Origin: Ancylobacter moscoviensis
GTDB lineage: Bacteria; Pseudomonadota; Alphaproteobacteria; Rhizobiales; Xanthobacteraceae
NCBI RefSeq assembly: GCF_007559435.1
Contig: NZ_VMBP01000001.1
Location: forward strand, 310,001-374,000
Length of the DNA stretch: 64,000 bases
Direction of reading: 5' to 3'
In this document: piece by piece, positions 1-64,000 of the stretch
Layout: every line of letters starts with the position of its first letter
How positions within the stretch are numbered: the first letter of the stretch is position 1
Made by a program: the position numbers and the translations under genes
Notes under the pieces: model-generated
The model's database searches: none
Seen by the model: the letters and a program-made list of their open reading frames with translations, nothing else
Told to the model about the DNA's origin: nothing

Positions 1-36
1 TTCCTCGAACGGCGCATGTCGGTCGGCGAACGGTAA
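1..36 (+). CDS. C-terminal end of an upstream gene, probably an amino acid ABC permease
   Basis: Reading frame 1 gives [11 protein letters not shown] and a TAA stop at 34-36, two bases before the next start codon. A short basic tail with a LERR-like stretch is common at the end of HisM/GlnP-type permeases, and the next gene is an amino acid ABC ATPase, so a permease is the likely identity. Only eleven residues are visible, so the call rests mainly on context. Confidence 0.45.
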
Positions 37-38
37 GG

Positions 39-812
39 ATGCGTCCCATGGCCACCCTCGCTCAGTCCCCGAATCCCGACATCGCCCTCAGGATCGAGGG
101 GATGAACAAGTATTTCGGCAATTTCCACGCCCTGCGGAACATCGACCTGACGGTGACGCGCGGCGAGAAGATCGTCGTCTGCGGCCCCTCCGGCTCCGGC
201 AAGTCGACGATGATCCGCTGCATCAACCGGCTCGAGGAGCACAATAGCGGCCGGATCGTCGTGCTCGGCACCGAGCTGAACGACGATGTCGGCAACATCG
301 ACGAGATCCGCCGCGAGGTCGGCATGGTGTTCCAGCATTTCAACCTGTTCCCGCACATGAGCGTGCTGGAGAACTGCGTGCTGGCGCCGATGCTGGTGCG
401 CAAGCTGCCGCGCCAACAGGCGGAGGAGATGGCGCTGCGCTTCCTGGAGAAGGTGCGCATTCCCGAGCAGGCGTCGAAATATCCCGGCCAGCTCTCGGGC
501 GGGCAGCAGCAGCGCGTCGCCATCGCGCGGGCGCTGTGCATGCAGCCGCAGATCATGCTGTTCGACGAGCCGACCTCCGCGCTCGACCCGGAGATGATCT
601 CCGAGGTGCTCGACGTGATGGTGACGCTCGCCGCCGACGGCATGACGATGATCTGCGTGACCCACGAAATGGGCTTTGCCCGGCGCGTCGCGGACCGGGT
701 GATCTTCATGGACCGCGGCGAGATCATCGAGGAAGCGCCGCCGGAGACGTTCTTCACCGCCTCGCGGAACGAGCGCACGCGGCAGTTCCTCTCGCAGATA
801 CTGAACCACTGA
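39..812 (+). CDS. Polar amino acid ABC transporter ATP-binding protein (GlnQ/AapP type)
   Basis: This 257-residue cytoplasmic ATPase should energise import of a polar or acidic amino acid. All nucleotide-binding motifs are present: Walker A GPSGSGKS at residues 49-56, the Q-loop in MVFQHFNLF near 96-104, signature LSGGQQQR at 152-159, Walker B with DEPTSALD near 176-183, and the switch histidine in THEMGF at 209. [11 protein letters not shown] after Walker A and the length are typical of the GlnQ/HisP/AapP group. An internal ATG at 48 is an alternative start. It follows the presumed permease tail by two bases, so it closes a transporter operon that begins outside the window. The catabolic genes behind it may act on the imported compound; the exact substrate cannot be read from an ATPase. 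Confidence 0.93.
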
Positions 813-882
813 GCCGCGCGTCGCCTCGTTCCGGCGCCTCCTGCCGGACGCCGGCGCGGCTCCACCTGCTCACGGGTTCCCC

Positions 883-2289
883 ATGACCGACCCTGTCGCG
901 GCGCTCTCCGGCCTTCTCGGAGGGAAAGGCTGGCTTTCGGGAGACGACACCGCGCCCTACCGGCGCGACTGGCTCGACCGGTACGGCGTCGAGCCGCTCG
1001 GCGTGGCGCGGCCGGCGACGACGGCCGAGGTGGCCGGGATCGTGCGCATCTGCCGGGAGGCGGGAATCGCGCTGGTGCCGCAGGGCGGCAATACCGGCCT
1101 GTGCGCCGCCGCCGTCGCGGCCCGGCCGGACGCCGTGATCCTGTCGCTCGCCCGCATGAACGCCATCGGCGCTCCCGACCGGGACAGCGGAACCGTTCTC
1201 GTCGAGGCCGGCGTCGTGCTGGCGGCGCTGCACGAGGCGCTCGAACCGCACGGCCTCATCTTTCCCCTGCATCTCGGCGCGGAAGGCAGCGCCCGGATCG
1301 GCGGCCTCGTCGGCACCAATGCCGGCGGTAGCCATGCCAGTCGCTACGGGATGATGAGCGACCTCGCGCTCGGCCTCGAGGTGGTCCTGCCGGACGGCGC
1401 CGTCTGGGACGGCCTGCGCGCCGTGCAGAAGGACAATGCGGGCTACCCGCTGCGCAAGCTGTTCTGCGGCTCCGAGGGCACGCTCGGCGTGGTGACGCGC
1501 GCCGTGCTGCGGCTGTTTCCGGCCCCGAAGCAGCGGGCGACCGCCCTGCTGGCCTTTCCGGACCTCGCCTCGATGGTCGCCTTCGGCACCTTCCTGCGGG
1601 AGGAAGCGGGCGAATTCCTTTCGGGGCTGGAGTTCTTCTCCGGGCTCGGCATGTCGCTCGTCACGAAGCACCTGCCGGAGATCGTGCTGCCGTTCGAGAC
1701 GCGCGGCGCGGCCTATCTTCTGGTGGAGCTCGCCTCAAGCTCGCGGCATGTGCCGCTCGACGACATCCTCGCCTTCACGCTCGAGAAGGGCATGGAGGAC
1801 GGGCTGGTCGGCGACGGCGCCCTCGCCATGTCGGAAACCCAGCGCGCGCATTTCTGGCGGCTGCGCGAGGAGCAGCCGGAAGGCCAGCGGCTGGAGGGCG
1901 CCCAGCTCAAGCACGACATCGCGGTGCCGCCCGGCGCCATCGCCCGCTTCGTCGAGGCGGGGGCGGCGCTGTGCGAGGGGATCGTGCCGGGCGTGCGCAT
2001 CAACCCGTTCGGGCATCTGGGCGACGGCAACATCCACTACAATCTCTCGCCGCCCGAGGGACGGGACGGCTTCGAGGGCAAGGGCCCGCAGATCGGCGAG
2101 GCGCTGGCGCGGCTCGCCACCGGGATGGGCGGCAGCTTCGCCGCCGAGCACGGGCTGGGCCGCACCAAGATCGCGCTGGCCGACGCGATCCGCAGCCCTC
2201 AGGAGCGGGCCCTGATGGCACGCCTCAAGGCGGCTGTGGACCCTTCCGGCACGATGAACCCCGGCGTTCTCGTGGATGCCGCTGAATAA
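883..2289 (+). CDS. FAD-binding 2-hydroxyacid dehydrogenase (GlcD / D-2-hydroxyglutarate dehydrogenase family)
   Basis: This 468-residue flavoprotein belongs to the vanillyl-alcohol-oxidase/GlcD superfamily. The N-terminal half carries the PCMH FAD-binding fold, with PQGGNTGLCAAA as the pyrophosphate loop near residues 66-77 and a GGLVGTNAGG segment near 145-154. The C-terminal FAD-oxidase domain has GHLGDGNIHYN and EHGLGRTK, the conserved histidine and substrate-site blocks of the family. Such enzymes oxidise D-lactate, glycolate, D-2-hydroxyglutarate or related 2-hydroxyacids to 2-oxoacids and pass electrons to a quinone, ETF or oxygen. Its position before a ThDP enzyme and an aminotransferase suggests it supplies or consumes a 2-oxoacid in the same route. 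The natural substrate cannot be assigned. Confidence 0.9.
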   Translation: MTDPVAALSGLLGGKGWLSGDDTAPYRRDWLDRYGVEPLGVARPATTAEVAGIVRICREAGIALVPQGGNTGLCAAAVAARPDAVILSLARMNAIGAPDRDSGTVLVEAGVVLAALHEALEPHGLIFPLHLGAEGSARIGGLVGTNAGGSHASRYGMMSDLALGLEVVLPDGAVWDGLRAVQKDNAGYPLRKLFCGSEGTLGVVTRAVLRLFPAPKQRATALLAFPDLASMVAFGTFLREEAGEFLSGLEFFSGLGMSLVTKHLPEIVLPFETRGAAYLLVELASSSRHVPLDDILAFTLEKGMEDGLVGDGALAMSETQRAHFWRLREEQPEGQRLEGAQLKHDIAVPPGAIARFVEAGAALCEGIVPGVRINPFGHLGDGNIHYNLSPPEGRDGFEGKGPQIGEALARLATGMGGSFAAEHGLGRTKIALADAIRSPQERALMARLKAAVDPSGTMNPGVLVDAAE

Positions 2290-2367
2290 AGAAGAACTTT
2301 CCTGTGGGCCGGATTTCTTGATTTCTCCGCGGCCCGCCAGGGTTCACGGTCGAGTGGAAATCCGAAG

Positions 2368-2397
2368 CGGCACGGCAGGGCATCCGCCCCCGTGCCG
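2368..2397 (+). other. Inverted repeat in the 165-bp gap before the ThDP gene
   Basis: Eight-base arms CGGCACGG and CCGTGCCG at 2368-2375 and 2390-2397 flank a 14-base loop. No U-run follows, so it is not a convincing intrinsic terminator; it may stabilise or partly attenuate the transcript between the dehydrogenase and the ThDP gene. Confidence 0.3.
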
Positions 2398-2454
2398 TCC
2401 GGTTGCGGGCGTGAGACCCGGCGCGAGCCGGCGTCGTTGTGAGGACATCAGCGC

Positions 2455-4125
2455 ATGGTGCGGAACGGGGGGCGCCTTCTGGTCGAATGCCTGATCGCAT
2501 TGGGCGCGACCAAGAGCTTCGGCGTGCCGGGGGAAAGCTACCTCGCGGTTCTGAACGCCCTGCACGACACGGCCGGCCGGCTCGACTACGTGCTGTGCCG
2601 CAACGAGGGCGGCGCCTCCTTCATGGCCAGCGCCTACGGCAAGCTGACCGGTTCGCCCGGCATCTGCTTCGTGACGCGCGGCCCCGGCGCGACCAACGCC
2701 GCCATCGGCGTCCACACCGCCATGCAGGACAGCTGCCCGATGATCCTGTTCGTCGGGCAGGTGGGCACCGACATGAAGGGCCGCGAGGCCTTCCAGGAAC
2801 TCGACTACCGCGCCGTCTTCGGCACCCTCGCCAAATGGGCGGTGGAGATCGACGACGTCGCCCGGCTGCCGGAGATCATCGCGCGGGCCTGGACCACGGC
2901 GCTGGCCGGACGGCCTGGGCCGGTGGTCGTCGCCCTGCCCGAGGACATGCTGAGCACCGTCACCGACGTCGCCCCGCTCGACGGACCGGCCACGCTGTTC
3001 GAGCCGGCGCCCGCCGGCGAAGCGGTCGCGGCCGCCCGCGCCGCGCTGGCGCAGGCGCAGCGCCCGCTGCTGCTGATCGGAGGCGCCAACTGGAGCGCGC
3101 AGGGACGCGCGGCGCTCCAGGCCTTCGCCGAGGGCTCGGACATCCCGGTCGTCGCGGCGTTCCGCTACCAGGACCAGTTCGACAACCATTCCCCGGTCTT
3201 CGTCGGCGAGGCCGGCGTCGGCATGGCGCCGCATGTGAAGGCGCTGATCCGCGAGGCGGACGTCATCCTCGCCGTCAACGTCCGCTTCGGCGAGATGACG
3301 ACGGACGGCTACACGCTGCTTTCCGTGCCAGCGCCGCGGCAGAGGCTGATCCACGTGCATGCGTCGGATCGCGAGATCGGCAAGGTCTATGTGCCGGCGC
3401 TCGGCATCGTCGCCGGCCCGAACGCCTTCGCCGGGGCGCTGGCGCCGGTGGTGGGGAAATGGGGCGACTGGCGGCGCACGGCGCGGGCGGCGTACGAGGC
3501 CTCGTTCGAGGCGCCGGCCCAGCCGAGCCCGGTCGACATGGTGGCGGTGAGCGCCTGGCTGCGCGACACCCTGCCCGACGACGTGATCCTGACCAACGGC
3601 GCCGGCAACTTCACCGTCTGGCCGAACAAGTTCTTCCGGTTCGGCCGCCGCGCGCGGCTGCTGGCGCCGCAATCGGGCGCCATGGGCTACGGGCTGCCGG
3701 CCGCCATCGCCGCCAAGGTCGCCTACCCCGGGCGCACGGTGGTGTGCTTCGCCGGCGACGGCGACTTCCAGATGAACTGCCAGGAACTCGGCACCGCCAT
3801 GCAGGCCGGCGCGCAGCCGATCGTGCTGGTGCTCAACAACGGCGTCTACGGCACGATCCGCGCCCATCAGGAACGCGCCTATCCCGCGCGCGTCTCCGGC
3901 ACGACGCTGGAGAACCCCGATTTCGTCGGGCTCGCCCGCGCCTACGGCTTCCACGCCGAGCACGTCCGCTCGACCGCCGACTTCGCCGACGCCTTCGGGC
4001 GGGCCCTCGCCTCGCCGACCGGCGCGGTCCTCGAACTCGCCATATCGGCGGAGGCGCTGACGCCCCGCCAGACCCTTTCCCAGATGCGCGATGCTGCGCT
4101 CGCTTCGCAGAAGGCCCACGCATGA
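2455..4125 (+). CDS. Thiamine diphosphate-dependent enzyme, acetolactate synthase-like
   Basis: This 556-residue protein has the three-domain layout of the acetolactate synthase/benzoylformate decarboxylase family. The N-terminal PYR domain holds the activating glutamate in CRNEGGASF (E51). The central domain follows at about 190-330. The C-terminal PP domain has the ThDP/Mg motif opening with GDGDFQMN and closing with NN near 433-462. A GAGG-type RBS lies about ten bases before the ATG, and the in-frame ORF upstream has no better start. Family members decarboxylate a 2-oxoacid and either release an aldehyde or ligate a second carbonyl. It overlaps the hyuA start by four bases (ATGA), so the two are probably translationally coupled. 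The substrate is unknown; a biosynthetic IlvB role is unlikely because no IlvN small subunit is adjacent. Confidence 0.9.
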   Translation: MVRNGGRLLVECLIALGATKSFGVPGESYLAVLNALHDTAGRLDYVLCRNEGGASFMASAYGKLTGSPGICFVTRGPGATNAAIGVHTAMQDSCPMILFVGQVGTDMKGREAFQELDYRAVFGTLAKWAVEIDDVARLPEIIARAWTTALAGRPGPVVVALPEDMLSTVTDVAPLDGPATLFEPAPAGEAVAAARAALAQAQRPLLLIGGANWSAQGRAALQAFAEGSDIPVVAAFRYQDQFDNHSPVFVGEAGVGMAPHVKALIREADVILAVNVRFGEMTTDGYTLLSVPAPRQRLIHVHASDREIGKVYVPALGIVAGPNAFAGALAPVVGKWGDWRRTARAAYEASFEAPAQPSPVDMVAVSAWLRDTLPDDVILTNGAGNFTVWPNKFFRFGRRARLLAPQSGAMGYGLPAAIAAKVAYPGRTVVCFAGDGDFQMNCQELGTAMQAGAQPIVLVLNNGVYGTIRAHQERAYPARVSGTTLENPDFVGLARAYGFHAEHVRSTADFADAFGRALASPTGAVLELAISAEALTPRQTLSQMRDAALASQKAHA

Positions 4126-6218
4126 CCTCCAGGACTGACGACATCCGTCTCGGTGCGGACATCGGCGGCACCTTCACCGACATCGCCCTCGACGTCAGGG
4201 GGACGATCTTCTCGACCAAGGTGCTGACCAACTACGCCGCGCCCGAACAGGCGATCCTGGACGGCCTGGAGATCGTCGCCCGCGACGCCGGCATCTCCCC
4301 GGCCGAGATCGGCCTCGTCATCCACGGCACGACGCTGGCCACCAACGCGCTGATCGAGCGGCGCGGCGCGAAGACGGCGCTGATCACCACCGAGGGATTC
4401 CGCGACGTCATCGAGATGCGCACGGAAAACCGCTTCGAGCAGTACGACCTGAACCTGAAGCTGCCCACGCCGCTCATTCCGCGCGAGCACCGCTTCACCG
4501 TGAAGGGCCGCATCGGCGCCGAGGGGCAGGAACTGCAGCCGCTCGACGAGGCCGCGCTCGAGGAGATCGCCGGCACCATCGCCGCCGGCGGCTTCGGCGC
4601 CGTCGCGATCGGCTTCATCCATTCCTACATGAACCCGGCGCATGAGCGGCGGGCGCGCGAGATCCTCGCCCGCCGGCTCTCGGTGCCGATCTCGATCAGC
4701 GCCGAAGTCTCCCCGCAGATGCGCGAGTTCGAGCGCTTCAACACGGTCTGCGCCAACGCCTATGTCCGCCCGCAGATGGCGGACTACCTCGCCCGGCTGC
4801 AGAGCCGGCTCAAGGACATGGGCGCGACCTGCCCGGTCTTCATGATCCATTCGGGCGGCGGGCTGATCTCGGTGGAAACGGCGTCGGAGTTCCCCGTCCG
4901 CCTGGTGGAATCCGGCCCGGCCGGCGGCGCCATCTTCGCCGCCGACATCGCCCGGCGCTTCGACCTCGATTCCGTCGTCTCCTACGACATGGGCGGCACC
5001 ACCGCGAAGATCTGCCTGATCGAGGACTTCGCGCCGCAGACGGCACGGACCTTCGAGGTCGCCCGCACCTATCGCTTCTGCAAGGGTTCGGGCATGCCGA
5101 TCTCGATCCCGGTGATCGAGATGATCGAGATCGGCGCGGGCGGCGGCTCCCTCGCCTGGGTCGATGCCATGGGGCGCATCCAGACCGGGCCGGAAAGCGC
5201 CGGCTCCGAGCCGGGCCCGGCCTGCTACGGCCGCGGCGGCGAGCGCCCCGCCATCACCGACGCCGATCTGGTGCTCGGCAAGCTCGACCCCGACAATTTC
5301 GCCGGCGGCGCCATCCGGCTCGACACCGCGGCGTCGCAGCGGGCGATCACCCGCGATGTCGGCGCCCGCCTGTCGCTGGAGCCGCAGGCGGCGGCCTTCG
5401 GCATCTGCGAGGTCGTGGACGAGAACATGGCCAACGCGGCGCGCGTCCACGCCGTCGAGAACGGCAAGAACATCTCCGACAACGTGATGATCGCCTTCGG
5501 CGGCGCCGCCCCGCTGCACGCGGCCCGCCTGTGCGAGAAGCTCGGCCTCGACCGCTGCCTCGTCCCGCAGGGGGCCGGCGTCGGCTCGGCGATCGGCTTC
5601 CTCAAGGCACCCTTCGGCTACGAGGCGCTGGCCTCGAAGCTGGTGCGGCTGTCGCGGTTCCGGGCCGACGAGGTGAACGCGCTGCTGGCCGACCTCAAGA
5701 CCTCCGCCGAGAGCTTCGTGCGCGCCGGCACCAGCGGCACGATCCGGCGCGAGATCACCGCCTTCATGCGCTATGCCGGGCAGGGCTGGGAAATCCCCGT
5801 GCCGCTGGCGGACGAGCCCTTCGGCGAGGGGGCCGTGGCGGACCTCACCGAGGCCTTCCGCCGGAACTACGCCCGCTTCTTCGGCCGCGCCATCGACGGG
5901 CTCGACGGCCTGGAGATCGAGGTCGTCACCTGGTCGGTGAAGGCGAGCGACGAGCGCCCGGCGCCCGAAAGGCACACCATCACCACCGGCACGCGGACGG
6001 TATCGGCGGGCGTGACGCGCCCGGTCTTCGACCCCGCCACCGGAACCATGCAGATATCCGCCATCGTCGAGCGCGCTACTCTCTCGGCCGGCGACCGCGT
6101 TCCCGGCCCGGCGGTGATCGTCGAGCGCGAGACCTCGACGGTGGTCACCACGACGTTCGACGCGGTCATGCAGAGCGACGGCGGGATACTTCTGGTCCGC
6201 AAGGAGATCGCGGCATGA
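4122..6218 (+). CDS. hyuA: Hydantoinase/oxoprolinase family protein, subunit A (HyuA)
   Basis: This 698-residue protein is the ATP-dependent A subunit of the hydantoinase/5-oxoprolinase/acetone-carboxylase superfamily. The N-terminal motif GADIGGTFTDIA at residues 11-22 is the diagnostic Hydant_A_N nucleotide site. A second actin-like phosphate loop YDMGGTTAK and the block GPESAGSEPGPACYG lie in the central hydantoinase_A domain, and the acetone-carboxylase-type C-terminal domain follows. The start at 4122 is fixed by the ATGA overlap with the ThDP gene. With HyuB it should use ATP to activate an amide, lactam, hydantoin ring or ketone for hydrolysis or carboxylation. Family members include N-methylhydantoinase, 5-oxoprolinase, caprolactamase and acetone/acetophenone carboxylases, so the family alone does not decide the substrate. 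Confidence 0.92.
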   Translation: MTSRTDDIRLGADIGGTFTDIALDVRGTIFSTKVLTNYAAPEQAILDGLEIVARDAGISPAEIGLVIHGTTLATNALIERRGAKTALITTEGFRDVIEMRTENRFEQYDLNLKLPTPLIPREHRFTVKGRIGAEGQELQPLDEAALEEIAGTIAAGGFGAVAIGFIHSYMNPAHERRAREILARRLSVPISISAEVSPQMREFERFNTVCANAYVRPQMADYLARLQSRLKDMGATCPVFMIHSGGGLISVETASEFPVRLVESGPAGGAIFAADIARRFDLDSVVSYDMGGTTAKICLIEDFAPQTARTFEVARTYRFCKGSGMPISIPVIEMIEIGAGGGSLAWVDAMGRIQTGPESAGSEPGPACYGRGGERPAITDADLVLGKLDPDNFAGGAIRLDTAASQRAITRDVGARLSLEPQAAAFGICEVVDENMANAARVHAVENGKNISDNVMIAFGGAAPLHAARLCEKLGLDRCLVPQGAGVGSAIGFLKAPFGYEALASKLVRLSRFRADEVNALLADLKTSAESFVRAGTSGTIRREITAFMRYAGQGWEIPVPLADEPFGEGAVADLTEAFRRNYARFFGRAIDGLDGLEIEVVTWSVKASDERPAPERHTITTGTRTVSAGVTRPVFDPATGTMQISAIVERATLSAGDRVPGPAVIVERETSTVVTTTFDAVMQSDGGILLVRKEIAA

Positions 6219-7834
6219 GCAACGTGGCCGAAATCCGCATGCAGGTCATGTGGAACCGACTGATCTCGGTGGTCGAGGAGCAGGCGCTGACGCTGCTGCG
6301 CACCGCCTTCTCCACCTCGGTGCGCGAATCCGGCGACCTGTCCGCCGGCGTGTTCAACCCGCGCGGCGAGATGCTGGCGCAGGCGGTGACGGGAACGCCT
6401 GGCCACGTGAACACCATGGCCGAGGCCGTGCTGCAGTTCATGAACGAGATTCCCCGCGAGGAGATGTTCGAGGGCGACACCTACGTCACCAACGATCCCT
6501 GGCAGGGCACCGGGCACCTGCACGACATCACCATGGTGTCGCCGTCCTTCCTCAACGGCGAGCTCGTCGCCTTCTTCGCCTGCACGGCGCATGTCGTGGA
6601 CGTGGGCGGGCGCGGCTTCGGCGCCGACGGCAAGTCGGTCTACGAGGAAGGCATCCAGATCCCGATCATGAAGTTCGCCGAGCGGGGCACGGTCAATCGC
6701 GACCTGATCCGGATCCTGCGCAGCAATGTCCGCGAGCCGAACCAGGTGATCGGCGACTTCTATTCGCTCGCCGCCTGCAACGATGTCGGCCACCGGCGCC
6801 TCGTCGACATGATGAACGAGATCGGCCTGGCCTCGCTGAACGGGCTGGGGGAATTCATCTTCTCGCGCACGCACGACGCCATGCTGGAGCGGATCCGGAC
6901 CCTGCCGAAGGGATCGTGGTCGAACGAGCTGGTCACCGACGGCTATGACGAGCCGGTGAAGCTGGCGGCGACGGTCAGCGTGCACGACGAGCGCGTCGAC
7001 GTGGACTTCTCCGGCAGCGCGCCGATGAGCCGCTGGGGCATCAACGTGCCCATCATCTACAGCAAGGCCTATGCCTGCTACGCCCTCAAATGCGTGGTGG
7101 CGCCCGATATCCCGAACAATGCCGCCTCGCTGGCCTTCTTCACCGTCTCCTCGCCGACCAACATCCTCAACGCCGCCCGGCCGGCGCCGGTGGCGCTGCG
7201 CCACGTGATCGGCCACATGGTGCCCGACCTCGTGCTGGGCGCGATGGCGCAGGCGCTGCCGGGCCGGATCCTCGCCGAAGGCGCCGCCGCGCTGTGGAAC
7301 ATCCACATCTCGGTTAGGCCCGCCAACGGTGCCGCCGGAAGGCGCGCCGAGGTGCTGATGTTCAATTCCGGCGGCATGGGCGCGCGCCCGGCGCTCGACG
7401 GGCTGTCGGCGACCGCCTTCCCCTCCGGCGTGCACACCATGCCCATCGAGGCGACCGAGCATACCGGCCCGATCGTCATCTGGCGCAAGGAGCTGCGCCC
7501 GGACTCCGGCGGCGACGGCGAGTTCCGCGGCGGGCTCGGGCAGGTGATCGAGATCGCCGCGACGGACGGTCACGAGTTCGATTTCTCGGCCATGTTCGAC
7601 CGGGTCCGCCACCCCGCGCGCGGGCGTGACGGCGGCGGCGGCGGCGCGCCGGGCGTCGTGCGGCTCGACGATGGGACGCAGCTGCGCCCCAAGGGCTGGC
7701 AGCACGTCCCGGAAGGGCGGCGGCTGATTCTGGAATTGCCGGGCGGCGGTGGCTATGGCGACCCCGCGCGGCGCAGCGTCGATGCCCGGGCCGAGGACCG
7801 GTCCAAGGGCTATGTTTCGGAGAACGACCGATGA
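6215..7834 (+). CDS. hyuB: Hydantoinase/oxoprolinase family protein, subunit B (HyuB)
   Basis: This 539-residue protein is the partner of HyuA and spans a full hydantoinase_B domain. Typical blocks are visible: ESGDLSAGVFNPRGEMLAQ near the N-terminus, TNDPWQGTGHLHD, ACTAHVVDVGGRG, and the glycine-rich end LPGGGGYGDP. Its ATG sits inside the stop region of hyuA (ATGA overlap), and its own stop overlaps the aminotransferase start in the same way, so A and B should be made in equal amounts. The A:B pair forms the active complex in the family; a separate gamma subunit, as in acetone carboxylase, is not seen nearby. This favours an ATP-dependent amidohydrolase over a carboxylase, though that is inference. 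Confidence 0.92.
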   Translation: MSNVAEIRMQVMWNRLISVVEEQALTLLRTAFSTSVRESGDLSAGVFNPRGEMLAQAVTGTPGHVNTMAEAVLQFMNEIPREEMFEGDTYVTNDPWQGTGHLHDITMVSPSFLNGELVAFFACTAHVVDVGGRGFGADGKSVYEEGIQIPIMKFAERGTVNRDLIRILRSNVREPNQVIGDFYSLAACNDVGHRRLVDMMNEIGLASLNGLGEFIFSRTHDAMLERIRTLPKGSWSNELVTDGYDEPVKLAATVSVHDERVDVDFSGSAPMSRWGINVPIIYSKAYACYALKCVVAPDIPNNAASLAFFTVSSPTNILNAARPAPVALRHVIGHMVPDLVLGAMAQALPGRILAEGAAALWNIHISVRPANGAAGRRAEVLMFNSGGMGARPALDGLSATAFPSGVHTMPIEATEHTGPIVIWRKELRPDSGGDGEFRGGLGQVIEIAATDGHEFDFSAMFDRVRHPARGRDGGGGGAPGVVRLDDGTQLRPKGWQHVPEGRRLILELPGGGGYGDPARRSVDARAEDRSKGYVSENDR

Positions 7835-9033
7835 GCTACATCTCCTCGCGCCTCGCGGTGGTCAAGCCGTCCGCCTCGATGGCGGCCTCGCAGGCGGCCA
7901 AGGCGCTGCGGGCCAAGGGCGTCGACGTCATCGACCTCGGCCTCGGCGAGCCCGATTTCCCGACCCCCGCCCACATCATCGAGGCGGCCTATGCCGCGGC
8001 CAAGGCCGGGCAGACGCTCTACACCGGGGCCACCGGCACGCCGGAGGTCCGCGAGGCGGTGGCCGGCAAGTTCCGGCGCGAGAACGGCCTCGACGTCACC
8101 GCCGACGACATCGTGGTGGCCAACGGCGCCAAGCAGATCATCTTCAACGCGCTGATGGCGACGCTGGAGACCGGCGACGAGGTGATCCTGCCCGCGCCCT
8201 ATTTCGTCTCCTATCCGGAGATGGTGAAGCTGCTGGGCGGCACTCCCGTCATCGTCGAATGCCCCGAGACGACCGGCTTCCGGCTGATGCCGGAACTGCT
8301 GGAGCGGACCATCACGCCGAAGACCAAGTGGCTGTTCCTCAACATGCCGGGCAACCCCTCCGGCGCCGTCTATTCCGAGGACGACCTCACGGCGCTGGGC
8401 GCCGTGCTGGCCCGCCACCCGCAGGTGCTGGTGCTGTCGGACGAGATCTACGAGCATATCCTGTTCGACGGACGCGCCTTCGTGTCCTTCGGCAAGGCCT
8501 GCCCGGAGCTGAAGGACCGTAGCCTGATCGTCAACGGCGTCTCCAAGTCCTATGCCATGACCGGCTGGCGCGTCGGCTACGCGGCGGGGCCGGCGCCGCT
8601 GGTCAAGGCGATGGCGACCATCCAGAGCCAGTCCGTCACCTCGGTCTGCTCGATCGCGCAGGCGGCGACGGTGGCCGCGCTCAACGGCCCGCAGGACGAG
8701 GTGGCGCGCTTCCGCAAAGCCTTCGAGGCGCGCCGCGACCTCGTCGTCGAGGGCATAGGCGGGATCAACGGACTGACCCTCTCCCCGCCGGAAGGCGCCT
8801 TCTACGCCTATATCGGCTGCGCCAGCCTGATCGGCCGCAAGACGCCCGCCGGCGTGGTGCTGGAGGACGATGCCGCCGTCGCCGCCTATCTGCTCAACGA
8901 GGGGCGGGTGGCGTCGGTACCGGGCGTGGCCTATGGCCTGTCTCCCTATTTCCGCATCTCCACCGCGACCAGCGAGGAGGTGCTCACCGAGGCGGTGGCG
9001 CGCATCAAGGCCGCCGTCGCGCATGTGGAGTAG
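7831..9033 (+). CDS. Class I/II PLP-dependent aminotransferase (AspB/AatA-like)
   Basis: This 400-residue fold-type I aminotransferase carries the aspartate aminotransferase hallmarks: LGLGEPDFPTP near residues 31-41, LNMPGNPSGAVYS in the middle, the PLP-binding lysine in NGVSKSYAMTGWRVGY, and a C-terminal FRISTATS with the carboxylate-binding arginine. It overlaps hyuB by four bases (ATGA) and ends three bases before the dehydrogenase that follows. The family transfers an amino group between amino acids and 2-oxoacids. Here it could deaminate an amino acid released by the HyuAB pair, giving the 2-oxoacid needed by the ThDP enzyme. That order of steps is inferred from gene order only. Confidence 0.9.
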   Translation: MSYISSRLAVVKPSASMAASQAAKALRAKGVDVIDLGLGEPDFPTPAHIIEAAYAAAKAGQTLYTGATGTPEVREAVAGKFRRENGLDVTADDIVVANGAKQIIFNALMATLETGDEVILPAPYFVSYPEMVKLLGGTPVIVECPETTGFRLMPELLERTITPKTKWLFLNMPGNPSGAVYSEDDLTALGAVLARHPQVLVLSDEIYEHILFDGRAFVSFGKACPELKDRSLIVNGVSKSYAMTGWRVGYAAGPAPLVKAMATIQSQSVTSVCSIAQAATVAALNGPQDEVARFRKAFEARRDLVVEGIGGINGLTLSPPEGAFYAYIGCASLIGRKTPAGVVLEDDAAVAAYLLNEGRVASVPGVAYGLSPYFRISTATSEEVLTEAVARIKAAVAHVE

Positions 9034-9036
9034 ATC

Positions 9037-9852
9037 ATGCCGCAGTATGAACGCATCCTGATCACCGGTGCCGCCGGCCGCCTCGGCTCGGAGCTGCGGA
9101 AGGCGCTGGCGCCGCTGGCGGGCAGGATACGCCTGGCGGCGCGCGAACCGCTGGGCACGCTCGCGGCGCATGAGGAGGAGGCGGTCTTCGACCTCGCCGA
9201 CATGGACGCCACCATCGCCGCGACCGAGGGCTGCGACGCGATCGTGCATTTCGGCGGGGCGTCGCTGGAAAGCCCGTGGCAGACCATTCTGGACGCCAAT
9301 ATCCGCGGCTCCTACCACATCTATGAAGGCGCCCGGAAACACGGCGCCAAGCGCGTGGTCTACGCTTCCTCCGTGCACGCCATCGGCTATCACGAGGTGG
9401 AAGCCCAGATCGGCGTCGACGCACCGGTGCGGCCCGACAGCCTCTACGGCGTGTCGAAGAACTTCGTGGAGAGCCTCAGCCGGCTCTACTGGGACAAGTT
9501 CGGCATCGAGTCGGTGTGCCTGCGCATCTTCTCGTCCTTCCCGGAGCCGGCCGACCGGCGCATGCTCTGGTCCTATCTTTCCTTCGCCGACTGCATGAGG
9601 CTGGTCGAGGCCTCGCTCACCGCTCCGCGCGTGGGCCACACCATCTCGTTCGGCATGTCCGACAACAAGGTGAAAACGGTCGACAACCGCGGCGCCAACC
9701 ATCTCGGCTTCATCCCGCAGGACAGTTCCGAGCCGTTCCGCGCGGCGGTGGAGGCACGCACCCCCGTTCCCGATCCGGCGCGGCCTTCGGTCAAATATCT
9801 CGGCGGCTGGTTCTGCGAACTCGACCATCCCGACGACGAGCCGAAGGGCTGA
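9037..9852 (+). CDS. NAD-dependent epimerase/dehydratase family oxidoreductase, uronate dehydrogenase-like
   Basis: This 271-residue extended SDR matches the uronate dehydrogenase group in length and blocks. It has the dinucleotide loop ITGAAGRLG at residues 9-17, the conserved serines in ASSVHAIGYH at 110-119, and the catalytic pair YGVSK (Y137, K141). RIFSSFPEPADRRMLW and GMSDNKVKTVDN later on are typical of uronate dehydrogenases, which oxidise D-galacturonate or D-glucuronate to the aldarolactone with NAD+. It lies three bases after the aminotransferase, so it appears to be the last gene of that operon, although its chemistry fits sugar-acid metabolism such as the rhamnonate genes beyond the LysR regulator. 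A related sugar or sugar-acid dehydrogenase remains possible. Confidence 0.75.
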   Translation: MPQYERILITGAAGRLGSELRKALAPLAGRIRLAAREPLGTLAAHEEEAVFDLADMDATIAATEGCDAIVHFGGASLESPWQTILDANIRGSYHIYEGARKHGAKRVVYASSVHAIGYHEVEAQIGVDAPVRPDSLYGVSKNFVESLSRLYWDKFGIESVCLRIFSSFPEPADRRMLWSYLSFADCMRLVEASLTAPRVGHTISFGMSDNKVKTVDNRGANHLGFIPQDSSEPFRAAVEARTPVPDPARPSVKYLGGWFCELDHPDDEPKG

Positions 9853-9864
9853 GCAACGTCGCGC

Positions 9865-10824
9865 TTACACGGGCGCCGGCCGTCCGTCGGCGCCCGGCAG
9901 CGACATCGAACGCAGCACGTCGATGAAATCGGCCGCGTTGGCCGAGGGCTTCTCGCCCTTGCGGGTGATGATGCCGAGCGGGCGGAGCTGGGTGGAAAGG
10001 TCGATCGGCAGGCGCACAAAGGCGCCGCGCGCCACGCTGTCGGTGAGGATCGACTTCGGCAGGCAGGCGATCATGCCGGCGTCGCGCACCAGATGCAGCG
10101 TGGCGAAGATCGAGGTGGTCTCGACGCAGTTGTTGAGCACGCCGACCCCCTGCTCGGCGAAGGTGCGGTCGATCAGCTCGCGCATCGGGCTGCTGCCGGG
10201 CTGCAGCACCCACGGCATCGGCGCGGTTTCCGCCAGCGTCAGGGCGGGCCGCGCCGCCAGCGGGTGATCCCGCGCCACGAAGATCCACAGTTCCTCGTGC
10301 GCCAGCGGCTCCATGTCGAAGGCGAGCGCGTCCTTGGCGTCGGTGAAGCGCCCCACGGCCAGCGCGATCTCGTTGCGGCTCAGCGCGTCGAGCAGGATGT
10401 CGCTGGTGGCGGCGAGCAGCCGGATGGTCATCAGCGGGCGGCGCTGCTTCAGCTCCGCCACCGCCTTCGGCAGGAGGCCGGGCGTGGTCGCCATGATCGC
10501 GCCGATCGACAGCGCGCCGAAGCCGCCCGCCTTCAGGTTTCCCAGCCCTTCCGCGAAGCTGTCGGTCTCGCGCAGCAGCCGTCCGGCATAGTCGGCGACG
10601 AAGCCGCCGATCTCGGTCAGCGCCATGCCGCGCGGCAGGCGCTCGAACAGCAGCGCGCCGAGGATCGTCTCGGCGTCCTGCAGGATCTTCGTCGCCGCCG
10701 GCTGGGTGACGTGCATCTCGGCGGCGACGCGGTGCAGGTTGCCGGTACGCGCGAGGGCGTCGATCAGGCGCAGGTGCCGGAAGCGCAGCCGGCCGACGAG
10801 CTGGGCGGAAAGCGGGGACGCCAT
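9865..10824 (-). CDS. LysR family transcriptional regulator (GbpR-like)
   Basis: This 319-residue regulator has an N-terminal winged helix-turn-helix at about residues 14-75, including RVAAEMHVTQPAATK, and a periplasmic-binding-like effector domain from about 95 to 305. The helix block resembles GbpR-type LysR proteins that control sugar uptake and catabolism in rhizobia and agrobacteria. It is transcribed away from the rhamnonate cluster across a 135-bp region with an 8-bp dyad, the classic LysR arrangement, so it probably activates that cluster in response to rhamnonate or 2-keto-3-deoxy-rhamnonate. Its 3' end faces the uronate-dehydrogenase-like gene with only 12 bases between the two stops. 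Start ATG at 10822-10824 is preceded by a GGAGAGG-type RBS. Confidence 0.92.
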   Translation of the reverse strand: MASPLSAQLVGRLRFRHLRLIDALARTGNLHRVAAEMHVTQPAATKILQDAETILGALLFERLPRGMALTEIGGFVADYAGRLLRETDSFAEGLGNLKAGGFGALSIGAIMATTPGLLPKAVAELKQRRPLMTIRLLAATSDILLDALSRNEIALAVGRFTDAKDALAFDMEPLAHEELWIFVARDHPLAARPALTLAETAPMPWVLQPGSSPMRELIDRTFAEQGVGVLNNCVETTSIFATLHLVRDAGMIACLPKSILTDSVARGAFVRLPIDLSTQLRPLGIITRKGEKPSANAADFIDVLRSMSLPGADGRPAPV

Positions 10825-10831
10825 CGCCTCT

Positions 10832-10884
10832 CCGATAACCTGATGGAATTAGCTAAGTCAGACTTTTCATTACTCAGTTATCGG
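10832..10884. promoter_or_regulatory. Dyad and palindrome between lysR and the rhamnonate operon
   Basis: Perfect eight-base arms CCGATAAC (10832-10839) and GTTATCGG (10877-10884) are separated by 37 bases. An eight-base palindrome TTAGCTAA at 10849-10856 lies between them. The tract is AT-richer than its surroundings and sits just upstream of lysR. LysR proteins usually bind such divergent regions as tetramers at a recognition and an activation site, so this is the likely control region. The exact T-N11-A box is not certain. Confidence 0.45.
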
Positions 10885-10959
10885 CTTTACCGCTAGGGCT
10901 TTCGGCCAAGAATAGCTGCCGTTTAATGGCGGCAGCCTCAGGCAAGGAGGAACCTCGGG

Positions 10960-11805
10960 ATGAAACTGGTTCGCTATGGTGAGTTCGGGCGCGAGCGCCC
11001 CGGTCTGATCGACGATCAGGGCGTGCTGCGCGACCTGTCTGCGGTGGTTCCCGACATTTCCGGCGACGCGCTGCTGCCCGAAGGGCTGGCTCGCCTGCGC
11101 GGGCTCGATCCGAAGACGCTTCCGGCCGTGAGCGGCGCGCCGCGCTTCGGCGCCTGCGTCGGCGGGGTCGGCAAGTTCGTCTGCGTCGGCCTCAACTACA
11201 CCGACCACGCCGCCGAATCCGGCATGCCGATCCCCGAGGAGCCGGTGCTCTTCATGAAGCCGACCAACTGCATCGTCGGCCCCTACGACCATGTCGAGAT
11301 CCCGCGCGGCTCGCAGAAGACCGACTGGGAAGTCGAGCTCGGCATCGTCATCGGCAAGGCCGCCAAATACGTCTCGAAGGAAAACGCCTACGAGCACGTC
11401 GCCGGCTACTGCATCGTCAACGACGTCTCCGAGCGCGCCTTCCAGCTCGAGCACGGCGGCCAGTGGGACAAGGGCAAGGGCTGCGACACCTTCGGCCCGG
11501 TCGGTCCCTGGCTGGTGACCACCGACGAGATCCCCGACCCGCACGTGCTCGACATGTGGCTGGAGGTCGACGGCAAGCGCTACCAGAACGGCTCGACGCG
11601 CACGATGATCTTCGATGTGCCGACCATCGTCTCCTACATCAGCCGGTTCATGAGCCTGCAGCCGGGCGACATCATCTCCACCGGCACGCCGCCGGGCGTC
11701 GGCCTCGGCCAGAAGCCGCCGGTCTATCTCAAGGCCGGCCAGACCATGCACCTGTTCATCGACGGCCTCGGCGAGCAGAAGCAGACGACCGTCCCGGCCG
11801 CGTGA
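10960..11805 (+). CDS. Fumarylacetoacetate hydrolase family protein, probable 2,4-diketo-3-deoxy-L-rhamnonate hydrolase
   Basis: This 281-residue FAH-fold enzyme shows the metal ligands of the family: E124 and E126 in DWEVELG, and D155 in IVNDVSER, with the early FVCVGLNYTDHAAE block at about 73-86. An AAGGAGG RBS at 10944-10950 supports the ATG at 10960. In the non-phosphorylative rhamnose/fucose routes (LRA6-type), such a hydrolase splits the 2,4-diketo-3-deoxy sugar acid into pyruvate and lactate. It is followed by an SDR dehydrogenase, an MFS transporter and L-rhamnonate dehydratase, exactly the partners expected. Without that context it would also pass as an ureidoglycolate lyase-type FAH protein. 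Confidence 0.82.
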   Translation: MKLVRYGEFGRERPGLIDDQGVLRDLSAVVPDISGDALLPEGLARLRGLDPKTLPAVSGAPRFGACVGGVGKFVCVGLNYTDHAAESGMPIPEEPVLFMKPTNCIVGPYDHVEIPRGSQKTDWEVELGIVIGKAAKYVSKENAYEHVAGYCIVNDVSERAFQLEHGGQWDKGKGCDTFGPVGPWLVTTDEIPDPHVLDMWLEVDGKRYQNGSTRTMIFDVPTIVSYISRFMSLQPGDIISTGTPPGVGLGQKPPVYLKAGQTMHLFIDGLGEQKQTTVPAA

Positions 11806-11823
11806 GAGTGAGCAGCTAGCGTC

Positions 11824-12576
11824 ATGAACAACATCGATCTCAAGGGCCGCGTCGCCATCGTCACCGGCGGCGCCCGCGGCATCGGCTACGCCACCGCCGA
11901 GCGCATGCTGAACTCCGGCGCCTCGGTGGCGCTGTGGGACATCGACGCCGCGCGCCTCGACGAGGCGGCCGCCGCCCTCGGCGCGCACGGCAAGGTGTCG
12001 ACCCATGTCGTCGAGCTGACCGACGAAGCCTCCGTCACCGCCGCCGCCGAGGCGACGGCGGGCGCGCACGGCAAGATCGACATCCTCGTCAACAATGCCG
12101 GCATCACCGGCGGCAACGGCAAGCTCTGGGAGCTCGACACCGACACCTGGCGCCGCGTCGTCGACGTCAACCTCGTGGGGCCGTTCCTGACCTGCAAGGC
12201 GGTGGTGCCGCACCTGCTGAAGAACGGCTGGGGCCGCATCGTCAACGTCGCCTCCATCGCCGGCAAGGAAGGCAACCCGAACGCCTCCCACTATTCGGCG
12301 TCGAAGGCGGGGCTGATCGGGCTGACCAAGTCGCTCGGCAAGGAGCTGGCGACGAGCAACATCCTCGTCAACGCCATCACCCCGGCGGCGGCGAAGACCG
12401 AGATCTTCAACCAGATGAAGCAGGAACACATCGACTTCATGCTGTCGAAGATCCCGATGAACCGGTTCCTGCAGGTCGACGAGGCCGCCGCGCTGATCTC
12501 GTGGCTGTCCTCCGAGGACTGCGCCTTCTCGACCGGCGCCGTGTTCGACATTTCCGGCGGGCGCGCCGTGTACTGA
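11824..12576 (+). CDS. SDR family dehydrogenase, probable 2-keto-3-deoxy-L-rhamnonate 4-dehydrogenase
   Basis: This 250-residue classical short-chain dehydrogenase has TGGARGIG at residues 14-21, the NNAG motif at 90-93, and the catalytic triad S144, Y157 and K161 in VASIAGKEG and HYSASKAG. An aspartate after the second beta strand (LWDID, about 37-41) favours NAD+ over NADP+. It lies 18 bases after the FAH-family hydrolase. In the LRA pathway an SDR oxidises the C4 hydroxyl of 2-keto-3-deoxy-L-rhamnonate to the diketo acid that the hydrolase then cleaves. Specificity for rhamnonate over fuconate is inferred from the dehydratase downstream. Confidence 0.82.
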   Translation: MNNIDLKGRVAIVTGGARGIGYATAERMLNSGASVALWDIDAARLDEAAAALGAHGKVSTHVVELTDEASVTAAAEATAGAHGKIDILVNNAGITGGNGKLWELDTDTWRRVVDVNLVGPFLTCKAVVPHLLKNGWGRIVNVASIAGKEGNPNASHYSASKAGLIGLTKSLGKELATSNILVNAITPAAAKTEIFNQMKQEHIDFMLSKIPMNRFLQVDEAAALISWLSSEDCAFSTGAVFDISGGRAVY

Positions 12577-12694
12577 CGATAGCCGGCGCGGCCTGCCCGC
12601 GGCGCTGTCCAATTTCGATGAAGAAGATCGCCGGTGGCCGCAGGCGCGGCCGCCAAAGGCGGCGCTTGTCCACGCGTCGGGGGAGGAAACCCGC

Positions 12695-14011
12695 ATGCCC
12701 ACCATATCGCCCACGCTCGCGGCGACCATCGACAAGGTCACCAAGCGGCTGCTGCCGTTCCTGCTGCTGATGTATGTGCTCGCCTTCCTGGACCGGGCCA
12801 ATGTCGGCTTCGCCAAGAAGGCCTTCCAGGCCGACACCGGCATCTCCGACGCCGCCTTCGCGCTCGGCGCCAGCATCTTCTTTCTCGGCTATGCGCTGTT
12901 CGAGGTCCCCTCGAACCTGATCATGCACCGCGTCGGCGCCAAAATCTGGATGGCGCGCATCATGATCACCTGGGGGCTGATCTCGGCGGCGATGATGTTC
13001 GCCCATAACGAGATCACCTTCTACGTCCTGCGCGTTCTGCTCGGCATCGCCGAGGCCGGCTTCTTCCCGGGCGTGATCCTCTACCTGACCTACTGGTTCC
13101 CCTCCTTCGCGCGCGGCCGGGCCATGGGCCTGTTCTATTTCGGCGCGCCGCTCGCCTTCATCTTCGGCTCGCCGCTCTCCGGCCTGCTGCTGGAGTTCCA
13201 GGGGCTGGGCGGCCTGCATGGCTGGCAGTGGATGTTCCTGATCGAGGGGCTGCTCGCCTCCATCGTCGGCGTCTTCGCCTACTTCTACCTCGACAACAAG
13301 CCGAAGGACGCCAAATGGCTGAGCGGCGAGGAGAAGGCGGTGCTCGACCAGGCGCTCGCGAACGAGGACAGCGCCAAGCAGGCGCACGGGCCCCGCGGCA
13401 CGCTGGCGGCGCTGAAGAACGGCCGGGTGCTCTATTTCTCGCTGATCTACCTGATCATCCAGATGAGCGTATACGGCGTGGTGTTCTACCTGCCGAGCCA
13501 GGTTGCCGGGCTGCTCGGCACCAATGTCGGCTTCACCGTCGGCCTCGTCACCGCCATTCCGTGGATCTGCGCGATGGTCGCGACCTACTTCCTGCCGCGC
13601 TGGTCCGACCGCACCGGCGAGCGGCGGCTGTTCGCCGGCGGCATCCTGGTGGTGTGCGCCATCGGCATCGCCGCCTCGGTGGCCAGCAACTCGCCGGCGC
13701 TGTCGCTGATCGCCCTGTGCTTCGCCGCGGCCGGCTTCATCTCGGTGCAGCCGATCTTCTGGACCCTGCCGACCGGCTATCTCGGCGGCGTGGCGGCGGC
13801 CGGCGGCATCGCGCTGATCAACTCGCTGGGCAATGTCGGCGGCTTCATCGCCCCGAACGTGAAGACCTGGGCCGAGGCCACCTTCGCCTCGACCTCGGCC
13901 GGCCTCTATCTGCTCGCGATCACCACCCTCATCGGCGCGGTGCTGATCTTCGCCCTCGCGGCGGTGGGCATCGGGCGCGAGACGCGCGCCGCCAAGGCCT
14001 CGGGCCGCTGA
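12695..14011 (+). CDS. MFS transporter, L-rhamnonate/sugar-acid uptake (RhmT/YfaV-like, anion:cation symporter family)
   Basis: This 438-residue membrane protein has twelve predicted helices in two halves with a central loop around residues 205-240. The first helix region [18 protein letters not shown] is the signature of the ACS/phthalate permease family. Blocks such as [17 protein letters not shown] and [10 protein letters not shown] closely resemble E. coli YfaV (RhmT), the presumed rhamnonate transporter next to rhmD. The ATG is preceded by a GGAGG RBS about ten bases upstream. The 118-bp gap from the SDR gene holds a small GCCGCC/GGCGGC hairpin near 12649-12663. It probably brings L-rhamnonate into the cytoplasm by proton symport. 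Confidence 0.88.
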
Positions 14012-14072
14012 ACCTTCTTCCCCGCGGCGGCAGCGCTGCCGCGGGTTCCACCTTCCGGGAGCTCGACACATC

Positions 14073-15260
14073 ATGTCCATGCCGACCATCAAGGCCGTGC
14101 GCGCCTTCACCGTCCGGGGCGGCGGCGCCGACTACCACGATCAGGGCGCCGGCCACTGGATCGACGACCACATCGGCACGCCGATGGGCAAGTATCCCGA
14201 GTACCGCCAGAGCCGGCAGAGCTTCGGCATCAACGTGCTCGGCACGCTGGTCGTCGAGATCGAGGCCTCCGACGGCACGGTGGGCTTCGCCGTCACCACG
14301 GCGGGCGAGATCGGCGCCTTCATCGTCGAGAAGCACCTCGCGCGCTTCCTGATCGGCCGGCAGGTCACCGAGATCGAGAAGATCTGGGACCAGATGTATT
14401 TCGCCACCCAGTATTACGGCCGCAAGGGCGTGGTGCTGAACACCATCTCCGGCGTCGATCTCGCGCTGTGGGACCTGCTCGCCAAGGTGCGCGGCGAGCC
14501 GGTGCACGCGCTGCTCGGCGGCCCGGTGCGCGACGAACTGCAGTTCTACGCCACCGGCGCGCGGCCCGACCTCGCCAAGAAGATGGGCTTCATCGGCGGC
14601 AAGATGCCCCTCCACCACGTTCCCGCCGAGGGCGAGGAGGGCCTGCGGGCGAACATCGAGGAGCTCGCCACCATGCGCGAGCGCTGCGGCGACGACTTCT
14701 GGCTGATGTTCGACTGCTGGATGAGCCTCGACCTCAACTACGCGACCCGCCTCGCCCACAAGGCCCACGAATACGGGCTGAAGTGGATCGAGGAATGCCT
14801 CTCGCCGGACGACTACTGGGGCTATGCCGAGCTGCGCAGGAACGCGCCCAAGGGCATGCTGGTGACCACCGGCGAGCACGAGGCCACCCGCTGGGGCTTC
14901 CGCATGCTGCTGGAAATGGGCTGCTGCGACATCATCCAGCCGGATGTCGGCTGGTGCGGCGGCATCACCGAGCTGATCAAGATCTCGGCGCTCGCCGACG
15001 CCCATTCGACGCTCGTCGTGCCGCACGGCTCGTCGGTCTACAGCTACCACTTCGTCATCACCCGCCAGAACTCGCCCTTCGCCGAGTTCCTGATGATGCA
15101 TCCGGTGCCCGACCAGGTGGTGCCGATGTTCACGCCGCTGCTGCTCGACGAGCCGGTGCCGGTGAACGGGCGGATGAAGGCGGGCGTGCTCGACAAGCCC
15201 GGCTTCGGCGTGCGGCTCAATCCCGATGTGAAGCTCCACCGCCCCTACGCGGTGGGCTGA
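14073..15260 (+). CDS. rhmD: L-rhamnonate dehydratase (enolase superfamily)
   Basis: This 395-residue enolase-superfamily enzyme dehydrates L-rhamnonate to 2-keto-3-deoxy-L-rhamnonate in the cytoplasm. It retains long RhmD-specific blocks: [14 protein letters not shown] at 21-34, [15 protein letters not shown] at 48-62 and [20 protein letters not shown] at 158-177. The likely Mg ligands are D214 (FDCW), E240 (WIEE) and E268 (GEHE); the general base pair is D291 with H318 (VPHGSS), and the N-terminal histidine H33 is also kept. The length is close to the usual 400 residues. It is the last gene of the operon and is followed by a strong terminator. The resemblance to E. coli RhmD is close enough to use the symbol. 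Confidence 0.93.
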
Positions 15261-15290
15261 GCTGGTCCCTCCCGAGGGCGACCAACCTGT

Positions 15291-15325
15291 GGCCGGGCCC
15301 CGCAAGGAGCCCGGCCTTTTTCTTT
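15291..15325 (+). terminator. Intrinsic terminator after rhmD
   Basis: Eight-base arms GGCCGGGC (15291-15298) and GCCCGGCC (15309-15316) with a ten-base loop are followed directly by TTTTTCTTT. This is a textbook Rho-independent terminator for the plus-strand rhamnonate operon, placed between two converging genes. Confidence 0.85.
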
Positions 15326-15339
15326 CACGCCCGTTTCTT

Positions 15340-17676
15340 TCACTCCCGGTCCGGGAAGAGCCGCTTGCTCAGGATGGCGTGGACGCCCCAGTTGCCGTCC
15401 ACCACCTGGGTGATGCCGAAATCGACGGCCGCCGACATCAGGGCGATCGCCTCATCCTCGCTCAGCCCCTTCGTCGTCATCAGGAAGCGCCGCACCTTGC
15501 GGAAGGCGTCGCGCATGGCGAGGTCGAGCGAGGACTTGGCGTAGACCTCGCTCTGGCCGTCGGCGCCGAACTCGGCGAGGTAGTTGGGGTGGCTGAAGCC
15601 GGTCAGTATCCAGTCGTCCGGCGTCTCGATCAGCGGATAGGTCAGATCGGCCAGCAACGTGCCGGCGACGTCGGCCTTCTTGTGCAGCACCACGCGGAAG
15701 GTGCCGGTCATCGAGCACTCGATCGCCGTGCCCGACAATTCGCCGTCGCCCTGCGCGGCGTGCGGATCCCCGACCGACAGCAGGGCGCCGGGGACGGACA
15801 CCGGCAGGTAGACCGTCGCGCCCTTGCCAAGCCGCCAATTGTCGAGATTGCCGCCGAAATAGGCCGGCGGAACGGAATCGACGAGATCGGCCTCGCGGGG
15901 AGCGACGGCGATGACGCCGAAATGCGGGCGCAGCGGGATGCGCACGCCCTCCAGCACCCGCGTCTGCGGCGTCACCGTGCCGGGGCGGACGGGCACGCCG
16001 GGATAATCGTAGAGAACGTGGCGGACGCCGAACGGGTCGGTCTGCGGCTCCCAGCGATAGGCGTGCACCGCCTGCGCATAGGGCTCGTCCGCATCGGCCA
16101 TGATCTCGTAGATCGTCACCGTCTCACGTGGATGCGGCTCGCTGAGGAATTCGGAATAGTGGAAGCCCCACCACGCGGCGACGCTGCTGCCGAAGACCCG
16201 CCCGGCATGGGCGGGATGGCGCGAGGGGCGCGGCTCGATATCGAGGATATGCACTTCCAGCACGTCGCCGGGCTGGGCGCCGCGCACCGCGACGGGGCCG
16301 GTGCAGATGTGCACGCCGAAGCCTTCCCCCGCCCCGCGCCCGAACACCGAGGCGTCGAGCGGGCCGGCGCCGCGCTGGTCCACCGCCTTGGCGGTGCGCG
16401 TCCAGTGGAAGACGCTTTCCGCCCCGGCATCGCCCTCGATCATGCGCTCGGGGTCGTCGGAGGCGTGCTGGGTCAGCGTCTCCACGGTGACGATATCGCC
16501 GGAGGCGATCTCGATCAGCGGCTTGAGCGAACGGCTGAAATAGCCCCAGTGCACGTGCTGGGCGTGCACCGGCAGATAATGGCGGGCCGGCGTCTGCGGC
16601 GTCGCGTCCGGCTCGCCGCTCACGGGAACGACGCTCCGACGGGTGTCGGGCTCGGATTTCGTCTGGCGCGCGCGCAGCTGGACCAGCGCCTCCTGCGGCC
16701 AGCCGCGCTGCCCGCTCGGCAGGGCGCCCTGGCCCTGCCGGTCGGCCTCGCGCCGGCGCAGCTCGCGCGGGGGGAGGCCGAAGCGCTCGCGGAACAGGCG
16801 GCTGAAATGGGCGGAGTCGGCGAAACCGTAGCGATAGGCGACCTCGGAGATCGGCACCGCCGCCTCGGCGGGATTGGCGAGATCATGCCAGGCGCGCTGC
16901 AGGCGCCGCTCCCGCACGTAATGGCTGAAGCTCTCGCCCGTGCCCTCGAACAGCTTCTGGAGATAGCGCTCGGAGATGCCTTCGGCCTGCGCCACATCGG
17001 CGATCGAGACGTCCTCGCTGCCGATGCTCCGCTCGATGGTCGCGTAGAGGCGCTGGAGCAGCGCCGCGCGGCTCGATGACGAATCGGCGCTCGTCGTCGC
17101 GAGCTCCCCCGAGAGGGCGAGAAGAAGCTCGGCCGCGCTCTGCGCCACCGCCTCCCATTCGGGCTCGGAGAGCCGGTCGAGCGCCGTCGTGGCGGCCTGG
17201 ACGGTGCGGGCCAGGATGTCCGGCAGCCCGTCGGCCTCGAAGACGCGCGGCGGGCAGGCGGCGAGCGGGGCCGCCTTGCGGCCGCGGAACGCCTCCGCCG
17301 GCACCGAGAGCACGAGCGCGCGCAGGCCGCGCTGGAACTGCACCTGCCAGTCCGCGGCGCGCGGCGCGAGGATGACCTGTCCGGCGGGAACGATCTGCGG
17401 CTCGCCGCCCGTGACGAGAACGGTGCTGTTCCCGACCGGCAGCAGCAGAAGCGGCAGGCCGGTCCGCGTCGGCAGGGGCCGCAGCACCTGCGCATCGGCA
17501 GAGAGCGTACCCAGCCGCACCCCGAGCGAGGACAGGCGCGAGAGCGCCGTGGCGTGCGCGGGCGAGCCGGCGCGCACGCCGAGCGATTGCAGCCCGAAGC
17601 CGGCGAGCACGTCCTGCCAGGCGCGCTCGCGCGCGTCCCCGGAATAGGACTCGCTCGTGAACGGCTGGGCATTCAT
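15340..17676 (-). CDS. AraC-type regulator fused to a formamidase/acetamidase
   Basis: This 778-residue protein joins two complete modules. Residues 1-205 resemble the cupin-like sensor domain of FeaR/NdoR-type AraC regulators (GQVILAP near 99-105). Residues 210-306 form the double helix-turn-helix, with ISERYLQKLFEG and a second helix block YRYGFADSAHFSRLFRERFG. A basic, Pro/Gln-rich linker covers about 307-362. Residues 363-778 are a full FmdA/AmdA amidase that lines up from its third residue with the stand-alone amidase upstream and keeps the same blocks (HWGYFS, GELSGTAIE, FLMTT, NWGV). No stop or frameshift separates the modules, so it is a true fusion. The enzyme family hydrolyses formamide or short amides to the acid and ammonia. 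A regulator that also turns over its signal is an attractive reading but unproven. Confidence 0.88.
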   Translation of the reverse strand: MNAQPFTSESYSGDARERAWQDVLAGFGLQSLGVRAGSPAHATALSRLSSLGVRLGTLSADAQVLRPLPTRTGLPLLLLPVGNSTVLVTGGEPQIVPAGQVILAPRAADWQVQFQRGLRALVLSVPAEAFRGRKAAPLAACPPRVFEADGLPDILARTVQAATTALDRLSEPEWEAVAQSAAELLLALSGELATTSADSSSSRAALLQRLYATIERSIGSEDVSIADVAQAEGISERYLQKLFEGTGESFSHYVRERRLQRAWHDLANPAEAAVPISEVAYRYGFADSAHFSRLFRERFGLPPRELRRREADRQGQGALPSGQRGWPQEALVQLRARQTKSEPDTRRSVVPVSGEPDATPQTPARHYLPVHAQHVHWGYFSRSLKPLIEIASGDIVTVETLTQHASDDPERMIEGDAGAESVFHWTRTAKAVDQRGAGPLDASVFGRGAGEGFGVHICTGPVAVRGAQPGDVLEVHILDIEPRPSRHPAHAGRVFGSSVAAWWGFHYSEFLSEPHPRETVTIYEIMADADEPYAQAVHAYRWEPQTDPFGVRHVLYDYPGVPVRPGTVTPQTRVLEGVRIPLRPHFGVIAVAPREADLVDSVPPAYFGGNLDNWRLGKGATVYLPVSVPGALLSVGDPHAAQGDGELSGTAIECSMTGTFRVVLHKKADVAGTLLADLTYPLIETPDDWILTGFSHPNYLAEFGADGQSEVYAKSSLDLAMRDAFRKVRRFLMTTKGLSEDEAIALMSAAVDFGITQVVDGNWGVHAILSKRLFPDRE

Positions 17677-17768
17677 GGTTCGGACCTCGGCATGAAGGCC
17701 CGTTCAAGCAAGGATCATGCCTTGGAAGGCGGCCCGAGAGCGGCCGTGCCCGCCCCCGGGGATGCCCC

Positions 17769-19007
17769 TCAACGACCCGCGAAGAGGCTCTTGCGGATCG
17801 AGCCGGTGACGCCCCAGTTCGCGTCCACCACCTGGGTGACGGCGAAATCGACGGCAACCGACATCAGCGAGATCGCCTCGTCCTCGGAGAGCTTCTGCGT
17901 CGTCATGAGGAACCGGCGCAGCTTGCGGAAGGCGTCGCGCATCGCGTTGTCGAGGCTGGAACGCTTGAGGATCTCGTGCTGGTGGTCGGGGCCGAGCTCG
18001 GCCAGATAGTTGGTCACGCTGAAGCCGTAGACCGACCAGACGTCCTCGTTTTCGAGCAACGGGTGATTCAGCCCCTCGAGGATGGTGCCCCCGAGGTCCG
18101 CCTTCTTGTGCAGGATGAACTCGAACTCGCCGGTGAGCGAGATCTCGATCGCCGTGCCGGAGAGCTCGCTGTCGCCCTGCGAGGCGTGGGCGTCGCCGCA
18201 AGAGAACAGGCCGCCAGGCACGGCGACGGGATAGTACATGCGCGCGCCCCTGGCGATGCGCCAGTCGTCCATGTTGCCGCCCGTGTAGTTCGGCGGGATG
18301 GTCGAGACGAAATCCGCCTCGGCCGGGGCGAGGCCCATCGTGCCGAAATGCAGTCGCGCCGGCACCTTGATCCCCGACAGGATGCCTTCCTTCTTGACGA
18401 TGGTGTCGTGGTCGACGCGAACGCCGGGATAGTCGATGGTCGGGTGCACGATGCCGTCCGGGTCGGTCTGCGGCGTCCAGAGATAGGAATAGAGCGCCTT
18501 CACCGACGCCTCTCCCATGTCGAGCTCATAGATGGTGACCACCTCGCGCGGCTTCGGCTCCTCGATCAGGTCCTTGTACTGGAAGCCCCAGTTGGCAGCG
18601 GGATTGGAGCCGAAGAAGCGCCCCTGATAGGCCGGGTTGGCGCTGGGACGCGGCCACGCATCGAGGATGCGCACCTCGATGATGTCGCCCGGCTCGGCGC
18701 CCTCAATGGCGATGGGGCCGGTGAGCAGGTGCACGCCGAGCCCTTCGCCGGAACCGTAGGTGAGCGCCCCGTCCGTGGGGCCGGCGCCGCGCCGGCGCAG
18801 GGTCTTGCGATCCTTCGACCAGTGGAAGATCTCCTCCGCCGCCGGGTCTCCGGCGATCATGCGCTCATAGTCGTCATTGGCGTGATGGGTGATGGTCTCG
18901 ATCACCGCCCGCTCGCCGGATTTCAGCGTGAGGACCGGTTCGAGGGTCTTGCTGAAATAGCCCCAGTGGACGGTGTCGGGCGTGGCGGGCAGGTGATGCT
19001 TGGTCAT
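17769..19007 (-). CDS. Formamidase/acetamidase family protein
   Basis: This 412-residue cytoplasmic amidase spans the whole FmdA_AmdA domain (PF03069 family). Conserved blocks include TVHWGYFSKTLEP near the N-terminus, GAGPTDGALTYGSGEGLGVH, GDAHASQGDSELSGTAIE and the end block FLMTTQKLSEDEAISLM. The start follows from the match of its first residues to the amidase half of the fusion protein. It is 92 bases upstream of the fusion gene and 58 bases downstream of the ABC permease-ATPase gene, all in one direction. It probably hydrolyses an imported amide and frees ammonia. The substrate could be formamide, acetamide or a longer amide; an amino-acid-type binding protein in the operon favours a polar, amino-acid-like amide. 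Confidence 0.9.
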   Translation of the reverse strand: MTKHHLPATPDTVHWGYFSKTLEPVLTLKSGERAVIETITHHANDDYERMIAGDPAAEEIFHWSKDRKTLRRRGAGPTDGALTYGSGEGLGVHLLTGPIAIEGAEPGDIIEVRILDAWPRPSANPAYQGRFFGSNPAANWGFQYKDLIEEPKPREVVTIYELDMGEASVKALYSYLWTPQTDPDGIVHPTIDYPGVRVDHDTIVKKEGILSGIKVPARLHFGTMGLAPAEADFVSTIPPNYTGGNMDDWRIARGARMYYPVAVPGGLFSCGDAHASQGDSELSGTAIEISLTGEFEFILHKKADLGGTILEGLNHPLLENEDVWSVYGFSVTNYLAELGPDHQHEILKRSSLDNAMRDAFRKLRRFLMTTQKLSEDEAISLMSVAVDFAVTQVVDANWGVTGSIRKSLFAGR

Positions 19008-19065
19008 GTCGAACCTCGATTGGAGGGAGTGCCTGGCCCCGGCGTGCCGGGGTGCGCCGCCGGTG

Positions 19066-20691
19066 CTATTCGGCGGCCATGGTGCTGAGGAAACGGGCCG
19101 TGAGCGGATGGCGCGGCTGGTTGAGGACCCGGTCGGCCGGTCCTTCCTCGACGATCGACCCGCCGGCCAGGAAGACGATCCGGTCGGCCACCTCGCCGGC
19201 GAAATGCAGCTGGTGGGTGGAGATGATCATCGCCAACCCGTCCTCGACGGCGAGGCGGCGGATGACCTCCAGCACCTCGCCCACGAGTTCGGGATCGAGC
19301 GCGGAGGTCGGCTCGTCGAGCAGCAGCACGCTCGGCCCCGGCGCCACCGCCCGGGCGATGGCGACGCGCTGCTGCTGGCCGCCGGAGAGATGGCGCGGCA
19401 GGGCATCGGCGCGGTGGGCGAGGCCGACGCGCTCCAGCAATTCCTGCGCGCGGCGGTCGGCATCGAGCCGCGACAGGCCCTGAACCCAGCGCAGCGGCCC
19501 GGCGATGTTCTCCCGCGCGGTCAGGTGGCCGAAGAGATTGAATTGCTGGAACACCATGCCGACGCCGACGCCGGCGCGCATCTGCGCCGTCGCGCGCGGC
19601 GACAGCCCCCGCCCGCCCTCGTCGGTGCCGAGGAAGCGGCCGCCGACGCGGATGGTGCCGCCCTCCCAGCCTTCCAGCCGGTTGATACAGCGCAACAGCG
19701 TCGACTTGCCCGACCCGCTCGGGCCGAGAAGCGCCACGACCTCGCCGGCGCGCACCGTCAGGTCGATGCCGTCGAGCACGGTCTGGTCGCCATAGTTCTT
19801 GCGCAGCTCCTTCACCTCGACCGCGACGTTGTTGCCGGCGAGACGGCGGGCGCGGGCCTCCCGGTCCGGCCGCGCCAGCGCGGCCTTGGGCGATGCCGGC
19901 GGCAGCGGATCGACGGCGATCTCCTCGAGGATTTCCCCGGCGACATCGGGAGGGACAGTGCCCGCGGCACCGGCCGGCTCCGGCACAGCACGGCCGGGCA
20001 GCAGCGCGCGCAGGAAGCGCCGGAGCTGCTCCTTCGGCGGCGGCCGGTCCAGATCGAGCAGCATCTCGACGACGATCTGGATCACCGCGATGGCGCCGGT
20101 CAGCACCAGATACATGAGGCCGGAGGCGAAGAAGATGGAGAAGAAGTCGAAGGTCGCGGAGGCGAGCTGCGTCGAGCGCAGGGTGAGCTCCTGCACCGCC
20201 ACGACGGAGGCGAGCGAGGAGTTCTTCAGCGCGCTCACCGCCTCGTTGCCGAGCGCGGGCACCATGGAGCGGATGGCCTGCGGCGCGATCACCCGGCGCA
20301 TGATGGCGGCCGGCGTCATGCCCAGCGCCTGCCCGGCGCTCACCTGCCCGCGATCGACGCCCAGCACGTTGGAGCGCAGGATCTCGGCGATGAACGGCGC
20401 TTCGTTGAGCGCCAGCGCAAGGCCGGCGGCGGAGATGGCGGTGAGCTTGATGCCGATGAGCGGCAGGGCGTTGTAGCAGAAGACCATCTGCAGGATCAGC
20501 GGCGTGCCGCGGAAGATGATCGAATAGCCGCGCGCGATGACCGCCAGGGTGCGGAAGCGGCTGAGCTGCATGGCGGCGAGCACCACGCCCATGACGAGCC
20601 CGCCCAGCAGGCCGAGCACCGTGATCAGCAGCGTGTAGCCGACCCCGTCGAGGAGATACGGCATGCTGAGATAGTGGAGGAAGAGATCCAT
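19066..20691 (-). CDS. Polar amino acid-type ABC transporter permease fused to its ATPase
   Basis: This 541-residue protein carries both an inner-membrane permease and an ATP-binding domain. Residues 1-215 form a HisM/GlnP permease with about five helices and the EAA loop NEAPFIAEIL...QALGMTP at 96-127. A Pro/Arg/Ala-rich linker covers about 216-285. Residues 286-541 are a GlnQ-type ATPase: GPSGSGKS at 323-330, signature LSGGQQQR at 435-442, LLLDEP at 456-461 and switch H493. The ATG at 20691 has a GGAAAGG RBS six bases upstream; the ORF extends 20 codons further but without such a site. It serves the binding protein encoded 69 bases upstream. Permease-ATPase fusions occur in some lineages but are a minority form. 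Confidence 0.9.
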   Translation of the reverse strand: MDLFLHYLSMPYLLDGVGYTLLITVLGLLGGLVMGVVLAAMQLSRFRTLAVIARGYSIIFRGTPLILQMVFCYNALPLIGIKLTAISAAGLALALNEAPFIAEILRSNVLGVDRGQVSAGQALGMTPAAIMRRVIAPQAIRSMVPALGNEAVSALKNSSLASVVAVQELTLRSTQLASATFDFFSIFFASGLMYLVLTGAIAVIQIVVEMLLDLDRPPPKEQLRRFLRALLPGRAVPEPAGAAGTVPPDVAGEILEEIAVDPLPPASPKAALARPDREARARRLAGNNVAVEVKELRKNYGDQTVLDGIDLTVRAGEVVALLGPSGSGKSTLLRCINRLEGWEGGTIRVGGRFLGTDEGGRGLSPRATAQMRAGVGVGMVFQQFNLFGHLTARENIAGPLRWVQGLSRLDADRRAQELLERVGLAHRADALPRHLSGGQQQRVAIARAVAPGPSVLLLDEPTSALDPELVGEVLEVIRRLAVEDGLAMIISTHQLHFAGEVADRIVFLAGGSIVEEGPADRVLNQPRHPLTARFLSTMAAE

Positions 20692-20760
20692 CGGCCTTTC
20701 CGCGCTCTGTCGGAGAGGGCGGCCGCGGGGTCGCCGCGCCCGCCCCGTCATCGCGGGACG

Positions 20761-21693
20761 TCAGTCGGCGAGCACGAGCTTGGGGGTCTCAAGCTGCTCG
20801 GCCGGCAGGTTCCACTTCTTCATCAGCTCGGCCTGCAGGCCGGTCTTCTGGATCTCGACCAGCGCCGCCATCACCGCGTCGCGGAACTCCAGATTGTTGC
20901 GCGGCACGGCGATGCCGACGGAATAGGGCAGCGTGACCGCCGTCGCCTTCTCCAGCTTGTCGGGATAGGCCTTCACCGCGCCGTCGACGGTGTTGACGTC
21001 GTTGATGTAGGTGTCGGCGCGGCCGGAGAGGATCGCCTGGATACAGTTCGCGTTGTTGTCGTAGAGCTGGATCTCCGGCACCGGCTTGCCGGCCGCCTTG
21101 CACTCGGCCTCCAGCGCCTGGATCAGCGGCACCTCGACATAGCCTGTGTTCTCCGCCGCCACCGCGCCGCAGAGCGACAGGTTGATGCCGTTGATGCCCT
21201 TCGGATTGCCCTTGGCGACCAGCACGCCGTCGAACACCTTGAGATAGGTGATGAAATCGGCCGCCTTGGCGCGCTCCTTGGTCGCGTAGATGTCGGAGAT
21301 GACGATATCGGCCTGACCGGCCTGAAGGGTGGTCAGCAGGGCGGCGAAGGTGACCGGCTTGTAGGTCAGCTTGAAGCCGAGGCACTCGCCGATGGCCTCG
21401 CCGAGATCGATGTCGAAGCCGATATACTTGGTCGGGTCGTTCGGATCGATGGTCTCGTAGCCCGGCGTGTGCGGGTTGATGGCGTTGACCAGCGTCTTGC
21501 CCTTCAGGGCGGGGTATTTCGCCTGCAGGGCGGCGCAGGCTTCGGGGGCGGCCGCCTCGGCCTTCTGCGGCAGGCCGGCCGTCATGCCGCCGACGGCGAC
21601 GGCGAGGCCCAGCACGCCGAAGAGCGCGGACCGGAGACGGGCGGCGACGGACATGCGGCGCCCGCCGAAATGCGTGTCGAGATTGAGTGCCAC
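20761..21693 (-). CDS. Polar amino acid-type ABC transporter substrate-binding protein
   Basis: This 310-residue protein is a periplasmic family-3 binding protein. The first 48 residues hold a basic start, a hydrophobic stretch LFGVLGLAVAVGG and a likely signal-peptidase site after AEA. The mature part has YIGFDIDLGEAIGECLG and DIVISDIYATKERAKAADF, the usual ligand-binding blocks. A GAGGAGAAGG RBS just before the ATG supports this start over an internal ATG at 21654. It should deliver an amino acid, amide or related cationic or polar compound to the fused permease-ATPase. The two downstream amidase genes suggest an amide-bearing ligand. Cysteines at several points may form a disulfide. Confidence 0.9.
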   Translation of the reverse strand: MALNLDTHFGGRRMSVAARLRSALFGVLGLAVAVGGMTAGLPQKAEAAAPEACAALQAKYPALKGKTLVNAINPHTPGYETIDPNDPTKYIGFDIDLGEAIGECLGFKLTYKPVTFAALLTTLQAGQADIVISDIYATKERAKAADFITYLKVFDGVLVAKGNPKGINGINLSLCGAVAAENTGYVEVPLIQALEAECKAAGKPVPEIQLYDNNANCIQAILSGRADTYINDVNTVDGAVKAYPDKLEKATAVTLPYSVGIAVPRNNLEFRDAVMAALVEIQKTGLQAELMKKWNLPAEQLETPKLVLAD

Positions 21694-21936
21694 TGAACCT
21701 TCTCCTCTGCTTCCGCGTGCCGGTGGGCACGGTGACGGGGACCGAGGAGAAAAGTCTTACGCAGGCGGGGTCCGGCAGACTTGTCTATGGGCGTACCGAT
21801 TGTTGGACGGGTGGCTTCCAACTTTCAGGCACGCGCTGCCCATTAGATGAGCGGCGCCCGACGGAATGGCACCGGCCGGGGCCCGGGAGCCGCGTGCGGG
21901 TGCCCCCGCTCCGCCCATCCGCCGTGATCGGGGAGA
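21694..21936. other. 243-bp intergenic region carrying the binding-protein promoter
   Basis: This gap lies between the 3' end of the GntR gene and the start of the binding-protein gene, both on the minus strand. It is the likely promoter region of the amide-transport operon. I see no coding frame and no strong palindrome in it. Confidence 0.4.
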
Positions 21937-22659
21937 TCAGAAATCGCCGAGGATCGCGTCGGCGAGGCGGGCGACGGTCGCCACGTGATCGCGGCTCGCC
22001 GCATAGGCGGCGTCGCCGTCGTGACGGCGGATCGCGTCGTGCAGCCGGCGCATCTCGCCGATGGCGGCCTCATGGCGCCCTTCCGCCGCGGTGGTCATGC
22101 CGCGCAGATGGCTGATACGGGCGTTGAGCGAACGCACCACGTCCCACGCAACCTCCTTGCCCGCCGCGATGAACAGCTTCTCATAGAAATCCGTCGTCGC
22201 CCTCAGCAACTCGCGCGGGCTGCCGATGCGGAAGGCCGCATCGATGATGTCGATCATGCGCCCCAGTTCGGCGATCGCCGCCGCGTCGGCCTTGAGCGCG
22301 CAGGCGCGCGCCGCCTCGCTCTCCAGCAACCCCCGGATCTCGTAGATCTGCGCCGCCTGCGACGGATTGGGCTTGGCCACCGCCGGCCCCTGGTGCGGAA
22401 TGGTCTCGACCAGTCCTTCCGCCTCCAGATGGCGAAGCACCTCGCGCACGACGCTACGGCTCACCCCCAGTCGCTCGCACAGGGTACGTTCCACCAGCCG
22501 CTCGCCCGGGCGGAAGCGAAAATCGAGGATCGCATCCCGCATTTTTTCGAGCGTGAGGCTGCGCAGGGTCGCGACGGACCGCTCCACCTTCATCTCTTCC
22601 CCAGCCATCGCATCCCCGGCGCCGTTCGATTCCGTCATCGCGACCATCGTCGTCTCCAT
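21937..22659 (-). CDS. GntR family transcriptional regulator, FCD (FadR) subfamily
   Basis: This 240-residue regulator has an N-terminal winged helix at about residues 34-95, with PGERLVERTLCERLGVSRS and the wing VETIPHQGPAVA. The all-helical FCD ligand domain runs from about 105 to 235, with arginine and histidine positions typical of metal-binding FadR-like sensors. Several ATGs occur in the first 23 codons, so the start is not certain. It is divergent from the DUF1185 cluster, and a perfect TGGTATACCA-type palindrome lies between them, so it most likely represses that cluster. It also reads toward the amide-transport operon and could control it too. Ligands of this subfamily are usually carboxylic acids from the regulated pathway. 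Confidence 0.9.
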   Translation of the reverse strand: METTMVAMTESNGAGDAMAGEEMKVERSVATLRSLTLEKMRDAILDFRFRPGERLVERTLCERLGVSRSVVREVLRHLEAEGLVETIPHQGPAVAKPNPSQAAQIYEIRGLLESEAARACALKADAAAIAELGRMIDIIDAAFRIGSPRELLRATTDFYEKLFIAAGKEVAWDVVRSLNARISHLRGMTTAAEGRHEAAIGEMRRLHDAIRRHDGDAAYAASRDHVATVARLADAILGDF

Positions 22660-22696
22660 CCCGTCCTCTTGTCGCCCGTGTCGCGCGTCATGACAA

Positions 22697-22724
22697 TTGA
22701 CTCGAATGTCTTATGGTATACCAT
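22697..22724 (+). promoter_or_regulatory. Promoter with overlapping GntR/FCD operator
   Basis: A 12-bp perfect palindrome ATGGTATACCAT lies at 22713-22724 and fits the FadR-subfamily core TGGTATACCA. A -35-like TTGACT at 22697-22702 is followed 16 bases later by TACCAT (22719-22724) as a possible -10, so the operator would cover the -10 element. The downstream gene starts at 22784. This layout implies repression of the DUF1185 cluster by the adjacent GntR protein. Confidence 0.65.
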
Positions 22725-22783
22725 CTTACGACAAACGATAGATAGGGCGCCGGAACGGGCGCCGCCAACGTGGAATTCGCGTC

Positions 22784-23389
22784 ATGCCTCTGCAGCTCAG
22801 GAAGCTCGTCACCTACTCCGAGACCACGCTGATCGAGGGCGGACGTGCCGCCACGACCCCGCTGCGCATGCACGCCGCGGCGGCGGTGCTGACCAACCCC
22901 TGGGCCGGTCGCGGCTTCGTCGAGGACCTGAGGCCCGAGATCCATGACATCGCCCCTCAGCTCGGCGCCCTGCTGACGGAGGAAGTCCTGAAGCTCGCAG
23001 GTTCGGGCGAGGCGGTGGAAGGCTATGGCAAGGCCGCCATCGTCGGCACCTCGGGCGAGGTCGAGCATGCCTCCGCGCTGATCCACACGCTTCGCTTCGG
23101 CAATCACTACCGCAAGGCCGTGGGCGCCAAGAGCTACCTCGCCTTCACCAACACGCGCGGCGGCCCCAACACCCCGGTCGTGATCCCGCTGATGGACAAG
23201 CTCGACGAGGGGCGCCGCTCGCACTACCTGACCATCCAGTTCTCGATCCTCGACGCCCCGGCGCCGGACGAGATCGTCGTCGCGCTCGGCGCCTCCATCG
23301 GCGGGCGCCCGCATCACCGCATCGGCGACCGCTACCAGGACCTGAAGGATCTGGGCAGCACGCAGGAGCTGGGCGCCGCCCATGTCTGA
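22784..23389 (+). CDS. Amino acid synthesis family protein (DUF1185, PF06684)
   Basis: This 201-residue protein covers the whole DUF1185/AA_synth family. Typical blocks are RKLVTYSETTLIEGG at the start, AAAAVLTNPWAGRGF, YGKAAIVGTSGEVEHASA and the end GGRPHHRIGDRYQD. The family has known structures (from Bordetella and Ruegeria, as I recall) with a chorismate-mutase-like trimeric fold and no settled function; the family name is not evidence of biosynthesis. It is the first gene of the cluster, overlaps the next gene by eight bases, and follows a GntR operator. In the cluster it could play the part that YjgF-fold RutC plays in pyrimidine breakdown, but that is inference. Confidence 0.85.
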   Translation: MPLQLRKLVTYSETTLIEGGRAATTPLRMHAAAAVLTNPWAGRGFVEDLRPEIHDIAPQLGALLTEEVLKLAGSGEAVEGYGKAAIVGTSGEVEHASALIHTLRFGNHYRKAVGAKSYLAFTNTRGGPNTPVVIPLMDKLDEGRRSHYLTIQFSILDAPAPDEIVVALGASIGGRPHHRIGDRYQDLKDLGSTQELGAAHV

Positions 23390-25145
23390 AATGCGTGTCG
23401 CCGCCTATGTCGGCCGTGACGGCCGGCCCGCCCGCATCCGCTACCGGCGCGATGGAGCGGCGGGTGGCGTGCCGGTGGTTCTCATCCACGGCGTCGGCAT
23501 GGCGCTGGATGTGTGGGAACCGCAGATCGAGACTCTCGCCTCCCGCTACGATGTGATCACGCTCGACATGCCCGGCCATGGCGGCTCCAGCCTGCCGCCG
23601 GAGGATGCGTGCCTCGCCGACTACGCCGGCCATGTCATCGCCCTTCTGGACGCGCTGGCGATTCCGGCGGCGGTGGTCATCGGCCATTCCATGGGCGCCC
23701 TGGTGGCGCTGGAAGTCGCGCTTTCCCATCCCGCGCGGGTGCTCGGTGTCGTCGCCCTCAACGCCGTGTTCTGCCGCACGCCGGAACAGCGCCTGGCCGT
23801 TTCGGAGCGCGCCGCCATCCTTGCCGAGGAAGGCAGCTCCGCCTCGCACGAGGCCGCCGTGCGCCGCTGGTTCGGCGAACCGGTGCCGGAAGAGCTGGAA
23901 GCCACGGCCGCGCGTGTCGCCGGCCTGCTCGCCAGCTGCGACCCGGTCGGCTATGCGCGCACCTACGCGCTCTTCGCCGCCTCCGACGAGGCGCATCGCG
24001 ACCGCCTTGCCACGCTGGCCGTGCCGGCGCTGTTCATGACGGCGGACGGCGATCCGAATTCGACCCCCTCCATGTCGGAGGCGATGGCCCGCCTCGCACC
24101 GCAGGGGCGCGCCGAGGTGCTGGCGGAGGCCCGCCACATGATGAACCTCACCGCGCCGGAAGCGGTGAACCAGCGCCTTCTCGCCTTCCTGCAGGAGGTG
24201 GCGCCCACGCCCTTCGACCCGAAGGCGTTCCGCCTGGCGCTGGGCGCCTTCGTCACCGGGGTGACGGTGGTGACCACGCGCAACGCCGCCGGCGAGATGC
24301 GCGGCTTCACCGCCAATTCCTTCACCTCGGTCTCGCTCGACCCGCCCCTCCTCCTCGTCTGCATCGCGAAGACGGCATCGAGCTTTCCGGTGTTCGGCAG
24401 CGCCGAGACCTTCGCCGTGTCGGTGCTGGCGGCGGCGCAGAAGGACGTCTCCGCGCTTTTCGCTTCCAAATCGGCCGACAAGTTCAGCGCCAGCCGCTGG
24501 CATATCGGGCCGGCGGGCAGCCCGGTCATCGAGGGCGCAAGCGCCTGGTTCGACTGCCGCCGCCACAGCCTCGTCGAGGCCGGCGACCATGTGATCCTGA
24601 TCGGCGAGGTCGCCGGCTTCGGCGCCACCGCCTCGCCGCCGCTCGGCTATTGTCGGGGCGCCTATGTCGACTTCGCCCTCGGCCAGCAGGCGCTGGCGAA
24701 GCGCGATGAGCCGGCCCGCGTCGGCGCCATTCTTGAGAGGGACGGCGCGGTGCTGCTGGTCGAGGACGGCAAAGGCGGGCTCGACCTTCCCGCCGGCACC
24801 TGCCTGGAGCCGACCGGCAATCCGCGCAGCCTCAAGGGCGCGCTGGCCCGGCTCGGCGTCGAGGGCCGGCTCGGCTTCCTCTTCGCCGTGTTCGAGACGC
24901 CGGAAGCGGGGAGCGGCCAGGCCGCCGTCTCCATCTATTACCGTGGCACGTTCGAAGGCGTTCCGCACCCGGAAGCCGGCGCCCGGCTCGTGCCGTTCGA
25001 CGCCATCGAATGGCCGCGCCTGCCGGACGAGGCAACGCGGTCCATGCTCGCCCGCTTCGTGCGCGAGCGCAGTGAAGACGCCTTCGGCATCTATGTGGGC
25101 GATGCCGAGCGAGGCACCGTCCACCCGCTCGCCGCCCACGCCTGA
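23382..25145 (+). CDS. Three-domain protein: alpha/beta hydrolase, flavin reductase, Nudix-like domain
   Basis: This 587-residue protein has three modules in one frame. Residues 1-275 are an alpha/beta hydrolase with HG motif VLIHGVG, nucleophile elbow GHSMG (S103), acid near D222/D224 and H252 in ARHMM. Residues 276-432 are a FMN-binding split-barrel flavin reductase, opening with FRLALGAFVTGVTVVTT and including GFTANSFTSVSLDPP. Residues 445-575 look Nudix-like (VGAILERDGAVLLVED, then LPAG), but the REXXEE metal box is not recognisable, so this domain is probably not a pyrophosphohydrolase. The reductase should supply reduced flavin to the luciferase-like monooxygenase encoded next. The hydrolase may cleave its product. 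The arrangement resembles RutD plus RutF joined in one chain. Confidence 0.85.
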   Translation: MSEMRVAAYVGRDGRPARIRYRRDGAAGGVPVVLIHGVGMALDVWEPQIETLASRYDVITLDMPGHGGSSLPPEDACLADYAGHVIALLDALAIPAAVVIGHSMGALVALEVALSHPARVLGVVALNAVFCRTPEQRLAVSERAAILAEEGSSASHEAAVRRWFGEPVPEELEATAARVAGLLASCDPVGYARTYALFAASDEAHRDRLATLAVPALFMTADGDPNSTPSMSEAMARLAPQGRAEVLAEARHMMNLTAPEAVNQRLLAFLQEVAPTPFDPKAFRLALGAFVTGVTVVTTRNAAGEMRGFTANSFTSVSLDPPLLLVCIAKTASSFPVFGSAETFAVSVLAAAQKDVSALFASKSADKFSASRWHIGPAGSPVIEGASAWFDCRRHSLVEAGDHVILIGEVAGFGATASPPLGYCRGAYVDFALGQQALAKRDEPARVGAILERDGAVLLVEDGKGGLDLPAGTCLEPTGNPRSLKGALARLGVEGRLGFLFAVFETPEAGSGQAAVSIYYRGTFEGVPHPEAGARLVPFDAIEWPRLPDEATRSMLARFVRERSEDAFGIYVGDAERGTVHPLAAHA

Positions 25146-25169
25146 GACAGAACCGGGGACCCGACGATC

Positions 25170-26219
25170 ATGAAATTCTCCCTCTTCGTCCACATGGAGC
25201 GTTCCGATCCGTCCATCCCCCACCGCCGTCTCTTCGACGAGCTGGAGGAACTGGCCCTGACCGCCGAGGCCGCCGGCTTCGAGACGGTATGGATCGGCGA
25301 GCACCACGCGATGGAGTTCACCATCGCGCCCAACCCCTTCATCCAGCTCGCGCACCTGGCTGCCCGCACCTCGACGATCCGGCTCGGCACCGGCAACGTG
25401 GTGGCGCCGTTCTGGAACCCGATCCGCCTCGCCGGCGAGGCCGCGATGATGGACGTCGCCTGCAACGGCCGGCTCGACCTCGGCGTCGCCCGCGGCGCCT
25501 ATGCCTTCGAATATGAGCGCATGCTGCCCGGCCTCGACGCCATGGGCGCCGGGCAGCGCATGCGCGAGCTGGTGCCGGCGGTCAAGAAGCTCTGGGAAGG
25601 CGACTACGCCCATGAGGGGCAGTTCTGGTCCTTCCCCACCTCCACCGCCTCGCCGAAACCCGTACAGGCCGGCGGCCCGCCGGTCTGGATCGCGGCGCGC
25701 GACCCCAACAGCCACGACTTCGCCGTAGAGAGCGGCTGCAACGTGCAGGTCACGCCGCTGGCCGCCGGCGATGGCGAGGTGGTGAGCCTGATGGAGCGCT
25801 TCAACACGGCGGTGGCCAATCACCCCGAAGTGCCGCGCCCGAAGATCATGCTGCTCCAGCACACCTTCGTTACGGACTCGGAGGCCGAGACGCAGGCGCT
25901 CAGCCAGGATCTTTCCGATTTCTACTGCCTGTTCGGCGCCTGGTTCGCCAATAAGCGGCCGATCCAGCAGGCCATCATGGAACCGCTCACCGCCGAGGAA
26001 TGCGCCGCCTACCCGCAATACGCCCCGGATATCGTGCGCAAGAACGTGGTTCTCGGCCAACCCGAGGAAGTGATCGCACGGCTGAAGGACTACGAGGCGC
26101 AAGGGTTCGACCAGTTTTCCATCTGGATCGACGGCGGCATCAGCCACGCCCGCAAGAAGAAGTCGCTCGACCTCTTCATCCGCCACGTCATGCCCGCCTT
26201 CGAACCGGCCTACGCGTGA
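25170..26219 (+). CDS. LLM-class flavin-dependent monooxygenase (bacterial luciferase-like)
   Basis: This 349-residue TIM-barrel protein belongs to the luciferase-like superfamily. It starts with MKFSLFVHMER, has VWIGEHHAMEFTIAPNPF near residues 45-62, RLGTGNVVAPFWNPIRLAGE, and the flavin-site region KPVQAGGPPVWIAARD. These enzymes use FMNH2, supplied by a partner reductase, and oxygen. The reductase domain encoded directly upstream is the natural partner. Its position suggests it starts oxidative cleavage or hydroxylation of the cluster's substrate, with an aldehyde product handled by the next gene. A coenzyme F420 role is unlikely because the flavin reductase is adjacent. Confidence 0.88.
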   Translation: MKFSLFVHMERSDPSIPHRRLFDELEELALTAEAAGFETVWIGEHHAMEFTIAPNPFIQLAHLAARTSTIRLGTGNVVAPFWNPIRLAGEAAMMDVACNGRLDLGVARGAYAFEYERMLPGLDAMGAGQRMRELVPAVKKLWEGDYAHEGQFWSFPTSTASPKPVQAGGPPVWIAARDPNSHDFAVESGCNVQVTPLAAGDGEVVSLMERFNTAVANHPEVPRPKIMLLQHTFVTDSEAETQALSQDLSDFYCLFGAWFANKRPIQQAIMEPLTAEECAAYPQYAPDIVRKNVVLGQPEEVIARLKDYEAQGFDQFSIWIDGGISHARKKKSLDLFIRHVMPAFEPAYA

Positions 26220-26227
26220 GACACCCG

Positions 26228-27703
26228 ATGAGCACGCACGATTTCAAGCTCTATATCGACGGCGCCTTCGTCGAGGCGGGCGCCACCTTCGAAAGCACCG
26301 ATCCGGCCAGCGGCGAGGCCTGGGCCCGCATGCCCGCCGCCGACGCCGCCGATGTCGACCGTGCCGTGCGAGCGGCCCACCGCGCGCTCAACGATTCCGC
26401 CTGGGCCGAGCTTACCGCCACCCAGCGGGGCAAGCTGCTCACGAGGCTCGGCGACCTCATCGCGACCAACGCCGCCGAGCTTGCCGCGCTGGAGACCCGC
26501 GACACCGGCAAGATCATCCGCGAGACCAGCGCCCAGATCGGCTATGTCGCGGAATATTATCGCTATTTCGGCGGCCTCGCCGACAAGCTCGAAGGCGCCC
26601 ACCTGCCCGTCGACAAGGCGGACATGGAAGCCTATGTGCGCCGCGAGCCGATCGGCGTCGTCGCCGCCGTGGTGCCGTGGAACTCCCAGCTCATGCTGGC
26701 GGCGGTGAAGCTGGGCCCCGCCCTCGCGGCCGGCTGCACCGTGGTGCTGAAAGCCTCCGAAGACGGCCCCGCGCCGCTTCTCGCCATGGCCCGGCTGGTG
26801 CACGAGGCCGGTTTTCCGCCCGGCGTGGTCAACATCATCACCGGCTTCGGCGAGGAATGCGGACGCACGCTGACCGCCCATCCGCTCGTCGCGCGCGTCG
26901 CCTTCACCGGCGGCCCGTCCACCGCCCGCCACGTGGTGCGCAACACCGCCGAAAATCTCGCCTACACGACGCTGGAACTCGGCGGCAAGTCGCCGGTGCT
27001 GGTCTTCGAGGACGCCGATCTCGACAGCACCGCCAACGCGGTCATCGCCGGCATCTTCGCCGCCTCCGGCCAGAGCTGCGTCGCCGGCTCGCGCCTGCTG
27101 GTCCAGCGCTCCGTCCGCGACCGGATGCTCGCCATCCTCGCGGAAAAGGCCCGGCTGATCCGCATCGGCAACCCGCAAAATCGCGCCACCGAGATGGGGC
27201 CGCTCGCCACCGGGCGGCAGCTCGCCCATATCGAGGCCACGGTGGCGGCGAGCATAGCCGCCGGGGCGCGCCTCGTCACCGGCGGACGCCGACCGGAATC
27301 GCATCCCACCGGCAACTACTACGAGCCGACGATCCTGCTCTGCGCGGGCAACGAGGTGCCCTGCGCCGCCGAGGAGCTGTTCGGCCCGGTACTCAGCGTG
27401 ATCGCTTTCGACGACGAGGAAGAGGCGGTGGCGCTGGCGAACGACACCGCCTTCGGCCTGGCCTCGGGCGTCTTCACCGCCAGCCTCACCCGGGCGCACA
27501 GGATGATCCGCCGCCTGCACGCCGGTATCGTCTGGGTGAACACCTACCGGGCCGTCTCGCCCATCGTGCCCTTCGGCGGCTACGGCCAGTCCGGCCTCGG
27601 CCGTGAGGCGGGAGCGGAATCCATCCGCGACTACACCCGCACCAAATCGGTCTGGATCCGCACCTCGGACGAGCCCATCGCCGATCCCTTCGTGATGCGC
27701 TGA
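26228..27703 (+). CDS. NAD(P)-dependent aldehyde dehydrogenase
   Basis: This 491-residue enzyme has the standard aldehyde dehydrogenase catalytic set: N152 in VVPWNSQL, E250 in LELGGKSP, C284 in GQSCVAG, and a late EELFGPVL block. The ATG at 26228 lies eight bases after the stop of the monooxygenase gene; the open frame runs further upstream but only inside that gene. It oxidises an aldehyde to the acid with NAD(P)+. In this cluster it probably removes the aldehyde released by the monooxygenase/hydrolase steps. The length and KASEDGPAPLL block place it near betaine- or hydroxymuconic-type aldehyde dehydrogenases, but the substrate cannot be named. Confidence 0.92.
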   Translation: MSTHDFKLYIDGAFVEAGATFESTDPASGEAWARMPAADAADVDRAVRAAHRALNDSAWAELTATQRGKLLTRLGDLIATNAAELAALETRDTGKIIRETSAQIGYVAEYYRYFGGLADKLEGAHLPVDKADMEAYVRREPIGVVAAVVPWNSQLMLAAVKLGPALAAGCTVVLKASEDGPAPLLAMARLVHEAGFPPGVVNIITGFGEECGRTLTAHPLVARVAFTGGPSTARHVVRNTAENLAYTTLELGGKSPVLVFEDADLDSTANAVIAGIFAASGQSCVAGSRLLVQRSVRDRMLAILAEKARLIRIGNPQNRATEMGPLATGRQLAHIEATVAASIAAGARLVTGGRRPESHPTGNYYEPTILLCAGNEVPCAAEELFGPVLSVIAFDDEEEAVALANDTAFGLASGVFTASLTRAHRMIRRLHAGIVWVNTYRAVSPIVPFGGYGQSGLGREAGAESIRDYTRTKSVWIRTSDEPIADPFVMR

Positions 27704-27714
27704 GGAGACCCGCC

Positions 27715-28029
27715 ATGCTCTACGAGATGCGCACCTACCGGCTGAAGACCGGCGCCACGCCGGCTTATGTGAAGCTGGTCGAGGAGGAAGGCATCACCAT
27801 CCAGAAAAGCCATCTCGGCCAGCTGGTGGGCTACTTCACCAGCGAGATCGGCCCGCTCAACGAGATCGTTCATATCTGGGCCTATGCGAGCCTCGACGAC
27901 CGCGCGGCTCGCCGTGCCAGGCTCGCCGCGGATCCGGCGTGGCAGGCCTTCGGCCCCAAGATTCAGGCGCTGATCGAGGTGATGGAGAACAAGATTCTCC
28001 TGCCCACCTCCTTCTCGCCGCTGCCCTAA
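27715..28029 (+). CDS. NIPSNAP family protein
   Basis: This 104-residue protein is a single dimeric ferredoxin-like barrel of the NIPSNAP family, opening with MLYEMRTYRLKTG and containing QLVGYFTSEIGPLNE and VHIWAYASLDDRAARRA, the usual blocks. A GAGGAGA RBS lies just before the ATG and the gene starts 11 bases after the aldehyde dehydrogenase. Bacterial members often sit in catabolic operons beside monooxygenases and dehydrogenases and may stabilise a reactive intermediate or act as small isomerases. Their biochemistry is largely unsettled, so no reaction is proposed. Confidence 0.88.
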   Translation: MLYEMRTYRLKTGATPAYVKLVEEEGITIQKSHLGQLVGYFTSEIGPLNEIVHIWAYASLDDRAARRARLAADPAWQAFGPKIQALIEVMENKILLPTSFSPLP

Positions 28030-28089
28030 GACGAGAGCGCGAAAACGCGCCGCGTGCCGAACACAACCAGAGAACCACAGGGGAATAAC

Positions 28090-29124
28090 ATGTCTCGCAC
28101 GTCCAAGATCGGCTGGATCGGAGGTCTGGCCCTCGGTGCGCTCGTCGCCGGCGCAGGCCTCGGCATCGCCCAGTCCGGCTCCATCGTCTTCACCAGCTGG
28201 GGCGGCACCACGCAGGACGCCCAGAAGCAGAGCTGGGCCGTGCCCTTCACCAAGAAGACCGGCATTGCCGTGAAGCAGGACGGGCCGACCGACTACGGAA
28301 AATTCAAGGCCATGGTCGAGAGCGGCAATGTCAGCTGGGACGTCGTCGACGTCGATGGCGACTTCGCCGCCGCGGCCGCCAAGGACGGGCTCCTGGAACC
28401 GATCGACTTCAGCGTGGTCCAGCGCGCGGACCTCGATCCGCGCTTCGTCTCCGACATGGCCGTGGGAAGCTTCTATTATTCCTTCGTGCTCGGCTTCAAT
28501 CCGGCCAGTTTCGGCGAGAAGGCACCCAAGAGCTGGGCCGACGTGTTCGACACCAAGACCTTCCCCGGCAAGCGTACCTTCTACAAATGGTCCACCCCGG
28601 GCGTGCTGGAGATCGCGCTGCTGGCCGACGGCGTGCCGGCCGACAAGCTCTATCCGCTCGACCTCGACCGCGCCTTCAAGAAGCTCGACACCATCAAGGC
28701 GGATATCGTCTGGTGGGGCACCGGCGCGCAGTCGCAGCAGCTTCTCGCTTCCGGCGAGGCGCCGATCGGCCAGTTCTGGAACGGGCGCCTCTTCGCGCTC
28801 GAGCAGGGCGGCACCAAGGTCGGCATCTCCTGGGAGCAGAACCTGACCGCCGCCGACATGCTGGTGGTGCCGAAGGGTTCGAAGAACAAGGAGGCGGCGA
28901 TGAAGTTCCTCGCCGAGGCGACCAGCCCCGAAGGCCAGGCAAGCTTCGCCACCGACAGCGGCTACGCGCCCATCAACCTGAAGTCGCCGGCCCTCATGCC
29001 GAAGAATGTCGCCGCCGATCTGCCGGACCAGCACACCGCCTCGCAGATCAACCTCGACATGGGGTACTGGGCCGCGCACCGCGACGAGATCGGCAAGCGC
29101 TGGTACGCTTGGCAGGCTCAGTAG
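28090..29124 (+). CDS. Spermidine/putrescine-type ABC transporter substrate-binding protein (PotD-like)
   Basis: This 344-residue periplasmic protein has a signal peptide in the first 27 residues (hydrophobic GGLALGALVAGAGLG, cleavage near IAQ-SG). The mature protein begins with SIVFTSWGGTTQDAQK, a common PotD/extracellular family-1 opening. The ATG at 28090 has a GGGGA RBS; the frame is open 12 codons further up but the leader would then lack a normal start. It is the first gene of a four-gene transporter set. Members bind polyamines but also other small cations and amino-acid-like compounds, so the ligand is probably the substrate of the oxidative cluster upstream. Confidence 0.9.
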   Translation: MSRTSKIGWIGGLALGALVAGAGLGIAQSGSIVFTSWGGTTQDAQKQSWAVPFTKKTGIAVKQDGPTDYGKFKAMVESGNVSWDVVDVDGDFAAAAAKDGLLEPIDFSVVQRADLDPRFVSDMAVGSFYYSFVLGFNPASFGEKAPKSWADVFDTKTFPGKRTFYKWSTPGVLEIALLADGVPADKLYPLDLDRAFKKLDTIKADIVWWGTGAQSQQLLASGEAPIGQFWNGRLFALEQGGTKVGISWEQNLTAADMLVVPKGSKNKEAAMKFLAEATSPEGQASFATDSGYAPINLKSPALMPKNVAADLPDQHTASQINLDMGYWAAHRDEIGKRWYAWQAQ

Positions 29125-29183
29125 GCCGGCAAGCATTCATCACGCCGCGATGCCCGTGCCGACGCGCGGGCATCCATCGCCTT

Positions 29184-29207
29184 CCCGGCCCGGTTCCACG
29201 GGCCGGG
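29184..29207 (+). other. Hairpin between the binding protein and permease genes
   Basis: Perfect nine-base arms CCCGGCCCG (29184-29192) and CGGGCCGGG (29199-29207) flank a six-base loop. No U-run follows. Such hairpins after binding-protein genes commonly protect the upstream mRNA and lower expression of the permease genes. Confidence 0.5.
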
Positions 29208-29236
29208 TCGCCTTCGAGCCCTTTCGACGAGCGCCC

Positions 29237-30115
29237 ATGACCGTGACCGACGCCACGACCAGCACCGCTCCGCACGCGCCATCCGCCTCGTCGCGCCGCG
29301 CCGCCCGCGGTTTCGCGCCGGTGACGCCGGCCCTGGCGCTGGTGGTGTTCGTCTTCGTGCTGCCGGTGCTCGCGCTCCTGCTGCGCAGCGTGCTGGAGCC
29401 GCAGCCGGGTCTGCAGAACTATGAGGCCTTCTTCGCCTCCACCACCTATCTGAAGGTGCTCGGCAACACCTTCCTCGTCGCCGGCACGGTGACGGTGGTG
29501 ACCGTGCTGCTGGGTTTCCCGGTGGCGTGGTTCCTCGCCATCGCACCGGGATTCTGGTCGCGCCTCCTGTTCGCCATCGTCATCCTGTCGATGTGGACCA
29601 ACCTGCTGGCGCGCACCTATGCCTGGATGGTGCTGCTCCAGCGCACGGGCATCATCAACCGCACGCTGATCGACCTCGGGCTCATCTCCGGGCCGCTGCC
29701 GCTGATCAACAACCTCGTCGGCGTCACCATCGGCATGACCTACATCATGCTGCCCTTCATGATCCTGCCGCTGCACGCCACCATCCGCTCCATCGACCCC
29801 ACCGTGTTCCAGGCGGCGGCGCTGTGCGGGGCGAGCCGTTGGCAGGCCTTCACGCGGGTGATGCTGCCGCTCACCGCCTCCGGCATCGCCGCCGGCGCGC
29901 TGATGGTGTTCGTCATGTCGCTCGGCTACTTCATCACCCCGGCGCTGCTGGGCGGCACCTCCAACATGATGCTGGCGGAGCTGATCGCCCAGCTCGTGCA
30001 GTCGCTGCTCGACTGGGGACTGGCGGGGGCCGCAGCGCTGATCCTGCTGACCATCACGCTCGCCATCTATCTCGTCCAGCTGCGCTTCTTCGGCTTCGGA
30101 CAGGCGAGGAGCTGA
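29237..30115 (+). CDS. ABC transporter permease (PotB-like)
   Basis: This 292-residue inner-membrane protein is a polyamine-type permease. A cytoplasmic tail of about 35 residues precedes roughly six helices, beginning with PALALVVFVFVLPVLALLL. The EAA-type coupling loop is in FQAAALCGASRWQAFTRVMLPL. The ATG at 29237 lies after a 112-bp gap that holds a hairpin; the frame is open upstream but that part reads through the hairpin and has no RBS. It is followed after three bases by the second permease. Together they form the membrane channel for the PotD-like binding protein. Confidence 0.9.
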   Translation: MTVTDATTSTAPHAPSASSRRAARGFAPVTPALALVVFVFVLPVLALLLRSVLEPQPGLQNYEAFFASTTYLKVLGNTFLVAGTVTVVTVLLGFPVAWFLAIAPGFWSRLLFAIVILSMWTNLLARTYAWMVLLQRTGIINRTLIDLGLISGPLPLINNLVGVTIGMTYIMLPFMILPLHATIRSIDPTVFQAAALCGASRWQAFTRVMLPLTASGIAAGALMVFVMSLGYFITPALLGGTSNMMLAELIAQLVQSLLDWGLAGAAALILLTITLAIYLVQLRFFGFGQARS

Positions 30116-30118
30116 CCC

Positions 30119-30915
30119 ATGCTGCTCGATTTTTCCCGTCTCGGCGGCTGGCGCGTCGCCCTCATCCTCATCGCGCTGCTGGTCGGCGCCTATCTGCTGC
30201 TGCCGATCCTGCTCATCGTCGCGCTGTCCTTCGGCTCCTCGCAATGGCTGCAGTTCCCGCCGCCCGGCTGGACGCTGCGCTGGTACGAGGAGCTGTTCGA
30301 CGATCCCGAATGGATCGCCTCCTTCCTCACCAGCTTCCAGATCGCCGCCGTCGTCACCGTGCTGTCGGTTCTGATCGGGCTGATGGCCTCCTTCGGCCTC
30401 ACCCGCGGCACCTTCCGCGGCCGGGAGGCGCTGCGCGCGCTGTTCCTCACCCCGATGATCCTGCCGGTGGTGGTGCTGGCGGTGGCGCTCTACGCCTTCT
30501 TCCTGCGCCTCCATCTCAACGGCACTTTCGTCGGCTTCGTGCTGGCGCACCTGGTCATCGCGCTGCCCTTCTCGATCATCGCCATCTCCAACGCGCTGGA
30601 GCGCTTCGACCGCGACATCGAGACCGCCGCCATCGTCTGCGGCGCCAGCCCGCTGGAAGCCAAGATCCGCGTCACACTGCCCGGCATCCGCCTCGGCCTC
30701 GTCAGCGCGGCGATCTTCTCCTTCCTCGCCTCCTGGGACGAGGTGGTCATCGCCATCTTCATGGCGAGCCCGGACCTCCAGACCCTGCCGGTGCGCATCT
30801 TCGGCACGCTGCGGCAGGACCTCTCGCCGGTCATCGCCGCCGTCTCGACAATCCTCATCGCCCTGACCGCCGCCCTCATGGCGCTCGCCGCCCTCCTGCG
30901 CAAGGACGCCCGCTC

Positions 30916-30919
<4 letters not shown>
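30119..30919 (+). CDS. ABC transporter permease (PotC-like)
   Basis: This 266-residue second permease has about six helices and the EAA loop IETAAIVCGASPLEAKIRVTLP. SFLASWDEVVIAIFM is a hallmark of the PotC branch. A GAGGAG RBS overlaps the end of the PotB-like gene, and its stop overlaps the ATPase start by four bases (ATGA). It should pair with the PotB-like protein as a heterodimer in the inner membrane. Confidence 0.91.
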
Positions 30920-31995
<1,076 letters not shown>

Positions 31996-32030
31996 GTGCC
32001 GCGCCAGGACGCCGGTAGATCCCTGGTTAA

Positions 32031-32052
32031 AGGGGCGGGCGTGCCCGCCCCT
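32031..32052. terminator. Hairpin between converging genes
   Basis: Ten-base arms AGGGGCGGGC and GCCCGCCCCT at 32031-32040 and 32043-32052 meet with a two-base centre, so the real loop is about four bases. It lies between the 3' ends of the PotA-like and ThDP genes. There is no long U-run on either strand, so it is a possible rather than certain bidirectional terminator. Confidence 0.5.
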
Positions 32053-32059
32053 CGCGGGC

Positions 32060-33832
32060 CTACGCCAGGGTGGGCGAGGTCTTCCAGTCGCGCAGCTTGT
32101 AGACCGTGCCGGGGCGCGGGCGTGGGGTATCGCCGCCTTCGCGCATGCGGCGCTTGAAGGAGTGGATGGGCGTGGCGAGATCGTCGATGCGGAACTCCAC
32201 CACCGAGGGGCCGTCATAGGCGAAGGCCGCATCCAGAGCGGGGCCGATCTCGTCCGGCTTCTCCACATAGAACGCCTTCAGCCCCAGCCCGGCCGCCGCC
32301 TCGGCGAAGCTCGGGTGGCAGCTCTGGCTCTCCAGCAGCGCCGACTGGACGTTCTTGAAGAAGATCTCCTGCCAGAGCTGGATCCAGCCCAGCCGGCCGT
32401 TGTTCAGCACAATGTTGACCACGCGCTGGTTCTGCTGGACCTGCGTCGCCAGCTCGCCGATCGTGTAGGAGAAGGCGCCGTCGCCGGCCACCGTCACGAT
32501 GCGCGCGTCGGGCCGCGTCGCCGCCGCGCCGATGGCCGCCGGGGTGGAATAGCCGAGGCCGCCCTGCCCGCGCGCATAGAGGAACTGGCGGCCGGCCTTG
32601 CGCGCCGGCAGGAAGTTGGCGATCCAGCCGGCCGAGAAGCTGGCGTCGGAGACCACGATGTCGTCCTCCGACAGCCGCTCGGCGAGCGCCGCCATGACGC
32701 GGGGCGGGTTGAGCGGCAGCTGCTCGCTGGCGATCTCCTCGCGCTTCTGCGCCTCGCCGGCTTCCTTGACCTCGGCGATGCGCGCCATCCAGGCGGGGTG
32801 GCTCTGCGGTTCGAGCGAACGGTCGATCAGGCGCAGGGCCTCGCGCACGTCGCCGAACAGCGAGACGGTCGGCCTGAAGGTGCGGCCATGCTCGTTAGGG
32901 TCGGCGTCGATGGTGATGGTCGCCTGCTCCGGCAGCGGCAGCGTCCAGTTCATCGCCGTGTTCTGGCTGGCCTTGGAGCCGCACCAGATCACCAGATCGG
33001 CTTCCTTGATCAGCTCGATCGCCGCCCAGGAGCCGAGCGGGTTGAGCGTGCCGGCGGCATAGGGCAGCGTCTCCGGCACCGAGCCACGCCCGGTCAGGCT
33101 GGTCACCACGAGCCCCTGCAGCTTCTCGGCGACCCGCCCGACCTCCGCCGTGGCGTCGGCCCCGTGGACGCCGCCGCCGCAGACCAGCGCCGGGCGCTTC
33201 GAGCGCGCGATCAGCGCCACGGCGTCGGCCACCGCCTCGCCGGTCGGCGCGGCGCGCACGAAGGGCGCCTGGATCGCCCTGTCGTCGATGGCGACCTTGA
33301 CGAGGTTCTCGTCCCATTCGGCGTCGAAGATGTCGTGCGGGATGATCAGCGCCACCGGGCCCGGCCGCGGCGAGGTCGCTACCCGGAAGGCGGTGCGGAT
33401 CATCTCCGGCAGGGCCGTCACCGAGGGAACCAGCCAGGAATCCTTGGTGATGGTCTTGAAGAAGGAGAGCTGGTCGAAGCCCTGGCTGGCGATGCCCTTC
33501 TCCTTCAGCGTCAGCCAGTCGAGCGGCAGCTCGCCGACGATGCCGATCATCGGCACCGAGGCGTTGAGCGCCTCGATGAAGCCGGCCGGCAGCAGGTTGG
33601 CGCCGGGACCGACGGTCACGTCGCACACGCCGGGCTTGCCGGTGAGCCGCGCATAGGCGTCGGCGGCATAGGCGGCGTTGCGCTCGTCGCGCATCAGCAC
33701 GTGGCGGATGCGGTTGCTCCGCCGCGAAATGCCGTCATGCAGCGCCGTGGTCTGCCCGCCCGGCATGCCGAAGACCAGCTCGACGCCGTATTGCGCCAGC
33801 ATTTCGGCGACCAGATCTCCGATGTGAGCCAT
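32060..33832 (-). CDS. Thiamine diphosphate-dependent enzyme, acetolactate synthase-like
   Basis: This 590-residue protein has the three-domain layout of the acetolactate synthase family. The activating glutamate is E50 in LMRDERNAAYAA. The C-terminal ThDP/Mg motif opens with VAGDGAFSYTIGEL and ends with VLNNGRLGWI. The middle domain at about 190-330 binds no recognisable FAD-specific block. It is the last gene of the minus-strand sugar/polyol cluster, 90 bases after the FGGY kinase. No small regulatory subunit is adjacent, so a role in branched-chain amino acid synthesis is unlikely. It may decarboxylate or ligate a 2-oxo or keto-sugar product of the pathway. It is a distant relative, not a recent copy, of the ThDP enzyme at 2455-4125. 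Confidence 0.88.
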   Translation of the reverse strand: MAHIGDLVAEMLAQYGVELVFGMPGGQTTALHDGISRRSNRIRHVLMRDERNAAYAADAYARLTGKPGVCDVTVGPGANLLPAGFIEALNASVPMIGIVGELPLDWLTLKEKGIASQGFDQLSFFKTITKDSWLVPSVTALPEMIRTAFRVATSPRPGPVALIIPHDIFDAEWDENLVKVAIDDRAIQAPFVRAAPTGEAVADAVALIARSKRPALVCGGGVHGADATAEVGRVAEKLQGLVVTSLTGRGSVPETLPYAAGTLNPLGSWAAIELIKEADLVIWCGSKASQNTAMNWTLPLPEQATITIDADPNEHGRTFRPTVSLFGDVREALRLIDRSLEPQSHPAWMARIAEVKEAGEAQKREEIASEQLPLNPPRVMAALAERLSEDDIVVSDASFSAGWIANFLPARKAGRQFLYARGQGGLGYSTPAAIGAAATRPDARIVTVAGDGAFSYTIGELATQVQQNQRVVNIVLNNGRLGWIQLWQEIFFKNVQSALLESQSCHPSFAEAAAGLGLKAFYVEKPDEIGPALDAAFAYDGPSVVEFRIDDLATPIHSFKRRMREGGDTPRPRPGTVYKLRDWKTSPTLA

Positions 33833-33922
33833 GTGTCCTGTACTCCAGATAGGGACCGTTGCCGTCCGGGTCGGACGGGAGGGATAGGGATGGGCGACGC
33901 CGGCCGGGAGGGGCCGGAGGGA

Positions 33923-35473
33923 TCAGGCCGGCACGGCGCGCTCGCGCACCTTGGCGTGCATGAGCGGGGCGAGCGCGACATGGGTCGCCCGGTAGTCCTC
34001 GAAGATCGAGGCGTAGCGCGCGCCGGCCTCGCGGTCGGGCTCGATCACGAAATCCTCGCGGACCATCGCTCCGGCGCCTTCCGGCAGGTCGCGGAACGCG
34101 CCGCCCCCGACCGCCGCCACGATGGCCGAGCCGAAGGCCGACGCCTCGCTCACCTGCGGCACGTTGATCGGCACGCCGCTGACATCGGCGTGCATCTGCA
34201 GCAGGAAGCGGCTGCGCACCGTGCCGCCGCAGGCGGTGAGGGAGCTCACCGCGATGTCGTTGGCCGACAGCGTGCGCAGGATGTTCTCGGTGCCGTAGGC
34301 GACGGATTCGATCAGCGCCCGCAGGATGTGGTCGGGCGAGTGCTTGAGCGTGAGGCCCCAGATGGCGCCGCGCAGGTCGTAGTCGGTGTAGGGGTTGCGG
34401 TTGCCCTGCCAGAAGTCGAGCGCCACCAGCCCCTCGGCGCCGATCGGTATGCCGGCGGCGCGCGCGATCATCGCGGTGTAGGGATCCTCGCCATGGCACA
34501 GCGCGGTGCCGAAATGGTCGTGCCACCACTTGATGATGGAGCCCGAGGAGACCTGCCCGCCCTCCAGCACATAGAGACCGGGAACCACGCAGTCGGGATG
34601 CGGGCCGAACAGACCCGGCACCTCGCCGGGCTGGTCGGTCACGCTCAGCACGAGATGCGACGATCCGGTGATGAAGGCGGTGCGGCCGGGCCGGCACACG
34701 TCGAGCCCGACCATCGCCACATAGGCGTCGGTGCCGCCGCAGACCACCAGCGTGCGGCGGCCCAGCCCCATGGTCTCGGCGACGTCGGCCGCCACCGGCC
34801 CGATCGGCGCGCCGAGCGCCAGCACGTCGGAAGGAAAGCGTTCGGTGATGCCGGCGAGCCCGATGCGCTCGAAGAAGCCGGTCGGCCAGCCGCCGGCGAG
34901 GCCGCCGTGGAACCAGCGGTTGCTCGCCTGATTGAGGCCGAGCGTCAGCCGCCCGGAGAGACGGTAGGCGATGTAGTCCGCCATCTCGACGAACCAGCGC
35001 GTGCGCGCGAACAGCTCCGGCTGGTTCTCCTTGATCCAGAGGATGCGGGGGATCATCCACTCCGCGCTCACCCCCGCCCGGCAGCGGGCCAGGGCCGGAT
35101 CGCCGCATTGGGACATGCGGCGGGCCTGGGCGGAGGCGCGGGTGTCCATCCAGAGAATGGCCGGGCCGAGGGGCTGGCCGGCTTCGTCGAGCGCCACGAG
35201 GGTGCTCGACGTGCCGTCGGCCGAGATGGCGAGGATGTCGTCCGGTGCGGCGCCGGCGCGCGCCACCGCCTCGCGCACCGCGGCGCAGGCGGCCTCCCAC
35301 CAGTCGGCGGGGTTCTGCTCGGTCCAGCCCGGCCTCGGGTGGGTGGTGGGATAGTTGCTCGTCGCCGTGCCGCGCACATGGCCGGCGAGATCCGACACGA
35401 TGGCGCGGGCGCCGCCGGTGCCGCAATCGAGCCCCACCACGAGGGGACCGGTCGCCCGGGGATGCATGTTCAT
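33923..35473 (-). CDS. FGGY-family carbohydrate kinase (ribulokinase/erythritol-kinase-like)
   Basis: This 516-residue kinase has FGGY_N and FGGY_C domains. The phosphate loop is GLDCGTGGARAI near residues 14-25, and the C-terminal nucleotide site includes SLTACGGTVRSRFLLQ. The block EWMIPRILWIKENQPELF resembles ribulokinase and erythritol kinase more than xylulokinase or glycerol kinase. Its ATG overlaps the stop of the upstream permease (ATGA), which fixes the start at 35473. It should phosphorylate the sugar or polyol brought in by the ABC transporter with ATP. The precise substrate, whether a ketopentose or a tetritol, cannot be told from sequence. Confidence 0.88.
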   Translation of the reverse strand: MNMHPRATGPLVVGLDCGTGGARAIVSDLAGHVRGTATSNYPTTHPRPGWTEQNPADWWEAACAAVREAVARAGAAPDDILAISADGTSSTLVALDEAGQPLGPAILWMDTRASAQARRMSQCGDPALARCRAGVSAEWMIPRILWIKENQPELFARTRWFVEMADYIAYRLSGRLTLGLNQASNRWFHGGLAGGWPTGFFERIGLAGITERFPSDVLALGAPIGPVAADVAETMGLGRRTLVVCGGTDAYVAMVGLDVCRPGRTAFITGSSHLVLSVTDQPGEVPGLFGPHPDCVVPGLYVLEGGQVSSGSIIKWWHDHFGTALCHGEDPYTAMIARAAGIPIGAEGLVALDFWQGNRNPYTDYDLRGAIWGLTLKHSPDHILRALIESVAYGTENILRTLSANDIAVSSLTACGGTVRSRFLLQMHADVSGVPINVPQVSEASAFGSAIVAAVGGGAFRDLPEGAGAMVREDFVIEPDREAGARYASIFEDYRATHVALAPLMHAKVRERAVPA

Positions 35474-36471
35474 GACCGTCCCCCCTTGGCGAAGCCGTCC
35501 AGCGCCCGCCCCATGCGTACGGCCATGGCGACGCCGGCGAGCAGCAACGCGCCCTTGATGATCTCGCGCTGATAATCCGGCCATCCGAGCAGGGCGCCGC
35601 CGCTCACCAGCACCGCCAGCAGCAGCACGGCGGTGGCGGTGCCGATCACGTTGGGCCGGCCGATGCGGATCATCATGCCGCCGAGGAAGACGGCGGTGAG
35701 CCCGTCGATGAAGTAGGAACTGCCGATCATCGGCTGGCCGGAGGACAGGCTCGCCGCCAGCAGCACCCCCGCGACCGAGGCGCAGACGCCGCTGATCAGA
35801 TAGACAAGCACCAGCAGGCGGTGGACGGGGACGCCGACATCGACCAGCGCCTCCTCGTTCTGCTCGGCGGCGTAGATGTAGTGGCCGAAGGTCAGCCGCT
35901 CCTGCATCCACCACGCCACCGCGTAGAGCACGGCGACGAAGAGCGCGATGAGCGGCACCGGGCCGAGACGGGCGGCGAGGAAATCGCCGAGCAGCCCGGT
36001 ATCGTCGATGCGGATCGAGGTGCCCGCGCCGATGGCCGCCGCCGCGGAGGCGCACACGCCGCCGGTCGCGATGGTGGTGATCAGCGGGGAGAGGCGCATC
36101 CGGCCGACGAGGACGCCGTTGACCAGCCCCACGACGGCGCCGATGGCGATGCCGCACAGCGCCGCCAGCGCCCAGCCGCTGCCCTGCGCGAGCAGGCCGG
36201 CAGTCGTCATGTTGGCGAGGGCGGCGATCTGCATGAAGCTGACGTCGATCTTGCCGGCCGCGATCACCCAGGTCAGCCCGAGCACCATGATCGCCATGAT
36301 GCTGGCACTGCGCAGGATGGTGACGATGTTGCCGCTGTCGAGCATCTGCGGCCGCCCCGCCGCGAAAGCGAGAAGGCTGGCGATCAGCGCGAGCAGCAGC
36401 CACCAGCGGCCGATGGCTCTGAAGCCGGCAAAGGACATCTGCGGACGCATGGGCGAGGAAATCTCGGTCAC
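35470..36471 (-). CDS. Sugar ABC transporter permease (RbsC-like), first of two
   Basis: This 333-residue inner-membrane protein is a ribose-type (BPD_transp_2) permease with eight to ten helices and the motif ADVGVPVH-like in the cytoplasmic loop, plus SSYFIDGLTAVFLGGMMIRIG near the end. The start is a GTG that overlaps the stop of the upstream permease (GTGA), which makes it more likely than the ATG seven codons in. It differs clearly in sequence from the next permease, so the two probably form a heterodimeric channel. Confidence 0.88.
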   Translation of the reverse strand: MTEISSPMRPQMSFAGFRAIGRWWLLLALIASLLAFAAGRPQMLDSGNIVTILRSASIMAIMVLGLTWVIAAGKIDVSFMQIAALANMTTAGLLAQGSGWALAALCGIAIGAVVGLVNGVLVGRMRLSPLITTIATGGVCASAAAAIGAGTSIRIDDTGLLGDFLAARLGPVPLIALFVAVLYAVAWWMQERLTFGHYIYAAEQNEEALVDVGVPVHRLLVLVYLISGVCASVAGVLLAASLSSGQPMIGSSYFIDGLTAVFLGGMMIRIGRPNVIGTATAVLLLAVLVSGGALLGWPDYQREIIKGALLLAGVAMAVRMGRALDGFAKGGRS

Positions 36472-37472
36472 GGGTGTGTCTCCCCGATCTTTCGGCCGAA
36501 GCCGAGGAAGGTCATGAGGAAGGCCGCCTCCCGCCGCAGGCGCTCGTCGAACAGGACGACACCCGCGAGCAGGATCAGGCTCACCACGCCGTCGCTGTAG
36601 TAGTAGGGCACGCCGAGCAGCGAGAAGCCGTCGAGCAGGATGGTGATCAGCGCGGTGCCGGCCAGAGTGGCCGGGATGGAGGCGCCGCCGAGCAGCGCCG
36701 CGCCGAGGAAGACGGCGGCATAGGCCGGCATGAGGAAATTGGCGCCCTCATTGGTGTCGGCGGTTCCCGATTCCGCCAGGATCAGCACCACGGCCAGCAC
36801 GGCGGTCGCCGCGCAGACCGCGAAGGCACCCATCGTGTAGAGCCGGACGGGGATGCCCGACAGATGCGCCGAGACCGGGTTCTCGCCGGCGGCGCGGAAC
36901 GAGGCGCCGAACCGCGAATGGTGCAGCACCAGATAGGCGACGCCGTAGATGGCGATGAGGAAGTAGAACGAGGCGTTCAGGCCGAGGAAGCGGATATCGT
37001 TGAGGTCGATCAGCCCCGAGGTCATGAAGTTCTGGAAGATCGTCCGCCCGCCCGTATAGAGGAAGGCCATGCCGCCGACGATCGAGCCGGTCGCGATGGT
37101 GGTGACGATGTCCGGCAGCCGGCCATAGGCGACCGCGAAGCCGTTCACGAGGCCGACCGCGATCCCGACCCCCAGCCCCGCCGCGATGGCGGCGCCGAGC
37201 GAATATCCCCCGGCGATCAGGAAGCCGATGGTCATCGCCGCGAAGGAGGCGATGCCGGGGAAGGACAGGTCGTATTTGCGCACCACCACCACGAAGGTGA
37301 GGCCAAGCGCGGCGAGCCCGTTGGCCGCCATGTGCCGGGTCACGGCGGTGAGGTTGCGCATGGAGAGGTAGCGCGGCTCGATCAGCGCGAAGATGGCGAC
37401 CACCGCCGCCACGAGGGCGAGGAAGGCCAGCACGCGGTAGAAGCCGGAGGGAAGGCGCGAGGTCGCCGTCAT
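36468..37472 (-). CDS. Sugar ABC transporter permease (RbsC-like), second of two
   Basis: This 334-residue permease has the same fold as its neighbour: a hydrophobic N-terminal helix, VRKYDLSFPGIASFAAMT near residue 65, the coupling block FRAAGENPVSAHLSGIPV and the late stretch FLMPAYAAVFLGAALLGG. It overlaps rbsA by one base (TGATG) and the next permease by four. Ribose-type importers with two distinct permeases are common in rhizobial sugar-alcohol systems, in contrast to the homodimer of E. coli RbsC. Confidence 0.9.
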   Translation of the reverse strand: MTATSRLPSGFYRVLAFLALVAAVVAIFALIEPRYLSMRNLTAVTRHMAANGLAALGLTFVVVVRKYDLSFPGIASFAAMTIGFLIAGGYSLGAAIAAGLGVGIAVGLVNGFAVAYGRLPDIVTTIATGSIVGGMAFLYTGGRTIFQNFMTSGLIDLNDIRFLGLNASFYFLIAIYGVAYLVLHHSRFGASFRAAGENPVSAHLSGIPVRLYTMGAFAVCAATAVLAVVLILAESGTADTNEGANFLMPAYAAVFLGAALLGGASIPATLAGTALITILLDGFSLLGVPYYYSDGVVSLILLAGVVLFDERLRREAAFLMTFLGFGRKIGETHP

Positions 37473-38986
37473 CAGTGCAGGCTCCCCATGATCCCGGCGG
37501 CGAGGAGCCGGCCGCGGGTGATGTCGCCGGAGGGCTGGCCGATCTGCCGGCCCTTGTAGAGCGCGAAGGTGCGGTCGGAGAGACCGTGCACCTCGTCGCA
37601 GTCGCTGGACATGACGATGACCGCCGCGCTCTCGGCGAGGTCGCGCATCAGCCCGTAGAGGCGCGAGCGGGCGCCGATGTCGACGCCGACCGTCGGCTCG
37701 ACGAAGATGTAGAGGTCGGCCCCGGCGAAGAGCCCCTTGGCGACCACGATCTTCTGCTGGTTGCCGCCGCTGAAATCGCTCACCGCGCGGTCAAGCAAGG
37801 GCGGGTGCAGCGTCACCTTCTCCGCCAGCGCCGCGCTGGCGCGGCGGTTCCGCCCACGGCGCAGCAGGCCGGCGAGGCCGGACGCCTTGCCCAGATTGGC
37901 GAGCGTCATGTTGAAGACCGAAGCCTGGCTGAGCGTCAGCCCCTCGGTGCGCCGGTCGCCCGGCACCAGGAAGATGCCGTTCGCCAGCGCCTCGCGCGGC
38001 GTGCGCGGGGCGATCTCCCGCCCGCCCAACCGCATCTTGCCTTCCGCCGGCCCCATGGCGCCGAACAGCACCTTGGACAGTTCGTCGAGCCCGGAGCCGA
38101 CGAGCCCGAAGACGCCGACGATCTCGCCGCGCCGCACGTCGAAGCGGATGTTGTCGAGCACGCCCGGCAGCCGCAGCCCCTCGACGGAGAACACCACCTC
38201 GCCGGCGCCGGCATCCTCGCGCCGGGGCGGATAGACGTGATCGAGCGTCTCGCCGAGCATCAGCTCGGCCAGGGTGACGCCCTCGGCGCGGGCCGCCTCG
38301 ACGCTCATGGTGGTGATGCGCCGGCCGCCGCGGAAGACGGTGAGGCGGTCGACGATCTCCATCACCTCCTCCAGGCGATGGGTGATGTAGATGATCGAGA
38401 TGCCGAAGGCGCGCAGATGCGCCATCAGGCGGAACAGCACGCCCTTTTCCACCTCGGTCAGCGTCGAGGTCGGCTCGTCGAGGATGAGGACGCGGATGTT
38501 CTCGCGCGACAGCGCCTGCAGGATGGCGACGATCTCCCGCTCCACCACCGACAGGCTGGAGACCCGGCGCGAAAGGTCGATCTCCACCGGGAAGCGGGCG
38601 AGCAGCGCGTCGGCGCGCCGGCGCATGGAGGCGCGGTCGATGCGGCTCCAGAAGCCGCGCCGCCCGCCTTCCATGCCGAGGAAAATGTTCTCGTAGCCGG
38701 TGAGGTCGCCCACCAGCTCGGGATGCTGCTGGACGGCGGCGACCCCGTGGGCGATGGCGTCGCGCGGCGAGCGGAACTCCACGCTGCGGCCGTCGATCTC
38801 GATCGTGCCTTCGTCCTTGGTGTAGACGCCCGACAGGATCTTGATGAAGGTCGACTTGCCGGCGCCGTTGACGCCGAGCAGCGCGTGGATCTCCCCCTGC
38901 TCCAGGGTGAAATCCACCTCGCCGAGCGCCTGCACGGGGCCGAAGCGCTTGGCGAGCCGCGATATGGTCAGGACGGGTTGGGCCAC
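37472..38986 (-). CDS. Sugar ABC transporter ATP-binding protein (RbsA-like, duplicated ATPase)
   Basis: This 504-residue protein has two ATPase halves. The first has intact GVNGAGKST, a divergent signature LSVVERE, and LILDEPTSTLT with a following THRL switch. The second has lost the Walker A lysine (GLVGSGLDEL) but keeps the signature FSGGNQQK; its Walker B is FVEPT rather than the usual LDEPT. Loss of the second site is normal for the family. I prefer the GTG at 38986 because a GAGGAGG RBS lies six bases before it; an ATG nine codons upstream (39013) has no such site. It powers the two RbsC-like permeases encoded directly behind it. Confidence 0.9.
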   Translation of the reverse strand: MAQPVLTISRLAKRFGPVQALGEVDFTLEQGEIHALLGVNGAGKSTFIKILSGVYTKDEGTIEIDGRSVEFRSPRDAIAHGVAAVQQHPELVGDLTGYENIFLGMEGGRRGFWSRIDRASMRRRADALLARFPVEIDLSRRVSSLSVVEREIVAILQALSRENIRVLILDEPTSTLTEVEKGVLFRLMAHLRAFGISIIYITHRLEEVMEIVDRLTVFRGGRRITTMSVEAARAEGVTLAELMLGETLDHVYPPRREDAGAGEVVFSVEGLRLPGVLDNIRFDVRRGEIVGVFGLVGSGLDELSKVLFGAMGPAEGKMRLGGREIAPRTPREALANGIFLVPGDRRTEGLTLSQASVFNMTLANLGKASGLAGLLRRGRNRRASAALAEKVTLHPPLLDRAVSDFSGGNQQKIVVAKGLFAGADLYIFVEPTVGVDIGARSRLYGLMRDLAESAAVIVMSSDCDEVHGLSDRTFALYKGRQIGQPSGDITRGRLLAAGIMGSLH

Positions 38987-39063
38987 GACAGGCCTCCTCA
39001 CGGATATCGGCATCGGTGCCGGCGGAAGCCGGGGGCGTGGCCCGCCCCCGGCACGGCGGACGG

Positions 39064-40101
39064 TCAGACGGCGCGTACCCAGCCCATCTGCTCGGCGCGG
39101 CCCGGCACGTCGTAATCGTCCGGCAGCCCTTCCTTGAGCATGTCCTGGGTGACGGCGTAGGCGGGGGTGATGACCGTGCGCGGCGTCTTGCGGCCGGCGA
39201 GATGCTCATGGGCGTAGAGCACGTCGAGATAGGCCATCTCGTAGAAGGACTGCGCCATGGACAGCTTCAGCTGCGAGCCGGCGGCGATGTAGTTGAAGGC
39301 CTGCGAGCCGCCGTCGATGCCGGTGATGATGAGGTTCGGGCGGTCGGCCGCGCGGGCGGCGAGGGTGCCTTCCACCGCCGCCCCGTCCCAGGCGCACCAC
39401 ACCGCCGCCAGGTCGTCATGCGCGGTGAGGATGTTGTCGACCGCCTGCCGGGGCGTGACGTTGCCGGCGAGCGCGAAGGCCCAGCTCGTCACCACCTTGA
39501 TGTCGGGATAGCGGCGGAGCGCCCATTCCATGCCGAGCGTGCGCTGGTCCCAGCTCTCGTTCTGCGGCAGCAGCACGCGGGCGATCGGGCCCTTGCCGTT
39601 CAGCTTCCGGGCGATGAAATCGCCGGTGTAGAAGCCCATGCCGAAATTGTTCGACATCGCCGTGGTGTTGACGGCGACGCCGGGGATCATGCTGTCGGCG
39701 GCGAAAACCGGGATGCCGGCGCTGATCGCGCGCTGCACCGCCGGGGCGATGGCCACCGCGTCGGCCGGGGTGACGAACAGGGCGTGCGGCTTGGTGGCGA
39801 TGAGCGAGTCGATCTGGTCGGACTGCTTCTTGGCGTCGAAGCCGGCATCGGTGGTGGTGAGCGTACCGCCCAGCTCCTTCACCGCCGCGGTGAAGCCGTC
39901 CTGCAGATGGCGGCCGGAATCGTAGGTCGTCCAGCCCAACGCCGCGGCGAACTTGTAGTCGGCGGCGAGGGTCGGGCGGATGTTGAGATACTGCGCCGCC
40001 ATCAGCGTCGTGCCGGCGGTCAGCAGCATGCGGCGCGACAGCTTGAAGCCGCCCTCGCCCGCTCCGGCGGGCGCCGCGTCGTTCGATGCGAAATCCGTCA
40101 T
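39064..40101 (-). CDS. Sugar ABC transporter substrate-binding protein (ribose type)
   Basis: This 345-residue periplasmic protein belongs to the peripla_BP_4 (ribose/erythritol) family. The N-terminus has a Tat-like signal: LSRRMLLTAG near residues 21-30, a hydrophobic run and a cleavage site near LAADY. The mature part contains DSLIATKPHALFVTPADA and FAADSMIPGVAVNT, typical ligand-binding segments. A Tat leader on such a protein is somewhat unusual, since most use Sec. It lies about 78 bases upstream of rbsA on the same strand. Ligand is probably a polyol or aldose; the neighbouring kinases and GlpD-like enzyme favour a polyol. Confidence 0.9.
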   Translation of the reverse strand: MTDFASNDAAPAGAGEGGFKLSRRMLLTAGTTLMAAQYLNIRPTLAADYKFAAALGWTTYDSGRHLQDGFTAAVKELGGTLTTTDAGFDAKKQSDQIDSLIATKPHALFVTPADAVAIAPAVQRAISAGIPVFAADSMIPGVAVNTTAMSNNFGMGFYTGDFIARKLNGKGPIARVLLPQNESWDQRTLGMEWALRRYPDIKVVTSWAFALAGNVTPRQAVDNILTAHDDLAAVWCAWDGAAVEGTLAARAADRPNLIITGIDGGSQAFNYIAAGSQLKLSMAQSFYEMAYLDVLYAHEHLAGRKTPRTVITPAYAVTQDMLKEGLPDDYDVPGRAEQMGWVRAV

Positions 40102-40224
40102 TGGGTCGTTCTCCCTGGTCGAAGATGTCCTGGTCCACCGTCGGGGGCGGAGCGGCTCTTTCGTTTTCGAGTGGCTCCCGACCGAAGCGCCGGGAGGCTG
40201 GCGTTGGTTCAGACGTGGTCGGCG

Positions 40225-41703
40225 TCAGGCGTGGCCATGCAGCGCCATCGAGGCGTTACGGACGGGAGCGTAGAGACCCCGCCACTGCGCGAAGGCGTCG
40301 CGGTAGCTCCCGGCGAGCGCCGGATCGGGCTCGATCGTGCGGGCGATCTTCGGCCGCCGCAGCACGTCGCGCGGCGGCGCGTTGGTCGCCGCGATCATGC
40401 CGAGGCGGGCGGCGCCGAAGGCCGCCCCGAGCTCGCTCGCCTCGGGAATGTCGATGACGCAGTCGAGCGCGTTGGCAACCATCGACATCCAGAGCGGCGA
40501 GCGCGACCCGCCGCCGATGCCGAGCAGCCGCTCGAAGCGCGCGCCATTGTCGTGGAAGCCGTGGGCGGCGTCGGTGAGGGCGAAGGCGACGCCCTGCAGC
40601 ACCGCATGGGTGAGCGCCCGCGCATCCGTGCCGTGATCGAGGCCGACGAAGGCGCCGCGTATCTCGGCATCGTCCTGCGGGCTCCAGCAGCCGTCGAGGA
40701 AGGGCAGGAACAGCAGGGAGCCGGCGGGCCGGGGCGTGTCGCCGAGATCGCGGACGAGTTCGGCCGCCGGTCGCCCGAGCAGTCCGGCGAGCCAGTTGAG
40801 GCAGGAGGTCGCCGAAAGGATCACCGACATCTGGTGCCAGATGCCCGGCACCGCGTGGCAGAGCGTCTCGATCGCGTGGTCGCGGCTCGGCCGCGCCTCG
40901 TTGGTGGCGACGAACAGCACGCCGGAGGTGCCGAGCGACACCGTGCCGGCACCGGGTTCGATGATGCCGCTGCCGCAGGCGCCGCAGGCATTGTCGCCGC
41001 CGCCGCCCGCCACCGCCGGCCGGTTCACCATGCCCCAGCGGTCGGCGAGGCCGGGGGTGAGCAGGCCGCTCGGCTCGGTGCCTTCGACGAGGCGGGGCAT
41101 CTGCGAACGGTCGAGATCGGTCGCCGCCAGCAGCCGGTCGGACCAGGCCCGGCGGGTGACGTCCATCCAGAGCGTGCCGGAGGAATCCGCCATGTCGGAT
41201 ACCTTCTCGCCGGTCAGCTTCAGGCGGATGTAGTCCTTGGGCAGCAGGACGGTGCGGATGCGGGCGAAGTTCTCCGGCTCGTGCCGCTGCACCCAGATCA
41301 GCTTGGGCGCCGTCACGCCGGGCGTGGCGCGGCGGCCGGCGATGGCCCGCAGGTCCGGCTCGCGCTCCTCGAGCCGGCGGCATTCGGCGGTGGAGCGCGT
41401 GTCGTTCCAGAGGATGGCCGGCCGGATGGGCCGGTCCGCGTCGTCGAGCAGCGTCGCCCCGTACATCTGCCCGGAGAGGCCGATGCCGCGCACGGCGGCC
41501 ATCTCCCTGGGGTGACGATGGGCGAGGTGGTCGAGCGCCTCGCAGACCGCGTCCCACCAGATCTCGGGGTGCTGCTCGGACCAGCCGCGATGCGGCCGGT
41601 CGACCGACAGCGGCCGCGACGAGCCCTCCGCGAGGATGCGCTGGTCCTCATCCATCAGGATGGCCTTCACCCCGGACGTGCCGAGGTCGATTCCCAGATA
41701 CAT
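40225..41703 (-). CDS. xylB: Xylulokinase (FGGY family)
   Basis: This 492-residue kinase matches xylulokinase from end to end: YLGIDLGTSGVKAILMD at residues 2-18, GIGLSGQMYGATLLD with the substrate-loop histidine replaced by tyrosine (many XylB have QMHG), ILWNDTRS, and SLGTSGVLF in the hinge. It should phosphorylate D-xylulose or a close ketose such as L-erythrulose or D-ribulose. The gene ends 123 bases before the binding-protein gene on the same strand. The changed MYG residue is worth attention because that position contacts the sugar in XylB structures. Confidence 0.85.
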   Translation of the reverse strand: MYLGIDLGTSGVKAILMDEDQRILAEGSSRPLSVDRPHRGWSEQHPEIWWDAVCEALDHLAHRHPREMAAVRGIGLSGQMYGATLLDDADRPIRPAILWNDTRSTAECRRLEEREPDLRAIAGRRATPGVTAPKLIWVQRHEPENFARIRTVLLPKDYIRLKLTGEKVSDMADSSGTLWMDVTRRAWSDRLLAATDLDRSQMPRLVEGTEPSGLLTPGLADRWGMVNRPAVAGGGGDNACGACGSGIIEPGAGTVSLGTSGVLFVATNEARPSRDHAIETLCHAVPGIWHQMSVILSATSCLNWLAGLLGRPAAELVRDLGDTPRPAGSLLFLPFLDGCWSPQDDAEIRGAFVGLDHGTDARALTHAVLQGVAFALTDAAHGFHDNGARFERLLGIGGGSRSPLWMSMVANALDCVIDIPEASELGAAFGAARLGMIAATNAPPRDVLRRPKIARTIEPDPALAGSYRDAFAQWRGLYAPVRNASMALHGHA

Positions 41704-41732
41704 GTCGTCACCCGCTGTTACGGTGTGAGTGA

Positions 41733-41750
41733 CCTGGGGAAATCCCCAGG
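41733..41750. other. 18-bp inverted repeat in the gap between the glpD-like and xylB genes
   Basis: CCTGGGGA and TCCCCAGG are perfect arms around a two-base AA centre, so the stem forms with a four-base loop. It lies in the 220-bp gap after the glpD-like gene, 30 bases before xylB. Without a U-run it may attenuate or process the transcript; an operator for xylB is the other option. The rest of the gap has no coding frame I trust. Confidence 0.4.
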
Positions 41751-41923
41751 GGCGTCTTCTCCCGTGGCTCCGGCCTTTTTGGCCGTCCGCCGATGGGCGG
41801 CTTGTGCCGCCCTTCTTGTGTCGTCACGGCTGGCTGGGCCGCGTAGGCGTGGTGTCTGCGTCTTCCTTCTGCGTTCAGGCACGTTGTCTTGCAGGCCCGC
41901 TCTTGCGAAGCGTGTTCCTGCCG

Positions 41924-43468
41924 TCAGGCGACCTGCGAAAGGCCGCCCATGTACCGGTCCATGTCCCGGACCTGCTCGCGTGTAAGATGCAGGCCCAGCT
42001 TGCTGCGCCGCCAGAGAATGTCCTCGCTGGTCGTCGCCCATTCGTTGCGGCGCATGTGCTCGATCTCCGCCTCGGTCAGCCCGGCGCCGAAATGGCGGCC
42101 GAGATCGGACGGCTTCGATGCCTTGCCCAGGATCGCCGCCGCCTCGGTGCCGTAATAGCGGGCGAGGCGCTCCGCCTCGCGCGGCGCGAGGAACGGATAG
42201 TCCTCGCTCAGCTCGCGCCGGAGCGCGTCGAACCCCTGCATCGGGAAGTCGCCGCCGGGCAGCGCCGCGCGGCCGGTCCAGCCGCGCCGGGCGGTGATCT
42301 GCGCACGCTGCGGCGGCGCGTAGAGCGGGGCGATCCTGTCGAGGACGGCTTCGGCGAGGCGGCGGTAGGTGGTGATCTTGCCGCCAAAGATCGACAACAT
42401 TGGCGCTCCGCCGGCCGCATCGAGTTCGAGCACATAGTCGCGGGTCGCGGCCTGCGCCGCGCCGGCGCCGTCGTCGTAGAGCGGGCGCACGCCGGAATAG
42501 TGCCACACCACCTCGCGCTCCGACACCGGCCGGGCGAAATAGCCGCTCGCCGCCCGGCAGAGATAGGAGACCTCCTCCTCGCTCGCCCGCACCTGGGCGA
42601 GGTCGCCGGTGTAGTCCCGGTCGGTGGTACCGATGAGGGTGAAGTCCTGCTCATAGGGAATGGTGAAGACGATCCGCCCGTCGCCGTTCTGGAAAATGAA
42701 GCAGCGGTCGTGCTGGTAGAGCTTGCGCACCACGATGTGCGAACCCTGCACCATACGCGTCCGCCCCTTGGGTGAACGGCCGGCGAGGTGCCGCACCACG
42801 TCTCCCGCCCACGGCCCGGCGGCGTTGACCAGCACCGGCGCGCGAATCTCCCGCCGCACGCCGCCTTCGCCCTCGACGGTCAACGTCCACCCATGAGCAT
42901 CCGAGCGCACCGCCGTGCAGGCGCTGCGGGTGACGATCTGCGCGCCCTTGCGCTCGGCGTCGCGGGCGTTCAGCACCACCAGACGGTTGTCCTCCACCCA
43001 GCAGTCCGAATATTCGAAGCCCACGGACAGACCCGGCTTCAAACCCTCGCCGATCGGGCTGGAGGCGAAGTCCACCGTGCTCGTGCCCGGCAGCGCCTTG
43101 CGGCCGCCGAGATGGTCGTAGAGGAAGAGCCCCGCCCGCAGCATCCAGCGCGGGCGCATCTGCGGCACGTGCGGCAGCACGAAACGCAGCGGGCGGACGA
43201 TGTGCGGGGCGATGCCCCACAGAACCTCGCGCTCCTCCAATGCCTCGCGCACCAGCCGGAACTCGTAGTGCTCGAGATAGCGCAGTCCGCCATGCAGCAG
43301 CTTGGTGGAGGCGGAGGAGGTGGCGCCGCCGAGATCGCCACGCTCGCACAGGAACACCTTCAGCCCGCGCCCCGCCGCGTCGCGCGCGATGCCGCAGCCA
43401 TTGATGCCGCCGCCGATGATGGCGAGGTCGTAGACGTCCGTCCTGCCGGTGAGCGCCGCCTCAGCCAT
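41924..43468 (-). CDS. FAD-dependent glycerol-3-phosphate dehydrogenase family protein (GlpD/EryB-like)
   Basis: This 514-residue flavoprotein has the Rossmann FAD motif DLAIIGGGINGCGIARDAAGR near residues 12-32, SSASTKLLHGGLRYLEHYEF, and a C-terminal DAO_C helical domain with LSEDYPFLAPREAERLARYYG. These are GlpD features; the same family includes EryB, which oxidises L-erythritol 4-phosphate. The ATG at 43468 is supported by the eight-base overlap with the HAD gene; the open frame continues into that gene without meaning. It would feed electrons to the quinone pool at the inner membrane. In this operon, with polyol-type transport and kinases, an EryB-like role on a polyol phosphate is as likely as glycerol 3-phosphate. 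Confidence 0.88.
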   Translation of the reverse strand: MAEAALTGRTDVYDLAIIGGGINGCGIARDAAGRGLKVFLCERGDLGGATSSASTKLLHGGLRYLEHYEFRLVREALEEREVLWGIAPHIVRPLRFVLPHVPQMRPRWMLRAGLFLYDHLGGRKALPGTSTVDFASSPIGEGLKPGLSVGFEYSDCWVEDNRLVVLNARDAERKGAQIVTRSACTAVRSDAHGWTLTVEGEGGVRREIRAPVLVNAAGPWAGDVVRHLAGRSPKGRTRMVQGSHIVVRKLYQHDRCFIFQNGDGRIVFTIPYEQDFTLIGTTDRDYTGDLAQVRASEEEVSYLCRAASGYFARPVSEREVVWHYSGVRPLYDDGAGAAQAATRDYVLELDAAGGAPMLSIFGGKITTYRRLAEAVLDRIAPLYAPPQRAQITARRGWTGRAALPGGDFPMQGFDALRRELSEDYPFLAPREAERLARYYGTEAAAILGKASKPSDLGRHFGAGLTEAEIEHMRRNEWATTSEDILWRRSKLGLHLTREQVRDMDRYMGGLSQVA

Positions 43469-44306
43469 GGCCGTGCACTCCGGGAGCGCGGGTACCCTGC
43501 GCGCCGTCGCGGGCCGCGAGAACCAGATCGGCGACCTCGACGAAGCCCTCGCCGCCGCGTCCGCGGGCGACGAAGCTCGGCAAATGGGGCACCGCGTCCT
43601 TGAAGTCGAGCACGTTGGCAACGCCGAAGGAGAGCGGGAAGAAGTCGAACATCGGCCCGTCATTCGGGCTGTCGCCGACGAAAACGATGCGCTCGCGGTC
43701 GTCGTCGAGGTCAAGGCCGAGGATGTCGTGGGCGAAGATCCGGCTCATCGCCAGCTTGTCGTAGTCGCCGAACCAGCCATTGACGTGGATCGAGGACAGC
43801 TTGGCGATGGCGCCCGCCGAGGTGAACAGGTCCAGGACCCGGTCGACCGCCTCCTTCGGGAGCGGGGGAACGTCCTCGCAGACGTCGATGGCGAGGTCGG
43901 CCTCGCGGTAGAGCTGGTCCGAGGCGATGCCGGTGCCCGGCACCTCGCGCAGGATGATCTCCCGCAATTCGGAAAGCCGGGCGCGGTTGCGTCGGCGTTC
44001 CTCGTCGGTGGCGAAGAAGCGCTGGACCATGCGCCTCTCTTCCCGGCGATAGGAGAAATAGAAGGCGCCGTTCTCGCCGACGACGCCGGCCACCGGCCAG
44101 AACCGGGCGATCATGTCGCACCAGCCGGCGGGGCGGCCGGTGATCGGCACCACCGCGAGGCCGGCGGCGTCGAGCCGCTCCAGCGCCTCATAGGCGGCGG
44201 CCGGCAGGCGGCCCTCGCAGGTCAGCGTGTCGTCGATGTCGGTGAACACCGCGGCGATGCCGGACAGGGACGAGGCATCGAGGGTGGCGAGCGGGCGCAG
44301 GCTCAT
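43461..44306 (-). CDS. HAD-superfamily (Cof/SPP-like, subclass IIB) sugar phosphatase
   Basis: This 281-residue enzyme has HAD motif I FTDIDDTLT (nucleophile D23, acid D25), motif II in VVPITGRPAGW, a C2B cap, and motif IV GDSPNDGPMF. It resembles mannosyl-3-phosphoglycerate and sucrose-phosphate phosphatases of the IIB group. Its ATG overlaps the stop of the dehydrogenase gene upstream (ATGA), which fixes the start, and its stop lies inside the start of the glpD-like gene. It probably removes phosphate from a polyol or sugar phosphate, either as a pathway step or to limit build-up of a toxic intermediate. Confidence 0.85.
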   Translation of the reverse strand: MSLRPLATLDASSLSGIAAVFTDIDDTLTCEGRLPAAAYEALERLDAAGLAVVPITGRPAGWCDMIARFWPVAGVVGENGAFYFSYRREERRMVQRFFATDEERRRNRARLSELREIILREVPGTGIASDQLYREADLAIDVCEDVPPLPKEAVDRVLDLFTSAGAIAKLSSIHVNGWFGDYDKLAMSRIFAHDILGLDLDDDRERIVFVGDSPNDGPMFDFFPLSFGVANVLDFKDAVPHLPSFVARGRGGEGFVEVADLVLAARDGAQGTRAPGVHGHG

Positions 44307-45646
44307 CGTCCCTCCTCCGCGATGAAGTCCTCGAGGATGCCCATACCGGCCGCCAGATCGAGGAAGGAGTAGCGGTCGCGCATCTCCGGGCTGTAGCGCA
44401 GCGCGTCGCGGTAGAGGTCGAGGTCGATGCCGAGCTCGCCCGCCGTCGCCGCCCCGCCCGCCGCGTGCATGTGCCCGGCGAGCACGGCCGAGGGGACGGC
44501 CATGTCGAGAAGCCGCGCCCGCAGGTCCGGCCAGAGCAGAGCGAGGCGTGCGTTGAAAGCCTCGCACCCGGCCTCGTCGAGCGCCTTGGCGCGGCTGGCC
44601 GCGATACAGGCGTCGACCGCCGCCGCCGGATAGCGCCGGCGCAGGGCCTCCTCGTCGACGGGAACGGGACGGACGACCGGCGCCTGCTTCTGAGACAGGA
44701 TCCGCTCCTGCAGCCGCGCCATGGTGACGGAGGTCACGCCCACCTGCTGACCGTGCACCGTGCCGGGGTGGCGGTCGCCGGCGAAGCTGTCGATCCAGTG
44801 GGAAATCTGGTGCTCGCCCATGGAGCCGGGGTGGCTCATGCGGGCGACGGAGATGCCGAAGCCGGTGAGGGTGAGCACGCGGTGCAGGTAGCCCACCGCC
44901 TCGCGGTCGCCCTGCGCGAGAGCGGCGGAGCGGGCGAGAAGCGCGCTCTCGTCGGCATCCTGCAGCGCATAGGGCGCCTCGCAATAGGTGGTGCCGAACA
45001 TCCGGTTGGAGAAATACCAGTCCACCTGCGCGGTGGAGCGGCACAGGCTGTCGCCGAGCCCGGCGGCGATCAGATAGGCGGGCGCCGCGGCGTTCACCGC
45101 CAGATCGATGAAGACGCCGCGCGCCGCGTGGGCGTTCTGCGTGGTCTTCAGGCCGGAAGCCAGGGTGATCGAGGCCGTCGTCGAGGTGTAGCCGTTCATC
45201 GAGGGCGCGGTGCCGAACACGCAATAGGGCCGGCCATCCCGGGCGGTGGCGTATTTGCAGAGGTCATTGATGGTGCCTGAGCCCACCGCGACCAGCGCAT
45301 CGACGCCGCGCGTCTTCTCCTGCAGGGCGGCCACCTGCGCCTCGTCGGCGTGGGGGTGGTCGAGCACGACCGCGCGGGCCGAGGAGCCGAGCGTGGCGGC
45401 GACGGCGGCGCCTTGCGCGTCCCAGGTGTCGCGGTCGGCCACCACCGCATAGCTCGCCGCCGGCATGTTGGTGCGGACGAGATCGGCATGGGCGCCGTCG
45501 AGATCGTCGGCGATCACCACGCAGGCGAAGGGAACCTCGGCGGGACGGCCGGTATCGGGGCTGATCCAGCGGCCGGCGATCACGTCGTCGATCAGCTCGG
45601 TCCAGGGCGCGCGCGCGGTCTCGCGCACCATAACGGGGCGATTCAT
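44303..45646 (-). CDS. sn-Glycerol-1-phosphate dehydrogenase family protein (AraM/EgsA-like)
   Basis: This 447-residue protein belongs to the iron-type alcohol dehydrogenase/G1PDH family. The NAD site is in VGSGTINDLCKY at residues 121-132. Likely metal ligands are D199 in GLGDSLC, H279 or H283 in GEHQISHW and H298 in TVHGQQVG. A GGGAGGG RBS nine bases upstream supports the ATG at 45646; the frame is open 15 codons further. It is longer than Bacillus AraM (about 394 residues, from memory). It is the first gene of the polyol operon and directly follows the SorC control region. It may interconvert dihydroxyacetone phosphate and glycerol 1-phosphate, or act on a longer polyol phosphate. Confidence 0.83.
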   Translation of the reverse strand: MNRPVMVRETARAPWTELIDDVIAGRWISPDTGRPAEVPFACVVIADDLDGAHADLVRTNMPAASYAVVADRDTWDAQGAAVAATLGSSARAVVLDHPHADEAQVAALQEKTRGVDALVAVGSGTINDLCKYATARDGRPYCVFGTAPSMNGYTSTTASITLASGLKTTQNAHAARGVFIDLAVNAAAPAYLIAAGLGDSLCRSTAQVDWYFSNRMFGTTYCEAPYALQDADESALLARSAALAQGDREAVGYLHRVLTLTGFGISVARMSHPGSMGEHQISHWIDSFAGDRHPGTVHGQQVGVTSVTMARLQERILSQKQAPVVRPVPVDEEALRRRYPAAAVDACIAASRAKALDEAGCEAFNARLALLWPDLRARLLDMAVPSAVLAGHMHAAGGAATAGELGIDLDLYRDALRYSPEMRDRYSFLDLAAGMGILEDFIAEEGR

Positions 45647-45689
45647 GCCGGTGTTCCCTCCCAGGGAGCGTTCTTGTCTTGTTGTTGGC

Positions 45690-45745
45690 ATATTTCAATT
45701 GACTATGACGTTTGTCAATATCGTTTTTCACGACTATCTGACAAA
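45690..45745 (-). promoter_or_regulatory. Promoter and SorC-type dyads ahead of the polyol operon
   Basis: On the minus strand TTGACA (plus 45713-45718) and AAATAT (plus 45690-45695) are 17 bases apart, 44 bases before the start at 45646. Two dyads overlap it: ATTGAC/GTCAAT at 45698-45703 and 45714-45719, and TTTGTCA/TGACAAA at 45711-45717 and 45739-45745. The tract is strikingly AT-rich against the surroundings. It is the likely binding region for the divergent SorC regulator. Confidence 0.6.
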
Positions 45746-45859
45746 TGCCGGAACGGTGCCGAAAGGCCGGAAATCCGTTAGAAGAAGCAGCAAGGAATCG
45801 CGACGCCGCCGTCACCCGCCGGGGGATGACGGCGCGGCGCGGCAAGCGAGGGGGCATAG

Positions 45860-46852
45860 ATGGGCGAGCCACATGAGACGCAGCTGCGCCGTCCGCGGCG
45901 CCAGCCCGCCGTGCCGGCGGAGTTCGGCCTCGATCCGGTCCTGTGGGCGGCGTGGCTCTATTACGAGGAAGGGCTGAAGCAGGACGACATCGCCGAAAAG
46001 CTGGGCGTCTCGCGCGCCTCGGTGTTCAACCTGCTGCAGCGCGCCCGCGACGAAGGCGTCGTCAACATCAAGATCGACCCCTCGCGCATGGAGCGGGTGA
46101 GCCTGGCGCGGGACATCGAGGCCGCCACCGGCATCGACGAATGCTTCATCATCCCCGACGAGGGTGCCGACGAGCCGCTGCACGACCGCATCGGCCGCTT
46201 CGGCGCGCGGCTGCTGGAACAACGCCTGACCGGCGAGGACGTGCTCGGCGTCGCCTGGGGCCGGACGGTCATGTCGCTGTCGAAGGCGCTGACGCCGCTG
46301 CATCTGCCCGGCGCCTCCATCGCGCAGGTCACCGGCAGCTCCATCGCCACCTACGACTTCTCGCCGGAGCTGTGCACCTCGAACATCGCGATCCGCGTCG
46401 GCGGGCGCTGCATCAACCTGCACGCGCCCGGCATCGTCTCCAGCGCGAAGATGAAGCAGCTCCTGATGGAGGAGCCGATCATCGAGCAACATTTCAAGCT
46501 GCTGCGCACCTGCACGCGGACGCTGTTCGGCGTCACCCATGTCGGCAGCGAGACGCTGCTCAAGGACAGCGGCTTCATGTCGGAGCCGATCCTCGCCGAG
46601 TACCAGCGGCGCGGCGCCATCGGCTTCGTCTCCGGCTACTTCTTCGACAGCCAGGGCAACCCGGTGCTGACCGAGATCGACGCCCGCCACATCGTCATGC
46701 CGCTGGAGGACTTCCTGAAGGTGCCGGAACGCATCTGCATCGGCGGCGGCATGGAGAAAGTCGAGGCGATCTCCGGCATGCTGAAGGGCGGCTACGCCAA
46801 CATCCTCGTGACCGACGCCGCGACCGCCGGCGCCGTGCTGAAGAGCTGCTGA
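45860..46852 (+). CDS. SorC/DeoR-type sugar-binding transcriptional regulator (EryD-like)
   Basis: This 330-residue regulator has a short N-terminal helix-turn-helix at about residues 38-62 (QDDIAEKLGVSRASVFNLL) and a SorC sugar-phosphate-binding domain covering about 75-325, with GVAWGRTV, CTSNIAIRVGG and the final CIGGGMEKVEAISGMLKGG. The protein class and length match EryD, the erythritol operon regulator. It is divergent from the polyol operon across a 213-bp region that contains nested dyads, so it most likely controls that operon with a phosphorylated polyol as effector. It is not obviously linked to the exporter gene that follows it. Confidence 0.9.
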   Translation: MGEPHETQLRRPRRQPAVPAEFGLDPVLWAAWLYYEEGLKQDDIAEKLGVSRASVFNLLQRARDEGVVNIKIDPSRMERVSLARDIEAATGIDECFIIPDEGADEPLHDRIGRFGARLLEQRLTGEDVLGVAWGRTVMSLSKALTPLHLPGASIAQVTGSSIATYDFSPELCTSNIAIRVGGRCINLHAPGIVSSAKMKQLLMEEPIIEQHFKLLRTCTRTLFGVTHVGSETLLKDSGFMSEPILAEYQRRGAIGFVSGYFFDSQGNPVLTEIDARHIVMPLEDFLKVPERICIGGGMEKVEAISGMLKGGYANILVTDAATAGAVLKSC

Positions 46853-47008
46853 AGCCGCGCCCGCGAACGGGCGGGATCGGGTGGCGAGCCCGCTCCGGAA
46901 CGGGGACCTTCCGTCGCGCACTGGCCCATTCCGGCCAGATCGGCTATCCAGCGGCCCCCGCCTCGCGGTGGGTCACAGGTGGCAGGGCAGGACGGAAGGA
47001 CGGCCGAC

Positions 47009-48529
47009 ATGGATACGGCAACGAGCCCGACCCGCCCGCCGCAGGCGACGCCCCGCGACTGGATCGCCCTCGCCGTCATCGCGCTGCCCTGCCTCGTCTA
47101 TGCGATGGACCTCACGGTGCTGAACCTCGCCGTTCCGCACCTCGCGCTCGATCTCGCGCCCTCGGCCTCGCAGTTGCTCTGGATCATCGACATCTACGGC
47201 TTCATGGTCGCCGGCACGCTGATGCTGATGGGCACGCTCGGCGACCGCGTCGGCCGCCGCAAGCTGCTGCTGATCGGCGCGGCCGCCTTCGCCTGCGCCT
47301 CCGTGCTGGCGGCGATGGCGCGCAGCGCCGAGCAGCTCATCCTCGCCCGTGCCCTGCTGGGTATTGCCGGGGCGACCCTCGCCCCCTCCACCCTCTCGCT
47401 GATCCGCAACATCTTCCTCGACCAGCGCCAGCGCACCTTCGCCATCGGCGTGTGGATCGCCTGCTTCTCCTCCGGCGCGACGCTCGGCCCGCTCGTGGGC
47501 GGGGTGATCCTCACCTATTTCGCCTGGGGCGCGGTGTTCCTCGCCGCCGTGCCGGTGATGATCGGCCTGCTCATCGCCGGGCCGCTGCTGCTGCCGGAGT
47601 TCCGCGACGAGAACGCCGGCCGGCTCGACATCGTCAGCGCGGTGCAGTCCATCGTTGCCTCGCTGGCGCTGATCTACGGCATGAAGCGCACCGCCGAGAG
47701 CGGCTTCGGCTGGGAGGCGGTGGCCGCCATCGCGCTCGGCCTCGCCGTCGGCGCCCTCTTCATCGGCCGGCAGAAGCGGCTGGCCGACCCGATGATCGAC
47801 CTTGGCCTGTTCCGCCACCCCGGCCTCGGCGCGGCGCTGGCGATCAATGTCACGGCGATGCTGGGCGCGATGGGCATCTTCGTCTTCATCTCGCAGTATC
47901 TCCAGCTCGTGCTCGGCATGAGCCCGATGGAAGCGGGGCTGTGGACCGCGCCTTCCGGCGTGTGCTTCGCCATCGGCTCCATGGCGACGCCGCAGCTGGT
48001 GCGGCGCTGGCGGCCGGTCGACGTGCTCTCCTGCGGGCTGGTGCTGGCCTCGCTCGGCTTCCTGCTGCTCACCCGGCTGGGGGAAAGCCAGTCGCTGCCG
48101 GTGCTGATGGGCGCGATCCTGATGATGTGCCTCGGCCTCTCGCCGGTCGGCACCATCACCACCGACCTGATGATGCGCATCGCCCCGGCGGAACGGGCGG
48201 GCGCCGCCTCGGCCATCTCCGAGACCAGCTTCGAGTTCGGCGGCGCGCTCGGCATCGCCGTGCTCGGCAGCCTGGTGGCGGCGAGCTACCGGGTGGCGAT
48301 GGCGGACGTCCCGCTGCCCGGCATTCCGCCCGAGATCCTCGCCCCCGCCCGGCGCACGCTCGACGCGGCGGCAATCGCCGCCGACAAGCTTCCCGAGGCG
48401 CTGGCCGCGCCCCTGCGGGAAGCGGCCCACGCCGCCTTCGCCCACGCGCTCGACCTCGCGGCGCTGGCCTGCGTGGGCGCGACGCTGCTCGCCCTGATCA
48501 TCGCCCGCACGCGCCTCAGCCGCTCCTGA
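47009..48529 (+). CDS. DHA2 family MFS drug exporter (EmrB/SmvA-like)
   Basis: This 506-residue inner-membrane protein has about 14 helices. The first helix block YAMDLTVLNLAVPHL is the DHA2 motif, and TLGDRVGRRKLLLIG is the conserved loop between helices 2 and 3. The order of helices and VARSLSEx-like central loop fit SmvA/methyl viologen exporters. The ATG at 47009 has a GGAAGGA RBS nine bases upstream; a GTG ten codons earlier is less likely. No adaptor is adjacent, so it probably works alone as a proton-driven exporter of cationic compounds. It stands 157 bases from the SorC gene, as an independent unit. Confidence 0.85.
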   Translation: MDTATSPTRPPQATPRDWIALAVIALPCLVYAMDLTVLNLAVPHLALDLAPSASQLLWIIDIYGFMVAGTLMLMGTLGDRVGRRKLLLIGAAAFACASVLAAMARSAEQLILARALLGIAGATLAPSTLSLIRNIFLDQRQRTFAIGVWIACFSSGATLGPLVGGVILTYFAWGAVFLAAVPVMIGLLIAGPLLLPEFRDENAGRLDIVSAVQSIVASLALIYGMKRTAESGFGWEAVAAIALGLAVGALFIGRQKRLADPMIDLGLFRHPGLGAALAINVTAMLGAMGIFVFISQYLQLVLGMSPMEAGLWTAPSGVCFAIGSMATPQLVRRWRPVDVLSCGLVLASLGFLLLTRLGESQSLPVLMGAILMMCLGLSPVGTITTDLMMRIAPAERAGAASAISETSFEFGGALGIAVLGSLVAASYRVAMADVPLPGIPPEILAPARRTLDAAAIAADKLPEALAAPLREAAHAAFAHALDLAALACVGATLLALIIARTRLSRS

Positions 48530-48810
48530 CGGAGCCGCGAACCACCGCTCCCCTCAAAATTACCGACAGCGCCGGGGCGCCCCCGGTGCCTCCCTGATCG
48601 TCTTTCGCAACCGCCCGCCCACGGGCGCGTTGAACCGCTTGGGCGGTGCATTCCCGCCATCGCGTTCGTTCTGGGTATACGGCGTGCCGGCGCCTCCGGT
48701 CAGCTGAGCGGGCAACCGCCTCGTTCCTCACATCCACGGAGGAGAGGCCGCTGCCGCGCGCCGCGTCGCACCGGCCTCTCCTCCGGCACAAACCGCAGGA
48801 GTTCGATCGC
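48530..48810. other. 281-bp intergenic region ahead of the peroxidase gene
   Basis: This gap between the exporter and the catalase-like gene has no supported coding frame. It should hold the peroxidase promoter, but I see no strong -35/-10 pair; an AGGAG RBS stands about nine bases before the ATG at 48811. Confidence 0.35.
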
Positions 48811-49962
48811 ATGAACGAACAGCAACCTCCCGGCGCGCGGTACCGGCTCTGGCCGCCGCACCCGCGCGCCCTCGCCGGCCTCGGGGCCACCGGTCTCGTG
48901 CTGGCCGGCGTCGCCGGCGCCTTCGCCTATACTGGCGGCTTTCTCTCGCCCGGAAAGCTCACCCAGTCGCGGTTCATCGACCGCTTCCAGGCGCTCAACG
49001 GCGTGCATCCCGGCTTCCGGCGCAACCATGCCAAGGGCGTCTGCGTCACCGGCAGCTTCGCCAGCAACGGCGCCGGCACCCGGCTGTCGCGCGCGGCGGT
49101 GTTCGCGCCCGGCAGCGTGCCGGTGATCGGCCGCTTCGCCGTCGGCATCGGCAAGCCTTTCATGCCGGACAACGAGACGGAGGTGCGCAGCCTCGCGCTC
49201 AGCTTCCGCCCCGCCGGCGGCGAGGAATGGCGCACCGGCATCAACGACATTCCCGCCTTCCCCGTGCGCACGCCGGAAGCCTTCTACGAGCTGATGGGTG
49301 CCTCCGCTGCCGATCCGGCGACCGGCAAGCCGGATCCGGCCCGCATGCAGGCCTTCCTCGCCGCGCACCCGGAAAGCGCCCACGCCCTCGGCCTCATCCG
49401 CGCGCGGCCGTTCTCCACCGGCTTCGCCAATGCCAGCTACAATAGTCTCGACGCCTTCCGCTTCGTGAATGCGGGGGGCATCTCGACGCCGGTGCGCTGG
49501 ACCCTGGCGGCGGTGGACCCCTATGTCGCCCAGACCCCGGCGCCGGATGCGCCGCGCGACCCGAACTACCTGTTCGACGCGCTCATCGCCCGCATGCAGC
49601 AGGCGCCGCTGCAGTACCGGCTCGTCGTCACCATCGGCCGGCCGGGCGACCCGACCAACGATGCCACCCAGCCCTGGCCGGCGGATCGCGAGCGAGTGGA
49701 AGTCGGCACCCTCACCCTCGACCATGTCGAGGCCGAAGGACCCGGCAATTGCCGCGACATCAACTACGACCCTCTGGTGCTGCCGGACGGTATCGCGCCG
49801 TCCGACGACCCGCTGCTGAGCGCCCGCTCGGCCGCCTATTCCGTCTCCTTCACCCGCCGGGCTGGCGAAGAGAAGACGCCGAGCCAGGTACAGGTCCCCG
49901 AGACGCAAACGCCCAGCGCGCAAGCCCCCGTCACACCCTCCGACACCGGAAAAGGAAGCTGA
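48811..49962 (+). CDS. Membrane-anchored catalase-related peroxidase
   Basis: This 383-residue haemoprotein is a mini-catalase of the catalase-related peroxidase group. A hydrophobic segment at about residues 19-41 anchors it or serves as an uncleaved export signal, placing the enzyme in the periplasm. H73 in RRNHAKGVC is the distal histidine, SYNSLDAFRFVN holds the conserved asparagine region, and R339/Y343 in ARSAAYSVSF fit the proximal haem ligand. The C-terminal 40 residues are Gln/Pro/Thr-rich. It would reduce peroxides with an electron donor rather than dismutate hydrogen peroxide fast. The next gene, a cytochrome b561 two bases later, is the obvious donor candidate. Confidence 0.88.
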   Translation: MNEQQPPGARYRLWPPHPRALAGLGATGLVLAGVAGAFAYTGGFLSPGKLTQSRFIDRFQALNGVHPGFRRNHAKGVCVTGSFASNGAGTRLSRAAVFAPGSVPVIGRFAVGIGKPFMPDNETEVRSLALSFRPAGGEEWRTGINDIPAFPVRTPEAFYELMGASAADPATGKPDPARMQAFLAAHPESAHALGLIRARPFSTGFANASYNSLDAFRFVNAGGISTPVRWTLAAVDPYVAQTPAPDAPRDPNYLFDALIARMQQAPLQYRLVVTIGRPGDPTNDATQPWPADRERVEVGTLTLDHVEAEGPGNCRDINYDPLVLPDGIAPSDDPLLSARSAAYSVSFTRRAGEEKTPSQVQVPETQTPSAQAPVTPSDTGKGS

Positions 49963-49964
49963 CC

Positions 49965-50504
49965 ATGACCGCACAGCGCTTCCCCGCCTTCTCCCGCCTG
50001 CTGCACTGGCTCATGGCGGCGATGATCCTCGCCATGCTGTTCATCGGCATCGGCATGGTCGCCTCGCTGGCCGATTATCACTGGCTGCTGTCGATCCACC
50101 GCCCGCTCGGCGTCGCCATACTGGTGCTGGTCGCGGTGCGGCTGGTGAACCGGCAGATCAACCCGCCGCCGCCCCTGCCGGCGGACATGCCGGCGCATCT
50201 GCGCATCGCCGCGCATGCTTCGCACGGGCTTCTCTACGCGCTGATGTTCGCCGTGCCGCTGGTCGGCTGGGCGATGCTGTCCGCGGCGCGCTACCCGATC
50301 GTGCTCTACGGCGCGTGGCAGCTGCCGCCGATCCTGCCGCAGAACGACATGTTCTATGCGTGGCTCCGCAGCGCCCACACCGTGCTGGCGCTGGCCTTGT
50401 TCGCCGTCTTCCTGGCGCATCTCGCCGCCGCGCTCACCCACGCTTTCGTCTTTCGCGACGGCGTGTTCCAGAGCATGGCCTCGGTGCGCAGGGCCAAGGC
50501 GTGA
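49965..50504 (+). CDS. Cytochrome b561 (prokaryotic, YodB/CybB type)
   Basis: This 179-residue inner-membrane protein has four helices and haem-ligand histidines at H14 (LLHWLM), H45 (IHRPLG), H84/H87 (HASHG), H138 and H152. The family moves electrons across the membrane between quinol and periplasmic acceptors such as superoxide or peroxidases. The ATG lies two bases after the stop of the catalase-like gene, so they are one transcriptional unit. A strong hairpin follows the stop after about 70 bases. Physical coupling to the peroxidase is inferred from the repeated pairing of these families. Confidence 0.9.
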   Translation: MTAQRFPAFSRLLHWLMAAMILAMLFIGIGMVASLADYHWLLSIHRPLGVAILVLVAVRLVNRQINPPPPLPADMPAHLRIAAHASHGLLYALMFAVPLVGWAMLSAARYPIVLYGAWQLPPILPQNDMFYAWLRSAHTVLALALFAVFLAHLAAALTHAFVFRDGVFQSMASVRRAKA

Positions 50505-50576
50505 CGCTCCCCCGGGTGGCTTGGCCACCCGGGCTTCCCGGCCAATCCCTCCTGCCATTGACGGCTCGGCCAAAAA

Positions 50577-50604
50577 AAACCCCGGCTCGCGAGAGCCGGG
50601 GTTT
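50577..50604. terminator. Bidirectional intrinsic terminator between cytochrome b561 and araC
   Basis: Twelve-base arms at 50577-50588 and 50593-50604 (core CCCCGGCTC/GAGCCGGGG) enclose a GCGA tetraloop. An eight-A run starts at 50572 on the plus strand, which is a U-run for minus-strand transcripts, so it ends the araC message well. On the plus strand only a short TTT follows, a weaker stop for the peroxidase unit. Confidence 0.85.
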
Positions 50605-50689
50605 GAGGAAGGCTTCCGGGGACGAAGCCTCAGGGGAAGTGGAGAGGGGCAGACACGGAACGGGGTTCGCCTGACGCGATGCGCGCGGC

Positions 50690-51562
50690 TCAGTTGCGAA
50701 CGCGGTTGGCGCAGCGCCACTGATAGGGGGTGTCGCCGACGAAGCGGCGGAACACGGTAGTGAAGTGGGCCTGGGTCTGGAAGCCGACCGCGAGGGCGAT
50801 CTCCACCAGCGGATCACGGGTCTCCAGCAGCATCTCCTGGGCCCGCTCGATGCGCCGGCGCAGCAGATATTCGTGCGGGCGCATGCCGGTGGCGACACGG
50901 AACTGGGCGGCGAAGTGCATGCGGCTCAGGCCCGCGGCGGTGGCCATGCCGGCCAGCGTGATGGCCTCTCCGAGGTTCTCCTCGACATAAGCGGCCACGC
51001 GCTTGAAGCGCCACTTGGGCAAGCCGGACTTGGGACGGCGCGGCGCGGAGGCCGGATCCTCGGCGGGCGAGGTCTCGATCGGCTCGATCGACGGACGGAA
51101 TGCGCGGTCGTCGCAGTCCGGCTCGGTCTTGGCGAAGCCGGGAACGCTCAGCAGCCGGGTGACGATGGCGAGGCGCAGCGCGTCGGCATAGAGCCCGCCG
51201 AACTCCCGCCCGTCGTGCTCGGCCGCTTCCAGCGCCTGCGAAAGGCGGCTGACGACCGGATCGGCGGCATTGGCGACCGTGCTTCCGGCAAGGACGCCGG
51301 CGCAGCGGCGCACATCCTCCGGCGCGACCTCGAGGCGGATCGTCTCGCCGCTCTGGTCGAGCGCATCGGCGCCGCCGACCGGCGAGGAAATGGCGACCAC
51401 CACGCCCATATGGCCGAGGCGAACCGAAAAACCGTCATCCGGCAGGCCGGCGGAGCGGGGCACGGCCGGCGCGGGGACCGGAGCGAAGGGATAGGAGGCA
51501 AGCGGCGCATCGGCGCGGGCCGACCGGAAGCTGCCGGAGAAGGGCGAGACGTGGATCGACAT
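50690..51562 (-). CDS. AraC family transcriptional regulator
   Basis: This 290-residue regulator ends in an AraC-type double helix-turn-helix at about residues 190-290: ITLAGMATAAGLSRMHFAAQFR followed by EIALAVGFQTQAHFTTVFRRFVG in two pieces, the standard HTH_18 pattern. The N-terminal 170 residues lack a clear cupin but fit the short sensor region of this group, with acidic and proline-rich linker SIEPIETSPAEDPASAPRR. A GGAG motif nine bases upstream supports the ATG at 51562. It is divergent from the RND efflux operon over a 410-bp region with a 14-bp palindrome, so it probably controls that pump. It may also answer to peroxide stress near its other side, which is less likely because the terminator separates them. 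Confidence 0.88.
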   Translation of the reverse strand: MSIHVSPFSGSFRSARADAPLASYPFAPVPAPAVPRSAGLPDDGFSVRLGHMGVVVAISSPVGGADALDQSGETIRLEVAPEDVRRCAGVLAGSTVANAADPVVSRLSQALEAAEHDGREFGGLYADALRLAIVTRLLSVPGFAKTEPDCDDRAFRPSIEPIETSPAEDPASAPRRPKSGLPKWRFKRVAAYVEENLGEAITLAGMATAAGLSRMHFAAQFRVATGMRPHEYLLRRRIERAQEMLLETRDPLVEIALAVGFQTQAHFTTVFRRFVGDTPYQWRCANRVRN

Positions 51563-51972
51563 GGCTTGGACTCCGTGGTCCTCGAATTGGGAGGAAGCCG
51601 CTGGAAGCCCCGTGGGCGGTGGTCGTCGGCCCGAATACTTGCCTCGGCAACACCAGGTCTTGCCGGGGTAAATACCGCGCTGACCTCCTCTGTCGCTCGG
51701 TGCGTCCAGAACATCGGCTGGCGATGAGGACAGAGTATCGGCCGGGCGCAATCTCTCCATTCTACCAGGGTTTGCACCCGTATCTGATGAGTTTGCCCGT
51801 CTCATACCTAGGTATGGCGGCACGCCGGAAAGCGGTTGCCGGAAGCCCCGGCCGGCGCTTCGGCAAGCCTTGCGGCGATCGCGAAAGACCGCCGACGCGA
51901 CGCGGCGCAAGGTACGGGCCGTCCGCCACCGCAGCCCTGCCGCTGGCGGCCCCTTGCTCGAGGGCACAGGTC
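51563..51972. promoter_or_regulatory. 410-bp divergent control region with a 14-bp palindrome
   Basis: This is the longest non-coding stretch of the window. It separates the AraC gene from the RND adaptor gene. CATACCTAGGTATG at 51803-51816 is a perfect 14-bp palindrome, a strong operator candidate. CTTGCC/GGCAA repeats lie near 51648-51664. I see no convincing protein gene, since the open frames here continue as shadows of neighbours. Confidence 0.55.
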
Positions 51973-53139
51973 ATGCCGGAACACACCAGCGCGCCCGGAC
52001 CGGCGTATCCCAGATCAACGCTGCGCCACGCTTCGCTGCTGATTCTCGTCCTCACCCTTGCGGGGGCCGGCTATCAGGTCTGGCGCCATACCGATGCGCC
52101 TGCGCCCGCCGCCGCCGCGCCGCCGGCCGTGCCGGTCGAGGTGGCGCCGGCCGCCCGTGCCGACGTTCCCGTCCATCTCACCGGCATCGGCACGGTGGAG
52201 CCCTACAACACTGTGACCGTGCGCTCGCGCGTCGACGGCGAGTTGCAGCAGGTGCTGTTCCAGGAGGGACAGGACATCAGGAAGGGCGCGCTGCTCGCGG
52301 TCATCGACCCCCGCGTCTTCCAGGCGGCGCTCGAACAGGCGAAGGCCAAGCTGGCGCAGGACGAGGCCTCGCTGGCGAATGCCAGGCTCAATCTCGGCCG
52401 CGACACCCGGCTCGGCAAGGACGAATTCGCCAGCCAGCAGATGATCGACAACGAGAGCAGCGCCGTCGACCAGCTCACCGCGCAGATCGCCCAGGACAAG
52501 GCGATGATCGATTCGGCGGCGACGCAGCTCTCCTACACCTCGATCACCGCGCCGATCGACGGCCGTGCCGGACTGCGCCTCGTCGATCAGGGCAACATCG
52601 TCCATGCGGGCGACCCGAACGGTCTCGTCGTCATCAACCAGATCCATCCGATCAGCGTGATCTCGACGCTGCCCCAGCGCGACGTGCCCGCCATCCGCGC
52701 CGCCCTCGACCACGGCAAGGTGGAGGCGCAGGCGCTCTCGCGCGACGACGGCTCGGTGCTGGACATCGGCACGGTCGAGCTGATCGACAACCAGATCGAC
52801 CCGCAAAGCGGCACGCTGCGCGTGAAATCGAACTTCCCCAATGCGAGCGACCGGCTGTGGCCCGGCCAGTTCGTCGACGTCGAAGTGCGCGTGAGCACGC
52901 TCGCCGGCGCGGTGACGGTGCCCTCCGATGCCATCCAGCGCGGCCCCGACGGCGACTACGTCTTCGTCGTCGGCCCGGACGACATGGTGGCGCAGATGCC
53001 GGTGAAGGTCGGCCAGATCGCCGACGAGATCGCCGTCATCGAGAGCGGGCTCGCGCCGGGCGCGCGCGTGGTGACGCATGGCCAGTACCGCCTCGCGCCG
53101 GGCACGCGGGTCTCGGTCGGAACCGGCGCGGAAGGCTAG
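51973..53139 (+). CDS. RND efflux pump periplasmic adaptor (MdtA-like membrane fusion protein)
   Basis: This 388-residue protein has an N-terminal anchor helix (LLILVLTLAGAGYQVW near residues 22-37) and then the HlyD/MFP layout. The barrel-sandwich segment TVRSRVDGELQQVLFQEGQ begins near 78, the alpha-helical hairpin covers about 115-175, and the barrel domain has QIHPISVISTLPQ. The start ATG at 51973 has only a weak RBS, and the open frame upstream is unrelated non-coding DNA. Its last codons are four bases from the RND transporter gene. It bridges the inner-membrane pump to an outer-membrane channel that is not encoded here. Confidence 0.9.
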   Translation: MPEHTSAPGPAYPRSTLRHASLLILVLTLAGAGYQVWRHTDAPAPAAAAPPAVPVEVAPAARADVPVHLTGIGTVEPYNTVTVRSRVDGELQQVLFQEGQDIRKGALLAVIDPRVFQAALEQAKAKLAQDEASLANARLNLGRDTRLGKDEFASQQMIDNESSAVDQLTAQIAQDKAMIDSAATQLSYTSITAPIDGRAGLRLVDQGNIVHAGDPNGLVVINQIHPISVISTLPQRDVPAIRAALDHGKVEAQALSRDDGSVLDIGTVELIDNQIDPQSGTLRVKSNFPNASDRLWPGQFVDVEVRVSTLAGAVTVPSDAIQRGPDGDYVFVVGPDDMVAQMPVKVGQIADEIAVIESGLAPGARVVTHGQYRLAPGTRVSVGTGAEG

Positions 53140-53143
53140 GCTC

Positions 53144-56100
53144 ATGTCCGCAACCGCGCCCGGTCCCGCCGCATCCCAAGCCCCGTTCGAGCCGCCGGCA
53201 CCGCCGCGCGCCTCGCTCTCCTCCTGGTTCATCCGTCATCCCATCGGCACCTCGCTGCTGATGGCGGGGCTGTTGGTGCTCGGGCTGGCGGCGTTCCCGC
53301 GCCTGCCGGTGGCGCCGCTGCCGGAAGTCGATTTCCCGACGCTGCAGGTCTCGACCCAGCTTCCCGGCGCCAGCCCGGAGATCATCGCCTCGTCCGTCAC
53401 CCAGCCGCTGGAACGGCAGTTCGGGGAGATTCCCGGCCTGTCGCAGATGACGTCGGTCTCGACGCTCGGCAATTCGTCGATCACGCTGCAGTTCAGCCTC
53501 GACACCGACATCAACGCCGCCGCGCAGGATGTGCAGACGGCGATCAACGCCGCCGGCGGCCAGCTGCCCACCGACCTGCCGGCGCCGCCGACCTACCGGA
53601 AGGTGAACCCCGCCGATCCGCCGATCCTCGTGCTGTCGCTCACCTCGCGCTCGCTGCCGATCATCAAGGTCGACGACTTCGCCGAGAACGTGCTGGAGCA
53701 GCACATCAGCCAGATCGACGGCGTCGGGCAGGTGCTGGTGTTCGGCCAGCAGAAGCCCTCGGTGCGCATTCAGGTCGACCCGGCCAAGGTGGCCAATCTC
53801 GGCCTGTCGCTGGAGGATCTGCGACAGGCCATCGTCTCGACCACGGTCAACGGCCCGAAGGGCATCGTGAACGGTGCTCGCCGCACCTTCACCCTCTACG
53901 ACAACGACCAGCTCACCTCCGCCGCCCCGTGGCTCGACGCCATCCTCGCCTTCCGCAACGGCGCGCCGGTGCGGGTGCGCGACATCGGCACGGCGGTCGA
54001 CGCGCCGGAGAACGACCAGCTCGCCGCCTGGGCCAATGGCGAGCGGGCCATCGTGCTGCCGGTCTTCAAGCTGCCGGGCGCGAACGTCATCGACACGGTC
54101 GATCAGATCAAGGCGCAGTTGCCGGCGCTGCTGGCCACCGCCCCGGCGGGCATCGAGGTCAAGGTGCTGAGCGACCGCACCGAGACCATCCGTGCTTCCG
54201 TGCGGGACGTGGAGACCACCCTCGTCATCACCGTCGTGCTGGTGGTGGCGGTGATCTTCGTCTTCCTGCGCAGCCTGTGGGCGACGCTGATTCCCTCCAT
54301 CGCCGTGCCCCTGGCGGTCATCGGCACCTTCGGCGCGATGTACGCGCTCGGCTACAGCCTCGACAATCTCTCGCTGATGGGCCTTTCCATCGCCGTCGGC
54401 TTCGTGGTCGACGACGCCATCGTCATGCTGGAGAACATCGAGCGGCATCTGGAAATGGGCAAGACACCCCTTCAGGCAGCGCTCGACGGCTCCGCCGAGA
54501 TCGGCTTCACCATCCTGTCGATCAGCCTCTCGCTGATCGCCGTCTTCATCCCCCTGCTGCTGATGGGCGGGCTGGTCGGCCGGCTGTTCCGCGAATTCGC
54601 CGTCACCGTCACCATCACCATCGCCGTGTCGGCCTTCGTCTCGCTGACGCTCACCCCGACCATGTGCGCGCTCTTCCTCAGGCCGAAGGGGGAGGAACGC
54701 CCGCACGGGTGGCTGTACCGCTGGTCGGAGCGCGGCTTCGACGCGCTGCTCGCCGGCTACCGCGTCACGCTGGACCTCGCGCTCGATCATCGCCGGGCGA
54801 CGCTCGGCGTCTTCCTCGCCGCGGTCGCCGCCACCGGCGTGCTGTTCTACGAGATTCCGAAAGGCTTCTTCCCCTTGCAGGACACCGGGCTGATCATCGG
54901 CGTCTCGGAAGCGGCGGAGGATGTCTCCTTCCCCGACATGGTCCGCCACCAGCTCGCGCTCGGGCGGATCGTCGCCGCCGACCCTGATGTCGCCACCGTC
55001 GGCATGGCGGTCGGGGCGGGCGCGGGGCAGACGGTGAACAATGGCCGCATGTTCATCACGCTCAAGCCGCGCGACAAGCGCCGCGCCTCCGCCTTCCAGA
55101 TCATCGACCGGCTGAACGCCAAGCTCGCCACTGTCGAGGGCGCCGCGATGTTCCTGCAGGCGGCGCAGGACCTGAATGTCGGCGGCCGCGTCGCGCGCAC
55201 CCAGTTCCAGTACACGCTGCAGGACGGCGATATCGCCGAGCTGAACGCATGGGCGCCGAAGATGCTGGCGAAGCTTAAGATGCTGCCGGAACTCACCGGC
55301 CTCGCTTCCGACCAGCAGACCGGCGGTGCCACGCTGACGCTGACCATCGACCGCGACCAGGCCGAGAGGCTCGGCATCAGCCCGGCCGACATCGACAACA
55401 CGCTCTACGACGCCTTCGGCCAGCGGCAGGTGACGCAGTATTTCACCCAGCTCAACAGCTATCACGTCATCCTCGAGATCCTGCCCGAGCTACAGAAGTC
55501 GCCGCACGCGCTCGACCAGCTCTATGTGAAGTCGCCGCTCACCGGCCAGCAGGTGCCGCTCGGCGTGCTCGCCCGCTGGACCTCGGAGCCGACGAGCTTC
55601 CTGTCGATCAATCACCAGTCGCAGTTCCCCGCCGTGACGCTCTCCTTCAATCTCGCTCCCGGCGTCGCGCTGGGCGATGCAGTGGCGGCCATCCACAAGG
55701 CGGAGGCCGAGATCGGCAAGCCGGCCACGCTGACCGGCACCTTCCAGGGCAATGCGCAGGCGTTTCAGGATTCGCTCGCCAGCGAGCCCTGGCTCGTCGC
55801 CGCCGCGCTGCTCGTCATCTACGTGATCCTCGGCGTGCTCTACGAGAGCTACGTCCACCCGGTCACCATCCTCTCGACCCTGCCCTCGGCGGGCCTCGGC
55901 GCGCTGATCATGCTCTGGATGTTCGGCTTCGACTTCTCGATCATCGCGCTGATCGGCGTGATCCTGCTCATCGGCATCGTGAAGAAGAACGGCATCATGA
56001 TCGTCGACTTCGCCATCGAGCGGGAGCGCGTCGAGGGCATGTCGCCCCATGACGCCATCCGCGAAGCCTGCCTGCTGCGCTTCCGGCCGATCCTGATGAC

Positions 56101-56311
56101 CACCTTCGCCGCGCTGCTGGCCGGCGTGCCGCTGATGCTCGGCCACGGCACCGGCTCGGAACTGCGCCAGCCGCTCGGATACGCCATCGTCGGCGGGCTG
56201 ATCGTGAGCCAGCTGCTCACCCTCTACACCACGCCGGTCATCTATCTCTATCTCGACCGGATCGGCCGGCGCCGCGCCCATGGCCCCGTATCGGCCACCG
56301 GCGCCGCCTGA
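53144..56311 (+). CDS. RND family multidrug efflux transporter (MdtB/MdtC-like)
   Basis: This 1055-residue inner-membrane transporter has the twelve-helix RND layout with two large periplasmic loops. FIRHPIGTSLLMAGLLVLG begins the first helix, and the proton-relay aspartates sit in VGFVVDDAIVMLENIERHLE. IGIVKKNGIMIVDFA in the second half and FRPILMTTFAALLAG are MdtB/C-type blocks. It works with the MdtA-like adaptor encoded just upstream as a proton-driven tripartite pump. E. coli needs both MdtB and MdtC; only one such transporter is encoded here, so it may form homotrimers. Substrates of the family include bile salts, novobiocin and metal-stress compounds, but none can be assigned here. Confidence 0.93.
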   Translation: MSATAPGPAASQAPFEPPAPPRASLSSWFIRHPIGTSLLMAGLLVLGLAAFPRLPVAPLPEVDFPTLQVSTQLPGASPEIIASSVTQPLERQFGEIPGLSQMTSVSTLGNSSITLQFSLDTDINAAAQDVQTAINAAGGQLPTDLPAPPTYRKVNPADPPILVLSLTSRSLPIIKVDDFAENVLEQHISQIDGVGQVLVFGQQKPSVRIQVDPAKVANLGLSLEDLRQAIVSTTVNGPKGIVNGARRTFTLYDNDQLTSAAPWLDAILAFRNGAPVRVRDIGTAVDAPENDQLAAWANGERAIVLPVFKLPGANVIDTVDQIKAQLPALLATAPAGIEVKVLSDRTETIRASVRDVETTLVITVVLVVAVIFVFLRSLWATLIPSIAVPLAVIGTFGAMYALGYSLDNLSLMGLSIAVGFVVDDAIVMLENIERHLEMGKTPLQAALDGSAEIGFTILSISLSLIAVFIPLLLMGGLVGRLFREFAVTVTITIAVSAFVSLTLTPTMCALFLRPKGEERPHGWLYRWSERGFDALLAGYRVTLDLALDHRRATLGVFLAAVAATGVLFYEIPKGFFPLQDTGLIIGVSEAAEDVSFPDMVRHQLALGRIVAADPDVATVGMAVGAGAGQTVNNGRMFITLKPRDKRRASAFQIIDRLNAKLATVEGAAMFLQAAQDLNVGGRVARTQFQYTLQDGDIAELNAWAPKMLAKLKMLPELTGLASDQQTGGATLTLTIDRDQAERLGISPADIDNTLYDAFGQRQVTQYFTQLNSYHVILEILPELQKSPHALDQLYVKSPLTGQQVPLGVLARWTSEPTSFLSINHQSQFPAVTLSFNLAPGVALGDAVAAIHKAEAEIGKPATLTGTFQGNAQAFQDSLASEPWLVAAALLVIYVILGVLYESYVHPVTILSTLPSAGLGALIMLWMFGFDFSIIALIGVILLIGIVKKNGIMIVDFAIERERVEGMSPHDAIREACLLRFRPILMTTFAALLAGVPLMLGHGTGSELRQPLGYAIVGGLIVSQLLTLYTTPVIYLYLDRIGRRRAHGPVSATGAA

Positions 56312-56433
56312 ACCCCGCGGCCGGCTCACGGGAGAGGTGCGATTGCGAAAGCCGCGTGGCGAGCGGGAATACCCGCCGGCCGATCGGCGCGATGGTTGAC
56401 GCAATGTCCAACCTTCCTGCGCGGAGCGCCCCG

Positions 56434-57600
56434 ATGAACGTCGCCACGGATCCTGCCAAGCTCGATGCCCGGCCGCTCGCCGATCCGCCGGCCGGCCCGG
56501 CGGCACCGGCCGCCGCCGTTCCTCCCACACCGGCACGTCGGGCCTCGCCCCTGCGGCGGCGCCTGATCGAGGCGGTGGCCGGCCTCGCCCTGCTCGCCGG
56601 TGCCGCCTATGCCGGCTACGAGTACTGGACCGACTGGCGTTTCGAGGAATCGACCGACGACGCCTATGTGCAGGCCGACATCGTGCCCATCGCGCCGCAG
56701 GTCTCCGGCTATCTGATCACCGTCAACGTCACCGACAACCAGCCCGTCCGGAAGGACGACGTGCTCGCCGTCATCGATCCGCGCGACTATCAGGCGGCGG
56801 TCGCGCAGGCGGAGGCCGACGTCGCCGAAGCCAAGGCGACGATCGACAGTCAGGTCGCCCAGCTGAACGAACAGCAGGCGGTGATCGCCGAGGCCAGGGC
56901 GCAGATCGATTCCGATCAGGCCGCGCTCACCTTCGCGCAGCAGAACGACGTGCGCTTCACCAAGCTGGCCAAGGACGGTTACGGCCCGGTGGAGACCGCG
57001 CAGCAAACCGCCTCGCAGATCGCGCAGGCGCAGGCGACGCTCGCCCACGACACGGCGGCGCTCGACGCCGCGCAGAAGCAGGTCGCCATCCTCGACGCGC
57101 AGCTCGCGCAGGCCAGGGCGTCGCTCGGCCACAACGAGGCGGCCCTCGACACCGCGAAGCTCAATCTCGGCTACACCGAGCTGAAGGCGCCGGTGGACGG
57201 CGTGGTCGGCGCCCGCACGCTGCGCGTCGGCCAGTTCGTCGAGCCCGGCAACCAGCTGCTCGCGGTCGTCCCGCTGCAGGCGACCTACATCATCGCCAAC
57301 TACAAGGAGACCCAGCTCACCGACGTGAAGCCCGGCCAGCCGGTCTCCATCGCCGTCGACACCTTCCCGGGCGTCACGGTGCGCGGCTTCGTCACCAGCC
57401 TGGCGCCGGCCAGCGGGCAGGAATTCGCCCTGCTGCCGCCCGACAACGCGACCGGCAATTTCACCAAGATCGTCCAGCGCATCCCGGTGCGCGTCGATCT
57501 CGACCCCACCGATCCCCTCGCCGGGCAGATCCGGCCGGGGATGTCGGTGACGACGACGATCCGCGTCGATCAGGACGCCACTCCCGCCAAGGCCGGGTGA
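56434..57600 (+). CDS. HlyD family efflux adaptor (EmrA-like)
   Basis: This 388-residue protein has a proline/alanine-rich cytoplasmic tail, one membrane helix at about residues 44-62, and a long periplasmic coiled-coil hairpin (about 120-235) rich in Ala, Gln and Asp. The barrel-sandwich block ADIVPIAPQVSGYLI and YTELKAPVDGVVGARTLRVGQFV are EmrA signatures. I prefer the ATG at 56434 because a GGAG motif stands about eight bases upstream; ATGs at 56392 and 56404 are alternatives. It serves the EmrB-like exporter encoded ten bases downstream. Confidence 0.88.
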   Translation: MNVATDPAKLDARPLADPPAGPAAPAAAVPPTPARRASPLRRRLIEAVAGLALLAGAAYAGYEYWTDWRFEESTDDAYVQADIVPIAPQVSGYLITVNVTDNQPVRKDDVLAVIDPRDYQAAVAQAEADVAEAKATIDSQVAQLNEQQAVIAEARAQIDSDQAALTFAQQNDVRFTKLAKDGYGPVETAQQTASQIAQAQATLAHDTAALDAAQKQVAILDAQLAQARASLGHNEAALDTAKLNLGYTELKAPVDGVVGARTLRVGQFVEPGNQLLAVVPLQATYIIANYKETQLTDVKPGQPVSIAVDTFPGVTVRGFVTSLAPASGQEFALLPPDNATGNFTKIVQRIPVRVDLDPTDPLAGQIRPGMSVTTTIRVDQDATPAKAG

Positions 57601-57610
57601 GGAGGCCGAG

Positions 57611-59182
57611 ATGGACGCCGCCGCCACCCTCCCCGCCGCTCCGGCGGCTTCCGCAAGCCCGCAGGGCGCCAGCCTCATCACCTGGATCTCGGTGTGCGGC
57701 TGCATGCTGGGGGCGCTGATCGCGGTGCTGGACATCCAGATCACCAACGCCTCGCTGCCGCAGATCGAGGGCGGCATCGGCACCGGCGTCGACAACGGCA
57801 CCTGGATCTCCACCTCCTATCTGATCGGCGAGATCATCATGATCCCGCTGACCGACTTCTTCGCCCGCGTGTTCGGCTTCCGCCGCTTCATCCTGAGCTC
57901 GACGGTGCTGTTCCTGGTCTTCTCGGTCGGCTGCGCCTTCGCCACCACCCTGAGCCAGATGATCGTCACGCGCGGCTTTCAGGGCTTCTTCGCCGGCTGC
58001 CTCATACCGCTGGCCTTCACCATGGTGCTGACGCGCCTGCCGCGCCACCAGCAGCCCATCGGCCTCGCCGCCTTCGCGCTCACCGCGACCTTCGGCCCGG
58101 CCATCGGGCCGACCATCGGCGGCTACCTGACCGAGCAATATGGCTGGCCCTACATCTTCTTCGTGAACCTCATCCCCGGCGCGGTGATGCTGGGGCTGCT
58201 CTACCCCACGCTGGAGAAGAGCCCGCTGCGGCTGGACCTGCTGCGCGAGGGCGACTGGTGGGGCATCGCCTTCATGATCGTCGGCCTCGCCAGCCTGCAG
58301 ACGGTGCTGGACGAGGGCAACAAGGACGACTGGTTCGGCTCGCCCTTCATCGTGCATCTGAGCATCGTCGCCGCGGTGTGCATCGCCGCCTTCATCGCCA
58401 TCGAGTTCTATGTCGAGAAGCCGGCGGTGCAGCTTCGCCTGTTCGGCCGCCGCAACTTCGCCCTCGGCACCATCGCCAACACCAGCGTCGGCTTCGCCCT
58501 GTTCGGCTCCGTCTACGTGCTGCCGACCTATCTCGACCAGGTGCAGGGCTACAATGCCGAGCAGATCGGCGCGGTGCTCGCCTGGGTCGGCCTGCCGCAG
58601 CTCGTCATCATCCCCTTCATGCCGGCGCTCCTGAAGCGCGTCGACGCGCGCGTGCTGGTCGGCATCGGCCTCACCATCTTCGCGGTGAGCTGCTTCATGA
58701 ACACCCATCTGAGCTTCGACGACGCCGGCGACCAGTTCATGATGACCAACATCGTCCGCGCCATCGGCCAGGCGGTGATCCTCTCGCCGCTCGCCGGCAT
58801 CACCATGATCGGCACGCCGCCCGAGCTCTCCGGCCAGGCCTCCGGCCTGTTCAACATGATGCGCAGCATGGGCGGAGCGGTGGGCACGGCGGCGCTCGCC
58901 ACGGTGATCACCAAGCGCGAGCAGTTCCATTCCAACATCATCGGCCAGTCGGTGACGCCCTATGGCGACACGGTGCACGCCTTCCTGACCGAAAGGCAGC
59001 ACTACTTCATGCAGCACGGCATGGCCGACGCGGCGGGCGCCTATCATCAGGCCGAGATCCTCCTCGGCAAGCTGGTGGCGCAGCAGGCGCTGATCATGGG
59101 CTTCTCCGATACTTTCGCCGTGCTCGGGGCAATCCTGCTGGTAGCTGCCATCGCCGTCGCCTTCACCCGCAAGCCCGCCTAG
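57611..59182 (+). CDS. DHA2 family MFS drug exporter (EmrB-like)
   Basis: This 523-residue membrane protein has fourteen predicted helices and the DHA2 motif LDIQITNASLPQIEGG near residues 43-58. It has the helix 5 motif GPAIGPTIGGYL and TYLDQVQGYNAEQIG in the second half, which places it with EmrB. It pairs with the EmrA-like adaptor gene just upstream to form a proton-driven pump that reaches the outer membrane. An 18-bp palindromic hairpin follows the stop. Confidence 0.91.
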   Translation: MDAAATLPAAPAASASPQGASLITWISVCGCMLGALIAVLDIQITNASLPQIEGGIGTGVDNGTWISTSYLIGEIIMIPLTDFFARVFGFRRFILSSTVLFLVFSVGCAFATTLSQMIVTRGFQGFFAGCLIPLAFTMVLTRLPRHQQPIGLAAFALTATFGPAIGPTIGGYLTEQYGWPYIFFVNLIPGAVMLGLLYPTLEKSPLRLDLLREGDWWGIAFMIVGLASLQTVLDEGNKDDWFGSPFIVHLSIVAAVCIAAFIAIEFYVEKPAVQLRLFGRRNFALGTIANTSVGFALFGSVYVLPTYLDQVQGYNAEQIGAVLAWVGLPQLVIIPFMPALLKRVDARVLVGIGLTIFAVSCFMNTHLSFDDAGDQFMMTNIVRAIGQAVILSPLAGITMIGTPPELSGQASGLFNMMRSMGGAVGTAALATVITKREQFHSNIIGQSVTPYGDTVHAFLTERQHYFMQHGMADAAGAYHQAEILLGKLVAQQALIMGFSDTFAVLGAILLVAAIAVAFTRKPA

Positions 59183-59195
59183 CCTGCCCGCCGGC

Positions 59196-59213
59196 CGCCC
59201 CGGCGCCGGGGCG
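59196..59213 (+). terminator. Palindromic hairpin after the emrB-like gene
   Basis: The 18 bases CGCCCCGGCGCCGGGGCG form a perfect palindrome 13 bases after the stop at 59182, giving a seven-base stem with a four-base loop. No U-run follows, so it may be a Rho-assisted stop or a 3' stabiliser between the pump genes and the kinase gene. The remaining 150 bases up to 59365 show no further gene. Confidence 0.45.
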
Positions 59214-59365
59214 TCGGCCGTGCGAATCCGAAAAGAGACAGGCTCCTGCCGGCTACTGGGAAAGACCGGCCCCGTCTCCACCGGCAACCTCGCGCGAGCG
59301 CCTGTGCTCGCCTAGAGTGCCGATCCTCGGAAAAGCTCGACGGCCCTGCCGGCAAGCGAGGCGCG

Positions 59366-60850
59366 ATGTACGCATCAAGGGACGTTATCTTGAACGACAA
59401 GCCGACGAATCGGTGGCTCATGCCGGTTATCGCCGCGCTGCTGGCGGCGGCGATCTTCATCATCGACACCTTCTCGTCGCTCGATATGGCGATCGCGGTG
59501 CTCTACGTCGTCGTCGTGCTGCTGTCGGCCAACTATTCCGACCGCCGGGGCCTGCTCGCCATTGCCGGGCTGTGCGTCGGGCTGACGATCCTGTCCTTCC
59601 TCGTCATGCACGCGGGGAACTACGACCTCTCGGCCGTCATGCGCGGCCTGGTGAGCATCGCCGCCATCACGGTGACGACGCTGCTGTGCCTCGAGAACCA
59701 GACCGCGACCCAGTCGCTGCGCGGACAGGCGGACCTGCTCGACCTCACCCACGACGCGATCTTCGTGCGCGATATCGCCGATACGGTCCTGTACTGGAGC
59801 GATGGCGCCGAGCGCCTCTATGGCTGGCCACGCGAGGAGGCGGTGGGGCGTCCGGCGGCGAGCCTGCTGAAGACCGTGTTTCCCGCTCCCCTCGCCGACA
59901 TACGCGGCGAGCTGTTCCGCACCGGGCGCTGGGAGGGGGAGCTCGTCCATACCCGGAAGGATGGCTCGAAGGTCACGGTCATGAGCCGCTGGTCGCTGCA
60001 GCGCGACGAGAAGGGGCGTCCGCTGGCGGCCATGGAGACCAACAGCGACATCACCGAGCGCAAGCAGGCCGAGAACGCGCTCAACCAGACCCGTGCCGAG
60101 CTCGCCCATGTGACCCGCGTCACCACCATGGGCGAGCTCACCGCCTCCATCGCGCACGAGGTCAACCAGCCGCTGGCCGCCGTCGTCACCAATGGCGAAG
60201 CCTGCCTGCGCTGGCTCGGCCGTGCCGAGCCCGACATCGGCGAGGCGCGGGCCTCGGTCGAGCGCATGATCGCCAATGGCCGCCGCGCCAGCGACGTCAT
60301 CGCCCGCCTGCGCGCGCTCGCCCGGCGCGACGAGCCGCTGCAGGCGCCGGTCGACGTCAACGAGGTGATCGACGAGGTGCTGCCGCTGATCGAGCGGGAG
60401 CGTGCCACCCATGGCGTGGCGCTCGACGTGGCGCCCGGCGAGCGGTTGCCGGTCGTCCTCGGCGACCGCGTGCAGCTTCAGCAGGTGGTGCTCAATCTCG
60501 CGCTCAACGCCGTGCAGGCCATGGCGGCGGTGCCGGATGGCAGCCGACGCCTACAGATCGCCACCCGTATCGACGGGCAGGAAGACCGCGGCTGCGTGCT
60601 GATCGAGGTCCGCGACACCGGGCCGGGCGTCGATGCCGAAAGCCTGCCTAAGCTGTTCAACGCCTTCTACAGCACCAAGAAGGACGGCATGGGCATGGGG
60701 CTGTCGATCTCGCGCTCGATCATCGAGGCCCATGGCGGGCGCATCGCCGCCGCGCCCGGCGAGGATGGCGGTATGCTGTTCACTGTCGCCCTGCCGAATC
60801 CCGGAAAAGACGCTTCCGGCGACAGTCTGCCTGAGGAAAGAAGGCCCTGA
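59366..60850 (+). CDS. PAS-domain sensor histidine kinase (FixL-like, membrane-bound)
   Basis: This 494-residue kinase has four N-terminal helices within about residues 18-110, a PAS domain at about 124-232 with the PAC end [10 protein letters not shown], the dimerisation helix with H264 in [14 protein letters not shown], and an HATPase domain with N box [18 protein letters not shown] and [11 protein letters not shown]. The H-box with EVNQPLA belongs to the FixL/DctB group. The PAS domain lacks an obvious haem histidine, so oxygen sensing as in FixL cannot be assumed. The stop overlaps the FixJ-type regulator start by one base (TGATG), so they form a cognate pair, perhaps sensing membrane stress that the pumps relieve. 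Confidence 0.9.
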
Positions 60851-61503
60851 TGAACCGCCCGCCTGCCAGATCGCCCGCCCCGCCGGCCGAGCCGCTCGTC
60901 ATCGTCGTCGACGACGACGAGGCGCTTCGCGAGGCGCTGTCCAGCCTGTTCCGCTCGGTCGGGCTTCAGGTGGAACTGTTCGCCTCCGCCGGCGACCTGC
61001 TCACCGCCAGGCTGCCGGACGTACCGCGCTGCCTGGTGCTCGACATCCGCCTGCCGGGGGTGAGCGGCCTCGACTTCCAGGGCCAGCTCGTCCGGCTGGA
61101 CATCGAGATGCCCACCATCTTCATGACCGGCCACGGCGATATCCCGATGACCGTGCGGGCGATGAAGGCGGGCGCCGTCGACTTCCTCACCAAACCCTTC
61201 CGCGATCAGGACATGCTCGACGCCGTGGCCTCCGCCATCGCCATCGACCGCGAGCGGCGCGAGGCGCGCAAGGCGGTGTCGGGCGTGCAGTCGCTCTACG
61301 AGACGCTGACCCCGCGCGAGAAACAGGTCATGGCCCTCGTCACCTCCGGGCTGATGAACAAGCAGGTCGCCGCCGAAGTCGGCCTCAGCGAGATCACGGT
61401 GAAGATCCATCGCGGGCACGTCATGCGCAAAATGGGCGCGCAGTCGCTCGCCGATCTCGTGCGCATGGCCGAAACGTTGGGCCTGTCCACTGCCAAGAGA
61501 TGA
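60850..61503 (+). CDS. FixJ/NarL-type response regulator
   Basis: This 217-residue regulator has a receiver domain with acidic pocket VVDDDE (residues 19-24), phospho-acceptor D65 in VLDIRLPG, conserved threonine in FMTGHGD and lysine in FLTKPF. The C-terminal LuxR-type helix-turn-helix runs at about 150-210: [20 protein letters not shown] and [16 protein letters not shown]. This is the FixJ layout. It should activate target promoters when phosphorylated by the kinase encoded just before it. Candidate targets are the stand-alone receiver downstream and the efflux genes upstream. Confidence 0.91.
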
Positions 61504-61518
61504 TTCGGCAAACCTGCG

Positions 61519-61524
61519 TATAAT
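61519..61524 (+). promoter_or_regulatory. Possible -10 element ahead of the stand-alone receiver gene
   Basis: TATAAT at 61519-61524 is a perfect -10 match in an AT-rich run, about 90 bases before the GTG start. No good -35 is spaced correctly, which would fit a promoter needing an activator such as the FixJ-type protein encoded upstream. Evidence is limited to the hexamer and its place. Confidence 0.35.
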
Positions 61525-61612
61525 TCGAATCCGGGGATAATGAGAGCTATATGGAGACCAGTCCGGCGTCGCAGCGTCATGCCGGAGAATATCTTGAGCG
61601 AGGTGCCTCGAA

Positions 61613-62005
61613 GTGTCCCCCACCCCGATGATCACGATCATCGACGACGATGAATCCGTGCGTGTCGCCACCGAAAGCCTGGTGCGCTCGCTCGGTTTCT
61701 CGGCCCGAACCTTTGCGTCCGCCGAAGATTTCCTCAACTCGCCGCTGCTGGGCGAAACCGCCTGCGTCATCACCGATGTGCAGATGCCGGGAATGAGCGG
61801 TGTCGAGTTGCAGAGTCAGTTGCGCGCCCGGGGCGACGAGACCCCGCTGATCTTCATCACCGCCTTCCCGGAAGAGCGCATCCGCCGTCAGGTCCACGCG
61901 GCCGGCGCGGTCGGCTTCCTTGCCAAGCCGTTCGATGGCCATGCCATGATCGAGTGTATCGACCGCGCGCTCGGCGAACGCGGCGTCGCCATGGCCGGCG
62001 CCTGA
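61613..62005 (+). CDS. Single-domain response regulator (stand-alone receiver)
   Basis: This 130-residue protein is a receiver domain only: IIDDDE at residues 9-14, phospho-acceptor D55 in ITDVQMPGMSG, threonine in FITAFPE and lysine in FLAKPFDG. It resembles the receiver of FixJ-type regulators but has no output domain. The start is GTG at 61613, with a GAGG motif about ten bases upstream; an ATG five codons later has no RBS. Such proteins often act as phosphate sinks or connectors for a nearby kinase, here the PAS kinase two genes upstream. Confidence 0.85.
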   Translation: MSPTPMITIIDDDESVRVATESLVRSLGFSARTFASAEDFLNSPLLGETACVITDVQMPGMSGVELQSQLRARGDETPLIFITAFPEERIRRQVHAAGAVGFLAKPFDGHAMIECIDRALGERGVAMAGA

Positions 62006-62214
62006 ATTCTCCCGGCCCTGTCCGCCGGCATCATGGATCGGCGCTTCTCGCTGTCCATTCGCCGGGCCAGGTCTGCCGGGGCAGGTGAATTCCGCCGCTC
62101 CCGGACGCCCGCACCCGCGTTCGGCTCGCTCACGGCAAGGCCGCTCTCACATCGCTACCCGGCAATGACTCCCGCCTGGGCAGGGGGTTATAGCGATCGC
62201 GCCATCGGCAGTGC
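62006..62214. other. 209-bp gap between converging genes
   Basis: This stretch separates the stand-alone receiver (plus) from the sigma-54 activator (minus). It contains no supported gene and no clear hairpin with a U-run on either strand. Confidence 0.35.
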
Positions 62215-64000
62215 CTACCGGAAGAGTGGCTCGCCTTGCCAGGGAGGCCGGACGTTCAGGCGGCGCATGCGACGATGCACGGTCGTGCGATCCAGACCGA
62301 GATCGCGCGCGGCCGCCGAAATATTCCACTGGCGGGCGGTAAGCGCGGCGATGAGATGGTCACGGTCAGATGCGCTACCGGGCATCGCGGCGGTGCCCGC
62401 AAATCGCATGGCCGCCGGCGGAAGCAGGGCGGCGCCCGGTATTCCCGGCTCCATCTGCGGCGTCCTGCGCACGATGTCGGGCAGGTCCTCCGGCCGGATG
62501 ATTCCATCGCTCGCCACCGCGCAGGCATAGTCCAGCGCATTGGCCAGTTCGCGGATGTTGCCGGGCCAGGAATAGTGGCGCAGCGCGCGGATCGCCTCGT
62601 CGCTGAGATCGATGCGGCCGCCAGGCGGCGTACGCTCCGCCAATAGCTGGCCGACCAGCCAGCCGAGATCGGCCCGCTCGCGCAGCGCCGGCAGCATGAG
62701 AACCGCACCGCTCAGCCGGAAATAGAGATCCTCCCGGAAGCGCCCGGCCTTCACCTCGGCGACGAGGTCGCGATGGGTGGCGGCGATGACGCGGATATTG
62801 ACCGGTAGCGGCTTTGAGCGCCCCAGCGGGGTGACCTCGCGCTCCGCCAGCACGCGCAGCAGCCGCGTCTGCAGGGTGAGCGGCATGTCGCCGATCTCGT
62901 CGAGGAAGAGGGTGCCGCCATCGGCCTCGACGACGAGCCCCTTCTTGCCCTTGGCGGCGGCGCCGGTGAAGGCACCCGATTCATAGCCGAACAGTTCGCC
63001 CTCGATCAGCGATTCCGGCAGGGCGGCGCAGTTCACCGCGATGAAGGGCTTGCCGGCGCGCCCGCTGGAGGCGTGGATCGCCTTGGCGAGATGCTCCTTG
63101 CCGCTGCCGGTCTCGCCGCAGATCAACAGGCTCATCTGCGCGTTGACCAGCTTGGCGGCGCGGGAAACCACATGCTGCATCGCCGGCTCGTCGCGGAACA
63201 GCGCCCGCAGCGGTCTTGGCAGAGCGGGCGTCGCAGGCTCGCCGACGGGGGCGCCGGGGCGGCTCGGCGGCGCCACGCTCTGGGCGAACAGCGGCGTGCC
63301 GCTCGCCGCCAGCCGCACCATGCGCTGCGTGGCGGGCGATGACGGGGCGAAGCGTGGCAGGTCGTCGACCGTCAGGTCGAAGAACTCCGTCAACGAACGC
63401 CCGACCAGCGGACGATCGTCGGTCCGGTCCCCGCTCTCGCGCTGCAGCAGCTTGCGGGCCATGGAATTGAAACCGAGGATCCGCCCCGACCCGTCCGCCG
63501 CCAGCACATAGGCCGGCTCGACATCGGCGAATTCCGGCGAGGCGGCGAGCCTGATGATCCACTCGCGGCGGAAGCGGTTGATGAGATGGGCGGTCTCGAT
63601 CTTGTGCGCGAAGGACTTCACGACCTGCAGCGCCAGGAACTGGCTCTCCTTCGGCCCCGGCGAGCGCAGGGCGGAGATGTCCAGCACCGCAGCGAGGTTC
63701 CCGGCCGGATCGAAGAGCGGCGAGGCCGTGCAGGTGAGGGGAATATGGGTGGCGTCGAAATGGTCGGTCTGGTGCACGACCAGCGCCTGCCCGGTGGCGA
63801 TGCAGGTGCCCACCGCGCAGGTGCCGGCATGCTGCTCGTTCCAGTCGGCGCCCAGATAGAGCCCGGCGCGCATCAGGTTGTTGTCGAAGGTCGGATCGCC
63901 GATGAAATCGACCGTGATGCCCTTCGAGTCGGTGAGCAGCATCACATAGCCGAGGCCGGTCACCTGCCGGTACAGCGTCTCCGCCCCGAAGCGCGCGGTG
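62215..64000 (-). CDS. Sigma-54-dependent activator with GAF domain (AcoR-like), 5' end outside the window
   Basis: The visible 595 residues run off the right edge, so the N-terminus is missing. A GAF-type sensor region is followed by a PAS-like part around YVLAADGSGRILGFNSMARKLL. The AAA+ domain has Walker A GETGSGKE, the sigma-54 contact motif GAFTGA, and Walker B GGTLFLDEIGD. A Fis-type helix-turn-helix ends the protein (NISAAARDLGLDRTTVHRRM). This is the layout of AcoR and related activators of alcohol, acetoin or aromatic catabolism. A nearest start inside the window would be a GTG at 63963, but the frame continues to the edge without a stop. Its target genes are probably beyond the window, because nothing nearby has a clear -24/-12 promoter. 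Confidence 0.9.
   Translation of the reverse strand, partial: TARFGAETLYRQVTGLGYVMLLTDSKGITVDFIGDPTFDNNLMRAGLYLGADWNEQHAGTCAVGTCIATGQALVVHQTDHFDATHIPLTCTASPLFDPAGNLAAVLDISALRSPGPKESQFLALQVVKSFAHKIETAHLINRFRREWIIRLAASPEFADVEPAYVLAADGSGRILGFNSMARKLLQRESGDRTDDRPLVGRSLTEFFDLTVDDLPRFAPSSPATQRMVRLAASGTPLFAQSVAPPSRPGAPVGEPATPALPRPLRALFRDEPAMQHVVSRAAKLVNAQMSLLICGETGSGKEHLAKAIHASSGRAGKPFIAVNCAALPESLIEGELFGYESGAFTGAAAKGKKGLVVEADGGTLFLDEIGDMPLTLQTRLLRVLAEREVTPLGRSKPLPVNIRVIAATHRDLVAEVKAGRFREDLYFRLSGAVLMLPALRERADLGWLVGQLLAERTPPGGRIDLSDEAIRALRHYSWPGNIRELANALDYACAVASDGIIRPEDLPDIVRRTPQMEPGIPGAALLPPAAMRFAGTAAMPGSASDRDHLIAALTARQWNISAAARDLGLDRTTVHRRMRRLNVRPPWQGEPLFR

What the first reader, a model, noticed from the sequence alone, without database searches (positions are those of the whole stretch)
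15340..17676. AraC regulator fused to a complete formamidase/acetamidase, beside its stand-alone paralogue
One uninterrupted frame joins a full AraC sensor and HTH unit (about 1-306) through a linker to a full-length amidase (about 363-778). The amidase half lines up from its first residues with the free amidase upstream and keeps the same conserved blocks, so both look active. A DNA-binding protein carrying the pathway enzyme could sense and destroy the inducer in one chain, giving built-in feedback. The fusion sits last in an operon with a binding protein and a fused permease-ATPase.
Basis: partly seen in the sequence, partly recalled or inferred. Interest (0 to 1): 0.85.

Follow-up and report, generated by a model that had tools for sequence, protein, structure and literature searches.

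The report
AraC regulator fused to amidase enzyme
A gene-switching protein of soil and plant-associated bacteria carries a whole amide-cutting enzyme domain on its tail; it is an old, conserved fusion that sits beside uptake and amidase genes and has a matching DNA site in front of them, so the enzyme domain may be how the switch senses its substrate.

Summary
The fusion is real: one open frame of 778 aa (window 15340-17676, minus strand) joins a complete AraC-type regulator (about 1-312) to a full-length FmdA/AmdA-superfamily amidase domain (about 361-778). The same genome has a second one, and fusions are in 28 of 30 genomes of the genus. In 77 of 84 fetched loci (chosen for closeness) it follows binding protein, permease-ATPase and free amidase in one fixed operon. 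In a tree, 42 fused amidase domains part from 30 free ones (98/93), as after one old fusion event. A DNA site, CAA-N5-K-GTRCGC-N5-GWCAA, stands before the operon: 45 exact matches in 63 genomes, 45 of 45 upstream of a fusion gene. A matrix trained on these operons alone finds it at 10 of 10 TRAP-linked and 6 of 10 other type B fusions, and at 0 of 20 fusion-less controls. So the AraC half very probably activates the neighbouring genes. The amidase half keeps nine family-wide polar residues but has H403Q and Y624L, changes at sites (near-)invariant in its free relatives; active enzyme or substrate sensor is open, with sensing slightly favoured. New variant of a known kind (enzyme-fold regulators).

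The parts
15340..17676 (-). AraC-amidase fusion gene, 778 aa (P0001)
   Evidence: open frame, Pfam domains, full-length orthologues in 19 other genomes of the genus at 73-91% identity
17080..17676 (-). AraC N-terminal (AraC_binding_2) domain, residues 1-199; fastest-evolving domain
   Evidence: Pfam 51-187; Foldseek CuxR/ToxT/Rns; 23% identity to the second fusion, dN/dS 0.22-0.41
16741..17079 (-). AraC-type helix-turn-helix DNA-binding domain, residues 200-312
   Evidence: HTH_18 229-309; dN/dS 0.05-0.29
16597..16740 (-). Linker, residues 313-360, with invariant R324-G325-W326-P327 and a predicted short helix 328-339 (model confidence there is low)
   Evidence: alignment A3 of 39 type A fusions, AlphaFold model
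15343..16596 (-). FmdA/AmdA-superfamily amidase domain, residues 361-778; Q403 codon at 16468-16470
   Evidence: 3b9t full-length match; conserved residues; H403Q, Y624L
17769..19007 (-). Stand-alone amidase, 412 aa (P0003), no signal peptide seen by eye
   Evidence: N-termini
19066..20751 (-). Permease fused to ABC ATPase (longest frame; relatives suggest a later start)
   Evidence: BPD_transp_1 51-224 and ABC_tran 326-483; most relatives 533-576 aa
20761..21693 (-). Family 3 solute-binding protein, GTG start preceded by AGGAGAA
   Evidence: start and ribosome site conserved in the genus alignment
21781..21805 (-). Proposed operator of the fusion protein: CAACAATCGGTACGCCCATAGACAA
   Evidence: one of 2 matches in 4.18 Mb, both at fusion operons; 45 of 45 matches in 63 genomes; held-out matrix test
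21754..21759 (-). Candidate -10 element (TAAGAC) 21 nt after the operator's GACAA
   Evidence: read; a TA-type hexamer lies 22 nt after GACAA in 45 of 79 promoters, 28 show none within 40 nt

Best explanation
The fusion is a transcriptional activator of an amide uptake and hydrolysis operon. Its AraC half binds a two-part site (half-sites 22 bp apart) next to the -35 region of the binding-protein gene and switches on binding protein, permease-ATPase, free amidase and its own gene. Its C-terminal amidase domain binds the operon's amide substrate (or product) and passes that information to the AraC half; it has in effect taken over, or shares, the sensing role that the N-terminal domain has in ordinary AraC proteins. 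Shown here: the fusion, its conservation, its single grouping, the operon, the DNA site and its link to fusion genes. Inferred: that the AraC half is what binds the site, that it activates, that the amidase domain senses, and that the substrate is an amide.
For: Recurrence: second fusion in the same genome; 28 of 30 genus genomes; at least 20 of 397 order, 4 of 385 class, 8 of 398 phylum genomes. Operon order fixed in 77 of 84 fetched loci; 5 of the other 7 are cut by contig ends. One grouping of 42 fused against 30 free amidase domains, 98/93; the AraC half of fusion 2 is the nearest AraC relative in the genome, 123 against 72 bits. DNA site. Divergent regulator-target layout at type B and in Caballeronia. 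Constraint: HTH and amidase strongly conserved, N-terminal domain weakly. Fusion-specific H403Q and Y624L fit a change of role of the amidase domain.
Against: No experiment. The amidase domain is as constrained as the free enzyme (dN/dS 0.08-0.19 against 0.09-0.20) and keeps the family-wide residues, which a mere sensor need not do. Several fusion loci show no site: L116, L131, L132, L177 and L181; 12 of 46 fusion-bearing genomes lack the exact motif, 5 of them have it with one mismatch at the expected place, among chance matches at that setting. In the window alone a shorter form of the pattern (16 bp, one mismatch allowed) is no more frequent than chance: 1 match, 4.3 expected. L116, the one fusion with H403, is one of those without a site. 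The amidase part of the AlphaFold model is of low confidence, so nothing is said about domain contacts.
Confidence: 0.62

Rival explanations
1. Trigger-enzyme feedback: the fused amidase is catalytically active, and the regulator hydrolyses its own inducer, so that activation ends when substrate is gone.
For: Nine polar residues invariant in distant family members are kept in 124-125 of 125 fusion rows; about the same purifying selection as the free enzyme; in the ten TRAP-plus-gamma-glutamyltransferase loci (type B1) no partner amidase was found in the fetched 12.7-16 kb, so the fused domain would be the local amidase.
Against: H403Q in 124 of 125 and Y624L in 125 of 125 fusion rows at positions (near-)invariant in free relatives and three outgroup rows; some type B2 fusions also change the Q642-G643 motif. 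In type A and B2 a free amidase stands next door, so hydrolysis by the regulator is not needed there.
Confidence: 0.3
2. The N-terminal AraC domain is the only sensor; the amidase is merely tethered so that enzyme and regulator are made in fixed ratio, without allosteric coupling.
For: The N-terminal domain is kept in both fusions tested and shows the usual AraC fold; fast change of ligand-binding domains can reflect new ligands.
Against: 23% identity of this domain between the two fusion types against 64% for the amidase and 45% for the HTH, although both types have the same DNA site; the linker keeps an invariant RGWP motif in type A.
Confidence: 0.2
3. The conserved DNA site belongs to another regulator, and the AraC half of the fusion is not its binder.
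For: No binding experiment; the divergent GntR gene at 21937-22659 lies next to it.
Against: GntR was found in 0 of 84 fetched loci at E 1e-60; the site occurs at different operon types that share a fusion gene, and in none of 15 fusion-less genomes searched; in Paraburkholderia FT54 it stands at the transporter operon although the fusion is tail-to-tail with it.
Confidence: 0.06
4. Assembly or frameshift artefact joining two genes.
For: None beyond single-genome data.
Against: Open frame in independent assemblies of many species.
Confidence: 0.01

Closest known systems
MocR/GabR family (e.g. EnuR, ectoine catabolism)
   Same: A DNA-binding domain joined to a whole enzyme fold that reads a pathway compound; regulator of importer and catabolic genes (EnuR: abstract of PMC8739950)
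   Different: GntR-type DNA-binding domain plus aminotransferase fold, a repressor; here AraC plus an FmdA/AmdA fold, probably an activator, with the usual AraC N-terminal domain still present
Ada protein (AraC-type HTH with C-terminal methyltransferase)
   Same: AraC-type helix-turn-helix followed by an enzyme domain on the same chain (recalled; only a search listing seen)
   Different: DNA-repair enzyme, self-methylation as signal (recalled); no amidase, no transport operon
FeaR (AraC-type regulator)
   Same: Best NCBIfam match of the AraC half (94.8 bits for P0001, 133.4 for P0002)
   Different: Below the FeaR cut-off of 199; no enzyme domain (recalled)
Methylobacillus flagellatus predicted acetamidase/formamidase, PDB 3b9t
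   Same: 59-60% identical over the whole amidase half, same fold
   Different: Free protein, named a twin-arginine signal protein, with H at 403 and QGDSE; the fusion has Q403 and QGDGE
FmdA formamidase (NF045496) and PF03069
   Same: Same superfamily, conserved GGN-D and GD-H-QGDGE blocks
   Different: 65.9 bits against an equivalog cut-off of 500

Membership tests
AraC/XylS transcriptional regulators | Two-HTH DNA-binding domain (HTH_18) above curated cut-off | tested here: met
   79.3 bits, cut-off 33.6; second fusion 70.8 bits
AraC/XylS transcriptional regulators | Binds a two-part site in the target promoter, half-sites about two helical turns apart (recalled) | tested here: inconclusive
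   A site with 22-bp spacing is found, 45 of 45 matches at fusion operons; binding itself not tested
FmdA/AmdA superfamily (PF03069) | Family profile above gathering score | tested here: met
   109.3 bits, cut-off 27
FmdA/AmdA superfamily (PF03069) | Polar residues shared with six distant members: E399, D471, N610, D612, D637, H639, D644, E646, E653 | tested here: met
   124-125 of 125 fusion rows; no literature assignment of catalytic residues was found
Formamidase FmdA equivalog (NF045496) | Score above curated cut-off 500 | tested here: not met
   65.9 bits
Formamidase FmdA equivalog (NF045496) | Hydrolyses formamide | not testable with these tools
   needs enzyme assay
FeaR | Score above curated cut-off 199 | tested here: not met
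   94.8 bits
MocR/GabR (considered as what it works like) | GntR-type DNA-binding domain plus aminotransferase fold | tested here: not met
   Pfam shows AraC and FmdA domains only
Enzyme-fold regulators in the wide sense | Enzyme domain binds the pathway ligand and controls DNA binding | not testable with these tools
   needs ligand-binding and reporter assays

The most novel reading that the evidence does not exclude
A catabolic amidase was captured once by an AraC regulator and became its inducer sensor, keeping the substrate pocket while class-specific substitutions (H403Q, Y624L) slowed or stopped turnover; the lineage then spread to run at least three kinds of operon (ABC importer plus cytoplasmic amidase, Tat-exported amidase, TRAP importer plus gamma-glutamyltransferase) through one shared DNA site. 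This would be a new family of regulators that read their substrate with a former enzyme, parallel to MocR/GabR but of independent origin and built on AraC.
Probability: 0.45. Interest if true: 0.75.

Novelty: new variant of a known kind. Interest (0 to 1): 0.62.

Why it matters
AraC proteins are a very large class of bacterial catabolic switches, and sensing is normally done by their small N-terminal domain (recalled). Here a complete enzyme has been joined behind the DNA-binding domain, kept across alpha- and betaproteobacteria, and tied to one DNA site. It gives a clean natural test of how an enzyme becomes a sensor: free and fused copies lie side by side, differ at few fixed positions, and a target site is predicted. 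It could also yield an amide-responsive switch for laboratory use.

Tried and rejected
Substrate: not found. Neighbouring window genes looked like a clue but do not recur: at E 1e-60 GntR, DUF1185, the hydrolase-flavin reductase, LLM and enolase-type genes are in 0 of 84 loci, ALDH and MFS in 1 each. The binding protein and permease-ATPase score best against polar amino-acid transporter models among others, all under their cut-offs in the rows shown.

Catalytic residues from the literature: searches listed no active-site paper for PF03069 that I could recognise by title and abstract; passages of PMC4606452 and of the review PMC10781810 name none for this superfamily. I therefore used family-wide conservation, not named catalytic residues.

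Reports of the fusion in print: searches (1 paper; 2; 0; 1) listed nothing that, by title and start of abstract, describes it; I did not open those papers. The library holds open-licence papers only. I did not look at InterPro architectures.

Structure: an AlphaFold model from 39 fusions has pLDDT 68.8, pTM 0.47; the AraC part is good, the amidase part patchy. No coordinate file was in the script box's /data listing, so the places of 403 and 624 could not be mapped. The second folding job was not used.

Alignment of H403 to the most distant rows (FmdA, L010, L104) is doubtful; the claim rests on the free relatives and the three nearer outgroup rows.

Recent duplication of the neighbour: rejected, since fused and adjacent free amidases fall on different sides of a supported branch. 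In one search a quick tree with six distant rows left the order of groups unresolved and did not keep those rows together; they were dropped. The tree used 42 of 125 fused and 30 of 118 free rows. The 125 fused rows are 114 distinct sequences, since some genes were fetched under two labels.

Exact motif: I wrote the pattern after seeing both sites, so its two hits in the own genome are partly circular; the matrix trained on type A only, the other genomes and the fusion-less controls are the independent part. L111-L113 and L115 were in the training set, so their scores are not held out. The shuffled maxima come from one locus (L179).

Full report
Observation. The frame at 15340-17676 (-) encodes 778 aa. 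Pfam places AraC_binding_2 at 51-187, HTH_18 at 229-309 and FmdA_AmdA in the C-terminal part. The amidase half aligns end to end with the solved protein 3b9t (residues 363-778 on 71-483, 607 bits), and Foldseek on an AlphaFold model ranks 3b9t first, other acetamidases next and AraC proteins CuxR, ToxT, CsvR and Rns below. The name formamidase is not shown: the fused and free enzymes score 66 and 70 bits against a formamidase equivalog cut-off of 500.

Recurrence. The genome holds a second AraC-amidase fusion of the same length on contig 9 (P0002, 48% identical over the whole alignment, same four Pfam domains). By region the two share 23% (N-terminal domain), 45% (HTH), 17% (linker) and 64% (amidase). 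In 61 related genomes fusion-length matches are in 28 of 30 of the genus (count) and, in the rows listed, in none of the 31 others. Type A (as in the window) is in 20 of the 30, in 20 of 20 with the free amidase just upstream; type B (as on contig 9) is in 23. Five type B rows are flagged with one stop; for the two that I fetched (L129, L133) the match runs to the end of an open frame, so the flag is the normal stop there. Wider samples, in which only two candidates per genome were scored: at least 20 of 397 order genomes, 4 of 385 class, 8 of 398 phylum, my count of rows that start before residue 100 and end after 770. Named relatives are Ancylobacter, Bradyrhizobium, Tardiphaga and Rhodopseudomonas (the best 80 of 321), Rhizobium, Neorhizobium, Caballeronia, Paraburkholderia, Variovorax, Sinorhizobium and Novosphingobium.

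Gene order. The 84 loci L032-L115 are the 80 best and four plasmid loci, so mostly type A. In 77 the order binding protein, permease-ATPase, free amidase, fusion is kept on one strand within 6 kb; five of the other seven are cut by contig ends, Paraburkholderia L114 has another order, and in Caballeronia L115 the fusion is divergent from the three other genes, some 6 kb from a nitrile hydratase gene. In two Rhizobium loci and one Neorhizobium locus a RidA gene follows. Type B occurs in two settings: B1, divergent from a TRAP transporter and gamma-glutamyltransferase operon (10 loci; the genes were identified by Pfam in L009, and by clustering in the others), with no partner amidase in the fetched stretch; and B2, divergent from a free amidase. 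In 8 of 8 such partners in L116-L119, L121, L122, L125 and L130 there is a twin-arginine type signal (ERRxFLK-like, by eye). In L131 and L132 the neighbour is a distant (33%) amidase.

History. In a careful tree of 72 amidase domains, 42 fused ones lie on one side of a branch against 30 free ones, support 98/93 (six distant rows used were dropped). The AraC half of the window's fusion has as its nearest AraC relative in the genome the AraC half of the second fusion (123 bits, next 72). One fusion event followed by spread and duplication is the simplest reading; the tree is unrooted.

DNA site. Upstream regions of the binding-protein gene in the genus are conserved in a block about 90 bp before the start codon. 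The same signal stands, with the same 22-bp spacing of CAA elements, in the B1 promoters, where GTGCGC-N5-GTCAA is present in 10 of 10 loci. The pattern CAANNNNNKGTRCGCNNNNNGWCAA has two matches in the 4.18-Mb genome: window 21781-21805, and about 50 nt before the start codon of the second fusion. With one mismatch a third place appears, on contig 8, not followed up. In 30 genus genomes the exact pattern has 35 matches, and its reversed control none; in 33 further genomes 10 matches, control two. All 45 lie within 4.5 kb upstream of a fusion on the same strand: 24 within 0.4 kb of a type B fusion, 21 at 4.0-4.3 kb, that is before the type A operon. None is in the 15 fusion-less genomes. Of 46 fusion-bearing genomes, 12 have no exact match; with one mismatch 5 of these show it at the expected place (G006, G008, G271, G392, G399, my reading of positions), though chance matches also appear at that setting. 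In the window alone, a 16-bp form with one mismatch allowed is not above chance (1 found, 4.3 expected).

Held-out test. A matrix trained only on the type A promoters (79 sequences, 51 unique sites) beats all 100 shuffles in 10 of 10 B1 regions and in 6 of 10 B2-labelled regions (L118, L119, L121, L122, L125, L130); L117 is reached by 1 of 100 shuffles, and L116, L131 and L132 show nothing. In 20 upstream regions of related free amidases from fusion-less genomes it beats all shuffles in 0 of 20, best score -2.3. In seven further loci not used in training (L114, L176-L181) the top site exceeds 12 of 12 shuffled maxima in five, each in front of a binding-protein or amidase gene; L177 and L181 have none. 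In Paraburkholderia FT54 the site is at the transporter operon while the fusion is tail-to-tail with it. A TA-type -10 hexamer follows GACAA by 22 nt in 45 of 79 promoters, by 20-21 nt in 4, and is not seen in 28; in 2 the script found no site. This puts the downstream half-site against the -35 region, the usual place for an AraC-type activator (recalled).

Which half does what. Among seven comparisons within the genus dN/dS is 0.22-0.41 for the N-terminal domain, 0.05-0.29 for the HTH, 0.08-0.19 for the amidase half and 0.09-0.20 for the free amidase (one of the seven loci differs). So the DNA-binding and amidase parts are the guarded ones, and the usual AraC sensor less so. Residues E399, D471, N610, D612, D637, H639, D644, E646 and E653, shared with six distant family members, are kept in 124-125 of 125 fusion rows (L112 has Q399, and broken L096 is missing 646 and 653). 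Of 86 positions (near-)invariant in 111 free relatives and identical in three nearer outgroup rows, three are changed in practically all fusions: H403 to Q in 124 of 125 (L116 keeps H), Y624 to L in 125, and M622 to V, I or L in 125. Position 645 is G in 122 of 125 fusions and S in 112 of 112 free relatives, while six distant members have G. L624 also occurs in two distant members, so L624 and G645 need not mean loss of activity; Q403 is the stronger hint, but no catalytic role of 403 is known to me.

Mechanism. I take the fusion to be an activator of the importer-amidase operon and of its own gene (confidence in the regulator role about 0.9), with the amidase domain as substrate-binding sensor (about 0.55, inside an overall 0.62). 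The feedback reading, with an active fused enzyme, stays open at 0.3. The two can both be true if slow turnover ends the signal, so these odds overlap.

Comparison and novelty. It works like MocR/GabR regulators, in which an enzyme fold reads a pathway compound (EnuR abstract), and resembles Ada in having an enzyme behind an AraC-type helix-turn-helix (recalled), but is a member of neither. Database annotation calls such proteins 'acetamidase/formamidase family protein' or 'AraC family transcriptional regulator', so the pieces are seen but, by the searches, not found described together. I file it as a new variant of a known kind.

Noticed in passing
G000 contig 9, 12860-15196 (L009:4861-7197 -): Second AraC-amidase fusion in the same genome, divergent from DctP-DctQ-DctM (TRAP) genes and a gamma-glutamyltranspeptidase-family gene (below the NCBIfam equivalog cut-off), with no partner amidase in the fetched 16 kb.
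   Followed up: yes
window 23382-25145 (+): Another odd fusion: alpha/beta hydrolase (31-259) joined to a flavin reductase domain (288-430) and about 150 further residues without a Pfam match.
   Followed up: no
L116-L119, L121, L122, L125, L130: Free amidases beside B2 fusions carry a conserved stretch of the form MCxGDDxxCPxF before the twin-arginine motif, possibly a metal-binding or regulatory leader (by eye).
   Followed up: no
L176 5589-7998: In Rhizobium johnstonii TP60 the fusion is annotated as two genes (hypothetical protein and amidase), so this copy may be broken in its AraC half.
   Followed up: no
L096 9001-11325: MAG copy of the fusion with a frame break after 640 residues.
   Followed up: no
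L116: The one fusion that keeps H403 has no recognisable operator and a long branch, perhaps a reverted or early form.
   Followed up: partly
L045: Record titled Frankia sp. RB7 resembles the Bradyrhizobium loci in fusion sequence and gene order; possibly misnamed.
   Followed up: no
G000 contig 8, 233035-233059: Third place in the genome that fits the operator pattern with one mismatch; context not read.
   Followed up: no
window 15340-17676, residues 324-339: The linker is not featureless: RGWP is invariant in 39 type A fusions and a short helix is predicted after it.
   Followed up: partly
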